This document shows, piece by piece, positions 1-46,187 of a DNA stretch of 46,187 bases. The DNA is from Fibrobacterales bacterium. Lineage in GTDB: Bacteria; Fibrobacterota; Fibrobacteria; Fibrobacterales; CADBQJ01. Below the pieces are notes generated by a model, which worked only from the letters and a program-made list of their open reading frames with translations, did no database searches and was not told the origin of the DNA. Position 1 is the stretch's first letter; the number at the start of each line of letters is the position of its first letter. The position numbers were made by a program, and so were the translations under genes. The stretch is from positions 1-46,187 of the forward strand of contig JAGCEZ010000058.1 in the NCBI GenBank assembly GCA_017650365.1. Reading direction: 5' to 3'.

Positions 1-228
1 GAAGCGGCGCTGCCTCCGGAGAAGCTGCTGATCGGCATGCCGAGCTGGCTCGGGGAATGGGGAGAAGGCGGCCGCGGCTCCTCGATCGTCGCGCACATCG
101 GCGAACTGAACGACCTCCCCCACCCCACGGGCGTCTGCATCTGGGACGCCGCTTTTTCGGGCGACGGATGGCTCACGCCGGAGGTCTGGAGCAGCCTCGC
201 CGCGCTTCAGGCCAGGCAGGCTCGCTAG
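1..228 (+). CDS. C-terminal fragment of an unidentified protein
   Basis: The frame is open from the first base of the window and ends at a TAG at 226-228, so this is the 3' end (75 residues) of a gene that starts outside. The visible part reads KLLIGMPSW, then a Gly/Glu-rich loop, then GVCIWDAAFSGDGW and a final helix. The alternation of a hydrophobic strand ending in a tryptophan with a final helix is compatible with the last turns of a TIM-barrel glycoside hydrolase, but no catalytic motif lies in the fragment and I do not assign a function. It converges with the minus-strand gene ending at 241, leaving only 12 bases between them. Confidence 0.6.
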   Translation, partial: EAALPPEKLLIGMPSWLGEWGEGGRGSSIVAHIGELNDLPHPTGVCIWDAAFSGDGWLTPEVWSSLAALQARQAR

Positions 229-240
229 AACCGCTTCGTT

Positions 241-810
241 TCAAATCCCCGCTTTGAGGAAGAGCGCCGCCCAGCAGCGCGCGAGCCGGGTCTCTTCGAG
301 TCCGAACCGGCCCTTGAACCGTTCCGCGAACTCGTCGCCGAGGCGGACGCCGGCTTCGGTCCCCCCTTCCAGGCGGAACCTTCCGGCGACCTTCCACTCC
401 TGCGACCAGCCCACCCCGAGCCAGGGCGAGACCGATTCGAAGTCCGCGGGATGGAAGAGCCCGCCGCGCAGACTGAGGAACCCGCGGGCGAGCGCCCCTT
501 CGTCGCCGAAGAGAAAGCCCCACGCGACCGTCTCGCGCAGCTCCTCCATCTCCCAGCCCCAGTGGAGGTCGGCCTCGAACCCGAACCGCTCGCCCCAGCG
601 CGAGGCGAAGATCCCGTTCCAGAGGTCGAACTGCGCGAAGATGAAGTTCGCGGAGAAGTCGGCGCCGAAATGCCACTGCGCGCCGTAGCGGACCGGCTCC
701 AGCGGGCGGAACAGCTCCGCCTCGTCCTGCCCGAACTCGCCGTAGTGCGCGAAAAGGGACGCGACGCAGAGGAGGAGCGCGAAGAGCGCGCCCCGGAGCC
801 GGAGGGTCAA
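241..810 (-). CDS. Probable outer-membrane or periplasmic protein, function unknown
   Basis: A 189-residue protein. The start is taken as TTG at 810-808, which overlaps the TGA of the upstream pyrD-like gene (TTGA), because translation from there gives a good signal peptide (MTLRLRGALFALLLCVASLFA) with no other suitable start nearby. The mature part is rich in Trp, Phe and alternating polar/aromatic residues (for example WHFGADFSANFIFAQFDLW) and ends in a hydrophobic strand, as expected of an antiparallel beta protein in the outer membrane. No conserved family was recognised. The four-base overlap implies translational coupling to the dehydrogenase gene, but no functional link is obvious. Confidence 0.7.
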   Translation of the reverse strand: MTLRLRGALFALLLCVASLFAHYGEFGQDEAELFRPLEPVRYGAQWHFGADFSANFIFAQFDLWNGIFASRWGERFGFEADLHWGWEMEELRETVAWGFLFGDEGALARGFLSLRGGLFHPADFESVSPWLGVGWSQEWKVAGRFRLEGGTEAGVRLGDEFAERFKGRFGLEETRLARCWAALFLKAGI

Positions 811-2003
811 AGCGAGTCCCCGTCGAGCAGTTCGGACAGGGTGGAGCAACCGGACTTCTCCAGGCATTCGTAGAGCTCGGCCTGCATGCGGCGCGCCGCG
901 AACCAGCGGTAGGAGAGCGCCGAATACATCTGCACCGCGTCGGCCCCCATGCGCAGCAGGTCGAAGACCTTGGCGCCGTGGTCGATCCCGCCGACGGCGA
1001 TGATGCTCTTGTCGGGGAGCTTGTTCTTGATGTACTCCACCGCGCGGAAGGTGTTGACGTAGAGCGGGCGCCCCGAGAGGCCGCCGAGGTCGCCGTCCTG
1101 GCGGACCGGCTTCAGCGCGTCGGGCTGAGTCCGCATCTCCAGGAACTCGGAGCGGGAGCCCGGGAAGGTGTTGAAGAGCACGAGCCCGTTGATGTTGTGC
1201 TGCGTCACCAGCTCGAGCAGCGCCTGGAGCTGGCGTTCGCCCAGGTCGGGGCTCAGCTTGGCGTAGACCGCCTTGCGGACCGGGATGCTGCTGCGGATGT
1301 GCATGACGCTCTGCAGCACGCGGTCGAGGTACTTCAGCTGCGCGTCGATGCGCTGGTGCCCCGTGTTGGGGCAGGAGAGGTTGATCTCCACGTATTCCGC
1401 GACGTTGTAGGCCTTGCGGAAGGAGTAGATCACGTCGTCGAGCCGCTCCTCCTCGTCCTGGAGGCCGGGGGTCTCGGCGATGGAGAGGCCGACGGCCAGC
1501 TCGCGCTTGCGCGCCGCCCCGAACTGGCTGTCCACCCGCTTGGCGACGACGTCGATCCCCGGGTTGTTGAGCCCCATCGAGTTCTGGATCGCGCGGTCGG
1601 CGTTCAGCATCCGGATGCGCGGGCGGAAGGGGTTCCCCTCGCGCGGGACGCGGGTCGCGGTCCCCACGGAGACGCCCCCGAACCCGATGTTCGCGTAGGC
1701 GGCGAGGTCGGTCCCCTCCTTGTTGCCGCCGGCGGCCAGGATGATCGGGCAGTTGAGGTAGAGCGGGTTGCTCTTGTCGGAGAAGCGGATCACCCGTTCG
1801 AGCGGCTTCTTCGCGCGCATGCCGTAGGGGATCTTCGGCGAGGGCTTGAACGGGACGAAGGGCGCCCACTTCGCGAAGTTGGCGAGCTGCCTGTGGCGCG
1901 CTTCGGGAGAGGGGACGAGCCGCTTGATCAGCGAAAGGAGACGATCCCCCGCCGTCGCGGCGTAGTCGTGGTCGACGAAGGGGATTTCGGGCTCGCCCTG
2001 CAT
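807..2003 (-). CDS. pyrD: Dihydroorotate dehydrogenase (class 2-like)
   Basis: A 398-residue FMN-dependent dehydrogenase that oxidises dihydroorotate to orotate in pyrimidine synthesis. Visible family motifs are GFGGVSVGTAT (about residues 107-117), NSMGLNNPG (141-149), the active-site loop INLSCPNTG (207-215) and the phosphate-binding GGLSGRPL and AVGGI near the C-terminus. Length and N-terminal extension fit the class 2, membrane-associated quinone-using enzymes. Unusually, the active-site base position is Cys211, the residue typical of class 1 enzymes, whereas class 2 enzymes normally have Ser. Neighbouring pyrE on the other strand supports a pyrimidine role. The ATG at 2003 has no Shine-Dalgarno sequence, but a TAGATTTC box lies 4 bases upstream. 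Confidence 0.88.
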   Translation of the reverse strand: MQGEPEIPFVDHDYAATAGDRLLSLIKRLVPSPEARHRQLANFAKWAPFVPFKPSPKIPYGMRAKKPLERVIRFSDKSNPLYLNCPIILAAGGNKEGTDLAAYANIGFGGVSVGTATRVPREGNPFRPRIRMLNADRAIQNSMGLNNPGIDVVAKRVDSQFGAARKRELAVGLSIAETPGLQDEEERLDDVIYSFRKAYNVAEYVEINLSCPNTGHQRIDAQLKYLDRVLQSVMHIRSSIPVRKAVYAKLSPDLGERQLQALLELVTQHNINGLVLFNTFPGSRSEFLEMRTQPDALKPVRQDGDLGGLSGRPLYVNTFRAVEYIKNKLPDKSIIAVGGIDHGAKVFDLLRMGADAVQMYSALSYRWFAARRMQAELYECLEKSGCSTLSELLDGDSL

Positions 2004-2007
2004 GGCG

Positions 2008-2015
2008 GAAATCTA
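2008..2015 (-). promoter_or_regulatory. Putative -7 promoter element of pyrD
   Basis: On the minus strand the bases read TAGATTTC and are followed after 4 bases by the pyrD ATG. This matches the TAnnTTT core of the Bacteroidetes-type -7 box. The closeness to the start codon and the absence of a ribosome binding site suggest a leaderless or nearly leaderless mRNA. Confidence 0.45.
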
Positions 2016-2024
2016 GAAAAAACC

Positions 2025-2032
2025 TATTTTTG
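2025..2032 (+). promoter_or_regulatory. Putative -7 promoter element of the nfu-like gene
   Basis: TATTTTTG fits TAnnTTTG exactly and is followed by GGCC and then the ATG at 2037. There is no room for a Shine-Dalgarno sequence between the box and the start codon, so a leaderless mRNA is inferred. It faces the pyrD element within a 33-base divergent gap. Confidence 0.5.
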
Positions 2033-2036
2033 GGCC

Positions 2037-2609
2037 ATGGCGAACGTGGTCAGGATCCTCGAAACCCCGAACCCCCGGGCGCGGCGGTTCAAGATCGACC
2101 TGCCCGTCGCCGGGCACTCCCCGCTCTCCTTCTCCAACGCCGCCCACGCCGAACGGCATCCCGCCGCCAAGGCCCTGTTCGGGCTCGGCTTCGTCTCCTC
2201 CGTCTTCCTCCTCGGCGACTCGGTCACCGTCGCGCTGACCGAAGAGGGCGACTGGGAGGAGCTCCTGCCCGAAATCGTCATGACGCTCGAGGAACGGCTC
2301 GAACCCTGGTCCGGCGCCCGCGCCCTCGCCGAAAACGCGGAGGAGCTCGAGCCCGCGGGCGATTTCGACGCGCTCGACCTGGACGGCAAGCTCCGACGGA
2401 TCGAAAAGGTCCTCGACCTCAAGGTCCGCCCGAACCTCGCCGGCGACGGCGGCGGCGTGGAGCTGATGGGCCTGGAGGACGGCGTCGCCTACATCCACTA
2501 CGTCGGGGCCTGCGGAAGCTGCCCCAGCGCGGGCACCGCGACGCTCGACTTCGTCCGGGACGCCCTCCGGACCCACGTCTCCCCCGCGCTCGACGTCCAA
2601 CTCTCCTAG
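2037..2609 (+). CDS. NifU/Nfu-type iron-sulfur cluster scaffold protein
   Basis: A 190-residue protein with the two-domain Nfu architecture: an N-terminal Nfu_N-like domain (ILETPNPRARRFKIDLPV at about residues 6-23) and a C-terminal NifU-like domain (about 115-190) ending in VRPNLAGDGGGVELMG and CGSCPSA. The CxxC pair in CGSCPSA is the cluster ligand motif; Nfu proteins carry Fe-S clusters and hand them to apo-enzymes in the cytoplasm. ATG at 2037 is chosen because it opens the Nfu_N domain directly; the longer open frame upstream is antisense to pyrD. It lies 12 bases before pyrE and probably shares its transcript. Confidence 0.9.
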   Translation: MANVVRILETPNPRARRFKIDLPVAGHSPLSFSNAAHAERHPAAKALFGLGFVSSVFLLGDSVTVALTEEGDWEELLPEIVMTLEERLEPWSGARALAENAEELEPAGDFDALDLDGKLRRIEKVLDLKVRPNLAGDGGGVELMGLEDGVAYIHYVGACGSCPSAGTATLDFVRDALRTHVSPALDVQLS

Positions 2610-2621
2610 ACGAGGTCAACC

Positions 2622-3302
2622 ATGGAACCCTTCCGCAGAGCCTTCATCCGATTCCTGCTCGAATGCGAAGCCCTCCGCTTCGGCGACTTCACCACGAAGA
2701 GCGGCCGCAAAAGCCCCTACTTCATCAACACCGGCATGATCCGCACCGGCATGCAGCTCGCGCGCATGGGCGACTTCTACGCCCACACGATCGAACACCA
2801 CTTCGGCGACTCCGTGGACAACCTCTACGGCCCCGCCTACAAGGGCATCCCGCTCGCCGTCGCCTCCGCGGCCGCGCTCCACCGCCTCTACAACCGCGAC
2901 TTCGGCGTCTCCTTCAACCGCAAGGAGGCCAAGGACCACGGCGAGGGCGGCACGATCGTCGGACAGCCCTACGACAGGCCGACCCGCGTGCTGATCGTCG
3001 AGGACGTCATCACGGCCGGCACCTCCGTCCGCGAGACGATGGAGCTGATGAAGTCCTTCCCCAACGCGAAGATCGAGGGGCTGGTCGTCTCGGTGGACCG
3101 CATGGAGAAGGTGGGCGACTCTCCCCTCTCGGCCCTGCAGCAGGTGCAGGAGGAATACGGGATCCGCACGGTCCCGATCGTCACGATCGACGACCTGATG
3201 GGCGCCCTCGAGGACCGCTCGATCCGCAAGCTCTTCCCGATTCCCGACGGGCAGATCGAACGGATGAAGGCCTACCGCGAACAGTACGGGGCCAAGGCCT
3301 AG
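2622..3302 (+). CDS. pyrE: Orotate phosphoribosyltransferase
   Basis: A 226-residue type I phosphoribosyltransferase that joins orotate to PRPP to form OMP. Seen motifs: FTTKSGRKSPYFINTG at about residues 22-37 (orotate/PRPP region), YGPAYKGIPLA (68-78) and the PRPP-binding signature VLIVEDVITAGTSVRE (about 122-137). Length agrees with bacterial PyrE. ATG at 2622 directly follows the nfu-like gene. The companion pyrD-like gene is divergently encoded just upstream, so two steps of one pathway sit back to back around the 2004-2036 gap. Confidence 0.95.
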   Translation: MEPFRRAFIRFLLECEALRFGDFTTKSGRKSPYFINTGMIRTGMQLARMGDFYAHTIEHHFGDSVDNLYGPAYKGIPLAVASAAALHRLYNRDFGVSFNRKEAKDHGEGGTIVGQPYDRPTRVLIVEDVITAGTSVRETMELMKSFPNAKIEGLVVSVDRMEKVGDSPLSALQQVQEEYGIRTVPIVTIDDLMGALEDRSIRKLFPIPDGQIERMKAYREQYGAKA

Positions 3303-3308
3303 GATCCG

Positions 3309-4019
3309 ATGGGGACCCGCGCGCTCCGCATCCTGCTCGCCGCCCTCGCGCTCGCCCTCTCGGGCTGCGCGGAGAAGGCCGCGCGCCTGCACCGCGCCAA
3401 CGACGCCTTCCCGGACTCCCCCGCCGGGACGATCGCCTTCACGTCGCTCGGCCCGGGCGACTTCATCCTCGACGGGCGCGACCTCTTCGTCGAGGACCTG
3501 AAGATCTACAGCGAGGACGTCCACCCCGCGCTCGCCGCGCGCGTGGACTCGCTCCTCGGGAAGTGGGCGGAGGAGAACCTCGGCGCGAAGGTCCGCCTGC
3601 CCTCCGCCGACTCGCTCGGGCTCCCCGAAAGCGAAAAGCGGCGCGTGGAGGGGCGCGTCTTCGTCCCGGTCCGCTGGCCCTGGCCCGGCGACTCGCTCCG
3701 TTCCGGGGAGACCGTCCCCGACGTCGTCCTCCTCGTGGGCGAGCTGACGCTCGGATTCGACCTCCAGGCCCGCTCGCTCTACGACTACGAGCTCGCGAAC
3801 ACCTACACGGAGCCGGGCGAGAAGCCCGAAACCCTCTCCGCGCTCCTCGTCTGGACGCTCTGGGACAACAGGCTCCAGCAGTACCGCGCCTACGGCGTCG
3901 CGCAGGCCTCCGCCCCGCTCGTCCGCCCGCTTTCGTTCGGCGCGATAGACGCCCTCTGCAAGCGCCTCTTCCTCGACGTCCAGCGCCAATCGCGCCTCTA
4001 CCCGGAGATCGAACCGTGA
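3309..4019 (+). CDS. Putative lipoprotein, function unknown
   Basis: A 236-residue protein starting with a lipoprotein signal peptide; the lipobox LSGC puts the lipidated Cys at residue 20. The mature part contains a short segment DFILDGRDLFVEDLKIYSED and a strand VVLLVGELTLGFD followed by YDYELANTY, suggesting a beta-rich periplasmic fold anchored to a membrane. No named family was recognised. It starts 6 bases after pyrE and its TGA overlaps the GTG start of the next gene, so the two envelope proteins are probably made together. Confidence 0.7.
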   Translation: MGTRALRILLAALALALSGCAEKAARLHRANDAFPDSPAGTIAFTSLGPGDFILDGRDLFVEDLKIYSEDVHPALAARVDSLLGKWAEENLGAKVRLPSADSLGLPESEKRRVEGRVFVPVRWPWPGDSLRSGETVPDVVLLVGELTLGFDLQARSLYDYELANTYTEPGEKPETLSALLVWTLWDNRLQQYRAYGVAQASAPLVRPLSFGAIDALCKRLFLDVQRQSRLYPEIEP

Positions 4020-5215
4020 ATCGGGCCCTCCTCCTCGCCGCCCTGGCCCTCGCCCTCGCGCTGCCCTCGGGCGCCGTCGCGAAAGAGCGCCCGCTCGCGC
4101 TCTATCGCGACGCCCGCTTCGAGATCCTCCAGACCGCCGATTCGGCCGAGGTCTCCCCCGAGGAGCTCTGCGCCGAACTGAAGAAGGCCAACCCCGACCT
4201 CGGCCGCCCCAGGTGCGCGGTGGCGGGCTCGCTCCGGCGCAACGTCCCGTTCAACGACTACGCGCTCTGGGTCGCCGCGAACCTCCGGCCCGGCGTCCGC
4301 GCCGAGGACCTCGAGGCGCGCAGGCCCGAAGTCCGCAAGACGCTCGAGGAGCGGCGCGACGACTACCTCTTCCTCTTCAAGTCCGACGGGAAGGAGAGCT
4401 GGCTCGTCCTCTTCCACGACGGCGAACGGATTCCCGCGCGGCTTCTCCGGGTGCGCGGGGAGAGCGCCTTCGGGGAGGTCGCCCCGCTCTTCCAGGGACC
4501 CACCTCCCCGATTCCGACCGAGCAGGAGCGCGAAGCCGCGCGGCGCGAGCCCGAGGCCTTCTACCGCGACCAGCTCCCGCTCGACTTCCGGCTGACCGTC
4601 GGTTCGGGCTACATCCAGGGCTTCGGCGGGCACGAAAGCGCGCAGGTCGAGCACTACACGCAGAACCGCGACTCCGCCTCCGCCTGGGACTGGATCACCG
4701 ACTCCTCGCCGCTGGTCTTCGCGGAATACGGCGTGGAGTACGCGCGCTTCCTCGGCATCGCCGCCGTGCTCCAGTGGTCGCGCTACGACATGAAGTTCAA
4801 TCCCGAGACCAACCCGGCGATCCGCGACTGGACCGTGGACCGCTGGGAGTTCGGCGCCCGCGCCCGCATCGGCTACGGCTTCGTGCCGCGCCCCAAGGTC
4901 GAGATCCACCCCTATCTCCTGCTCGGGTTCCTCTACACCGTCTACGACGCGGAGATCTCCTGGAAGAAAGGCGTCAAGAAGCCGTTCGACTCCCCGTTCT
5001 CGCTCGTCGCGGTGAGCGGGGGCTCGCTGGCGCTCGGCGCGGACCTCCTCCTGAAGGACCGCTACGGCGCGAAGCTGGAGTGCGGCCTCTCGCGCCGCGC
5101 CCGCAAGAGCCGGACCGACCCCGAGGTCGGCCCCCTGCCGGACCGTCCCGCCGAGGCCACGCTGGAGCTCTACGCGCTCTTCGGCCTCTCCCTCAACTGG
5201 CGCCGCTGGCTCTGA
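4016..5215 (+). CDS. Predicted outer-membrane beta-barrel protein
   Basis: A 399-residue protein with a signal peptide (cleavage probably after SGAVA, near residue 22). GTG at 4016 is chosen as start: it overlaps the preceding TGA as GTGA and gives the signal peptide at the N-terminus. The second half (about residues 190-399) has repeated amphipathic strands with Tyr/Trp/Phe girdles (LTVGSGYIQGFGG, FAEYGVEYARFLGIAAVLQW, YLLLGFLYTVYDAEI, KLECGL, LELYALFGLSLNWR), typical of a small outer-membrane barrel. The first half is mixed alpha/beta and periplasmic in character. Exact family not recognised; probable partner of the lipoprotein upstream. Confidence 0.72.
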   Translation: MNRALLLAALALALALPSGAVAKERPLALYRDARFEILQTADSAEVSPEELCAELKKANPDLGRPRCAVAGSLRRNVPFNDYALWVAANLRPGVRAEDLEARRPEVRKTLEERRDDYLFLFKSDGKESWLVLFHDGERIPARLLRVRGESAFGEVAPLFQGPTSPIPTEQEREAARREPEAFYRDQLPLDFRLTVGSGYIQGFGGHESAQVEHYTQNRDSASAWDWITDSSPLVFAEYGVEYARFLGIAAVLQWSRYDMKFNPETNPAIRDWTVDRWEFGARARIGYGFVPRPKVEIHPYLLLGFLYTVYDAEISWKKGVKKPFDSPFSLVAVSGGSLALGADLLLKDRYGAKLECGLSRRARKSRTDPEVGPLPDRPAEATLELYALFGLSLNWRRWL

Positions 5216-5241
5216 CCCGGGCCGCGGAGCGCGCAAACGGA

Positions 5242-5266
5242 AAGGGGCGCCCATCGGACGCCCCTT
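5242..5266. terminator. Bidirectional terminator-like hairpin
   Basis: AAGGGGCG (5242-5249) and CGCCCCTT (5259-5266) form a perfect 8-bp stem around a 9-base loop, in the gap between two convergent genes. The flanking A/T bases are short, so strength on either strand is uncertain, but the position fits a shared terminator. Confidence 0.6.
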
Positions 5267-5284
5267 CGCTCGTTTCCGGAACCG

Positions 5285-5869
5285 CTAGGGTTCGTCGGCC
5301 TTCTTGCGGATCGTCTCGATCAGCCCGTCCAGATCCTTCTCCTTGAGGATCTTCGCGAACTGGTCGCGGTAGTTGCGCATCGTGCTCAGGTCGTCGATGA
5401 CGAAGTCCCAGGCGCGCCACTGGCCGTTCTCCTGCTTCATCTTGTAGACGACGACCGACATCGTCCCCTTGTTCCACATTTTGACGGTCACTTCGCACTT
5501 GTCGCCGTTGATCTTGGCGGGCTGGTAGCTCGAGCTGTCCGATTCGTAGGAGTCGAGCTGCTTGACCGAGGAGTTCTCGACCATGCGGCGGAACTCGGTC
5601 ACGAACGCGTTCTGCTGCTCGGGCGTGGCCGATTTCCAGGTCTGGCTCGGGAGCGCGCGGCGGCCCAGCTCCTGGAAGTCGAAGACGGAGTTGATGAGCG
5701 TCTTGATCTTCTCGCGGCGCTCGGGCGTGGCGGCCTTCTTCTGCTGCTTGAGGAGCGCGCGGAGCTCGGTGTCCTTCGCGCGGACCATGCCGACGGGGTC
5801 GGGGGCGGCGGCCGCGAGGACGGACGCGGCAAGGACGAGGAGGGCGGTTTTGCGCAGCGTGGAGATCAT
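5285..5869 (-). CDS. MlaC/Ttg2D-like phospholipid-binding periplasmic protein
   Basis: A 194-residue secreted protein (signal peptide MISTLRKTALLVLAASVLAAAA). The segment SVFDFQELGRRALPSQTWKSATPEQQNAFVTEF matches the conserved N-terminal part of the MlaC/toluene-tolerance family, and the C-terminal region KMKQENGQWRAWDFVIDDLS is the typical core strand pair ending in a conserved Trp-Asp-hydrophobic pattern. Family members carry phospholipid between outer and inner membranes. The usual mlaD, mlaE and mlaF genes are not in this window; instead it ends an operon with TolC-like and transglycosylase genes. Start ATG at 5869 has a GGAGG ribosome site. Confidence 0.82.
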   Translation of the reverse strand: MISTLRKTALLVLAASVLAAAAPDPVGMVRAKDTELRALLKQQKKAATPERREKIKTLINSVFDFQELGRRALPSQTWKSATPEQQNAFVTEFRRMVENSSVKQLDSYESDSSSYQPAKINGDKCEVTVKMWNKGTMSVVVYKMKQENGQWRAWDFVIDDLSTMRNYRDQFAKILKEKDLDGLIETIRKKADEP

Positions 5870-5890
5870 GTCTGCCTCCGGTTTCGGGGT

Positions 5891-7270
5891 CTAGGGTTTC
5901 GCGGAGCCGAACGTGCCGTATTCGGAATAGGGGACGCCGGCGGCGGCCATCAGCTTGGCGTAGGAGCAGTTGTAGGCGTGGACGGCCTTGGCCCAGGTCT
6001 GGCGCATCTTCACCCAGTTGGAGAAGGCCTTCACCAGGAGGCCGCCTTCGGAGGGGTCGATGTCGTAGCGCATCGCCGCGCCCTTGAGCCAGGAGTCCGA
6101 GACGCGCAGCGCCTCGGCCGCGCTCTCCGCGGTCTCCTTCTGCGCGACCACGGTTTCGTACTGGGTCCGGAGAAGGGTCTCCAGGCCGTTCTTCGCGTAG
6201 GAGGCCTTGCGTTCGAGCGAACCGAGCTCCCACTTCTGCTTTTTCAGCTTGTCGCTCCCCTTCCAGAAGTTCAGGCGGAGGCGCATGCCGACGCCGAGCG
6301 CGCCGTCCACGTCGTCCGTCTGGTCGCGGCTGAAGTGTTCGTCGCCCTCGCGCGCCCAGAGCGTGGAGTACTGCAGGCGCCCGAAGAGGAAGAAGTCCGG
6401 GCCGAGGTTCGCGGCGGCCACGTCCACCTGGCGGCGGCGGGCCTCCAGGCCGTATTCCAGCTGCTTGTATTCGGGATGCCGTTCGCCCACGGCCTGCGCC
6501 AGGGTCTCGAACGGGGGCAGGGGTTCGGGCCGGATGGCGAGCTGCGTGTCGGCCGGCGCGAAATCGGCGCCCAGAGAATCGCCGAGAGCGAACCGCAGCG
6601 CGGACTCGGCGTTCCTGAGGCCGCTGGCGGCCTGCGCCTCGCCCTCGCGCAGCGCGTGGAGGTTGGTCTTCAGCTCCAGCAGGTCGAGCTGCGAGACCGA
6701 CTCGTCGCCCTCGTCCAGCATCTCCTCCACCTTGTCGAGGAGCTTGTCGAACTGCCGGCGGGCGTCCTTCAGCAGGTTCTGCATGTCGAGCGCGTAGAGC
6801 CGGCCGTACCAGTAGGACTGCAGTTCGGCCTCGCGTTCCAGCTCGGACTTGCGGATCTTCCACTCCTCGACCTTGCCGCCCGCCTCCAGGGCGCGCCGCC
6901 CCAGGCGGAGCCGCCCGAAGTTCAGCGGCTGGACGGCCTCCAGCTCGGTCGCGAACATCGGCGCGTAGGTGGTGAAGTCGTATTCGTCGCGACCCTGGCG
7001 GATCGTCCCGTCCGCGTCGGTGTAGTACTTGCCCTCGCGCACGCCGGGATAGGGGCCGAAGCCGAGCGTCAGCTCGAACTTGGGGAGGATCGCCTCGTGG
7101 ACCAGCTCGTCCTTCTTGATCCGCTGGAGTTCGCGCTTGTAGCGGGTCTCCTGGAGAGTCGGGTCCTGGTCGGACGCGGCCTGGAGATATTCGCCCAGCG
7201 TGAGCGGAGCCGCGAAAAGCCCCGTTCCACAGATCGAAAGCGCGGCCAAGCCGAACGCGATTTTGCGCAT
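5891..7270 (-). CDS. TolC-family outer-membrane efflux protein
   Basis: A 459-residue protein with signal peptide (cleavage near LFAAP). LTLGEYLQAASDQDPTLQETRYKRE at the N-terminus and a second LAQAVGERHPEYKQLEYGLEARRRQVDVA in the middle are the duplicated helix openings characteristic of TolC-type trimeric channels, and long charged helices with coiled-coil character fill the remainder. The start is placed at ATG 7270, which begins the signal peptide, rather than 60 bases upstream where an in-frame ATG would add a non-conserved extension. No inner-membrane pump or adaptor gene lies next to it. It is followed 21 bases later by the MlaC-like gene. Confidence 0.85.
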   Translation of the reverse strand: MRKIAFGLAALSICGTGLFAAPLTLGEYLQAASDQDPTLQETRYKRELQRIKKDELVHEAILPKFELTLGFGPYPGVREGKYYTDADGTIRQGRDEYDFTTYAPMFATELEAVQPLNFGRLRLGRRALEAGGKVEEWKIRKSELEREAELQSYWYGRLYALDMQNLLKDARRQFDKLLDKVEEMLDEGDESVSQLDLLELKTNLHALREGEAQAASGLRNAESALRFALGDSLGADFAPADTQLAIRPEPLPPFETLAQAVGERHPEYKQLEYGLEARRRQVDVAAANLGPDFFLFGRLQYSTLWAREGDEHFSRDQTDDVDGALGVGMRLRLNFWKGSDKLKKQKWELGSLERKASYAKNGLETLLRTQYETVVAQKETAESAAEALRVSDSWLKGAAMRYDIDPSEGGLLVKAFSNWVKMRQTWAKAVHAYNCSYAKLMAAAGVPYSEYGTFGSAKP

Positions 7271-7326
7271 GGCGCCCACTATGGCTAAAATAACTAATTG
7301 GACGGCGCCCGCCAAATCCCGGCGCG

Positions 7327-8064
7327 TCATTCCTCTTCCAGGCGCCGGGCGAAGGGGTCTTCGCCGAAGCGGTTGACGAGCCCGCGGTAGTTGCTCAGGA
7401 CGCGGTTGTAGTAGCGGCGCGGAAGGCGGGTCCGCGCGGTCATCTTCTGCTCCAGCGTGCCCGGGCCGATGTTGTAGGCGATGAGCCCCTTTTCCAGCGA
7501 CCCGTAGCGCTGGACCATCTGCAGCAGGAAGGCCGTGCCGTAGAGGAGGTTGACGTCGGGCCGGAGCAGCTCGCGCTCCACGCGGATGGGCGTCCCGATG
7601 CGCTTCCCCACGAGCCGCGCGGTCTCGAACTTGATCTGCATGAGCCCGACCGCCCCGCTGGCGTCGCCCGAGCGGAACCGCCCCTGCGCGTAGGGGTTTC
7701 CGCGGCTCTCCACGCTGACCACGGCGAGGATCAGCAGCGGGTCGAACCCCACGGAGCGCGAGAGGGCGCAGAGCATCCGCGTGGTCTGGAGGAGGTCGGC
7801 GCTGTCGAGCCTGCCCTGCGAGAGGAAGTCGAGCGCGGAGAGGATCCGGTCGTACTGCCTGAGCAGGCGGATCTCGTCGCGCAGCGAGACGATCGCGGCC
7901 TGGCTGGCCATCTGCTCGGCGTCGACGAGCTCCAGTTCGTGCGCCTTGTAGAGCCTCTGCGCGGCGGGCGCGAGAATCGCGGCGGTGCAGGCCGCGGCCA
8001 GGAGGACCAGCTGGAGGGTCCCGAGCCGGAACGTCGCCGGGAGCCTGGGGAGGCGGATCTTCAC
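7327..8064 (-). CDS. SLT-type lytic transglycosylase
   Basis: A 245-residue protein with an N-terminal membrane anchor (about residues 15-33) and a periplasmic transglycosylase domain. Family motifs are ESRGNPYA with the catalytic Glu at residue 119, then GAVGLMQI, then GLIAYNIGPG. These enzymes cleave peptidoglycan glycan strands with formation of anhydro-MurNAc. The start ATG lies inside the stop region of the STAS gene upstream (4-base overlap), implying coupled translation. A short helical region between anchor and catalytic domain (about 40-90) may be a spacer. Function confident, substrate context unknown. Confidence 0.9.
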   Translation of the reverse strand: MKIRLPRLPATFRLGTLQLVLLAAACTAAILAPAAQRLYKAHELELVDAEQMASQAAIVSLRDEIRLLRQYDRILSALDFLSQGRLDSADLLQTTRMLCALSRSVGFDPLLILAVVSVESRGNPYAQGRFRSGDASGAVGLMQIKFETARLVGKRIGTPIRVERELLRPDVNLLYGTAFLLQMVQRYGSLEKGLIAYNIGPGTLEQKMTARTRLPRRYYNRVLSNYRGLVNRFGEDPFARRLEEE

Positions 8065-8801
8065 GGATTCCCCTTCCCCGCCGCCCGCGCCTCCTCTTCG
8101 GCCTTGAGCGAGTCGGCGCGCTGCTTGCGCCGGAACCGGTCCTCGAGGTGGTCGATCCAGTCGTCGGTCGCGGTGAAGCCGGCCGCCATGAGGGAGTCGG
8201 AGACGAGCCCGAGCTGGTTCAGCGGCGCGAGCTTGCGCTTGAGCTCGTCGAGCTCGTTCTGGAGCTCGAGCCGCTCGGTCTCGTACTGCGCGAGGAGGGC
8301 GCGCTGCCGTTCCAGGCGTTCGGCCTGGGCGTCGTTCGCGGAGGCGAGGTTGAAGATCCAGCTCGCGATCAGCAGGACCAGCAGCAGGGCCATCGCGGGC
8401 GAGAGCCGCACGCCGGTCTTCTTCGAATAGGCGACCATCTGCCGGCGGATCGACTGGAAGAGGTCGGAGCGCTTGAACTTCGCGCGGTTCGGGTAGATCG
8501 GCAGCAGGTTCCGCATGCCGGAGAAGTAGGAGACGACGTCGTAGCGCCTGGCGACGAGCGCGACGCGCCCTCCCCTCCCCTTCATGTCGTCGAGGACCTC
8601 GAGGAAGAAGGCCCGCGCCTCGTCCCCGCGGATCTCCGCGTTCTGCAGGTCGAAGAGGAGGATCTTCGCGCCGTCCTCGACCAGGTGGCGCACGCGGGCG
8701 CGGAGCTCGTCGAGCGAATCGGCGCGCAGGAACCCCGCGAGCGTGACGACGGTCGTGTCGCGCCCGGAGTTCTCCATCTGGATGCCGAGACGGTCCTTCA
8801 T
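8061..8801 (-). CDS. STAS-domain protein with one membrane segment and a coiled coil
   Basis: A 246-residue protein. Residues about 1-112 look like a STAS domain (VVTLAGFLRADSLDELRARV, ILLFDLQNAEIRGDEARAF, RVALVARRYDVVSYFSGM). Residues about 133-153 are a hydrophobic membrane span (MALLLVLLIASWIFNLA), and about 158-192 is a heptad-rich coiled coil. The Ser that is phosphorylated in anti-sigma antagonist STAS proteins is not in the usual place, where DLQNAE stands, so phospho-switching is not supported. It is overlapped by 4 bases at both ends by the GH57-like gene and the transglycosylase gene. I infer a cytoplasmic STAS module tethered to a periplasmic coiled coil; the role is unknown. Confidence 0.75.
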   Translation of the reverse strand: MKDRLGIQMENSGRDTTVVTLAGFLRADSLDELRARVRHLVEDGAKILLFDLQNAEIRGDEARAFFLEVLDDMKGRGGRVALVARRYDVVSYFSGMRNLLPIYPNRAKFKRSDLFQSIRRQMVAYSKKTGVRLSPAMALLLVLLIASWIFNLASANDAQAERLERQRALLAQYETERLELQNELDELKRKLAPLNQLGLVSDSLMAAGFTATDDWIDHLEDRFRRKQRADSLKAEEEARAAGKGNP

Positions 8802-10735
8802 CCGAACAACCCGCTTTTCTTAACCTTGAGCGAAGAGGAGAGCCCGAGCTTGCCCTGGCCCATCAGCTCGAGGTCCCAGACCGCGAAGAGCTTCAGGCAC
8901 TGGAAGTGCTGCGGGCCGCCGTCGGGCCCGGGCGTGGACATCGGGAAGGAGAGCAGGCGGCAGGGCTTGACGAAGCTCCAGACCGCGCGCGTCTTCTCGT
9001 CGTCGTCGCGGTATTCGACGCTCTCCACGCCGTCGTTCAGCGCCGCGCCCGAAAGCGGGATCTCCGCGCCGCCCGCCAGAAGCTTCTGCGGACCGGGCGC
9101 CCATTTGGAGAACGAGAGGTTGAGCTCGCAGAGGTAGCTGCCCTGCAGCAGGTAGAAGTCGGGGTTGGAGATCTGCGTGGCGACCACGAGCGCGTCGCCC
9201 TCGTTCTTCAGGCTGAAGGCCTTCTCCACGTGGACCGTCCGCCTGCGGCCCTCCAGCTCGCACCACTGGTTCCCCGAAAAGACGATCTGCGCGCCGTCGC
9301 GCCGCATCCGGTACTGGTGCTCCATCGGGCCCTGCAGCAGTCCCGCGTCGTCCGCGAGCCAGCCGATCCACTTCTCCGCGTCGGAGAAGTTCTCGGGCGC
9401 GATCCAGTCCCGGAACCCGCAGACCGGCGCGACCGCGTAGTGCAGGCCGACGTCGCCCACGGTGCGCGCGGGGTGGAACCCGTCGATCAGCGAGACCTTG
9501 CGCGGATGGTTCTCGAGCGAGCGCAGGCGCCCCCCGAACCCGGGTTCCGCGAGAAAGCTGAAGTTCTGCCCCGAGCAGTAGATCTGCGGAGTCCCCGTGC
9601 CGAGGACGTCCATCGCCTCGATCGAGGCCCCCTCCACCGCCCGGGCGCGCCGCAGCTGCTGCTCCACCTCCATCAGGATTCTGCGGCACTGCGCGCGGTC
9701 CGCCAGGAAGCGGATCCCGCCGGCGGAAGGGTCGTTGCGGTACCAGTAGACCGACGTGACCGGAAGGAGCTTCTCCGTGATCGCCTGGCGCGTCCGGCCC
9801 GCGGGCAGGTGCGTGATCTGGCGCCAGAGCTGGAGCATCCGCTTCTGGATCTCGTTGCTCTCGGGCTGCATCAGCAGGAGGTCGCGGCAGGACTTGAGCG
9901 AGCGGTCGATGCCGAAGCTGCGGTCCACGGAGGAGACGAGGTTCATGCCGCCGGCCGAGCGGCGCTCGTCGATCTGGTCGGAGGCCAGCTTGAAGACCAT
10001 CTGCCCGCCGCTCCTCGCGCCGCGGTCGAAAAGGGCCCCGAGGCGCTCGAACAGCCCGCGCTCGTAGACGCCCCGCGCGGCGCGGAGGAAGGGGACCGCG
10101 ACCAGCGCGTAGCCGTCGTCGCCCTCGTCGGTCTGCGAGGCCCGGAGCGCCTCGTCGAACTTCGCCTCGTCGCCCGCGAAGAGCGCGCTCTCCAGCCCGC
10201 TCTCCATCTGGACCACGCGCAGGATCCGCCCGCAGTCCTCGACCGTCCGGTAGCCGTAGCGGTCGGTGCAGCGCCAGGCCGCCTCGTCGATCTGGTAGTC
10301 GTAGAGGAAGGTGTACTCGAACCCCTGCTCGGCCAGGAGCGAAAGCAGGCCGCTCTCCCAGACGCCGGAGGGCAGCCAGAAGCCGCGCGGGCGGACGCCC
10401 GTCAGCTTCTCCAGCGCCTGGCGGTGCTGGCGGATCTCCAGCTCCTGCAGCGGCTTGGGGACGAACGGCAGGACCGGGTCGTGCCACCCGCCGCCGATCC
10501 ACTCCACGCGCCCCTCCTCGGTCGCGCGCCGCAGCTCCTTGAGGAGCGTGCTCCGGCGCTGCCTCGCCAGCTCGAGCCACATGCCCGAGAGGTAGAGCGA
10601 GAGCTTGGCCTGGGGCCGCTTCAGCAACTCGACGCAGCCGGAGAGGAAGTGCGAGACGATCTCCTCGGCCGCCGCGGGGTCGAGGGTGGGCTGCTCGTGG
10701 AGCGCCAGAAGGACGGAGAGCGAGGCTCTTTGCAT
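8798..10735 (-). CDS. GH57-family (4-alpha-glucanotransferase-like) protein, probably catalytically altered
   Basis: A 645-residue protein of the glycoside hydrolase 57 type with the C-terminal beta domains seen in the amylase/4-alpha-glucanotransferase branch. Conserved region 1 appears as HEQP (13-16), region 2 as EWIGGGWHDPVLP (78-90) and region 3 as GFWLPSGVWE (118-127). In active enzymes region 3 reads WLTERVW-like with Glu as nucleophile; here that Glu is replaced by Ser123. The acid region resembles GDEAKF rather than DDGEKF. Loss of activity or a changed chemistry is therefore likely. ATG at 10735 lacks a Shine-Dalgarno sequence; a TAGAAT box lies close upstream. First gene of the envelope operon. 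Confidence 0.82.
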   Translation of the reverse strand: MQRASLSVLLALHEQPTLDPAAAEEIVSHFLSGCVELLKRPQAKLSLYLSGMWLELARQRRSTLLKELRRATEEGRVEWIGGGWHDPVLPFVPKPLQELEIRQHRQALEKLTGVRPRGFWLPSGVWESGLLSLLAEQGFEYTFLYDYQIDEAAWRCTDRYGYRTVEDCGRILRVVQMESGLESALFAGDEAKFDEALRASQTDEGDDGYALVAVPFLRAARGVYERGLFERLGALFDRGARSGGQMVFKLASDQIDERRSAGGMNLVSSVDRSFGIDRSLKSCRDLLLMQPESNEIQKRMLQLWRQITHLPAGRTRQAITEKLLPVTSVYWYRNDPSAGGIRFLADRAQCRRILMEVEQQLRRARAVEGASIEAMDVLGTGTPQIYCSGQNFSFLAEPGFGGRLRSLENHPRKVSLIDGFHPARTVGDVGLHYAVAPVCGFRDWIAPENFSDAEKWIGWLADDAGLLQGPMEHQYRMRRDGAQIVFSGNQWCELEGRRRTVHVEKAFSLKNEGDALVVATQISNPDFYLLQGSYLCELNLSFSKWAPGPQKLLAGGAEIPLSGAALNDGVESVEYRDDDEKTRAVWSFVKPCRLLSFPMSTPGPDGGPQHFQCLKLFAVWDLELMGQGKLGLSSSLKVKKSGLFG

Positions 10736-10797
10736 ACTTCTATTCTAATTCCGAAACGCGTTCCGCGCACGGGGAAAGGCGAAAATTCCGCAAAAAT

Positions 10798-11643
10798 TCA
10801 GCGCGCGGAGAGCTCGATGTTGTCGATCAGGCGCGTCTTCCCGAAGAAGGCCGCGACGAGCACGACCGCGGGTTCCGAAACGCTCTTCAGGGGCAAAAGC
10901 GACTTCTGCGAGACGATTTCGAGGTACTGCACCCTGCCGCCCGCGCGGGAAATGGTCTTTTTGGCCTCTTCCGCGAGCCTGGCGACGTTACGTTCGCCCG
11001 AAACCTGCGCCTTTTTGAGCGAAACCAGGGCCGCGCGGATGGCCGGGGCGCCGGCGCGGGACTTCGGGTCGAGGTATTCGTTGCGCGACGAGAGGGCGAG
11101 TCCGTCCTTGCCGCGGACGGTCGGCACCTTCACGATCCTGATCGGCCAGTTCAGGTCGCTGACCATCTTGGCGATCAGCCAGGCCTGCTGCCAGTCCTTC
11201 TTCCCGAAGAAGGCGAACTCGGGCTGCGCCGCGAAGAAGAGCTTCGCCACGACCGTGAGCGCGCCGGAGAAGTGGCCCGGGCGGTATTTCCCGCAGTAGA
11301 GCCCCTGGACCGCCGGGTTGACGATCATCGTCTGGTGGTCGGGGTTGTAGAAGGTCTCCGTCGTCGGAACGAAGAGCAGGTCCGCGCCGCAGGCCTCGAG
11401 CAGCTTCGCGTCCTGCGCCACGCGGCGGGGGTAGCTCTCGAAGTCCTCGTTCGGCCCGAACTGCAGCGGGTTGACGAAGACGGAGACCACGACGACGTCG
11501 CATTTCGCGCGCGCCTCGCGGACCAGAGTCAGATGCCCTTCGTGCAGGGCGCCCATCGTCGGCACGAGCCCGACGGTTTTCCCGCCCGCGCGGAGCTTGC
11601 CCAGCTCGCGGCGCAGGGCTTCCACGGTCTTGCAGCGTTTCAT
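10798..11643 (-). CDS. panC: Pantothenate synthetase
   Basis: A 281-residue enzyme that condenses pantoate with beta-alanine using ATP. The ATP-binding signature is VPTMGALHEGHLTLV (about residues 27-41), followed by VSVFVNPLQFGPNEDFESYPR, GKYRPGHFSGALTVVAKLF, FGKKDWQQ and the KMSKS-like ALSSRNEYL. All expected catalytic segments and length are present. It lies one base after the deoxynucleoside kinase stop and is the last gene of a folK-kinase-panC operon, two of whose members are in cofactor (folate and CoA) synthesis. Confidence 0.96.
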   Translation of the reverse strand: MKRCKTVEALRRELGKLRAGGKTVGLVPTMGALHEGHLTLVREARAKCDVVVVSVFVNPLQFGPNEDFESYPRRVAQDAKLLEACGADLLFVPTTETFYNPDHQTMIVNPAVQGLYCGKYRPGHFSGALTVVAKLFFAAQPEFAFFGKKDWQQAWLIAKMVSDLNWPIRIVKVPTVRGKDGLALSSRNEYLDPKSRAGAPAIRAALVSLKKAQVSGERNVARLAEEAKKTISRAGGRVQYLEIVSQKSLLPLKSVSEPAVVLVAAFFGKTRLIDNIELSAR

Positions 11644-11644
11644 T

Positions 11645-12313
11645 TCAGCGGCTCTCCGGAATGAAGGCCGAGATCCCCGGCGGCACCTGCGCGATGCGGC
11701 CGAGGAGCGTCTCGAGGTCCTCGTTGTTCTCCACGAAGTCGATGTTGTTGGTGTTGACGATCAGCACCGGACAGTCGCGGTAGCGGAAGAAGTGCTCGTT
11801 GTAGAGGGCGATCAGCTCGCGCAGGTAGCCCGGGTCGATGTCGCGCTCCATGTGCCGCCCGCGCTTGCGGATGCGCTGCATCAGCACCTCGACGTCGGCC
11901 TGGAGGTAGACCACGAAGTCGGGGCGGGCGACGTCGCGCTCGAGGACGTCGGCCACGCGCGAATAGAGCGCCATCTCCGCGTCGTCGAGCGTGGCGCGGG
12001 CGAAGATGCGGTCCTTGTCGAACGTGTGGTCGGTGACCGTGAACGGGTGGAAGAGGTCCTGCTGCGCGAACTGCTCCGTGAACTGCCTGTGGCGCGAGAG
12101 CAGGAAGAAGAGCTGGGTCTGGAAGGCGTAGGTCCTGCGGTCCTGGTAGAACTTCGTGAGGAACGGGTTCTCCTCGAACTGCTCCTGCATCAGCCGCGCG
12201 TTGCCGCGTTCGGCTACGATCTTCGCCAGGGTGCTCTTCCCCACGCCGATCACGCCCTCGATGGCGAGGTAGCGGACGTCTGCGGGGAGCTGGAACTCCG
12301 GGGTGTCGTTCAC
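11645..12313 (-). CDS. Deoxynucleoside kinase
   Basis: A 222-residue P-loop kinase of the dNK family. Walker A is [12 protein letters not shown] (about residues 19-30); the conserved E-N-P after it (EQFEENPFL), the [13 protein letters not shown] helix, the DRI motif in FDKDRIFA and the LID region [14 protein letters not shown] are all present. Such enzymes phosphorylate deoxynucleosides for salvage in the cytoplasm. Which base is preferred cannot be told from sequence. It starts 16 bases after folK; a folK-dNK neighbourhood is also common in Bacteroidetes genomes. Confidence 0.9.
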
Positions 12314-12329
12314 GGCGCGGGCCTCTCCC

Positions 12330-12830
12330 CTACTCTTCCCACTTCTTGATGACGGAGCCGGCGTCGGCGGAGTTGAAGACCGAGAGCCGTTCGCCCGCGG
12401 TCCAGTTGCCGATCGGGTGGCGCCATTCGGGCAGGAGGTCGTTCAGGGGCTGGAGCACGAAGGGGCGGTTGCCCATCTCGGGATGCGGCAGCTTGCAGTG
12501 GTCCTCGTCGACCACCTGGCGGCCGAGGGCCAGCAGGTCGAGGTCGATCTCGCGGTCGGCGTGGCGCTCTTCGCGCACCTTGCGCCCGACGAGCAGCTCG
12601 ATCCCGCGGAGGATGCGGACGAGGTCCTGGGGCGTCTCGCGGCAGGCGAAATAGACGACCTGGTTGAGGTAGGGGTCCTGGCCTTCGGTCAGGGCGTTTG
12701 TCTCGTAGATCGGGCTGGCGGCGAAATCGGAGGGGAAGAGCTTCTGGAGCTTGGCCCGGGCGGCGGCGAGGTAGGCCGCGCGGTCGCCGATGTTGCTCCC
12801 CAGACCGACGATGGCAAGAGTGAGTTTCAT
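12330..12830 (-). CDS. folK: 6-hydroxymethyl-7,8-dihydropterin pyrophosphokinase
   Basis: A 166-residue enzyme that transfers pyrophosphate from ATP to the pterin in folate synthesis. Family motifs: GLGSNIGDR near the N-terminus, [14 protein letters not shown] and the metal-binding REIDLDLL followed by LPHPEM. ATG at 12830 is preferred to an in-frame upstream ATG because the latter would lie in the tandem repeat region and the conserved domain begins at [13 protein letters not shown]. There is no clear Shine-Dalgarno sequence; TATATTTC stands 5 bases upstream. First gene of the folK-dNK-panC operon, divergent from rho. Confidence 0.95.
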
Positions 12831-12835
12831 GCCTC

Positions 12836-12843
12836 GAAATATA
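12836..12843 (-). promoter_or_regulatory. Putative -7 promoter element of folK
   Basis: On the minus strand TATATTTC stands 5 bases before the folK ATG. A TTG lies 17 bases further upstream, inside the 24-base tandem repeat, and could serve as the upstream promoter element. A leaderless folK mRNA is inferred. Confidence 0.45.
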
Positions 12844-12845
12844 TA

Positions 12846-12892
12846 TCTCCGCGCCCCGGGCAACAATCGTCTCCGCGCCCCGGGCAACAATC
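12846..12892. repeat. Two tandem copies of a 24-base unit
   Basis: Bases 12846-12869 and 12870-12892 are near-perfect direct copies containing the palindromic core CCCGGG and the sequence GGCAACAATC. They fill most of the gap between divergent folK and rho. The copies place tandem TTGTTG sequences (minus strand) upstream of the folK -7 box. Could be a regulator site or a chance duplication. Confidence 0.8.
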
Positions 12893-12915
12893 TCCGTCAA
12901 GCGGGGGATTTGTGC

Positions 12916-12923
12916 TATATTTT
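12916..12923 (+). promoter_or_regulatory. Possible -7 promoter element of rho
   Basis: TATATTTT resembles the TAnnTTTG box and lies about 100 bases before the rho start, leaving a long leader in which rho autoregulation could act. No convincing -33 partner is seen, so the call is tentative. Confidence 0.3.
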
Positions 12924-13013
12924 CGCGAAAGGGAACGGCAGAGCGCATTCCGCCGCCGGTTCCCGGACCCTCCGTTTCCATTCCCTTCCCATTTCCCTTT
13001 TCGTTCCCTGCCA

Positions 13014-13019
13014 AAGGAG
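13014..13019 (+). promoter_or_regulatory. Ribosome binding site that decides the rho start
   Basis: AAGGAG ends 6 bases before the TTG at 13026. The first in-frame ATG (13041) is 21 bases away, too far for this site. The TTG is therefore the better rho start and adds five residues (SDET after Met). Confidence 0.65.
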
Positions 13020-13025
13020 CCGCTT

Positions 13026-14714
13026 TTGAGCGACGAAACCATGCAGACCGCGGAACCCGCTCCGCAGCCCCGGCCCGAAGAACGCAGCGCGGAGGTCTTC
13101 CGCAACGACGCGGCGGCCGCCGAATCCGAAGGAACTCCCTCCTCCGCCGAATCCGGCGAAGCCGCCGAAGGCGAAGGCGGAGAACGCCGCAGCCGGCGCG
13201 ACCGCTTCCGCGACCGCCGCGGCCGCCGCGACCGCAACCGCGCGGAAGGCGGCCAGCCCCAGGGCGACGCGCCCCAGGAAGGCGACGGCGAACAGCGCCA
13301 GCAGAACAACCAGGGCGGCCAGAACGGCGCCCGCGGCAACCGCGGCGGACGCAACAACCGCAACAACCGCCGCTTCGGCCGCGGGGGCATGCCCGACGTC
13401 CAGTTCAACGACGAGGACCTCCTCCAGGGCCCGCCGCCGGACCCCGAAAAGGTGGCCGAGGCCAAGGAACGGTGGCGCGCGCTGCGCGGCAAGAGCATCT
13501 ACGAGCTCCACGACCTCGCGACCGAGCACAACATCCCCGACGCCCGCTACCTGCGCAAGCAGGCGCTGATGTACAAGATCCTCGAGGCGACCACCGGCGA
13601 GGACCAGCCGATCTACGCCGAAGGCGTGCTCGAAGTGACCAAGGAGGGCTACGGCTTCCTCCGCTCGGCCGAGCACTCCTACCTCGCCGGCCCCGACGAC
13701 ATCTACATCGCCCCGGGCCTCATCAAGCGGTTCGACCTCCGCACCGGCGACACCATCGTCGGCACGGTCCGCACGCCCGGCGACAACGAGAAGTACTTCG
13801 CCCTCAAGGGCATCGACACGCTCAACTCCGAAGCGCCGCAGTTCCAGAAGAAGCGCGTCCAGTTCGACAACCTCACCCCCCTGCACCCCACCGAGCGGCT
13901 CGACCTGGAATACGACCCGAACGAGCTGAGCACGCGCATCATGAACCTCTTCACCCCGATCGGGAAGGGCCAGCGCGGCATCATCCTCGCGCCGCCCCGC
14001 ACCGGGAAGACGGTCCTGCTGCAGAACATCGCCAACGCCATCGCGCAGAACCACCCCGAGGTGACGCTGATGGTGCTGCTGATCGACGAACGCCCCGAGG
14101 AAGTGACCGACATGCGCCGGCACGTCAAGGGCGAGGTCCTCAGCTCCACCTTCGACGAGCCCCCGGAACGGCACGTCCAGGTGGCCGACATGGTGATCGA
14201 GAAGGCCAAGCGGCTCGTGGAGCACGGGCGCGACGTGGTCATCCTGCTCGACTCCATCACCCGCCTGGCCCGCGCGAACAACGTGGTCATCCCCCACTCC
14301 GGCAAGATCCTCTCCGGCGGCGTGGACGCCATGGCCATGCAGCGCCCCAAGCGCTTCTTCGGCGCGGCGCGCAACATCGAGAACGGCGGCAGCCTCACGA
14401 TCCTCGGCACGGCGCTGATCGACACCGGTTCGCGCATGGACGAGGTGATCTTCGAGGAGTTCAAGGGCACCGGTAACATGGAGCTCGTCCTCGACCGCCA
14501 CATCGCCGAGAAGCGCATCTGGCCCGCCATCGACATCTTCAAGAGCGGCACCCGCAAGGAGGAGCTGCTGCTCGACGAGGACACCCTCAACAAGGTCTGG
14601 ATCCTCCGCCGCTTCCTGCAGGAGATGAATTCCCTGGAGATCATGGAATTCATGCGCGACAAGATGTCCAAGACCAAGACCACGGCGCAGTTCCTCGCGC
14701 TGATGAACAAGTAA
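13026..14714 (+). CDS. rho: Transcription termination factor Rho with long disordered N-terminal insert
   Basis: A 562-residue RNA helicase that ends transcription by translocating on nascent RNA as a hexamer. The first 125 or so residues are low complexity: Ala/Glu-rich, then repeated GlyAspArg and RRxxR segments, then a Gly-Arg-Asn tract ([16 protein letters not shown]). The normal Rho core follows: [16 protein letters not shown] (Rho N), cold-shock-like RNA-binding domain around [23 protein letters not shown], Walker A APPRTGKT, Walker [15 protein letters not shown], and the R-loop region. Such Arg/Gly-rich insertions occur in Rho of several phyla and may bind RNA. A TTG start is chosen on its ribosome site. 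rho, proC and obgE follow each other closely. Confidence 0.95.
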
Positions 14715-14726
14715 GGAGGACGCGGC

Positions 14727-15524
14727 ATGAAGAAGATCGCCTTTGTCGGAGCCGGGCAGATGGGCGGGGCCTTCCTGGAGGGCCTCGCCGCCACCGGGAA
14801 GTTCGAATGCGCCTTCGCCGAGCCGAACGACGCCCGCGCCGAGGAGCTCGCGAAGAAGACGGGCGCGAAGCGGATGCCGGTCGCCGACGCGGTCGCCTTC
14901 GCCGACGTCGTCGTCCTCGCGGTCAAGCCTCAGGTCTTCCCGAAGGTCGCGCCCGAAGTGGCCGCGGCCCTCGCGAAGACGTCCGGCAAGACGGTCGTCT
15001 CGCTCATGGCGGGGATCCAGCGCGCGAAGCTCCGCGCCGCCCTCGGCGACGGCGCCGTCCTCGTGCGCACGATGCCCAACCTCCCGCTCGTCGTCAAGGG
15101 CGGCGCGGTGGCCGTCGCCTCCGACGACGTTCCCGCCGAGATCGTCGACGAGGTCGTCGGGCTTTTCGCCCACGTCGGTTCGGCGATGGCCGTGCCCGAA
15201 TCGCAGCTCGACGCCGTGACCGGCCTCTCCGGCTCCGGCCCGGCCTGGGTCTTCCAGTTCGTGGAAGGGCTGGCCGCCGGCGGCGTGCAGGCCGGCCTCG
15301 CGCGCCCGGTCGCCGAAGAGCTCGCGCTCGCCACCATCGAAGGGAGCGTCAAGATGCTCCGCGCGAAGATGGGCGGCACGGGCGACCTGACCGCGAAGGT
15401 CTGCTCCCCCGCCGGGACGACCGTCTACGGCCTCAAGGTCCTCGAAAGCGCCGGCTTCCGCGGCACGCTGATGGACGCCGTGGTCGCCGCGGCCGAACGC
15501 TCCAAGGAACTCGGCGCGAAGTAG
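14727..15524 (+). CDS. proC: Pyrroline-5-carboxylate reductase
   Basis: A 265-residue enzyme making proline from pyrroline-5-carboxylate with NAD(P)H. The N-terminal Rossmann motif is FVGAGQMGGAFLEGL (about residues 5-19). VVLAVKPQ follows, and the C-terminal dimer domain has AVTGLSGSGPAWVFQFVEGLA and the substrate-binding VCSPAGTTVYGLKVLE. Length is standard. ATG at 14727 has an AAGGAGG site and lies 12 bases after rho. Confidence 0.96.
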   Translation: MKKIAFVGAGQMGGAFLEGLAATGKFECAFAEPNDARAEELAKKTGAKRMPVADAVAFADVVVLAVKPQVFPKVAPEVAAALAKTSGKTVVSLMAGIQRAKLRAALGDGAVLVRTMPNLPLVVKGGAVAVASDDVPAEIVDEVVGLFAHVGSAMAVPESQLDAVTGLSGSGPAWVFQFVEGLAAGGVQAGLARPVAEELALATIEGSVKMLRAKMGGTGDLTAKVCSPAGTTVYGLKVLESAGFRGTLMDAVVAAAERSKELGAK

Positions 15525-15534
15525 GGCGGAATCC

Positions 15535-16530
15535 ATGCTCCTCGACGAAGTCAAGATCACCGTCGTTTCGGGCAAGGGAGGCGCGGGCCACGCGACCTTC
15601 CGCCGCGAGAAGTACGTCCCCCACGGCGGCCCCGACGGCGGCGACGGCGGGAAGGGCGGCGACGTCGTCGTCCAGGTCAACCCGCAGTTCAACACGCTCC
15701 TCGACCTCGGCTACGACCGCATCTTCCGCGCGGAGAAGGGCCAGAACGGCGGCCCGCAGAAGATGACCGGGCGCTGCGGCGCGGACTGCGTGATCGGCGT
15801 GCCCGCCGGGACGCTCGTCAAGGACGCCGACGGGAACCTCCTCGCCGACCTGACCGAACCCGGGCAGCGCTGCGTGGTCGCCAAGGGCGGACGCGGCGGG
15901 CTGGGCAACGTCCACTTCAAGAGCTCCACCCACCAGACCCCCCTCTACGCGCAGCCCGGCGAACCGGGCGAGACGAAGGAGATCGGCCTCGAGCTGAAGA
16001 TCATGGCCGACGTCGGCCTGGTCGGGCTGCCCAACGCGGGCAAGTCGAGCCTGGTCAACCGGATCTCCAGCGGGCGCCCCAAGGTGGGCGACTACCCCTT
16101 CACCACGCTCGAACCGGTCCTCGGCATCGTCCGGATGCGCGACGCGGGCTCGTTCGTCGTGGCCGACATCCCCGGACTCATCGAAGGGGCCTCGGAGGGC
16201 AAGGGGCTCGGGCACCGCTTCCTCAAGCACATCGAGCGCACCTCCGCGCTGCTCTTCGTGATCGACGGGTTCGAGGAGAAGGCCTGGGAGAACTACCAGC
16301 TCCTGCTCAAGGAGCTCGAGGCGTTCCATCCCCTGCTGCTCCAGAAGCCGCGCGTGGTCGCCGTCAACAAGGCAGACCTCGGCACCGAAGAGACACTCGC
16401 GCTCTTCAAGTCGAAGAAGGTCGACGCCATCTCCACCTCCGCCGTCACGGGCGAAGGGTGCCAGGCGCTGATCGACGAACTCTCCAAGTTCATCCGCCCC
16501 TCCGACCAGGCCCGCGGCGGCGCGTGGTAG
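15535..16530 (+). CDS. obgE: Obg-family GTPase
   Basis: A 331-residue ribosome-associated GTPase. The glycine-rich Obg fold occupies about residues 1-158 (GKGGAGHATFRREKYVPHGG, GGDGGKGGDVV, GGRGGLGN), then the G domain: G1 GLPNAGKSSL, G2 YPFTTLEP, G3 DIPGLIEGA, G4 NKAD, G5 TSAVTG. It stops soon after the G domain, so the optional C-terminal OCT domain is missing, as in many short Obg proteins. It starts 10 bases after proC and closes the rho-proC-obgE run, facing the toxin gene 13 bases away. Confidence 0.95.
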   Translation: MLLDEVKITVVSGKGGAGHATFRREKYVPHGGPDGGDGGKGGDVVVQVNPQFNTLLDLGYDRIFRAEKGQNGGPQKMTGRCGADCVIGVPAGTLVKDADGNLLADLTEPGQRCVVAKGGRGGLGNVHFKSSTHQTPLYAQPGEPGETKEIGLELKIMADVGLVGLPNAGKSSLVNRISSGRPKVGDYPFTTLEPVLGIVRMRDAGSFVVADIPGLIEGASEGKGLGHRFLKHIERTSALLFVIDGFEEKAWENYQLLLKELEAFHPLLLQKPRVVAVNKADLGTEETLALFKSKKVDAISTSAVTGEGCQALIDELSKFIRPSDQARGGAW

Positions 16531-16543
16531 GGAACGAATTCCG

Positions 16544-17140
16544 TTATGCTTTCCCGCGACGTGCGGCTCTTTCCGCGCGGGCGGCGCTGATTTCCGCTTC
16601 AATCTCCTCTTCGCTCATGCCGACGCTGCCGGCCGCCTTGGCCTGTTCGTTGAGCTCACGCAGAGCAGCCAGCAAGCCGAAACGATCATAGCGCGGAGAG
16701 TTTTCTCCTACGGAATTGGTTTCCATCCCCTGCTCCTTTATGATTTCCAAGAAGTTCCGCGGCGAAACGGCAAACGCACAACCGGGGAAATGCCGGAGGT
16801 TGCCGGTCACAAGATACGCCCTTTTGTCCCGATGCGCCATCGCCACATCGTAGAAGACAACATCCGCCATATCGGGCAAAACAGCATTCGTTTTCGGCAC
16901 TTCCTGATTGATTGCGCAGTGCAAAATGGTATTGACGATGGCATCCGCGGCATTCTTGAACAAATGGAACTTCGGACGATACAAAACGTCTCGATATTCG
17001 TTCAGAACGTTTTCGTCCACGAGAGGAATGATTTTCCCGTTCGCGACGCATTCGAAGATTCCGTAGGGCACGGAAACGTCTTGATTGCGGGCGATGACTG
17101 CGGAAACAATGACGTTCGTGTCTAGAACGGCGTAAATCAC
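16544..17140 (-). CDS. PIN-domain toxin of a toxin-antitoxin pair, with antitoxin-like tail
   Basis: A 198-residue protein. Residues 1-135 form a PIN ribonuclease domain of the PIN_3/COG1569 type: VLDTNVIVSAV with the first Asp, LVDENVLNEYRDVL with a conserved acidic residue, and DMADVVFYDVAMA supplying the later acids of the metal site. The last 45 residues, GLLAALRELNEQ then GMSEEEIEAEISAARAERAA, are nearly identical to the C-terminus of the antitoxin encoded just upstream. GTG at 17140 overlaps the antitoxin TGA (GTGA), so translation is coupled. The shared tail is unusual. Base composition is lower in GC than in obgE, suggesting acquisition. Confidence 0.82.
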   Translation of the reverse strand: MIYAVLDTNVIVSAVIARNQDVSVPYGIFECVANGKIIPLVDENVLNEYRDVLYRPKFHLFKNAADAIVNTILHCAINQEVPKTNAVLPDMADVVFYDVAMAHRDKRAYLVTGNLRHFPGCAFAVSPRNFLEIIKEQGMETNSVGENSPRYDRFGLLAALRELNEQAKAAGSVGMSEEEIEAEISAARAERAARRGKA

Positions 17141-17439
17141 TTGGCTGCCCTTTCCGCACGGGCGGCACTAATCTCGGCTTCGATTTCCTCTTCGCTCATG
17201 CCGAGGATGCCGTTCTTCCGTGCGATTTCGTTCGCTTCGCGCAATGCGGCCAGGAGCGCGGCCCCGTTCGGGGTGCATGGTTTGCTCTTGACCTCGAACG
17301 GCAGCCCGTTTTCCACCAACGCGCGCTTGAAGAAGATGTGAACCGCCGTGGGAATGTCCATCCCCAAACGGTCGAACAGGGCCGAAACGTCGTTCTTCAA
17401 GCTCTCTTCCAGACGGATTTGCAACACGGCCATAGGCAT
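17137..17439 (-). CDS. RelB/DinJ-family antitoxin
   Basis: A 100-residue protein. LQIRLEESLKNDVSALFDRLGMDIPTAVHIFFKRALVENGLPFEV has the ribbon-helix-helix pattern and the LGMDIPTAV signature of RelB/DinJ antitoxins, which bind their own promoter as dimers and neutralise the toxin through the C-terminus. The C-terminal part, ALLAALREANEIARKNG followed by GMSEEEIEAEISAARAERAAK, is shared with the adjacent PIN protein. DinJ-type antitoxins usually pair with RelE/YafQ toxins; a PIN partner is a hybrid arrangement. ATG at 17439 is preceded by AGGAGG at proper distance. Confidence 0.85.
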   Translation of the reverse strand: MPMAVLQIRLEESLKNDVSALFDRLGMDIPTAVHIFFKRALVENGLPFEVKSKPCTPNGAALLAALREANEIARKNGILGMSEEEIEAEISAARAERAAK

Positions 17440-17464
17440 GGAGTCCTCCTGCGTCTATAGTCAC

Positions 17465-17493
17465 AATATATGCATTATGGCAGTAAAACGCAA
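17465..17493 (-). promoter_or_regulatory. Promoter of the toxin-antitoxin operon
   Basis: On the minus strand TTGCGT (17493-17488) and TATATT (17470-17465) are separated by 17 bases, 26 bases before the antitoxin start and upstream of its AGGAGG site. Confidence 0.55.
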
Positions 17494-17511
17494 TAGTTTT
17501 CAATGCGTTTT
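17485..17511. promoter_or_regulatory. Inverted repeat, probable antitoxin operator
   Basis: AAAACGCA (17485-17492) and TGCGTTTT (17504-17511) are perfect 8-base inverted arms with an 11-base spacer. The near arm covers the -35 element of the toxin-antitoxin promoter. RelB/DinJ antitoxins bind such dyads to repress their own operon, so an operator role is inferred. Confidence 0.55.
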
Positions 17512-17544
17512 GCTATACTGTGAACTCGATTCGCCGCATTTGAG

Positions 17545-19164
17545 TCACCGCTCTTGCCGATTACGATCAAACAATGCGCACACTATCTTCGCCAACTGGT
17601 GCGCAAGATAGGGTGGAACGGCATTGCCGACCTGATGATATTGCTCCGTGCGGTTCCCCGCGAAGAAATAGTTGTCGGGGAATGTTTGAAGCCTAGCGGC
17701 TTCCCTGACGGTCAGCGCCCTGCATTGCGCGGGGTCTGGATGTATGAAGTAGTGTCCGTCCTTGGCAATATGCGATGTAATCGTCGATGACGGTTTCCCC
17801 CACAACTGCACCTTGAAACGATCCGCAAAAGCCTGCTCTGCCTCGTTGCCACCGTGGCGGACATTCGAATGAGCAGGCAAAAGACCATCGGGAAATTCCG
17901 CAAGAACAGGTGAATGCCCATGAACGGCGCCGTATGCGGAGACAAAGAGATAACGCCACAAATCACTCGCCATATGTGAACGCGCTTCGTGGTTCAGCGG
18001 CTTATTCAAGCGTCCATCTCTAAACCAGTTGGCGAGATCAACGTCCTTTTTACCACCAGCCGAGAATGCACCGCGTTTGGTCTCAGCATTGCAGATGGCC
18101 TTTCGCACATCAGCGTCTATTTGAGAAAATACGCTGTCTTTCCGAATGCCAAAAACATATTCGCGCCATTCAGCAACGCTCAGCTTCTTTCTTGATCCGA
18201 TTTTCGATATTGAACTGCGCTTCTTGGGAAGACCGCCGATAGCATCTCTAACGGTCCGTTTCACGGTCGAAGGAGCCAGCCTGCCAACTTCGTTCACATT
18301 AGGCAAGAAGTCGTCTCTTATTCCCAGCAAGATTACCCTGTGGCGACATTGTGGAACGCCATACTCTTCCGCACGAATAAGGAAACGATCACCGTTTTCC
18401 GCATTTTCCTCTTTGCCCGTCACGAACGAGAATATGCGATATGTGTGCTTTTTCCTTTTGCCACGTTTTGCCAATTCTGGGAAATAGCTCTTGGCAATCT
18501 CGCAAGGGGAACGCAGGTCATTCAGAATCTTCGCGAAAATGGGCTCATTGTCAACCTTGGCGGAAAGCATACCAGCGACGTTTTCCATCACGAAAACCGC
18601 GGGGGAATGCACGGCAATGACGCGCAGGTACTGCTGATAGAGCCGTTGCCGACTATCCTTGCTGAATTCCACTTCTGCTTCTTCGCGGGATATGTCATTC
18701 TTGTTCTTGATGCCGCCTACGGAACGCGAACGCCCGACGAGCGAATACGCTTGGCATGGCGGTCCGCCGACAAGAAGCCAATCCTTGACGCCGTTGATTG
18801 CTTCAGCGATTCTGGAATCGAACTCCGAATTGGAAACATCTTGACCGCCGAGCTCCGCGCACCAAGCGACACTTTTCGCTTCCTTGGCGGCTTTTTCATG
18901 TGCGCGGAACAGCTCATCACGAGTTGTTTCGCCAGATACATAGGCATAATACTCGTCTGGGAGTTCCAGTCCATTGCGTGTGAAGTAGTGGACGAACGCC
19001 CGCAATTCCAATGTTTTGTATGCAGTCGTGTCCTTCTCTATGGACAAAACCGCCTTGAACGGACGCCTGCCCTCGATTTCGTGCGAAAAACCTTCGCAAA
19101 GACCACCCGGACCAGCAAAAAGATCAATGAAGGGAATGCTTCCCGCATCGCGCCTAATCGTCAT
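17545..19164 (-). CDS. C5-cytosine DNA methyltransferase
   Basis: A 539-residue enzyme. Conserved motifs appear in order: motif I FIDLFAGPGG (12-21), motif IV GGPPCQAYS with catalytic Cys137, motif VI ENV (194-196), motif VIII YGVPQCRHRVILLG, motif IX RALTVREAARLQTFPD and motif X QVGNAVPP. It is longer than simple Dcm enzymes, mainly between motif VIII and IX where target recognition lies. The start at 19164 has a GAGGG site and overlaps the end of the AIPR gene by 11 bases. As the last gene of the GHKL-Z1-nuclease-AIPR operon it presumably marks self DNA. Target sequence cannot be read from the protein. Confidence 0.93.
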   Translation of the reverse strand: MTIRRDAGSIPFIDLFAGPGGLCEGFSHEIEGRRPFKAVLSIEKDTTAYKTLELRAFVHYFTRNGLELPDEYYAYVSGETTRDELFRAHEKAAKEAKSVAWCAELGGQDVSNSEFDSRIAEAINGVKDWLLVGGPPCQAYSLVGRSRSVGGIKNKNDISREEAEVEFSKDSRQRLYQQYLRVIAVHSPAVFVMENVAGMLSAKVDNEPIFAKILNDLRSPCEIAKSYFPELAKRGKRKKHTYRIFSFVTGKEENAENGDRFLIRAEEYGVPQCRHRVILLGIRDDFLPNVNEVGRLAPSTVKRTVRDAIGGLPKKRSSISKIGSRKKLSVAEWREYVFGIRKDSVFSQIDADVRKAICNAETKRGAFSAGGKKDVDLANWFRDGRLNKPLNHEARSHMASDLWRYLFVSAYGAVHGHSPVLAEFPDGLLPAHSNVRHGGNEAEQAFADRFKVQLWGKPSSTITSHIAKDGHYFIHPDPAQCRALTVREAARLQTFPDNYFFAGNRTEQYHQVGNAVPPYLAHQLAKIVCALFDRNRQER

Positions 19165-21235
19165 AAAATCCCTCTTCAATCGCCAGTTTCTCGGCCGCGA
19201 CAAGCACTTTGGCCTGGGCGTCTGAAGGCATCATCCCCTTCGAAATCCTGCAGGCTATTCCAAGAATCGACCGTTCCTTGGAGGACAGGAAATGCTTTTC
19301 TTCGTCCCAAGCCTTCAGCTTCAGCCAATGACTTTCCGGTTTTTCCACGACATACTGGAGCGCCTGGATATCATTCATTTCCCGCTGTGCTTTCTTCGCG
19401 TACCTGTTCTCGTCGGCCACGTCGTTCTTGTTCCGCAGGCATGGTTCCAAAGAACTGCTTAACCGTATAGGCAGCTCCCTGATTTGCTGCCAGCACACTT
19501 CCCGTTTCGCCAATTCCGACACGGAAGTCTGGGAATCCTTGAAGTACTTGATGATGACTCTCGCGACTTCAAGCAGATTCTCCATTACTGGCGCTGGCGC
19601 TTTCTGCCGCTGCCATATCGCACCGTAATCCAGGCAGGAATCGGATTTGCCGATTTCATGGACGAATCTCGCCAGCGTATATGGCACTATCACCGACCGG
19701 AAGCTCCCGAAATCGACCTCGCGCAACATGCCGACCAAGCTTTTGTTCAGCGAACGGAAGAGAATGGCCTGCGCTATCGCGTCCTTGTACCATTTTTCGT
19801 TGATCGACGTGTTATTGCCGTCGTTGCCCTTGTTCTTCTCCCATTCTTCGGTGATGATGGAGACGAAACCTTTTCGGCCACCGGACGTTCCCGCGAAGGC
19901 CTTTTGAGCGCCAAGGCAGACGATTGCGGGCATTTCCTTGAACGTCAGATAGTACTTGGCCAAGTCGGTCTTCGTGAACATCTGCTCTTTCGGATTGAGC
20001 GAGAGGAACCTGGACGCCTCCGATTTTGACAATTTCGTCTGCGCGTTCACATACTGGCCGCGTGCGCGTTCATAGAACCAATGCGTCTGCCGGGGACTGC
20101 CGTCCGACGCGGGTGCCCAAAGTCGCCTCGAAAACTCTTCAATCCGAAGATGGAACGGATGATTTGAGAAGAAGTCGGCGGCATTGACCTTGTTCTGCGT
20201 GTTCGCGTATTCTGAAATCTTCGGAACGATTTCGTTTATCACGTCGCTTTCGATGACGGACAGCTTGACTTGCACGAAGACATTGTCCAGCGGCGCATTT
20301 TCCTTGTGCCATGTCGCGTAAATCGAAGCGGTGGTCTGGCCGCCGTTGACGATCTGCAAGTTCCTGATTTTTTTGATGCGGTTGCGGCTCTTGTCCAAAA
20401 CGACGGCTTCTCCCGTGGCGGAAATGCCGTTGTTGTAAGAGAAGAACATCTCGGGCTGATGCACAATCGTGTTTCGGATTCCCTTGTTCACCTTCCCGCG
20501 GAACTGCAGGAAAGTGCGCACGTTCTGCTCGAAAAGGCGTTCGCCGTATTTTTCATACAAATCGGCGAGAATGCTCCCCGGAAGCACGAAAAGGAAGGAC
20601 TGCAGGGAATCGGCTCCAGTGGAAGCGCTAAGGCAGCTTATGCCTTGCGGCGAATACTGCGTAAAATCGACTTCCAAGGTTTCCCGTTCCAAACCGGAAG
20701 TTTCCAGTTCGAACAACCTCTGGATGTCCCACAAGTCGCAGCGCTTGGCGAATTTGATTCCATATTCGGCCGGCGTCATTTCTTTGACGCGCCCGCTCAT
20801 TTTTGCATCGGTCACTAGAATGAAATCGAACTGGAGCAATTCCTTGTTTTCGCGGATGTATTTGGCGAATGGAAACACCGGATCCGATTCTTCCAGACCA
20901 TCGACGAAATCATCCTTGCCGCAAATCTCAACAAAGCGGTCAAGACGCTTCAGGCTCTTTTCGATATCTGTTTTCGTTATGGTCTCTGCTTCATCGGAAT
21001 TGCGAAAATCTGCGATGATCAACGTGCAACGGTTGCGCTCCGGATCTCTGGCGATGGCGTCGACGGCGATGCCGCGTTGCGTGAACTTGTACCCGACAAG
21101 TTCTGCTTCGTCGATGGCGCCCTGTTCGGCGATGACCGCACACATTTTTTCGACGAACGAATCGCTGACAAAGTCCTCTTCGGAGTCAGCCAGCAGTTCC
21201 TGCTTGAAGTCGGTGTAATACTCTTCGAACGTCAT
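19154..21235 (-). CDS. AIPR-family (abortive infection phage resistance) protein
   Basis: A 693-residue protein. The central region has the AIPR signature: FEQNVRTFLQFRGKVNKGIRNTI, then FFSYNNGISATGE, then LQIVNGGQTTASIYATW and VPKISEYANTQNKVNAADFFSN. The family is named from abortive phage infection and occurs in restriction-like operons; its biochemical role is poorly defined. The N-terminal quarter contains ADFRNSDEAETITKTDIEKSL, which could be a degenerate nuclease-like region, but I do not see a full catalytic set. It lies 8 bases after the PD-(D/E)XK gene and overlaps the methyltransferase gene. Confidence 0.88.
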   Translation of the reverse strand: MTFEEYYTDFKQELLADSEEDFVSDSFVEKMCAVIAEQGAIDEAELVGYKFTQRGIAVDAIARDPERNRCTLIIADFRNSDEAETITKTDIEKSLKRLDRFVEICGKDDFVDGLEESDPVFPFAKYIRENKELLQFDFILVTDAKMSGRVKEMTPAEYGIKFAKRCDLWDIQRLFELETSGLERETLEVDFTQYSPQGISCLSASTGADSLQSFLFVLPGSILADLYEKYGERLFEQNVRTFLQFRGKVNKGIRNTIVHQPEMFFSYNNGISATGEAVVLDKSRNRIKKIRNLQIVNGGQTTASIYATWHKENAPLDNVFVQVKLSVIESDVINEIVPKISEYANTQNKVNAADFFSNHPFHLRIEEFSRRLWAPASDGSPRQTHWFYERARGQYVNAQTKLSKSEASRFLSLNPKEQMFTKTDLAKYYLTFKEMPAIVCLGAQKAFAGTSGGRKGFVSIITEEWEKNKGNDGNNTSINEKWYKDAIAQAILFRSLNKSLVGMLREVDFGSFRSVIVPYTLARFVHEIGKSDSCLDYGAIWQRQKAPAPVMENLLEVARVIIKYFKDSQTSVSELAKREVCWQQIRELPIRLSSSLEPCLRNKNDVADENRYAKKAQREMNDIQALQYVVEKPESHWLKLKAWDEEKHFLSSKERSILGIACRISKGMMPSDAQAKVLVAAEKLAIEEGFYDD

Positions 21236-21243
21236 TTTGCTCC

Positions 21244-22203
21244 TCAGTCGAACGCGATTTCGCTTTCAAAAGGCATGCACGCGTCAAGGCTAATCTGATA
21301 GGTCGCTTTCGTTATCCCCGAAGGAACATTCGCGACCATCAGCCGCGGGAACCCCTCGCCCACCGCGAACGACCTGCTGACAATGCAACGGAAACTGGGC
21401 GAATCGTAGTGCTCGATTGGCTCATAACCCGTCTGCAAGACAAGCGATTCGAAAAGGTCCCTCGTAAAATCGTCGGAACGGTACAACTCGGTCTGGATTT
21501 CCCTGACGAGAGAATTGAGCGTGAACCCGGATTTGTCGTCGGGATTCGTCGTGGCCAGGGTGTTGACCACCAAATAGAGGGAAGGCAGTTGCGTTTCCAG
21601 TTGCTCTAACGAGCTAATGTGCACATACGGTTTTGCGCTTCCAGACTGCACCTTGATTTCCACAGCAATGTCGTGGACAGTGAAATCCTGCGGAGCGCCC
21701 AACGGCCCTTTCCAGAACGAAACGGCGTCTGCCCACCCGAATTTCGGAACAAGGGTTTCCCGCATGAAAAGCAGCTCGCCAATCAGACCTTTGACCTCTT
21801 CCTCGGAAAGCGCATGCTGTTTTTCCCGTTTCAGAAATTCATGCCATCTGCGAAGGCGCCCGACGATGACATTCACGGCTTCGCTGTGATTGGCGTAGCT
21901 TTCGCTTGCATGCGTCAAATCGACGCACAGCGCTTTGAAAATCTCCCAATTCTGCACTTCGTTCAGAAGCAACACCAACCTGCAGCAATCAGGTGCAGGC
22001 GCCATAGCAATGCGTATACCCGCCAGTTCCGGCAACGACTTCTTGTCCGGCGCAGCTTCGCTGGAAAACTGTGCAATGAACAGATAGCCGCCATGTACGT
22101 CTTTTCCCCAGAAGAGTTTCAGCGGATGCTTATCGGAAATCAAGCGCACGCTGTATTCGGAATCCGGCGTGGCAATGTCTTCCCACGGATTGTTGCTCAT
22201 CAT
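21244..22203 (-). CDS. PD-(D/E)XK motif protein (DUF4420-like), probable restriction nuclease
   Basis: A 319-residue protein. The key segment is ALSEEEVKGLIGELLFMRE, then SFWKGPLGAPQDFTVHDIAVEIKVQS: a conserved Glu in GLIGEL, Asp in the HDIAVEIK strand and the E-x-K pair form a PD-(D/E)XK nuclease active site, matching the family annotated as PD-(D/E)XK motif protein. It is the likely DNA-cutting component of the operon. ATG at 22203 overlaps the Z1 gene stop (ATGATGA), implying coupled translation. Confidence 0.85.
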   Translation of the reverse strand: MMSNNPWEDIATPDSEYSVRLISDKHPLKLFWGKDVHGGYLFIAQFSSEAAPDKKSLPELAGIRIAMAPAPDCCRLVLLLNEVQNWEIFKALCVDLTHASESYANHSEAVNVIVGRLRRWHEFLKREKQHALSEEEVKGLIGELLFMRETLVPKFGWADAVSFWKGPLGAPQDFTVHDIAVEIKVQSGSAKPYVHISSLEQLETQLPSLYLVVNTLATTNPDDKSGFTLNSLVREIQTELYRSDDFTRDLFESLVLQTGYEPIEHYDSPSFRCIVSRSFAVGEGFPRLMVANVPSGITKATYQISLDACMPFESEIAFD

Positions 22204-24950
22204 CCGTCCTCCTCGATGTCGTCATCATCGTACTCGGGGATTTCCGCATTATCCTTCAGCCACACCTTGTTGACGGTGTACGAGACCATTTTTTCAGGGC
22301 GCTTTTTCCCAGTAGAATCGCCCGGAAAGCTTATGCAATAGGCCGGAACGACTTTGTGTTCGTCATTCCTTTCACGGCGCGCTTTGTCACCAACGACTTT
22401 TTTCACAGATGAATACACCGACGCGAAAACGAGAATGAGCAACGGTCTGTTGTGATGACGCAGCTTATACCTTCTGAATTCGGCGTCAGGGACATTTTCC
22501 CCATCATACCCTTGCTCGACCGCCTGTATTTCCTCCGGAGACAAGCCTGCGGCTTCGTCACCTCTGGAGAGAACATGTCTCTTGATGAATGTCAGTCGTT
22601 TGCCGGTCAGATTCTGGTCTTCGAGAGAACGTTTAATCGGATCGAATCCTATTCCGGCGCAATGTTCCGCATCCCCGTTGGGATCGCCCTTCAACAGAAC
22701 ATCGCAGAAGGAGATGCCTTTATCCCCTTTCAACCAAGAGAGATGTTCTAGGAGAGGATCTTTTGTCGTCAGCAAGCAATCCGGCGCGTTTTTGAATTCG
22801 CGGGCGACCTTCTCGATGACTTCCAAGGGCACATTCTGCCACAACCAGCCCAACTTTGTTTTTTCTCGCCTAGCGTTTTGGTCGGCGAACTTGACAGCAT
22901 CTTCCAAAACGACCCGGTTGTCGGCTAGCACCTCGTCTTTGTTGATTAGACGGCTTGTTTCCGCACATCTCCCTTCCAACGCAATCTGGCGGACAAATTG
23001 TTCCGCATCGCGCATCTTGTTGCGGGCCGTAACAATCAGCGCCGTGGGATGAGCACGAACCTTTAAGCCAAATTCCATCGGAGTAAGACCGCTCCGCTCC
23101 ATTTCGCGGAAATCTCCACGCAGTTCTTCTACGGCCGACGCTATGTGCGCGTACCAAGAGTAGGACCTCTTCGTCATGAAAAGCCGGCACAGTTTCCCAT
23201 ACCCTTCGCGATAACCGAACCAGCGTCCCATCTGCAGAAGTGTGTCGTACATGACCGAATTTCGCAGGAAATAACTGACGCTCAACCCTTCAAGCGTCAA
23301 TCCGCGGGACAGCCCCAGGCCGCCAACCGCAATGATGGATCTTCCATCCGGATAGTCGTCATAATCCAAACGATCCGTGCTCTTGTTGTTGATGCTGACG
23401 ACGTCAATGGTGCTGACAGATGCGTTGAGTTGTCCTTGGACCTCTGGCCAAGAGAACCGGCGTTTTGCGAACGCCCCTTCTGTTCCTGCGAATTCCTCCT
23501 CCCATGTCTCTTTTAGTTCTCGCAAGAACGGAGATTCGCGCAATGCGGCATTCTCCGGCAACCCGGACCAGGACTTGATTTCGTTCTGCCATTCCCTTAA
23601 ATGCTTCAAGACCGTGCTTTTTAAGTTTTCCTGCACATCGGTGAACCTCGAAACATTAATCATCATGGAATGATGTTTCTGCTTCTGCCCGTCAAGTTCC
23701 CGAATCGTCTTGACTAGCATAAAACAGCGAATTGCCTTTTTCAGCGATTCCGGCAACCCTGGAATGAACGTTTTATCGTGTTTGAGCGGCAACAAATCGT
23801 CGTTGTCGTCGATTTCCCGATAAATGCCGTCTTCGGAATTCTCGCCGAAAACCGTAGTCGGTCCAACGTAATTTGAGGGTGGATCGAGGCTCAAAATGAA
23901 ATCACGCGGGAATAAGTCCCGATACATCTCCCCGTCCGTCATTTCATGTTCGCTTTCAGGAGAAATAAAGATGTTCGCGAACGGCGTGGCCGTGTAGCCC
24001 AAATACGAATTCCGCGGGAACATCTTCAGCAATTCGCGTATTTCTTGGTTGATTCTCGTTGGGTCGCATTCAGCCTTGTTCACGTTGATGCTGGCTTGGT
24101 CGGCCTCGTCGTCAATCAGCAGCAACGGATATTCGCTCAATCTGCTATTGTTACTGGTATCAAGCCAATCCCGCAAACTCTTAAGTGTAGTGGCATTTTT
24201 CTTCAAGACGAGTATGACTGGCACTTTAAGCCCTTCCAACTCGATTTGCATTTGATTGGCAAGTGCCGTCTTAAAATCTTGCGTGGCGCTCGTCATGCTA
24301 AACGGGCGAAGCACGGGATTGAGCGGATCGTCAAATTGGCTAACGCCGATGGGCTTCCGGCATTTGGTGTCATAACCCAGGAAATCGAAATCGATGCGCT
24401 TTTGGGTCTGGTTCCTTAGCGAATTAAGCATACCGCCGAGAACGACAATCACCTTATATCCGGCATCTGCCGCTTTGCACATCACACCGACATAGTTTGC
24501 TGTCTTGCCCGACTGGACATTTCCGACAACCAAACCTTTCCGCTCCCATTTTCCCTCTTTCTTTTGCGGATTTTCGAGATGATCCAATATTTTGTCGGTG
24601 ATTGCATCAAGGCTTTCGACAACATCGCCTGAAAACTTCTTCTGCAACCACTTCTTATAGCGATTCCAATAGAGGAAAGAGATTTCGCCGCGTTTGTCTG
24701 CCAGCCAAGGAACATACGATTCAGGGTCCTCGAACAACGCGCCAAGGCCCATTTTAGTATCGTGGCGCGTGCAAATTCTGTCTACCGCCCCCTTGATTTC
24801 CTCTTCCGTAAATGGGCCGTTTCCGGACAAAAGACTAAAAGACTTCGCTTGCAAACGGACAAACTCCAGCAATCGATCATATGCCGGAATCTCTCCCAAA
24901 TTGGCCAAGTGTGGATAAACGTTATCGACAAAGGCGTCAATGTCTGCCAT
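22200..24950 (-). CDS. Z1-domain superfamily II ATPase
   Basis: A 916-residue protein. Walker A is GNVQSGKT (143-150), Walker B/DExD-like is LLIDDEADQAS, then GYTATPFANIF as motif III and GGLGLSRGLTLEGL with LLQMGRWFGYREGYGKL as motifs V-VI. The QSGKT and LSRGLTLEG signatures are those of Z1 ATPases, helicase-like proteins found in predicted restriction systems with GHKL ATPases. ATG at 24950 is chosen because a GGAGG site sits 5 bases upstream; an upstream in-frame start would overlap the GHKL gene further. It probably couples ATP use to DNA translocation or remodelling for the nuclease. Confidence 0.92.
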   Translation of the reverse strand: MADIDAFVDNVYPHLANLGEIPAYDRLLEFVRLQAKSFSLLSGNGPFTEEEIKGAVDRICTRHDTKMGLGALFEDPESYVPWLADKRGEISFLYWNRYKKWLQKKFSGDVVESLDAITDKILDHLENPQKKEGKWERKGLVVGNVQSGKTANYVGVMCKAADAGYKVIVVLGGMLNSLRNQTQKRIDFDFLGYDTKCRKPIGVSQFDDPLNPVLRPFSMTSATQDFKTALANQMQIELEGLKVPVILVLKKNATTLKSLRDWLDTSNNSRLSEYPLLLIDDEADQASINVNKAECDPTRINQEIRELLKMFPRNSYLGYTATPFANIFISPESEHEMTDGEMYRDLFPRDFILSLDPPSNYVGPTTVFGENSEDGIYREIDDNDDLLPLKHDKTFIPGLPESLKKAIRCFMLVKTIRELDGQKQKHHSMMINVSRFTDVQENLKSTVLKHLREWQNEIKSWSGLPENAALRESPFLRELKETWEEEFAGTEGAFAKRRFSWPEVQGQLNASVSTIDVVSINNKSTDRLDYDDYPDGRSIIAVGGLGLSRGLTLEGLSVSYFLRNSVMYDTLLQMGRWFGYREGYGKLCRLFMTKRSYSWYAHIASAVEELRGDFREMERSGLTPMEFGLKVRAHPTALIVTARNKMRDAEQFVRQIALEGRCAETSRLINKDEVLADNRVVLEDAVKFADQNARREKTKLGWLWQNVPLEVIEKVAREFKNAPDCLLTTKDPLLEHLSWLKGDKGISFCDVLLKGDPNGDAEHCAGIGFDPIKRSLEDQNLTGKRLTFIKRHVLSRGDEAAGLSPEEIQAVEQGYDGENVPDAEFRRYKLRHHNRPLLILVFASVYSSVKKVVGDKARRERNDEHKVVPAYCISFPGDSTGKKRPEKMVSYTVNKVWLKDNAEIPEYDDDDIEEDG

Positions 24951-26472
24951 TGAACTCCTCCTTGAGGATTTCTTCGAACCGTTCACCACTGACTGGCAAC
25001 TCGTTTTGAGAAATGTTCGCTCTGACCGTTTCGTAATTCATTCCAATCGCCCTATACGAAGCAATGAGGTTTCTCACCGCATTCTCCATTTCGTCTTTTT
25101 GCGCTATCGGGACGATTACAGCCTTATCATCGCTGTTGACATCAAGGTGGAACACATCGGACGGGAAGGCTCCGCTGATAATCCGCAGATAGGAGAGCTT
25201 CTGCGCATCGACCTCGCCCTTCTCGTTTTGCACTAGTGCTTTAACAAACGGATGATCGTCATTGATGACATAGCTCACTTTCCCGTCCGAGAACTCGCGG
25301 CGCCAGATGTACACCTTGTCGGAAATAGCCCTTGTGCCTCTTTTTGTGTACGGGCGCTTGCCACGCGAAGACAGTTTTGGCAACAGTTCCTTAAGGCGAA
25401 CCAGCACCGGCAGCGGAGGATACGCGCTGGACTTCTTCACATCCAATTGCCAGAGATGATCCAAGGAGTTGGGTATGTCGATGCGGATCCTGAGCAGTTT
25501 CGTCAGCTCGGTTTTCGGCATGATTCGGAACCACGTGCTCTTTATGATTAGGCGCCTGTTGCGATATACGTAGAATCCCTGGTTGTGCAGATACCCGTCC
25601 TCTCCGCCGCACTTTTCGTAGTCCTGTTTCGACACCTTCGAACTGTGCGGGAGCACAAAAGGCTGTATGACGACTCTGCTTCCTTCTATCGGTATCGTCT
25701 CTTCCTGCAATTCTTGGCGGGCGGGAACAGCCATGCCGAACGGATTCACGCCTTCGACTTCAATGCCGTTGAAATCGATTCTGACGACTCTGCTGCCCTT
25801 TTCCATCACGAAAAAGCGGTGGAACACTAGGCCGATATGTCCGCTGGCGCGCACCATCACTTCGTTGAAATTGCTTGAACCGAAGCCTTTGCTGTCTTCG
25901 GAAAGGTTGTCCAATTTCTGCCAAATGACGATCGTTCCGCTTTCGACGCCATCAAGCCTAGGCAGCAACTCCGCAACAACTCGATCAGCCTTCAACATTT
26001 CAATGGAAGGCAACAGCGCAGTCCATTTCGGATCAGTGGATTCGGAAAGAGCGTCGACGTCCCAGACACATGCTCCGACAGCTCCGGTCTTCTTCGATAC
26101 GACTGTCAACCGTCTGCATTGCGACAAAGAAGCCGTCTTCAGCCCCAAGCCAAAACGACCAAGGTCGGTGGAGCGTCGCTGTGCCGTTGAACAGATTTCT
26201 CCGCCAAAGCGCATTGCCGCTTTCAATTCGTCTTCGGACATCCCGCATCCGTCATCGATGATGGCTATCCAGGGATTGGAGTCGGCCCAGCGGTACTGAA
26301 CTGAAATCGAGGATGCGCCAGCCGCTATTGAATTGTCTATGATGTCCGCCAGAGCAGTATCCAGCGTATAGCCGATGTGGCGCATCGACTGCATCAAAAA
26401 GACGGGATTGGGAACAAGCTCTACGCTATCGCACTGCGTTTTCTGGTCATGTTCTGTTCGTTTTTTTTTCAT
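24937..26472 (-). CDS. GHKL ATPase of the MutL/MORC-like restriction-associated type
   Basis: A 511-residue protein. The Bergerat ATP-binding fold is seen as N box ALADIIDNSIAAGA (about 41-54), G1 box IDDGCGM (72-78), and G2 box GRFGLGLKTAS (105-115), followed by an S5-like middle domain. The opening PNPVFLMQSMRHIGYTLDTALADIIDNSI is typical of the MORC/MutL-like branch found in restriction operons. It is the first gene of the five-gene defence operon; its stop is overlapped by the Z1 start. The coding sequence begins ATG followed by nine A residues, and no Shine-Dalgarno sequence is visible, so expression may be sensitive to slippage. Confidence 0.92.
   Translation of the reverse strand: MKKKRTEHDQKTQCDSVELVPNPVFLMQSMRHIGYTLDTALADIIDNSIAAGASSISVQYRWADSNPWIAIIDDGCGMSEDELKAAMRFGGEICSTAQRRSTDLGRFGLGLKTASLSQCRRLTVVSKKTGAVGACVWDVDALSESTDPKWTALLPSIEMLKADRVVAELLPRLDGVESGTIVIWQKLDNLSEDSKGFGSSNFNEVMVRASGHIGLVFHRFFVMEKGSRVVRIDFNGIEVEGVNPFGMAVPARQELQEETIPIEGSRVVIQPFVLPHSSKVSKQDYEKCGGEDGYLHNQGFYVYRNRRLIIKSTWFRIMPKTELTKLLRIRIDIPNSLDHLWQLDVKKSSAYPPLPVLVRLKELLPKLSSRGKRPYTKRGTRAISDKVYIWRREFSDGKVSYVINDDHPFVKALVQNEKGEVDAQKLSYLRIISGAFPSDVFHLDVNSDDKAVIVPIAQKDEMENAVRNLIASYRAIGMNYETVRANISQNELPVSGERFEEILKEEFNGRH
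26461..26469 (-). repeat. A9 homopolymer directly after the GHKL start codon
   Basis: Nine A bases on the coding strand (nine T on the plus strand) encode three Lys codons immediately after the ATG. Loss or gain of one base would frameshift the first gene of the operon near its start. Confidence 0.9.
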
Positions 26473-26549
26473 AATTATATGCGAATTATCGCCCCAAAGA
26501 GTGCTTAAACGTCAATTCAATCCCATTCATGTGATACAAACGCATAAGC

Positions 26550-26557
26550 TAAAGATA
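26550..26557 (-). promoter_or_regulatory. Possible -7 element of the defence operon promoter
   Basis: On the minus strand TATCTTTA differs from TAnnTTTG only in the last base. A transcript starting just downstream would have a leader of about 70 bases before the GHKL ATG. Confidence 0.4.
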
Positions 26558-26566
26558 TTCCTAGTA

Positions 26567-26584
26567 TGTGCTCTATACAGCACA
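26567..26584. promoter_or_regulatory. Palindromic operator candidate upstream of the defence operon
   Basis: TGTGCT (26567-26572) and AGCACA (26579-26584) are perfect inverted 6-base arms around a CTATAC centre. It lies 9 bases upstream of the putative -7 box, overlapping the expected -33 region, where a bound repressor would block RNA polymerase. No controller protein is encoded in the operon. Confidence 0.45.
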
Positions 26585-26687
26585 TTTTCGCCGAAATCGC
26601 TCTTTTCCCGCCTTCCTATTTCCCATAAACGAGAAAATTTCGAATTTGGGAAACAAGAAATGGCGAAAATCGGCTTAAAACGCCATT
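26584..26687 (-). promoter_or_regulatory. Overlapping alternative stem-loops between FISUMP gene and defence operon
   Basis: Arms ATTTTCGCC (26584-26592) and GGCGAAAAT (26662-26670) are perfect 9-base complements, with an inner TTTCCCA/TGGGAAA pair (26619-26625 and 26647-26653). A second stem, AATGGCG (26659-26665) with CGCCATT (26681-26687), uses part of the same arm. The two structures exclude each other. Either could end transcription of the FISUMP gene, which stops at 26699 on this strand. Confidence 0.5.
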
Positions 26688-26698
26688 CTGCGTTCCAC

Positions 26699-28231
26699 TC
26701 AGTCCTTCACGCAGCGGACGGAGAGGGCGTGGGACGTATACTCTTCCTCTATGTCGGCCATCCCGCTGCAGAAAAGGGTTGCGGCATACCCCCCGCTCCC
26801 CTCGCCGTTGTAGGAGTCCCAGAGCCAGTCGCCTTTGGACGAAGACCAGAAAACGGCGGTCGTGTCCGCATGGACGAACACGTCGTAGAGATCCCATGTC
26901 CAGATCCACTCGTCCATGAAACCGGCGCCGATCGCCGAGAACCCGTAGCGGTCTTCGTTGGCGCCGCCTCCGCAGTCGGCGATCCACCCGCCGGCCGATT
27001 TGAGCTTTCCGCCCGACGTCGTCCAGTCGTCGTCCTGGCGTCTTTCGTCGACGACGTCGAACAGCACCTCCCATTCCACCGCGTCGGGAAGATGCCAGCC
27101 GCTGGGGCAGACGCCCCGCACCTTGCCGGAGACTCCGCAGTCTTCGTAGCTGCCGCAGCCGGTCGTCGCGGAATCCATCGCGGCGGCCCAGGTGTAGAGC
27201 CGTCCGTAGCGGGCGCAATAGTGGGCGCTGTCGTTGTAGCAGCGGCTGCCGTAGGACGAGTCGGCGATCTTGTAATCGTAGTTCAGGTTTTCGGCCATCC
27301 AGGTGAAGGGGCCGATTCCGACGGTCTTGTAGGTCTGCCCGTCGCGATCGTCGGTCAACGTCCCCTTGACAATGTCGTCCGTGGTCGCGTTCCAGGCGTT
27401 CGAACAGCGCATGCCGCCGGCCATCGAGATTTCCTCGTTCCGGTTGTAGCTGGTGCAGCCGTGGCCCACTGCCCTTTCCAGATTCGTCGCGGCCCGGAAC
27501 GTGTCGGCGTCACAGACGTACAGATTCGTTCCCACGACGGTTCCAGCGACGAGTTCGGCGTTCTTCCCGCAGGGGTTGCCGTAGGCGTCGTATTGGGCGA
27601 ACGTCGATTCTCTCCAGCGTCCGTCGCTGCAGATGTAGTATTCGTCGTCGTACACTTTGCCCACTTCGCGCTCTCGGCCCTGTGTGCAACCGCCGAATCC
27701 GAGATCGACGTCCGCGTCGTCGGTTTCGAGCCAGGAGGCCTGCGTCGAATCGTATTTGTAGCTCGTTCCGGAGACCTCGCCCTGGCGAATCGCACCGTCG
27801 GCCGCGCCGCCCCGCCCCGTCGTGTCGCGCTCCTCGTCGGTGGCGCTTTCCCAGAATGTCCCGTTGCAGATTCTATAGTCTTCGAAATAGGCGCTCAGCT
27901 TGATTTCGCCCTTGTTCGCGTTCCCGCATTCGCCCAGATCGTTTTTCCCCGGGTCGTCCGAACCGCCGACAGGACTCCACAGGCCGTCTTCGCACGCGTA
28001 TTCGGCGCGTTCAACCTCCACGACGGCGGTCTTCCCCTGGAGCGATTCGTCGCAGTCGGGAAGGTCGTCGTAGGAGACGACTTGCAGCCGGTCGTCCTCC
28101 GACGGACCCTCGCCGCCGTTTCCGCCACCCCCGCCGCCGCAGGCCGAAAGAAGAAACGCAGACAACGCCGCGGCCGCGGTCATGCCGTTCAAGACGCCGG
28201 AACGGCGAATCAAGTCCCGGAACTCCGCCAT
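26699..28231 (-). CDS. FISUMP-domain lipoprotein
   Basis: A 510-residue exported lipoprotein: lipobox LLSAC with Cys31, then a Gly-rich linker. Residues about 45-290 hold repeated short modules of the form Y-I/V-C-xDGxWR (YACEDGLW, YRICNGTFW, YYICSDGRWR, LYVCDADTFR), each with a conserved Cys, as in other Fibrobacter surface proteins. Residues about 300-510 are a FISUMP domain: GQTYKTVGIGPFTWMAENLNYDY, CYNDSAHYCARYGRLYTWAAAMDS, GVCPSGWHLPDAVEWEVLFD, FWSSS and the terminal ALSVRCVKD. Function of this domain is not established; it is abundant in Fibrobacter. ATG at 28231 has GGAGG. No functional tie to the defence operon downstream is evident. Confidence 0.92.
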   Translation of the reverse strand: MAEFRDLIRRSGVLNGMTAAAALSAFLLSACGGGGGGNGGEGPSEDDRLQVVSYDDLPDCDESLQGKTAVVEVERAEYACEDGLWSPVGGSDDPGKNDLGECGNANKGEIKLSAYFEDYRICNGTFWESATDEERDTTGRGGAADGAIRQGEVSGTSYKYDSTQASWLETDDADVDLGFGGCTQGREREVGKVYDDEYYICSDGRWRESTFAQYDAYGNPCGKNAELVAGTVVGTNLYVCDADTFRAATNLERAVGHGCTSYNRNEEISMAGGMRCSNAWNATTDDIVKGTLTDDRDGQTYKTVGIGPFTWMAENLNYDYKIADSSYGSRCYNDSAHYCARYGRLYTWAAAMDSATTGCGSYEDCGVSGKVRGVCPSGWHLPDAVEWEVLFDVVDERRQDDDWTTSGGKLKSAGGWIADCGGGANEDRYGFSAIGAGFMDEWIWTWDLYDVFVHADTTAVFWSSSKGDWLWDSYNGEGSGGYAATLFCSGMADIEEEYTSHALSVRCVKD

Positions 28232-28388
28232 GCCACACCTCCGTTTCTACCCGTAATCTATTCTATTGGCTCTGTTATACCAAACCGTTGTAAATTCCGC
28301 CCCCAACCCACAAAAATCCTCGAAATCTGGCTAAAAACTGGAATTCTGTCGTGGTATTTGGCCGGTGCCCGTTCTGGAAGAAACCAAG

Positions 28389-28416
28389 AAGGGAGAGGTT
28401 TTCGCGCCTCTCCCTT
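28389..28416 (-). terminator. Terminator of the two-copy-domain gene
   Basis: AAGGGAGAGG (28389-28398) and CCTCTCCCTT (28407-28416) form a perfect 10-bp stem with an 8-base loop, directly downstream of the stop at 28421 on the minus strand. Only a short T-run follows on that strand, but position and stem strength support a terminator. Confidence 0.7.
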
Positions 28417-28420
28417 TTGC

Positions 28421-29365
28421 CTACTTGCGTTTCCGATATTTGTACTTGTTTCGGACTTTCCGTTTCTCGTCTTTGTTTCGGCAGTTCTTCATGTCCGCAA
28501 TCAAAGCGTTCGTTCTACGTTCCAAATCGTCTTTTTCTTTTTGATTCGTTTTCTTTGTCCCCTTGATAGCCAGCGCGGCAAAATCATCCGCACCGATCTC
28601 CATTTTAACGGCCTTCTGGGCTATGCTGGAATTGTTCTTGATGAATTGCTTGATCTCCTTGATGTCTCTTTGTGTTAAATCGAAATTTCTCTTTCCGTTT
28701 AGTTTTTCCTCATGATAGATTTCTCCCTCGGAACTTATCGGATAGAAATCTTCTTTAGAGCCGAAATTATGGCTCTTGTTCATCTGAAATTTCAACCGGT
28801 CACTGCTGTGTTTGGTTGTTCGTTCTTTGTCATCAAGCCAGAAATTTACCGGCGACTCCAAGGCGTCCTTCGACATGTTCGGGTTTTCCACAAGCAACCG
28901 TTCTTCGTCACGCCTATACTCTTCTTCCAACACCCGAAGATGTTTGAAGGCGATTCGATTCGTCTTCTTCCACAACTCCTTTTTGGCCGAAAAGGAAGCC
29001 TTGCGACCGCCAGCTATGAATATCTCATAAAATTCCGTAAAATACAGAAGCTGATCGGCAAGTTTATCAAGTGCATATCTGTTGTTGCGGACGAAATTCT
29101 GAAGGGCTCGAACATCTTCTTCCTCTAGGTCGAAGTACCTGTTTTCCAGCGCCTCGGCAAAATCGTCGTCCGTGATGTCGCCGTTAAGATTCATGGGGCA
29201 CAGATTCCGATACTGCTGTTTTTCGGATCTGTTGATTTGGAACCAGATCTGCTTAGGAAGGCCACAACGTTCGTATCCGTTGGCTTCATCCACCCAAATA
29301 CGCATAGGAAGCCCGGTGTCATTCTGATCCAATTCCGTGATGTAATGAGCGTTCGGTTTCTTCAT
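28421..29365 (-). CDS. Unrecognised two-repeat protein, paralogue of the next gene upstream
   Basis: A 314-residue protein I cannot assign. It contains two copies of the same domain, at about 17-124 and 169-273. Copy 1 reads GLPMRIWVDE, then IWFQINRSE, CPMNLNGDI, DVRALQNFVRNNRYALDKLAD and FYEIFIAGGRKAS. Copy 2 reads SPVNFWLDD, LKFQMNKS, DIKEIKQFIKNNSSIAQKA and DFAALAIKGTKKT. The linker (about 125-165) is charged helix, and the last 20 residues are very basic (KRKVRNKYKYRKRK), suggesting nucleic acid contact. ATG at 29365 has AGGAG 6 bases upstream. No signal peptide or membrane segment, so cytoplasmic. AT-rich relative to the genome core. Confidence 0.72.
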   Translation of the reverse strand: MKKPNAHYITELDQNDTGLPMRIWVDEANGYERCGLPKQIWFQINRSEKQQYRNLCPMNLNGDITDDDFAEALENRYFDLEEEDVRALQNFVRNNRYALDKLADQLLYFTEFYEIFIAGGRKASFSAKKELWKKTNRIAFKHLRVLEEEYRRDEERLLVENPNMSKDALESPVNFWLDDKERTTKHSSDRLKFQMNKSHNFGSKEDFYPISSEGEIYHEEKLNGKRNFDLTQRDIKEIKQFIKNNSSIAQKAVKMEIGADDFAALAIKGTKKTNQKEKDDLERRTNALIADMKNCRNKDEKRKVRNKYKYRKRK

Positions 29366-29393
29366 TTGCTTCTCCTATTTTGATTGTTGACTG

Positions 29394-30356
29394 TTATTTT
29401 CTTCGCGACTGGTTCTTTTTAATGCGCCCTTGTTTCCGTTTCTCGATGTCGGCCTTGATCTTGGCGGATTTGTCGGAACTGCGAGTTGATTTTCTCAAGG
29501 CGCTGGACTTTCGAGATTGCTTTATGCAGTCATCAACCAACCGTTTCTGCAAATCCACCTGCTCTTTGGTAGGGTGCGTGCCATATTTGATGAAGAATCT
29601 TTCTCCGTCGGCAAACGTTATCTCCTGATTCAGTATCTTCATGAGCACATACTCGTTGTTTTGCACAAATTCACCGACCAGCTTCGCGTCTTGAAAAGTT
29701 TTCTTGCTCAATTTGTTGACTTTTCTTACCGAGTTGGGAATTTTCCCATTCATGTCGATGGGGCATTGCCCGTTGCCATCCCTGGTGTCGAACTTGATTC
29801 GTTCTCCATGCGGTGTGTTGGCGAACCTCCCCGTGTCGTCTACCCATAATAACACGGGCAATCCGGTTTTGTTCGGAAAGGATCTGGACATCTCGTTCAA
29901 CATTCCGCGCTCTTCGCATAGTGTTTCGTCCAGCTCTTCCATGGCATTGACGACGTCCCGCAATAATCGCTTTCTTTCAGCAGATGCCTTTCCCGTGCCT
30001 TTAATGCAAATGTCCCAGAAATCCGAGGCCGAAATTCTGCCGTCGGCCACTTCTTTCAGCGCATAGCTATTGTTCGAAGCGAAATTTCTGACGCCAATGA
30101 TGTCCCTATAACACAAATCGCAGTCTTCCTGTTCTTTGATGTCTTCCCAATCGAATTCAAGCTCGCCGTTCAAGGTCATCTGGCAAAAATTCCAGTGTTC
30201 CGGCTTCTCATTCGTGTTGATCTGAAACTCCAAACCAATCTCGTGATCCCTGACCTTATAATCCGTATCTTCGTCAATCAGAATGAACATCGGAAGATTG
30301 GTTTGTTCGGGCCAACCAAGAGCGAGCCGATAGAACTTGTCATCGTCGTTTTCCAT
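29394..30356 (-). CDS. Unrecognised two-repeat protein, first gene of the paralogous pair
   Basis: A 320-residue protein paralogous to the following gene. Copy 1 (about 19-125): NLPMFILIDEDTDY, GLEFQINTNE, CQMTLNGEL, DIIGVRNFASNNSYALKEVADG, SDFWDICIKGTGKAS. Copy 2 (about 154-265): GLPVLLWVDDTGRF, ERIKFDTRD, CPIDMNGKIP, LVGEFVQNNEYVLMKILNQ, FFIKYGT. The C-terminus is Lys/Arg/Ser-rich (RIKKNQSRRK). The strand-strand-helix order faintly recalls DUF4160-like small domains, but this is only an impression. ATG at 30356 is preferred over an ATG 24 bases upstream because AAGGA lies 8 bases before it. The two genes are 28 bases apart and share a promoter. Confidence 0.72.
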   Translation of the reverse strand: MENDDDKFYRLALGWPEQTNLPMFILIDEDTDYKVRDHEIGLEFQINTNEKPEHWNFCQMTLNGELEFDWEDIKEQEDCDLCYRDIIGVRNFASNNSYALKEVADGRISASDFWDICIKGTGKASAERKRLLRDVVNAMEELDETLCEERGMLNEMSRSFPNKTGLPVLLWVDDTGRFANTPHGERIKFDTRDGNGQCPIDMNGKIPNSVRKVNKLSKKTFQDAKLVGEFVQNNEYVLMKILNQEITFADGERFFIKYGTHPTKEQVDLQKRLVDDCIKQSRKSSALRKSTRSSDKSAKIKADIEKRKQGRIKKNQSRRK

Positions 30357-30409
30357 ATGCGTATTCCTTGATAAAGTCAATCGAGCGACATCAGTCCGAT
30401 ACTTATAAT

Positions 30410-30438
30410 AATATACACTATTTAGGGAAGAAGTGCAA
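30410..30438 (-). promoter_or_regulatory. Promoter of the paralogous two-repeat gene pair
   Basis: On the minus strand TTGCAC (30438-30433) and TATATT (30415-30410) are 17 bases apart, about 54 bases before the ATG at 30356. The surrounding region is strongly AT-rich. Confidence 0.6.
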
Positions 30439-30587
30439 GGGATTTTAACGAAAAAATAAATGTGTGTATAAATGGGTGCGTTTGAGGAGTTTTAGGCGTG
30501 TTTCCCTGTCATCCCAACGGCGATTTCAACACTTTGGTTGAACAGAGCCATTCTATTCTATTGCGGGCGGAAACGGAGCGGGCGGCT

Positions 30588-31445
30588 CTATTTTCCGCTC
30601 GGAGAGCGCCTGCCCTTCCCGCGGTCCTTCTCCCGGCGGATTTTCCGGATCCGCTCGACGAGCTCCGAATTCGCCTCGGCGTCGATCTCCTTCAGGCGCA
30701 GTTCGTTGACCAGCGTCTCCAGGTCGCAGGGTTCCTCCTCGCCGTCGAAATAGTTCGCGGGCGAAGGACGGCTCCACTTCTGCTTGTCGTTCCGGAGCTC
30801 GGCCTCCGCCTGGTTCCATTTTTCGACGAACCTGCGCGCGGCCGTTTCGAGTTCCTTCTGAATCATGTGGCCGACATGGAAATACCGGGACCCGAAGCCG
30901 CCGCAATCCTCGTGGTGCGTCCGACCGCACCGGGGACAGATCGCCTCGACCCAGCCGCTGCCCGAAAGCGGCGAGCCGGCGAACTCCCGGACGTAGGCGA
31001 CGGCGCCGCATCCGCACGGAACCTGGAACGCCTCGTTCCCCCAGATGTCGGAAAGAAGCGTCCCGAGCGTGATCCGAATCTTGCTCTCCATGCCGGCGAG
31101 GCGGAAGCCCGTCGCGGTGAGCAGCGGGCCGACGTAGGCGCCGCCGCCCTCCAGCGCGCAGCTGGCGTCGGCGTTCGCGTAGCGCGGCGTCTTCAGGATC
31201 TCCTCCTTGTGGCGGAGGACGAGCGCGAGGTTGTCGTAGAGCAGCTTGCGCCGGCGTTTCAGGGTTTTGCGCCAGATCTCGCCCATCTTCTTCAGGTCGG
31301 CGGCCGCCTGGCGCATCTCGTCGCTGACGGGCGATAGCCCTGCCTCCTGCCGCTTCAGAAACGTCGTGATCGAGCCCTTTCCGTCGTCGGGCGTCTTGAG
31401 CAGTTCATCGATGGACTTCTTGTCGTCGAACACGATCTTCGACAT
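30588..31445 (-). CDS. Zinc-ribbon-like protein of an unrecognised family (large paralogue)
   Basis: A 285-residue cytoplasmic protein. A conserved block RRRKLLYDNLALVLRHKEEI with TPRYANADASCALEGG (about 64-101) is shared with the protein encoded immediately upstream. A Cys cluster follows: CGC (144, 146), CPRC (170, 173), GRTHHEDC (181), which looks like a zinc ribbon, preceded by the shared SDIWGNEAF. The C-terminal ETLVNELRLKEID segment is also shared, then a basic tail (RIRKIRREKDRGKGRR). No named domain recognised. It is the last gene of the AAA+ operon, 11 bases after its paralogue, with a GGAGG site. High GC, unlike the neighbouring two-repeat pair. Confidence 0.72.
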   Translation of the reverse strand: MSKIVFDDKKSIDELLKTPDDGKGSITTFLKRQEAGLSPVSDEMRQAAADLKKMGEIWRKTLKRRRKLLYDNLALVLRHKEEILKTPRYANADASCALEGGGAYVGPLLTATGFRLAGMESKIRITLGTLLSDIWGNEAFQVPCGCGAVAYVREFAGSPLSGSGWVEAICPRCGRTHHEDCGGFGSRYFHVGHMIQKELETAARRFVEKWNQAEAELRNDKQKWSRPSPANYFDGEEEPCDLETLVNELRLKEIDAEANSELVERIRKIRREKDRGKGRRSPSGK

Positions 31446-31456
31446 GATGCGCCTCC

Positions 31457-32056
31457 TTACTTCGCTTCGTTTTCCGCCGCCGCGACGCCGTCCTGCTGTC
31501 GGAGTTCCCGGATCACCGTTTCGATGGTCGCCTCGGGCTCGCCCTCCGCCACCGGTTTTTCGGCAAGCGCGGCCGAGGCCTTTTCGACCTGGGCGTCGAA
31601 AATTCGCTCAACGACCTCGCGGACGAGACTCGGGGCCAGCTCCCCCCCGCCGCGCCAAGTCCGACCGCACTTGAGGCATCGGTAGACTCCCCGGCATCTC
31701 CGCGAATTCCAGGTTCCATAGTAGATGAAGACCCGCACAAGGCGCGTCGTCCCGTCGCACCTTCCCACGCCGCAGTGGCAACGATCCTTGAAAACGTCCG
31801 TTTCCCAGATGTCGAGAAGGGAACTCAGCGACAGACGGACTTCGTCGCCGCCAGCGCCCTCCGCAAGCCTCCTGACGTCATCCGAGAAGAAGAAGCAGCA
31901 AGGCATGAAGCCGTCGAGGGCGAAGCTCGCGTCGACGTTCGCGTAGCGCGGCGACTCCTGGATTTCCTTCCGATGGCGGATCAGGAGGTCCATGTTGTCG
32001 TAGAGCAGCTCCTTTCTCCGTTCGGACTCGCTGTTTTGGTTCACGTCTTTCGCCAT
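31457..32056 (-). CDS. Zinc-ribbon-like protein of an unrecognised family (small paralogue)
   Basis: A 199-residue cytoplasmic protein. It shares with the downstream gene RRKELLYDNMDLLIRHRKEI, SPRYANVDASFALDG, LLDIWETDVF and a Cys cluster: CHC (93, 95), Cys100, Cys121 and CLKCGRT (127, 130). The C-terminal TIETVIRELRQQ also matches. It lacks the N-terminal 50 residues and the basic tail of its partner. Two non-identical zinc-ribbon paralogues in tandem suggest a hetero-oligomer or two adaptors for the AAA+ ATPase upstream; this is inference. ATG at 32056 has GGAGG, 22 bases after the ATPase stop. Confidence 0.72.
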   Translation of the reverse strand: MAKDVNQNSESERRKELLYDNMDLLIRHRKEIQESPRYANVDASFALDGFMPCCFFFSDDVRRLAEGAGGDEVRLSLSSLLDIWETDVFKDRCHCGVGRCDGTTRLVRVFIYYGTWNSRRCRGVYRCLKCGRTWRGGGELAPSLVREVVERIFDAQVEKASAALAEKPVAEGEPEATIETVIRELRQQDGVAAAENEAK

Positions 32057-32078
32057 GATGCACCTCCCTGTTTCCGCC

Positions 32079-34568
32079 CTACAGCCCCATCCTGCGGACG
32101 GAGGAGGAGCCCTTCTTCGCGTCGATTTCGCGACGGAGCGCCTTGAGAACGGCCTCCTGCGTCACTTCGCTCTCCTCGTGCCAGCGGAAGGCGCCGTGGA
32201 CGGCGTTGAAGTCGCCGGGCGCGAGGTTCGGGAGCGAGAGGGCCTCTTCGGCGACGGGCACGCCCGGGAAGAAGACCTCCCAGAGCCTACGGATCCCCTC
32301 CGGCTTCAGGAAGCCGAACTTCAACTTGATCGCGAACCGGCGGTTGCTCGCGTCGTCCAGCGACTTTTCGAAGTTGGTCGCGGCGACGAAGATCCCCGTG
32401 AAGTTCTCCATCTGCGTCAGCAGCTCGTTGACGTGCGTCGCCTCCCAGCTCTGCCTCGCCCCGGCGCGGTCGCGCAGCATGCTGTCGGCCTCGTCCAGGA
32501 AGAGAATCGCCTTCTTCTCCTCGGCCTCCCTGAACATCGCCGAGATGTTCTTTTCCGTCATCCCGACGTACGGGTCGAGCAGATCGCTCGCGCGCTTGAT
32601 CAGCAGCTTGCGGTCCAGCTTCCGCGCCAGATGGCGCGCGTACTCGGTCTTGCCCGTGCCGGGAGGGCCGTAGAGCAGGACGTTGAGCGACTCGGGACGC
32701 TCGCCTTCGCGGAACTCCTTCCAGCGTTCGTCGAACTTCCGCACGACGCGTTCGACGCGGTCGAGTTCGTCGTCGATGTTCAGCACTTCGAGCGAATAGC
32801 CCGGGGCGTGCGTTTCCGTGTCCCGCTTGCGGAATTCGCGGTCCAGTCCGAGCAGCTCCAGCTGCCCCTCGGCGATGGTCCGCACCAGTTCGGCGGCGGG
32901 CGTCTTCACGCCGGCCTTCTTCAGGCGGAGCGCCCCCGCGATCGCCTGCGTCGCCCCGCCGGCGGCCACCGGAAGCTCGGCCGAGATCCGTTCCAGCTCG
33001 TCGTCGGTCAGCAGCCCTTCCGCCTTCTGCGCCTTGACGACGGAACGCCAGACGCTCAGCCGCTTTTCCGCGTCGAGCCGCATGAACTTCAGCGAGAAGT
33101 CGAACCGGCGCTTCGTGCTCGCCTCCACGCAGCCGATGTTGTTCGAAATCCAGACGATCGGAATATTCAGCTCCTCGAGGAAGAAGTTGAGGGCGCCCTT
33201 CTCGCATCCGTTGAGGATGAGGTCGGCTTCGTCCACCAGGAGAACCGCCTTCTTTCCCCTGTATCTGTGCGCGGCGTAGGCGATCCTCGCCAGACGGGAC
33301 TGGATGGGGCCGTCTTCCCGGCTTTCGCGGTTCCCGCCCAAGGTGCTGACGTTGGTGAGCACCAGCGGGCGTTTCAGCTTGCGCGCGACCGCCTTGACCA
33401 GCTCGGTCTTGCCGGTTCCCTCGACGCCGTAGAGGAAGAGGTTCAGCGCCTGCCCCGGCTGGGCGTGCTTCAGAAGCTGATAGAACATCTCGACCTTCGG
33501 ATTCCCCTGCGCGAGCCGGGCGTAGGGAACGGAGGGACCGTCGTAGATCCGGAAGAAGACCGAATCGAGGTCGTCGCCCGCGGCGCCGCGCAGAAAGCCG
33601 CAGAGCAGCGAGGAGAGCTTGAACTCGTTGTTCAGGATGCGCATTTTCCGAAGCGTCCCGTCGGCGCGCAGGACCCTGTCCAGGCCGTTCCGCCGGAAAA
33701 CCGTCGAATAGCAGGTGCCGAAGGCGCGTTCGTCGAACCGCATCCCCCCCGAGACGCAGCACTGCGCGACCGGGCCGCAGATCTTCTTCCGCAGGAAGAC
33801 CCAGGAGAAGACGACCACCTCGGTCTCCTCGTCGTCGAGCCCGTAGGTCTCCTTGAGAATCGAAACCCGGCGGAAGAACGGATCGTCCGCGCGGCACTCG
33901 GCGTTTTCGAGGATCGAGAGGAGTTCGGCGCCCATCGCCTCGTAGAAGACCTTTTTCGTCTCGCTCCCGAAGATCGCGTCATAGTGCATGTAGTGGCTCA
34001 CCAACTGCTGCATCTCCTCGCGGGCGTCGTCCTTTTCGAACAGTTTCTGCATGTCGCGGACGGCGCGGAACCGCTTTGTGTATTCGGATCCGTCGCCGCG
34101 GCGGAGTTTCAGCGTCTGCTCGTCGGCGGAGGGCTTGAAGAAGCGGAGCTTCAGTTCGCCGCATTCGTCCTCGTCGGCATCGTCTTCGTCTTCGTCTTCG
34201 TCGATGCAGACGCCGCAGTCCCCGAGGTTGATTTCGAACGAGCGCTTTTCGGAACCGGCCGCCGTCGGCGCGGCGAGCTTCGCGTCGATTTTCCGCCGCT
34301 CGCGCAGGCAGACCTTTTCAAGATGTTCCCCGACGCTCGAAATGACCTTCAGCGCGTTTTCGTACGGCAGGACCGCGATCGCGTCGTCCAGGTCGGGGCG
34401 CCTGTCGTCGGCCTTCATCGTCTTGATGTACCGATACCAGTACTCGTAGCCCTTCAGCGTCACGAAGTCGAGCTTCGAGATTTCGTCGCTGACGCCCGAG
34501 GCGCCCTTGAGTCCTTTGACGACCTTGTCGAAATAGCCTTTCACGGCGGATGTTCCGTTCTTTTGCAT
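32079..34568 (-). CDS. Double AAA+ ATPase with a large unrecognised N-terminal domain
   Basis: An 829-residue protein. Residues 1-350 are not recognised and include an acidic run (DEDEDEDDADEDE, about 123-135). The first AAA module has Walker A GVEGTGKT (about 381-388), Walker B LLVDEAD (about 443-449) and KRRFDFSLKF as sensor/arginine-finger region. The second has GPPGTGKT (about 634-641), LFLDEAD (689-695), and NRRFAIKLKF. Both sites look intact, as in Cdc48/FtsH-like remodelling ATPases. ATG at 34568 is chosen because AAGGAG lies exactly 6 bases upstream; two upstream in-frame ATGs have poorer sites. First gene of an operon with two zinc-ribbon paralogues, so a macromolecule-remodelling complex is inferred. 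Confidence 0.82.
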   Translation of the reverse strand: MQKNGTSAVKGYFDKVVKGLKGASGVSDEISKLDFVTLKGYEYWYRYIKTMKADDRRPDLDDAIAVLPYENALKVISSVGEHLEKVCLRERRKIDAKLAAPTAAGSEKRSFEINLGDCGVCIDEDEDEDDADEDECGELKLRFFKPSADEQTLKLRRGDGSEYTKRFRAVRDMQKLFEKDDAREEMQQLVSHYMHYDAIFGSETKKVFYEAMGAELLSILENAECRADDPFFRRVSILKETYGLDDEETEVVVFSWVFLRKKICGPVAQCCVSGGMRFDERAFGTCYSTVFRRNGLDRVLRADGTLRKMRILNNEFKLSSLLCGFLRGAAGDDLDSVFFRIYDGPSVPYARLAQGNPKVEMFYQLLKHAQPGQALNLFLYGVEGTGKTELVKAVARKLKRPLVLTNVSTLGGNRESREDGPIQSRLARIAYAAHRYRGKKAVLLVDEADLILNGCEKGALNFFLEELNIPIVWISNNIGCVEASTKRRFDFSLKFMRLDAEKRLSVWRSVVKAQKAEGLLTDDELERISAELPVAAGGATQAIAGALRLKKAGVKTPAAELVRTIAEGQLELLGLDREFRKRDTETHAPGYSLEVLNIDDELDRVERVVRKFDERWKEFREGERPESLNVLLYGPPGTGKTEYARHLARKLDRKLLIKRASDLLDPYVGMTEKNISAMFREAEEKKAILFLDEADSMLRDRAGARQSWEATHVNELLTQMENFTGIFVAATNFEKSLDDASNRRFAIKLKFGFLKPEGIRRLWEVFFPGVPVAEEALSLPNLAPGDFNAVHGAFRWHEESEVTQEAVLKALRREIDAKKGSSSVRRMGL

Positions 34569-34574
34569 TCCGTT

Positions 34575-34580
34575 CTCCTT
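34575..34580 (-). promoter_or_regulatory. Ribosome binding site deciding the AAA+ gene start
   Basis: AAGGAG on the minus strand, 6 bases before the ATG at 34568; the best-placed site among three in-frame ATG codons (34622, 34589, 34568). Confidence 0.6.
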
Positions 34581-34642
34581 CTTTCGCATTGTATCCTCTT
34601 TCTTTCGGTCCGTCTTTCCCATTCCCGGAAGATAACAAGCGT

Positions 34643-34664
34643 ACTATGACAAGTATGTCGTAGT
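34643..34664. promoter_or_regulatory. Dyad upstream of the AAA+ operon
   Basis: CTATGACA (34644-34651) and TGTCGTAG (34656-34663) are inverted arms with one mismatch around AGTA. An outer imperfect pair flanks it: CCCATTCCCGGAA (34618-34630) and TTCGGGAAATGGG (34672-34684). Nested symmetry upstream of an operon head suggests a regulator site. Confidence 0.4.
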
Positions 34665-34809
34665 TACGTTTTTCGGGAAATGGGGACCGGTCAGTGGTTG
34701 GTGATCTGCGGTCGGTGGTCGGGTTTTGCTGCTGTGCTAGTGCGATGTTGGTGCCGTGCTAATGCGTAGTCAGGCGCCGAAGGCGCGATAATTGCCGATA
34801 ATTGCATTG

Positions 34810-34880
34810 GACACCGGGCCCGGAGGCTTGTCTCCGCTTCGGAGACCAGGTGTCGGCCGCCGTCTCGTGCGACGGGCGGC
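34810..34880 (-). terminator. Hairpin cluster, possible terminator after lpxA
   Basis: A perfect 7-bp stem GTCTCCG/CGGAGAC with a 3-base loop (34830-34846) lies inside GACACC/GGTGTC arms, and is followed by a GC-rich stem GCCGC-CGTC/GACG-GGCGGC (34856-34880). There is no T-run, so an intrinsic terminator is not certain. Confidence 0.4.
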
Positions 34881-35105
34881 GATGGCCGGAAACTAGTGCG
34901 GATTGCGACAGAGCATCGTATCACCTCCTCGTTGGAACAAACACGAAATTCCCGCTGCGCGGACAAGCCAAGGACTCGAGGATCAAGAATCCAGGTCCCG
35001 GGCTCCCGTTTAGGCGCGCTTCATTTTTTTTGCAGAAATTCTCCCGAGCGCAAATATAAACTCATTCCAATGAAAATGGAAAGGGCAAATACACTTACAT
35101 TTAAC

Positions 35106-35888
35106 TTACGCGTTTTTGCCGTGCGGGAGCTGGATCAGCCCCATGCGGCGGCGCGAGGCGAACCCGGCGTATTCGCCGAGATCGGGGTCCGAAGCGAGCT
35201 CCGCGAGGACTTCCGCGGCCGGTCGGCCCGAGCGGTAGAGTTCGCGCAGCGCCCGTTCGAGGCGTGCGATCCGTTCGGGCGGAAGTCCCATGCGTTCGGC
35301 GGCGATGCGGTTGAAGCCGCCCCACCTGGCCGGGTTGCCCATCGCCTTGGAGAAGGGCGGGACGTCGCGGTCGGCCTTGGAGAGCCCGGCGAGGAAGGCG
35401 CCGGAACCGAGCGTGCAGTTCTGGGCCACGGCGGAGAGCCCGCCGAGGTTGCACCCGTCGCCGAGCGTGACGAAGCCGGCGAGCTGGACCCCGTTGGAGA
35501 GGACGCAGTTCGCGCCGACGTCGCAGTCGTGGCCCACGTGGCTGTAGGCCATCAGCAGGCAGCCCGGCCCGATCTTCGTGGGCCGTTCCGGGTCGGTGGA
35601 GGTGCTGACGGTGGCGTATTCGCGGATCGTGCAGCCGTCGCCGACCTCCAGGAGCGTGGGAGAGCCGTCGTATTTGAGGTCCTGCGGATCGACGGCGACC
35701 AGGGCTCCGACCCCGATCTTCACGCCGTTCCCGATCCGGGCGCCGGAACCGACCACGGCTCGCGCGGCGACCATGCAGTTCTCCCCGAGGACCGCCCCGG
35801 AGGAGACGATGGCCCAGGGGCCGACTTCGCACCCGGCTCCGAGCCGGGCGTCCGGGGCGACGAGCGCGGTCTGGTGGATCTTGATCAT
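35106..35888 (-). CDS. lpxA: UDP-N-acetylglucosamine acyltransferase, LpxA-like
   Basis: A 260-residue left-handed beta-helix acyltransferase performing the first step of lipid A synthesis. Hexapeptide repeats run from residue 6 to about 180; the catalytic His lies in SHVGHDCDVG; NPARWGGFNRI is the usual GNxxxxxGxN-like segment and a C-terminal helical domain follows. Two His residues that are normally conserved in LpxA (in LAGHV and AVHQF contexts) are replaced here by Phe (LAGFV) and Ala (AVAQN), so substrate or acyl preference may differ. ATG at 35888 overlaps the fabZ stop (ATGA). Confidence 0.88.
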   Translation of the reverse strand: MIKIHQTALVAPDARLGAGCEVGPWAIVSSGAVLGENCMVAARAVVGSGARIGNGVKIGVGALVAVDPQDLKYDGSPTLLEVGDGCTIREYATVSTSTDPERPTKIGPGCLLMAYSHVGHDCDVGANCVLSNGVQLAGFVTLGDGCNLGGLSAVAQNCTLGSGAFLAGLSKADRDVPPFSKAMGNPARWGGFNRIAAERMGLPPERIARLERALRELYRSGRPAAEVLAELASDPDLGEYAGFASRRRMGLIQLPHGKNA

Positions 35889-36367
35889 GGCGCGAGGGAG
35901 GCCCGGAGGGTCGCTCCGGAGACGAGGTTTCCGTCCATGCGGATTTCGGCCCGGCAGATTCCGATGTTGCGGGAGATCTTCAGGATCTTCGCGTGGACGC
36001 AAAGGTCGTCGCCCGGACGGACGGGTTTGCGGAAGCGGCAGTCGTCCACGCCGAGGAAGAGCGGGCGGCGGCCGCGGAATTCCGGATTGGAGAGCGTCAT
36101 CAGCGCGGCCATGGCCTGCGCCATCGCCTCGATCTGGAGGACGCCCGGAAAAATCGGATCGCCGGGGAAATGGCCGGCGAAACAGGGCTCGTCGGGGCGG
36201 ATCCTCTTCTGCGCGACGATTTCGCCGTCGCCGAGTTCCAGGACGGCGTCGAGCATCAGGAACGGGTCGCGGTGCGGGAGGAGCGCCTCTATTCCCGCGC
36301 GGTCGAGCAGCGCCCCCTCGGTCGAGGAGGCGGGAAGCGCCGCGAGGATTCCGTCGAGACTCCGCAT
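35885..36367 (-). CDS. fabZ: 3-hydroxyacyl-[acyl carrier protein] dehydratase
   Basis: A 160-residue hot-dog-fold enzyme. LLPHRDPFLMLD contains the catalytic His, and GHFPGDPIFPGVLQIEAMAQA contains the catalytic Glu; both are intact. It removes water from 3-hydroxyacyl-ACP, the same pool used by LpxA and LpxC products, which explains its place between lpxC and lpxA. ATG at 36367 is preferred to a TTG two codons earlier. There is no Shine-Dalgarno sequence; TAGATTTT stands 4 bases before the ATG. In Bacteroidetes lpxC and fabZ are often fused; here they are separate genes 15 bases apart. Confidence 0.94.
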   Translation of the reverse strand: MRSLDGILAALPASSTEGALLDRAGIEALLPHRDPFLMLDAVLELGDGEIVAQKRIRPDEPCFAGHFPGDPIFPGVLQIEAMAQAMAALMTLSNPEFRGRRPLFLGVDDCRFRKPVRPGDDLCVHAKILKISRNIGICRAEIRMDGNLVSGATLRASLAP

Positions 36368-36371
36368 GGCC

Positions 36372-36379
36372 AAAATCTA
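36372..36379 (-). promoter_or_regulatory. Possible internal -7 promoter element before fabZ
   Basis: On the minus strand TAGATTTT is followed by GGCC and the fabZ ATG, the same layout as at the nfu-like gene. It could drive a leaderless fabZ-lpxA transcript inside the operon, or be a chance match in the lpxC-fabZ gap. Confidence 0.35.
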
Positions 36380-36382
36380 CAC

Positions 36383-37324
36383 CTAATGCCGGAGTTCGCG
36401 CGGGACGACGTGGAGGAGCGCGGCGACGAGCCTGTGGTGCTGGAAGTGCCCCGCGTTGCGGGCGCGGATCTTCAGGCGCGGAAGCCCGGGCGCGACGAGC
36501 GCGAGGTCGCCGACGAGGTCCAGGAGCTTGTGGAGCGCGAATTCGTCCGGATCGGAGAGTTCCCCCTCCACGACGCGGAGCCTTCCCTCCTCCGCGCGCC
36601 AGAGGATTCCCTGCCCGGGGCGCACGCCGCCCAGGAGCCCCGCTTTCCGCGCCCCTTCCAGCTCGGTTTCCGAAATGAAGGAGCGCGCCCTCCAGATCCG
36701 TTCCGGGTCGTCGCCCTCGCGGAACGTCGCGCGCTGTTCCAGCCCGTCGCGCGCCCAGACGGCCTCGGCCTCGAACGCGCCGGAGGGTTCGGCCTCCAGG
36801 AATCCGTTTCCCCAGGCCATGCGCCAGCGCAGGGGCGCGTTCCACGTCCGCCACGCGAACGCCGCGCCGTCGAGCTTCGAGAGCGCCTCCACCCACGGCT
36901 TCGCGCTTCCGTCGAGCGCGGGCAGACCGGAATCGCCGTCGTCCGCGGTTTCGCAATGGACGACGACGCGGGGCCCCGCCCAGAAGGCGAGCGCGGCGAG
37001 CAGGTGTTCCGTCTCCGCGAACTCTCCCCCGCCGATTCCCCGGACCGCGGTGCAGCGCCGCGCGGCAAGGCGCGGCGGCGAGACGGCTCCGGCCCGGAAC
37101 CACGAGAGGTCCGGCTCTTTCCGTTCGGTTTCGGGCCGCGTTCCGGACGGGGCGTCCAGACGGCGGAAAAGGACCCAGTTCCCGGAACCGAAGAGCGCGT
37201 CCCCGCCCTCCTGCAGCACCGCGTCCGCGGGCAGAAGCCGGACCGCGCGCTCCTCGGGCGATTCGAGCGAGGGCCCGCGGAGCTCGGGGAACGGGAATCC
37301 GCGGTTCGCGCCGCCTTCCGTCAC
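36383..37324 (-). CDS. lpxC: UDP-3-O-acyl-N-acetylglucosamine deacetylase, LpxC-like
   Basis: A 313-residue Zn-dependent deacetylase for the committed step of lipid A synthesis. Zinc and catalytic motifs are present: ETEHLLAAL (Glu106, His107), DEFALHKLLDLVGDLAL with the His-Lys and two Asp residues, and the C-terminal AGHFQHH. The first domain is divergent from well-studied LpxC proteins and the oxyanion Thr is replaced by Ser in ARSFIS. GTG at 37324 overlaps the ispH stop (GTGA), so translation is coupled. Context between ispH and fabZ-lpxA supports the call. Confidence 0.86.
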   Translation of the reverse strand: MTEGGANRGFPFPELRGPSLESPEERAVRLLPADAVLQEGGDALFGSGNWVLFRRLDAPSGTRPETERKEPDLSWFRAGAVSPPRLAARRCTAVRGIGGGEFAETEHLLAALAFWAGPRVVVHCETADDGDSGLPALDGSAKPWVEALSKLDGAAFAWRTWNAPLRWRMAWGNGFLEAEPSGAFEAEAVWARDGLEQRATFREGDDPERIWRARSFISETELEGARKAGLLGGVRPGQGILWRAEEGRLRVVEGELSDPDEFALHKLLDLVGDLALVAPGLPRLKIRARNAGHFQHHRLVAALLHVVPRELRH

Positions 37325-38256
37325 TCCCGCTCCTCCCGGAGGATCTCGGGCAGGGCGAAGTGGATGTTCTCGTTGAGCGTGGTCAGCTCCTCGACCGATT
37401 CGACCGGGTACTTCGCGCGGAGTTGCGCGATCACGTCCTGGACGATGTGTTCGGGCGCGCTCGCGCCGGAGCTGATGCCGACGCGCTCCGCGCCCTCGAA
37501 CCAGGAGTCGTGGATCTCCTCCGGACCGTCGACGAGGTAGGACTTCACGCCGAGCGCGCGCCCCATCTCCTTCAGGCGCATCGAGTTCGAGCTGTTGGCG
37601 CTGCCGACCACGAGCAGGAGGTCGATCCGCGCGCAGAGCTGCTCCACCGCCTGCTGGCGGTTCGTGGTCGCGTAGCAGGTGTCGCCGCGCTGCGGGCCGA
37701 TGATGTCGGGGAAGCGGGCGCGCAGGGCGTCGATGGTCGCCCTGGTCTCGTTCACCGAGAAGGTTGTCTGCGTGATGTAGGCGAGCTGCGCGCCTTCGGG
37801 GACCTCGAGCCGCGCCACGTCCTCGGGCGTGGCGACGAGGAGCATCTTCCCCTTGATCTGCCCCATCGTGCCGACCACTTCGGGGTGGCCCGCGTGGCCG
37901 ATGAGGATGACGGTGCGGTTTTCGGCGTCGTGGCGCTTGGCGCTGTTGTGGACCTTCTTCACGAGCGGACAGGCGGCGTCGATGACGACCAGTCGCTTCG
38001 CCTCGGCCTGCGCGTAGACGCTTTCGGGCACGCCGTGCGCGGAGAAGACGACGACCGAGCCTTCGGGCACTTCGTCGAGGTCGTCCACGAACCGGACGCC
38101 CTTCGCGCGGAGTTCGTCCACGACGGCCTTGTTGTGGACGATTTCGTGCCGCACGTAGAGCGGCCTGCCGAACTTCTGGAGGGCGCGTTCCACGATCTGG
38201 ACCGCGCGTTCGACGCCGGCGCAGAATCCGCGGGGGTTGGCGAGGACGATCTTCAT
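37321..38256 (-). CDS. ispH: 4-hydroxy-3-methylbut-2-enyl diphosphate reductase
   Basis: A 311-residue Fe-S enzyme of the last step of the MEP isoprenoid pathway. N-terminal ANPRGFCAGVERAV carries the first cluster Cys; DAACPLVKKVH carries the second; GDTCYATTNRQQAV has the third and the conserved T-N-R-Q; VVGSANSSNSMRL and GISSGASAPEHIV complete the active site. Length is standard. ATG at 38256 has AAGGAG and overlaps the end of the waaA gene. Confidence 0.96.
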   Translation of the reverse strand: MKIVLANPRGFCAGVERAVQIVERALQKFGRPLYVRHEIVHNKAVVDELRAKGVRFVDDLDEVPEGSVVVFSAHGVPESVYAQAEAKRLVVIDAACPLVKKVHNSAKRHDAENRTVILIGHAGHPEVVGTMGQIKGKMLLVATPEDVARLEVPEGAQLAYITQTTFSVNETRATIDALRARFPDIIGPQRGDTCYATTNRQQAVEQLCARIDLLLVVGSANSSNSMRLKEMGRALGVKSYLVDGPEEIHDSWFEGAERVGISSGASAPEHIVQDVIAQLRAKYPVESVEELTTLNENIHFALPEILREERE

Positions 38257-39527
38257 CGCTTCTCCTTTTCTTCCTTCCGGAGCGTCCGGACGAGGGCGCG
38301 CGCGGCGGCGCGGATTTCGGCGCGGCGCCCCGAGGCGAGTTCCTCCGCCGCGCGGACGGCGCGGGCCGGGTCGGCGGGCGGGAGCGGGGGCCAGGCGGCG
38401 AGGTCCGGGGAGAGCCCGGTCCAGAGCCCGTTCCTCTCCAGGACGCCGATCTCCTCCCGCCGAAGATACCAATATGGGCCGCCGAGCGCCAAACATCCGG
38501 ATTCGATCCCCTCGAGCGGGTTGTGGATCCCGATTCCCTCCGCCGCGGAGCCCCCGACGAAGACAGCGCGCGAGGCGGCGCAGATCTCGGCGGTCCGGCC
38601 GAACTCCCGGACCAGCGCGACGCTCCCCTTTTCCGGAAGCGTCCCCGGCGTCCAGTACCGCGTCCGCCAGCCCGCGCGGGCGCAGGCCGCCTCCGCCTTC
38701 CGGATTTCGGAGGGGAAGCGCGTCTGGAGGATCCAGCTTTCCGGGGCTCCGGGCAGCGCGAGCGCGCGTAGGAGGAACGGGAGTTCCTCGGCGTGGACCG
38801 AGAGCGCGGCGAACTCCCACGGGCGTTCCTTCCCGAAGAGGGAGAGGTCGGGCGAGAGGAACCGCTTGGGGTCGGAACACCTCCGGACGCGGATTCCCGC
38901 GAGCGCGGAGATGCGCGCGGAATCGGAGTCCGAGGCGGCGCGGACGGCGGCGCAGGAGCGCGCCATCCGGGCGAAGAGTCCGGGGGCGAGTCGCGCCCAG
39001 CGCCGCGACGCCTTCGGCGTCAGGCGGGCGGCCCACCAGACGAGCGGGACGCCCGCCGTCCGCGCCGCCTCGCAGACCGCCGGCCAGAGCTCGGACTCGC
39101 AGGCGACGGCCAGGGTGACCCGGTTCGAGCGCCAGAGCGCGGCGAGCCGCTGCGGGTCTTCGAACGGGAGCATCGCCGGCGCGAAGTCGAAATGCGCCAA
39201 CGCCGGCGGCGAAGCGGCGAGCCGCGCCCAGGCCGCGGGGGTCTGCACGCTCAGGACCAGGTTCGCGCGGAACCCGTCCGGGAGTTCGCGGTCCACGGCC
39301 CGGACGAGCCGGAGCGCGCCGTTCAGCTCCCCGAGCGAGGCGGCGTGGAGCCAGACCGCAGGGCGCTCCGGATCCGCGAAGAGGTTCCCGGTCCGCGACC
39401 GGACGGCGAGTCCCCACCTCTTCCCGAGCGGCGTGCGGGCGAGGATCCGTTCCGCGCACCGGACGGCGGGGCGCAGCGCGGCCAGGAGGAACGCGCGGTC
39501 GCCGCGCGCGGTTTCCGGCGCGTTCAC
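38253..39527 (-). CDS. waaA: 3-deoxy-D-manno-octulosonic acid transferase
   Basis: A 424-residue GT-B glycosyltransferase that adds Kdo to lipid A precursor at the inner membrane. Motifs: WLHAASLGELNGALRLVRAV (the HxxSxGE acceptor loop), LVLSVQTPAAW, ACESELWPAVCEAARTAGVPLVWWAARLT and the donor-side FVGGSAAEGIGIHNPLEGIESG. The start is taken as GTG 39527, which overlaps the preceding TGA as GTGA; a longer upstream frame would run through that gene antisense to its frame. It is slightly divergent but all WaaA landmarks are there. Part of the lipid A operon. Confidence 0.9.
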   Translation of the reverse strand: MNAPETARGDRAFLLAALRPAVRCAERILARTPLGKRWGLAVRSRTGNLFADPERPAVWLHAASLGELNGALRLVRAVDRELPDGFRANLVLSVQTPAAWARLAASPPALAHFDFAPAMLPFEDPQRLAALWRSNRVTLAVACESELWPAVCEAARTAGVPLVWWAARLTPKASRRWARLAPGLFARMARSCAAVRAASDSDSARISALAGIRVRRCSDPKRFLSPDLSLFGKERPWEFAALSVHAEELPFLLRALALPGAPESWILQTRFPSEIRKAEAACARAGWRTRYWTPGTLPEKGSVALVREFGRTAEICAASRAVFVGGSAAEGIGIHNPLEGIESGCLALGGPYWYLRREEIGVLERNGLWTGLSPDLAAWPPLPPADPARAVRAAEELASGRRAEIRAAARALVRTLRKEEKEKR

Positions 39528-40135
39528 GGCAGGAGCTCCCGCGAAACGAGGAGCGCGGCGAGGAGAATCTGCCAGCACCAGGTCCAGAAGTCCGCGCGGA
39601 ACGCCTTCCACGCGCTCCGGCGGGGAGGCGCGGACGGTTCCGGATTTTCGTCCATGCGTTTTTCCGGAGCGGACGGCGCGGACTTCCGCGGCGCGACTCC
39701 CCAGAAGGGCGTGCGCGCGGCCCACTCCCGCCACTCGTCCCCGAACTTCGCCTCCAGCCAGCGGTCCTCCAGGACGCCGAGCCGGCGGCAGAAGGCGCTC
39801 CAGAGGAGCGCGAGGATCAGCGCGTTCTGGACCGAAAGGCAGGCCAGGAGGACGAAGCCCCAGCCCGCGAAGAGGTTCGCGAGGTAGAGCGGGTGGCGCA
39901 TCTTCGCGTAGGGCCCGGAGACGGCCAGCGCGGGCGCGGCGAGCTCGCCGGCGCGGGTGTGCTCCCCGATCTCCCGCCTCGCCGAAACGCGCAGCAGCCC
40001 CGCGCCGGCGAGGAGGATCGCCGCGGCGGAAAGCCGGAACCCGTCCACGCCGAAGCGCCGCGGCAGGAGGAGCAGCGCCAGCGCGAACGCGCCGGCGCAG
40101 AGTCCGCGCAGACGGTAGAGGGAGAACTTCCTCAA
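39524..40135 (-). CDS. Isoprenylcysteine-methyltransferase-like integral membrane protein
   Basis: A 203-residue membrane protein with about five hydrophobic segments. The signature SGPYAKMRHPLYLANLFAGWGF is that of the ICMT/phospholipid methyltransferase family (R-H-P-x-Y core binding S-adenosylmethionine), and LEAKFGDEWREWAARTPFW is the usual following segment. Substrate is unknown; a lipid or isoprenoid is plausible given its neighbours. The start is TTG at 40135, overlapping the ABC gene stop (TTGA), because the first membrane segment begins there. The C-terminal 45 residues, after PFW, include an additional hydrophobic helix. Confidence 0.78.
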   Translation of the reverse strand: MRKFSLYRLRGLCAGAFALALLLLPRRFGVDGFRLSAAAILLAGAGLLRVSARREIGEHTRAGELAAPALAVSGPYAKMRHPLYLANLFAGWGFVLLACLSVQNALILALLWSAFCRRLGVLEDRWLEAKFGDEWREWAARTPFWGVAPRKSAPSAPEKRMDENPEPSAPPRRSAWKAFRADFWTWCWQILLAALLVSRELLP

Positions 40136-41766
40136 GGCTCCCCGTCCGCGGATTCGGGCCGCCCGCCGCCCAGGAGGTCCTCGATGCGCGCGATCCCGAA
40201 CCCGGGAGCGGCGTCGTGCGAGGCGACGAGCAGCATCAGCCCCCTGTTCTCGCAGAAGAGCCGCACGGCCTCCAGCACGGGGGCGCGGTCGGCCATCGGC
40301 ATCCGGGCCACGGGCTCGTCCAGCAGCACGAGCGACTGCGCCTGCAGCAGCACCGCCGCGAGCGCCAGGCGCTGCAGTTCGCCGCCGGAGAAGGAGGAGA
40401 CCAGGACGCCGTCCGCGCGGCTCTTCGATTCGGGCAGGCGGAGCGCGTCGACCAGCGCCCGTTCCTCCGCGTCGCGCGGCGCGAACGTGCATCCCGCGGG
40501 CAGGACGGGCTCCTGCGCCATGTAGGCGATGTCGGTCCCCATCGCGTTCCCGGGCAGGAGGATCTCGCCCGAACGGGGCTGGACCAGCCCGGCGACGAGC
40601 TTCAGGAGCGTGCTCTTGCCCGCGCCGTTCGCGCCCTGGAGCATCACCGGGCGCGAGAGGTCGAGCGTCCACTCCGCGTCGCGGAAGAGCTCCCTGGCCG
40701 CGTAGGAGAAGGAGAGGCGGTGCGCGCGCAGGCGTCCGTTCTCGCACGGAACGCGCGGCGCGGGTTCGGGCGAGGAGGCCAGCGCCCGCAGACGGTCCCA
40801 GGCGATCTGGGCGTCGCGCAGCACGGGAGGCAGGCGGAACGCCTCGCGCAGCGGGCGGTAGCAGAGCAGAAGCGCGCCGCAGAAGGCGACGAGGTCGGCC
40901 ACGTCCAGGCGCCCGGCCTTCAGGAGGGCGCCGGAGCCGACGAGGACGGCGAGGGTCGCCAGGCCGGAGACCAGCTCGGCGGCGCCGACGAGCCAGGCGC
41001 GGCGGGACTCGATCTTCCACGAGAGCTCGGCCAGCTCCTCGGTCTCGGCGAGGAGCGTTTTCTTCAATGCGAAAACCGGAGCGAGGAGCGTCCAGTTCTT
41101 CCGGAGCCGCAGCCAGTCCCCGAAGTCGCGCCCGAGCGACGAGCTGCGCGCCATCGCCTGGTCCATCGGAGTCCCCATGCGGTGCAGGCGGCGCTGCAGG
41201 AGCGCGACCACGGGCGCGAGGACGACCAGCATCCCGAAGGCGAGCTCCCACGAGAGGACGGCCATCCACGGGACGAAGACCGCGAGCTGCAGGAGCGAGA
41301 GGACGAACTGGTGCAGGTGCTCCCCGCCGCGGCGCAGGTACCCGACGTCGTGCGTGAAGCGCTGCGCCGCCTTCTGCTCCGACCCGCGCGGCACGGGCGA
41401 CTCCATCAGCGCGGTCCTCACGTCGCGCTCGAACAGCGCGGCGTGGCGCGTCACGGACCTCCAGCGCAGCACGCCCAGCGCGAACCGGGCCGCGACGCTG
41501 GCGACGAGGACGCCGCAGAGGAGAAGGCAGGTCTCCCACGTCGTCTCCCAGACGCGCCCCGCGAACGGAACGCCCTCCTCCCCCGCGCCCAGGAGGACGA
41601 CGCCGGCGCGGATCCCGCCGAGCAGGACCGCGTCGGAGAGCGTGGAGAGCGCGCCCAGCAGCGCGGGCGGGACCATCGAGCGCGCGCCGACGAACGCGCG
41701 CGCGAACGAGCGCAGATCCAGCGGCGGCGCGGGTTCGGGCGCCGGTGTCCGGGAGGAGTCGAAAGC
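40132..41766 (-). CDS. ABC transporter, fused membrane and ATPase domains
   Basis: A 544-residue half-transporter. About residues 30-300 are membrane-spanning with several helices; the ATPase domain has Walker A GANGAGKST, Q loop YMAQEPV, signature SFSGGELQRL, Walker B SLVLLDEPVA and H-loop VASHD. The type I exporter layout resembles MsbA-type lipid flippases, and its place at the head of a lipid A operon would suit lipid export, but the sequence is divergent. ATG at 41766 is chosen as the start nearest the conserved part; two upstream ATG codons lie in a stretch of repeated TTTCGGAAAA. No Shine-Dalgarno sequence; TAGAATTC stands 5 bases upstream. Confidence 0.85.
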   Translation of the reverse strand, partial: AFDSSRTPAPEPAPPLDLRSFARAFVGARSMVPPALLGALSTLSDAVLLGGIRAGVVLLGAGEEGVPFAGRVWETTWETCLLLCGVLVASVAARFALGVLRWRSVTRHAALFERDVRTALMESPVPRGSEQKAAQRFTHDVGYLRRGGEHLHQFVLSLLQLAVFVPWMAVLSWELAFGMLVVLAPVVALLQRRLHRMGTPMDQAMARSSSLGRDFGDWLRLRKNWTLLAPVFALKKTLLAETEELAELSWKIESRRAWLVGAAELVSGLATLAVLVGSGALLKAGRLDVADLVAFCGALLLCYRPLREAFRLPPVLRDAQIAWDRLRALASSPEPAPRVPCENGRLRAHRLSFSYAARELFRDAEWTLDLSRPVMLQGANGAGKSTLLKLVAGLVQPRSGEILLPGNAMGTDIAYMAQEPVLPAGCTFAPRDAEERALVDALRLPESKSRADGVLVSSFSGGELQRLALAAVLLQAQSLVLLDEPVARMPMADRAPVLEAVRLFCENRGLMLLVASHDAAPGFGIARIEDLLGGGRPESADGEP

Positions 41767-41823
41767 CATTTTCCGAATTCTAGCCATTTTCCGAAATTTT
41801 TTCCGAAAAATCTCCACGAACCC

Positions 41824-41853
41824 TTGACATCCTTCCGGGGTTTTCTATCTTTG
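41824..41853 (+). promoter_or_regulatory. Promoter of the tRNA-Glu gene
   Basis: TTGACA (41824-41829) and TATCTTTG (41846-41853) are separated by 16 bases. The second box fits TAnnTTTG exactly. Transcription would start about 20 bases before the tRNA 5' end at 41879. Confidence 0.75.
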
Positions 41854-41878
41854 TGTCCGCGTTCGAAAGAGCGTCTCT

Positions 41879-41951
41879 GCTCCCGTCGTCCAGAGGCCTA
41901 GGACTCATGATTTTCATTCATGCAACTCCGGTTCGAATCCGGACGGGAGTA
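41879..41951 (+). tRNA. tRNA-Glu (anticodon TTC)
   Basis: A full cloverleaf folds: acceptor GCTCCCG with CGGGAGT (G1-U72 wobble), D stem GTCC/GGAC, anticodon stem CATGA/TCATG with loop TTTTCAT giving anticodon TTC at 34-36, and T arm TCCGG-TTCGAAT-CCGGA. CCA is not encoded. GAA and GAG codons are read. Confidence 0.93.
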
Positions 41952-41961
41952 CTCGAAAAAG

Positions 41962-41990
41962 AAAACACCGCCCCGAGCGGTGTTTTTTTT
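41962..41990 (+). terminator. Intrinsic terminator after tRNA-Glu
   Basis: ACACCGC (41965-41971) and GCGGTGT (41977-41983) form a 7-bp stem, extendable by A-T pairs, with loop CCCGA and an eight-T run at 41983-41990. Confidence 0.88.
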
Positions 41991-41997
41991 ATCTTTG
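41990..41997 (+). promoter_or_regulatory. -7 promoter element of the tRNA-Gly gene
   Basis: TATCTTTG begins at the last T of the tRNA-Glu terminator and lies 7 bases before the tRNA-Gly 5' end at 42005. The same eight bases are found at the tRNA-Glu promoter. No -33 box is recognised, as the terminator stem occupies that place. Confidence 0.5.
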
Positions 41998-42004
41998 GCG
42001 ACGC

Positions 42005-42077
42005 GCGGTGGTAGCTCAATTGGTAGAGCATTAGCCTTCCAAGCTAACGGTTGTGGGTTCGAGTCTCATCCGCCGCT
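42005..42077 (+). tRNA. tRNA-Gly (anticodon TCC)
   Basis: Cloverleaf: acceptor GCGGTGG with CCGCCGC (one T-G wobble), D stem GCTC/GAGC, anticodon stem TTAGC/GCTAA with loop CTTCCAA giving TCC, T arm GTGGG-TTCGAGT-CTCAT with wobble pairs. CCA is not encoded. Reads GGA and GGG. Confidence 0.93.
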
Positions 42078-42081
42078 CTTG

Positions 42082-42106
42082 ACGCCCCGGTCCTCCGGGG
42101 CGTTTT
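42082..42106 (+). terminator. Intrinsic terminator after tRNA-Gly
   Basis: ACGCCCCGG (42082-42090) and CCGGGGCGT (42095-42103) form a perfect 9-bp stem with loop TCCT, followed by TTT, CC and TTTT. Confidence 0.85.
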
Positions 42107-42153
42107 CCTTTTCCGGCCACCTTTATTGTTAATTTAGGCGGCGGAGGCAGGAC

Positions 42154-42672
42154 ATGCAGCTCGAAGACGTCATCGCGAAACGCTATTCCGTCCGGAAATT
42201 CTCCGGAGAACCGGTTTCCGGCGGAGACCTCGGCGCGGTCCTCGAAGCGGTCCGCGTCGCCCCGTCCGCCAAGAACCAGCAGCCCGTGCGCGTCCTGGTC
42301 TGCTCGACGCCCGAAGAGCTCGCGAAGATCGACGCCTGCACCCCCTGCCGCTACGGCGCTCCCGTCGTCCTGGTCTTCGCCTGCGACGACGACCGCCGCT
42401 GGAAGAAGGAGAACCGCGCGGACTGCGGCCCCGTGGACGTCTCCATCGCCGCGACCTACGCGATGCTCGAGGCGACCGACCGCGGGCTCGGCTCCGTCTG
42501 GGTGATGAACTTCGAGGCGGCGAAGCTCACCGAGGCCTTCGGCCTCCCCGCGAACATCCGCCCGATCTGCCTGCTCCCGCTCGGGAAGGCCGCGCCCGGC
42601 GCGGAACCCGGCCCGAACCACGCGCTGCGCGTTCCGCTCTCCGAAATCCTGCTGAAGAGGGAGGGACGATGA
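42154..42672 (+). CDS. Nitroreductase-family FMN protein
   Basis: A 172-residue flavoprotein. The N-terminal RYSVRKFSGEPV with the Arg-Arg/Ser FMN contacts, APSAKNQQPVRVLV, and DVSIAATYAMLEATDRGLGSVWV are typical of the small nitroreductase branch. Such proteins use NAD(P)H to reduce nitro or quinone compounds; the substrate is unknown. The start ATG at 42154 begins directly before the conserved helix. The stop overlaps the start of the ferrochelatase-like gene (ATGA), so the two are translationally coupled. Confidence 0.9.
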   Translation: MQLEDVIAKRYSVRKFSGEPVSGGDLGAVLEAVRVAPSAKNQQPVRVLVCSTPEELAKIDACTPCRYGAPVVLVFACDDDRRWKKENRADCGPVDVSIAATYAMLEATDRGLGSVWVMNFEAAKLTEAFGLPANIRPICLLPLGKAAPGAEPGPNHALRVPLSEILLKREGR

Positions 42673-43676
42673 GCATCCTCGCGCGCATCTTCCAGCACTT
42701 CAAGACCGAGGAGAACGGTTCGCCCGACCCCACCAAGGCGGTGCTCCTGGTCGACTTCGGGTCGCCCGAGAGCAAGGAGGAGTACAAGGTCTTCCTCGAC
42801 CGGATCCTCTCGACGCCCGACCTCCTCTCCCCCTTCCCGCCGGTCCGCTGGTGGAAGAAGCGGCAGATCCTGGCCAAGCGGCTCGACGCGGGCTGGCAGC
42901 GCTACCTCTCCAACGGCGGTTCGCCCCTCAAGCGCGCCACCGGCGCCCTCGCGCGCGGGCTCTCCGCGGCGCTCCACGGCACGCAGGTCGGCTGCGCCTA
43001 CATCTACGGCGAGCCGCAGATCCCCGATGCGGTCGCGAAGATGGCGAAGTCGGGCATCCGCGAGCTGACGGTCCTTCCGCTCCACCCGCACTCGAGCCTG
43101 CTGACGCGCACGGCGGCGCGCGACGCCCTCGCCCGCGTCCCCTTCGGCCTCGGCATCCAGATCGACGTCGTCATGCCCTACGGAGAGCACCCCTTCTTCG
43201 TCACCTGGTGGAAGCAGCTCGTCAAGCAGGCGATCTACGCGAACAAGATGACCGCGCCGCACCTGCTCTTCGTCGCGCCGAGCGTGCCGAAGCGCTTCGC
43301 CGCCAGGCGCGACAACAAGTTCGCGGGCGAGGTCGAGGCCTCCTGCAGGACGATTGCGCTCACGCTCGGCCTGGAGTGGTCGCTCGCCTTCTCGTCGCCG
43401 ACGCAGCGCAACGCGAAGTGGATGGGCCCCACGCCCGAGGCGACGCTCGACGCGCTCGCGAAGAAGAACGTGTCCGAGGCGCTCATCCTCCCGATCGCCT
43501 TCATGGTGGAGAACATCGTCACCTCCACGATCTGGGGAAGCGGACTCGACCTCTCGCGCTGGCCTTCGATGAAAATCGCGCGCGTCCGCCTCGCGGACGG
43601 CCGCGGCCCCTGCGAAGCGCAGGAAGAGCTCGACGGGCTGCTCTACGCGCTCGTCCAGAGCGCGCAGAACGGCTAG
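42669..43676 (+). CDS. Ferrochelatase-family protein lacking catalytic His and Glu
   Basis: A 335-residue protein with the ferrochelatase fold landmarks: LLVDFGSPES near the N-terminus, NGGSPLKR (82-89), VLPLHPHSS (about 135-143) and FSSPTQRNAKWMGPTPE (241-257) which corresponds to the QSRxGxxxWxxP segment. The metal-inserting His of the usual S-A-H-G/S-x-P motif is Pro204 here (FVAPSVP), and the Glu of the D-x-x-E-T motif is Val284 (MVENIVTST). Ordinary iron insertion is therefore doubtful; a structural, cobalt-type or binding role is possible. No other haem genes are in the window. Confidence 0.82.
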   Translation: MSILARIFQHFKTEENGSPDPTKAVLLVDFGSPESKEEYKVFLDRILSTPDLLSPFPPVRWWKKRQILAKRLDAGWQRYLSNGGSPLKRATGALARGLSAALHGTQVGCAYIYGEPQIPDAVAKMAKSGIRELTVLPLHPHSSLLTRTAARDALARVPFGLGIQIDVVMPYGEHPFFVTWWKQLVKQAIYANKMTAPHLLFVAPSVPKRFAARRDNKFAGEVEASCRTIALTLGLEWSLAFSSPTQRNAKWMGPTPEATLDALAKKNVSEALILPIAFMVENIVTSTIWGSGLDLSRWPSMKIARVRLADGRGPCEAQEELDGLLYALVQSAQNG

Positions 43677-43709
43677 GGAAAGAGAAATCCTCCCGGACGA
43701 GACCGTAGG

Positions 43710-44534
43710 CTATTCGTCTTCGTCGTCCAAGTCTTCGTCCTCAGATTCCTCCTCGTCTGCGTCATCGGAATATTTTTCCAGCGTCTTTCTGGAATTTATT
43801 CTGTTCCCATACGAAGACCCGCTGGATTCCGTGAAAGCGAATCCCTTGATTTCGTCAATGCGAGGGTCGTCTCCGGAAATGTCCAAATCGATTATGCTTT
43901 CCGTATTTCGCCCGATGTGGTATTGCGATGCGGCGAGAATGATTGGAAACACTGCGCGAAGGTCGCCCGAACTTCCCGTGCTGACGATTTTCGTCTTCCA
44001 AACCGGCTGAATCGTCTGATTGCTGTTGTAGACGTCCAGGTCAATCGCCTCAAGAATGATGTAGCGTGTGTAGGTGACATAAGATCCAGTGTATGTCTGC
44101 GTGCCAGTGATGCCATAGGTGGGCGTTGTGCGCGACTGGTAGGACGCAAAACCGCCAAAGCTGCCCGATGCCCAGGCGTTTGTCGTTGTCTGCGTGCCGG
44201 TCTGCCCGAATGTCGGCACCGTGTACGTGTAGTGGTGCGTCTTGGGATCTCCAATGCCGTACCTGAGAAAAATCGCGATGCGCGCCTGATTGGACGTGCC
44301 GGCTTCAACAAAACCCTGTTTCTTGAGAACGCGTTTGACGTATTCCGCAAACTCGAGATACTGCATGTCTTGCGGCGATACGCCGTGGTTTCCCGGAAGC
44401 AGGACATAGCTCTTCTTTCCATCGTTGCGTCCGATGGAATCCACCTGCACGCTGCAATGAAGCGTCGCGGAAGTCGCCACGCAGCCGCTCAGCAACGCAA
44501 GCGCGGCAATCAAGGCAATGACGCGATTTCTCAT
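43710..44534 (-). CDS. Putative lipoprotein with repeat and acidic tail
   Basis: A 274-residue protein with lipobox LLSGC (Cys18). Its middle (about 105-160) contains two related segments, VPTFGQTGTQTTTNAW and TPTYGITGTQTYTGSY, as in DUF4136-like lipoproteins, to which the overall strand pattern also bears some likeness. The C-terminal 20 residues are almost all Asp/Glu (DDADEEESEDEDLDDEDE). Function unknown. ATG at 44534 is chosen as the first codon of the signal peptide. It follows the outer-membrane-type gene by 20 bases and shares its lower-GC composition. Confidence 0.78.
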   Translation of the reverse strand: MRNRVIALIAALALLSGCVATSATLHCSVQVDSIGRNDGKKSYVLLPGNHGVSPQDMQYLEFAEYVKRVLKKQGFVEAGTSNQARIAIFLRYGIGDPKTHHYTYTVPTFGQTGTQTTTNAWASGSFGGFASYQSRTTPTYGITGTQTYTGSYVTYTRYIILEAIDLDVYNSNQTIQPVWKTKIVSTGSSGDLRAVFPIILAASQYHIGRNTESIIDLDISGDDPRIDEIKGFAFTESSGSSYGNRINSRKTLEKYSDDADEEESEDEDLDDEDE

Positions 44535-44554
44535 GCGCACGGACTTGCCAGATC

Positions 44555-45151
44555 TTAATCGGGTCTTCCGCTTCCGCCGCCCGTGGACTTGTGCACGAAC
44601 CGGACGAAGACCAACAGCCCGACGTTTGCCTCGTCTTTGTGCGATTCTTCCAGCGTCACCGAGGAGAAGAAGAGCTTCGCTCCGAGCAATGCGCCGTTCT
44701 CCGTTCCGAAATTGTAGCCGCCACCCAGCGCAAGCGCGAATCCAGAACCGTTGTAGACGGTGGCGGTGTACCCGTATTCGTCCCGCAAATCGGTCATGTT
44801 TCCCGTCCAGGCATAGCCCACGGTGCCAAACAGTTGGCCATGTTCGGCAGGATAATAGATGAAGCTCGGACCGAGCATGTACGTGTTGAACTGCACGTAG
44901 TTCTCGGAGTCGTAATAGCGGTTGCCGACCCCGCCGAACTCGCCCGCAATCCAGAATTGTTCGTTGATCTGCCCGCCGACGCGCAACCCCAGGTCGACGG
45001 AGAGTTCCGAACACCCTTCGCAGGCATCTCCGAAACTTTTCCCTCCTACGCTGGTGGATGTTCCGCCAAATCCAAGTCCGATGTCGAAGTAGACCGCAAA
45101 AGAGTTCGCCGCAGCGAAAAAGAGAACGAAGAGGAAACTTTTGCGCATCAT
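44555..45151 (-). CDS. Small outer-membrane beta-barrel-like protein
   Basis: A 198-residue secreted protein (signal peptide MMRKSFLFVLFFAAANSFA). The mature part is made of short amphipathic strands with glycine and aromatic ends (YFDIGLGFGGTS, VDLGLRVGGQI, FWIAGEFGGVG, LFGTVGYAWTG, FALALGGGYNFG, ALLGAKLFFSSV, NVGLLVFVRFV), the pattern of an 8-strand OmpA/OmpX-like barrel. ATG at 45151 is favoured over the next ATG because AAGGA lies 7-8 bases upstream. A CEGC pair at about residue 43-46 might form a disulfide. It begins 4 bases after the preceding gene. Confidence 0.78.
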   Translation of the reverse strand: MMRKSFLFVLFFAAANSFAVYFDIGLGFGGTSTSVGGKSFGDACEGCSELSVDLGLRVGGQINEQFWIAGEFGGVGNRYYDSENYVQFNTYMLGPSFIYYPAEHGQLFGTVGYAWTGNMTDLRDEYGYTATVYNGSGFALALGGGYNFGTENGALLGAKLFFSSVTLEESHKDEANVGLLVFVRFVHKSTGGGSGRPD

Positions 45152-45155
45152 ATGA

Positions 45156-45707
45156 CTATCCTTCGGTGCTGAGGAGGCCAATGCCATCGTAGCAGGGTTC
45201 AACGTAGATGTAGCGCTGGTAGCCGTCCGTTGCGTTGTACCAATAGAAAGCCGCACCATATGCCGCGATAGTATTGTCGAGGAGGTTAATTTGATCCGTG
45301 GTGATGTTTAGCGAAAGGAGCCAGTTGCCGACTTCTGCCGCTGTACGGCATGTCGTGCCTGTAGTTTGCGTAGCCCTGTCACCGCAGATCGAATACATCG
45401 CGATATAGCCTTCGGTGGCGCGAGCTTGGGTGACGGCGCCGAAATCGAACCCTTCGCAGATATACCCGATTTCAGCGGCATACAAGGTCTGGGAAACGCT
45501 TCCATACGAATTTGAAGAAGGAAGAATGGCCGATGAGGTCGGCACATAGCTGTTCCCGCCAGAATTCCAGTTTGAGCTCGACGAAGGTGTGACGGAAGAC
45601 GTATTCGCCACGCTATTAGTGTTAACAGCGCTTGGACCAGTGCTCGAATTCTCCGAACAGGCAAACAGGAGCGCAACTGCAACAACGGCAAACAACTTTT
45701 TGAGCAT
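45156..45707 (-). CDS. Lipoprotein with Ser/Thr/Asn-rich linker
   Basis: A 183-residue protein with lipobox LLFAC (Cys17), then a Ser/Asn/Thr-rich linker to about residue 70 as in many Fibrobacter surface proteins. The globular remainder (about 70-183) contains four Cys (YICEGF, SICGD, TTCRT, EPCYD) likely to form disulfides, and many Tyr. No family recognised. ATG at 45707 has GGAGG. First gene of the trio with the small barrel and the acidic-tail lipoprotein, all envelope proteins that may act together. Confidence 0.75.
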   Translation of the reverse strand: MLKKLFAVVAVALLFACSENSSTGPSAVNTNSVANTSSVTPSSSSNWNSGGNSYVPTSSAILPSSNSYGSVSQTLYAAEIGYICEGFDFGAVTQARATEGYIAMYSICGDRATQTTGTTCRTAAEVGNWLLSLNITTDQINLLDNTIAAYGAAFYWYNATDGYQRYIYVEPCYDGIGLLSTEG

Positions 45708-45746
45708 AATAGTCCTCCCAAAAGGCGAGATGCGAACGCTATGCCA

Positions 45747-45754
45747 CAAAGATA
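45747..45754 (-). promoter_or_regulatory. -7 promoter element of the surface-protein trio
   Basis: On the minus strand TATCTTTG, identical to the tRNA promoter boxes, ends 39 bases before the ATG at 45707. A -33 partner is not clear. Confidence 0.5.
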
Positions 45755-45891
45755 CCGCGATCGTGACGCCGTTTTTACATTGTTGTTTTTTTTACAAAGC
45801 ACCTTGTCCTAAAAAAGGCTGGCGGCGCCGTTTTAGCGTTTAAAACCCCGAAATTTGCCGTCTTCTCCCCTCTTCCGTTTCTCCACAATAT

Positions 45892-45907
45892 GTTGTATTA
45901 TTACAAC
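45892..45907. promoter_or_regulatory. Perfect dyad upstream of the Rpn-family gene
   Basis: GTTGTA and TACAAC are perfect 6-base inverted arms around TTAT. It stands 73 bases before the ATG at 45981 in an AT-rich gap, and may be an operator. Confidence 0.4.
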
Positions 45908-45920
45908 GACGAATGAATGA

Positions 45921-45934
45921 GCGACTATTGTCGC
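45921..45934 (+). promoter_or_regulatory. Second dyad or leader hairpin before the Rpn-family gene
   Basis: GCGAC and GTCGC are perfect 5-base arms with loop TATT, followed by AATTTT. As RNA it would form a small hairpin in the leader of the gene at 45981. Confidence 0.35.
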
Positions 45935-45980
45935 AATTTTCGTCATCTTGCACAAACCACGCAGGAGAAGATTCCGCCGG

Positions 45981-46187
45981 ATGAACAAGGCCCAGTACCA
46001 CGAACTGCTCCGGGCGATGCGCGAAGACCCGTCCGCCATCGTCGAATTCCGCAAGAAGTACCGGAACGTCTATCCCTTCAGCGACGCGGTCTTCAAGCTG
46101 CTGATGCAGAACAACGCGCCGCGCCTGGTCGTTTTCCTGAACACGATGCTGGGACTCGAGGGCGACGACCGGATCAAGGATTTCGCC
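45981..46187 (+). CDS. N-terminal part of an Rpn/PD-(D/E)XK transposase-family nuclease
   Basis: The frame runs from ATG 45981 off the end of the window (69 residues seen). YPFSDAVFKLLMQNNAPRLVVFLNTML resembles the opening of the PD-(D/E)XK nuclease family transposase/Rpn group, where the Asp-x-x-F/K pattern begins the nuclease fold and a conserved L-x-x-F-L-N follows. Catalytic residues would lie beyond the window, so activity cannot be judged. AGGAG lies 13 bases upstream, rather far from the ATG. Members are numerous in Fibrobacter genomes and are often mobile or phase-variable. Confidence 0.75.
   Translation, partial: MNKAQYHELLRAMREDPSAIVEFRKKYRNVYPFSDAVFKLLMQNNAPRLVVFLNTMLGLEGDDRIKDFA

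Follow-up and report, generated by a model that had tools for sequence, protein, structure and literature searches.

Does a double-AAA+ ATPase gene followed closely by two zinc-ribbon paralogues mark a dedicated three-part machine, or are such genes held together in some other way? The question is raised by a stretch of 46,187 nucleotides from a Fibrobacterales bacterium (GCA_017650365.1, contig JAGCEZ010000058.1, positions 1-46,187; hereafter the window), in which the ATPase gene and the paralogues, here called PAR1 and PAR2, form one operon (Table 1). The reading that we favour, with a probability of about 0.6, is drawn from sequence comparison and takes the operon to be a DriD-type, WYL-WCX-controlled unit, predicted to be induced by DNA damage (ssDNA) or phage stress independently of the SOS response, and encoding a putative remodeller together with accessory PARs.

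Table 1. Features of the operon, its candidate promoter and the neighbouring genes in the window.
Feature	Position	Strand	Remarks
Operator-like inverted repeat ACTACGAC-ATACTT-GTCATAGT	34643..34664	-	upstream of ATPase; DriD-type half-sites, 6-bp spacer
-10-like hexamer TATCTT	34629..34634	-	22 nt past left half-site CGAC
Double-AAA+ ATPase	32079..34568	-	829 aa; Walker A/B, sensor and arginine-finger motifs intact in each module
PAR1, zinc-ribbon paralogue	31457..32056	-	199 aa; divergent, with an end branch of 2.96 changes per column
PAR2, zinc-ribbon paralogue	30588..31445	-	285 aa; nearer family consensus (CxCG...GSPLSG...CPxCG)
Two paralogous orfs (314, 328 aa)	28421-30380	-	repeated 'TGLPxxIWVD...' unit, 45-47% G+C
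FISUMP-type lipoprotein	26699-28231	-	between MZA and the two paralogous orfs
MZA anti-phage system, complete	17545..26472	-	PADLOC/NCBIfam matches; judged outside operon
MzaB	26472-24937	-	PADLOC/NCBIfam
MzaC/Z1	24989-22200	-	PADLOC/NCBIfam
MzaD	22203-21244	-	PADLOC/NCBIfam
MzaE/AIPR	21235-19154	-	PADLOC/NCBIfam
Cytosine methyltransferase (MZA)	19203-17545	-	PADLOC/NCBIfam

Operon layout and the two protein families

The compact layout reported in a preliminary description of this locus can be read directly from the sequence for all three genes: 22 bp separate the ATPase from PAR1 and 11 bp PAR1 from PAR2, with good ribosome sites before the ATPase start at 34568 (AAGGAG), PAR1 (GGGAGG) and PAR2 (GGAGG). 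An alternative in-frame ATG upstream, at 34622, would extend the ATPase to 847 aa. The start at 34568 is preferred because it agrees with the ribosome site and with how relatives align and because, with TATCTT as the -10 element, ATG 34622 would fall at the transcript start.

Both ATP sites of the ATPase are intact, as had been claimed. The first AAA module carries GVEGTGKTE at 381, LLVDEAD at 443, WISNN at 473 and KRRFDFS at 486, the second GPPGTGKTE at 634, LFLDEADS at 689, AATN at 729 and NRRF at 742, and all of these motifs are invariant or nearly so in an alignment of 20 relatives. The protein looks like a putative remodelling machine, in line with the original proposal. Its N-terminal region is as unfamiliar as first thought: residues 1-375 gave no domain match in Pfam, NCBIfam or PADLOC, where the AAA modules alone are recognized and no named family past AAA emerges, and the AlphaFold2 model of this region is poor and unusable (pLDDT 50). 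Among PHROG families the ATPase best matches phrog_10401, a phage ATPase family. For the second AAA module, NCBIfam and PADLOC both rank IetA first, but the window ATPase reaches 136.5 bits against a cut-off of 510 and differs in its double-AAA architecture; no match to the subtilase partner IetS was detected among the six window proteins run against PADLOC and NCBIfam. CDC48/VCP-type double-AAA+ remodellers share the two intact AAA modules and provide the best PDB sequence matches, but have a different N-terminal domain, and the window protein scores 78 bits against the CDC48 cut-off of 803.

The ATPase belongs to a family much wider than that of the PARs, and its usual neighbour is a WYL-WCX regulator, which directly adjoins it in 17 of 39 close ATPase loci and also stands beside ATPase relatives on Desulfosarcina, Leisingera and Novosphingobium plasmids. 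Apart from that of Desulfosarcina, these more distant plasmid relatives are assigned mainly on the second AAA module and gene context, since region 226-600 alone matched only Desulfosarcina among plasmids. Fibrobacter also holds a second, paralogous ATPase-WYL cassette (loci L248, L253 and L259 in genomes G022, G058 and G061), with an ATPase 37-38% identical to the nearest one of the analysed set and with DriD-type operators of its own. Neighbour proteins were grouped by all-against-all BLAST into clusters (labelled c2, c5, c7 and so on), c2 being the WYL-WCX regulator. Small c12, c23 and c15 genes (about 203, 125 and 136 aa) lie closely 3' of the ATPase in several genomes (L098, L102, L115), in the place that PAR has in the window; the c12 and c15 proteins tested had no Pfam match.

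The paralogues constitute an undescribed zinc-ribbon family. PAR1 and PAR2 are 31-40% identical, depending on the alignment, and contain the shared blocks LLYDN, PRYANxDAS, DIW and CxC...CxxCGRT just as the preliminary description had listed them. Across 28 family members the cysteines C144, C146, C170 and C173 (PAR2 numbering) do not vary, and PAR1 lacks the family's GSPLSG loop. Profile checks upheld the novelty of the family: neither paralogue had a significant match in Pfam, NCBIfam, PADLOC or PHROG, and a fold search of PAR against PDB and BFVD found nothing at E<=0.001. In the AlphaFold2 model of PAR2 (mean pLDDT 86.1, pTM 0.73), helices accompany a beta-rich zinc-ribbon core, and the C-terminus is long and helical. 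Profile searches detected PAR homologues in 51 of 168 Fibrobacterota genomes and 4 of 41 genera, all within the order Fibrobacterales; a pattern-based scan of genomes of 84,980 species found PAR in Fibrobacter, Fibrobacteraceae and Fibrobacterales records only, and none was found in viral contigs, plasmids or phages. Because PAR recurs across the phylum to this extent and an ATPase homologue is present in 64 of 113 genomes of the order, the locus is not a chance arrangement.

Linkage between the ATPase and PAR families

A fixed AAA+/PAR/PAR system, the candidate originally put forward, does not fit the comparative data. Direct ATPase-PAR adjacency occurs at 2 of 51 PAR loci and 2 of 39 close ATPase loci, and in the PAR tree the window tandem lies apart from the Fibrobacter tandem pairs, grouping with a genus-g7 sequence (PAR1 is a very long branch, and this join may suffer from long branches). 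The two adjacent loci were apparently assembled separately. Tabulating the neighbours of homologues, a check that had been suggested at the outset, identified the WYL-WCX regulator rather than PAR as the conserved partner of the ATPase. On co-occurrence, by which the proposed system was to stand or fall, the answer is divided: adjacency is rare, but the families are closely linked, with 13 of 51 PAR loci within 15 kb of a close ATPase against 0.35 expected (for uniform placement in a 3.2-Mb genome, which ignores shared island hot spots), and they share a promoter element, described below.

One way to read this pattern, possible but on balance doubtful, is that the PARs serve variable Fibrobacterales islands as small regulators or accessory factors that bind nucleic acid, mechanistically unrelated to the ATPase; as part of the same doubtful reading, the adjacency would reflect reshuffling inside the island plus a common promoter. 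Consistent with this, the zinc ribbon weakly resembles RPB12, topoisomerase and NrdR-type ribbons (not significant alone), the median PAR pI is 8.1, and PAR neighbours vary, including recCBD, MoxR/DUF2201-VWA, Fic and calcineurin-like phosphatase genes. The tight spacing 3' of the ATPase in the window is, however, left unexplained by this reading alone.

Unlikely, and more so than the preceding reading, is a dedicated three-part defence or stress machine in which the PARs would be adaptor or target-recognition subunits docking on an ATPase hexamer. The tightness of the operon, the close linkage within 15 kb and the presence of a PAR pair beside a close ATPase in a further genome (G072, locus L076, 93 bp) all argue for such a machine, and the long helices that the model places around the zinc ribbon would be plausible for an adaptor. 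Yet adjacency is rare, the gene order in G072 is reversed and the PAR clades differ, two genomes (G021 and G065) have PAR and no ATPase match at E<=1e-40 in a search of the order, and PAR is missing from many genomes with an ATPase (genome-level odds ratio 3.2, p 0.02).

PAR genes often lie just upstream of recC-recB-recD in Fibrobacter (L040, L042, L044, L048, L064, L067 and others); RecC was considered as a member of the regulon described below but is not supported, since despite this frequent proximity the operator core was present at only 1 of 15. A separate island operon combines a c7 protein, a MoxR-type AAA protein and a DUF2201 vWA protein (L059, L070, L074, L076, L118), and the c7 genes carry a CGAC-N7-GTCG-type promoter element in several loci.

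A shared, probably DriD-type promoter and its candidate regulator

In a first scan, ATPase upstream regions suggested a recurring palindrome, CGACA-GTATT-TGTCG, which then turned up in front of other island genes as well, WYL and PAR among them. The operator of DriD, ATACGAC-N7-GTCGTAT, lies over the -35 region at a fixed distance from the -10 element (PMC12340889), and a promoter of the form CGAC-N7-GTCG-N11-TAnnnT is common to the ATPase, WYL, PAR and several island genes of Fibrobacterales. Using the core from the literature, CGAC-N7-GTCG, within 250 bp upstream and all genes of the same loci for comparison, with identical upstream regions counted once, we found the core at 23 of 38 close ATPases (p 3e-15), 16 of 25 WYL genes (p 9e-12), 15 of 53 PAR genes (p 2e-5) and 9 of 15 cluster c5 genes, against 68 of 870 other genes; enrichment was also strong for clusters c20, c36 and c17 (Fic). 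Spacers of N6 or N8 between CGAC and GTCG were not enriched in these loci. TAnnnT begins exactly 11 nt past GTCG in 51 of 74 sites, and at 80% protein non-redundancy this offset is still enriched (ATPase 5/17, PAR 5/24, other genes 8/761), while no other offset is. These promoter tests followed inspection of the same loci, with the core taken from the literature and the discovery not blind. Across 12 Fibrobacteraceae genomes, the full pattern gave 58 matches versus 12 for a reversed-pattern control, upstream of genes that include WYL, ATPase, Fic and clusters c5, c33, c7, c12 and c72. On a Novosphingobium plasmid, where WYL and ATPase genes are divergently oriented, a perfect CGAC-N7-GTCG lies between the two. 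PAR sites often have a degenerate left half (TGAC, AGAC), which speaks against the DriD-type reading. Co-regulation of the ATPase and PAR families is nevertheless well supported. Since the two are rarely neighbours elsewhere yet share this switch in relatives, they are better seen as members of one stress regulon than as a fixed three-part machine.

The window site, TACGAC-N6-GTCATA, is a near match to the DriD core, from which it differs in its spacer of 6 rather than 7 bp and in one half-site, GTCA. It is the only exact match to TACGAC-N6-GTCRTA in the 2.08-Mb genome, and the distance from its left half-site to the -10 element equals that of the Fibrobacter promoters (N7 + 4 + N11).

Across genomes the sites track the c2 WYL regulator: sites were present in all 10 tested genomes whose c2-type WYL scored above 250 bits, and four tested genomes without one show no site or one dubious match. 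The best solved relatives of the c2 profile are PafC/PafBC and other WYL regulators, and the structure entries 8tp8/8tpk listed among them are DriD. Against a DriD-type reading, genome G003 encodes a divergent c2 homologue (193 bits) and has no site, and no c2-type WYL was found in the window genome, whose one WYL-WCX gene lies on another contig (C124:6177-7205) and encodes a distant protein. PAR occurs without a c2 WYL in two genomes, G021 and G065, so another WYL regulator or none may act there. A BrxR-kind repressor could likewise use a site over the -35 region.

DriD is the WYL-WCX, ssDNA-activated DNA-damage activator of Caulobacter, and mycobacterial PafBC is taken with it for comparison; the Fibrobacterales ATPase, WYL and PAR families likewise have the CGAC-N7-GTCG core, a site over the -35 region and a fixed -10 distance, and the c2 regulator of Fibrobacter is related to PafC. 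The targets differ, DriD acting on bapE, didA, recJ and dnaG and the Fibrobacterales promoter preceding AAA+ ATPase, PAR and island genes, and unlike in the DriD regulon the Fibrobacterales regulator usually adjoins its target. A second comparison is offered by the ARG-centred, WYL- or Nudix-regulated conflict systems of Iyer et al. 2022 (PMC9503650). The Leisingera plasmid relative has genes for an AAA ATPase, a WYL protein, an ADP-ribosylglycohydrolase with phosphatase, a PD-(D/E)XK nuclease and a UvrD helicase, and Fibrobacter islands also contain genes for WYL and vWA proteins and for calcineurin-like phosphatases; the section of that paper on these systems does not name double-AAA+ ATPases. 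In the window, no ADP-ribosylglycohydrolase match (PF03747, Pfam) was found in the operon or its neighbours, the next genes being MZA, and the operon contains no WYL or Nudix regulator.

Genomic surroundings and the predicted regulon

The operon had been placed next to a restriction-type island. The adjoining island is real, but it is a standard MZA defence system, and its G+C of about 50% is far below that of the operon (63-65%; flanking core about 68-73%), so the operon need not have arrived with it and their adjacency says little on function. A MutL-like ATPase, Z1, MzaD, AIPR and DNA methyltransferase, which together define MZA, are found among the neighbours and not in the operon. That the operon is an accessory part of MZA, complete on the same strand about 4 kb away, is highly improbable, as two orfs and a lipoprotein gene intervene, the G+C contents differ, MZA does not recur in the tabulated PAR and ATPase neighbourhoods (a tabulation rather than an MZA profile search), and the operon has a predicted promoter of its own. 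The two orfs of 314 and 328 aa had no family match and were not found in the related Fibrobacter loci examined. A simple empty-site test was tried, and a clean insertion site could not be shown because the lpxA side of the sister genome runs into purF, not obgE.

A stress or defence setting, suggested from the start, is likely. Operon layout, motif integrity, family distribution, the promoter with its fixed spacing and WYL adjacency are computed observations. From these we infer which kind of regulator would act and a course of events in which ssDNA would accumulate, a WYL-WCX activator would bind over the -35 region, at the TACGAC...GTCATA repeat, and the operon would be switched on. The double-AAA+ protein would then use ATP to remodel protein or protein-nucleic-acid complexes, and the PARs, made simultaneously, would serve as accessory factors that bind nucleic acid or client complexes, not as obligate subunits. 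A more specific version, in which a WYL-switched ssDNA-damage response pairs the remodeller with PARs as interchangeable target-binding adaptors and protects from phage or replication damage, is speculative and improbable as it stands.

The regulon reading replaces an unknown three-gene system with a concrete prediction, that of a DriD-like DNA-damage regulon in another phylum, Fibrobacterota. A widespread double-AAA+ ATPase would be one of its main targets and an undescribed zinc-ribbon family would supply co-regulated members, and the promoter element offers a handle for locating the remaining regulon and for probing the role of the ATPase.
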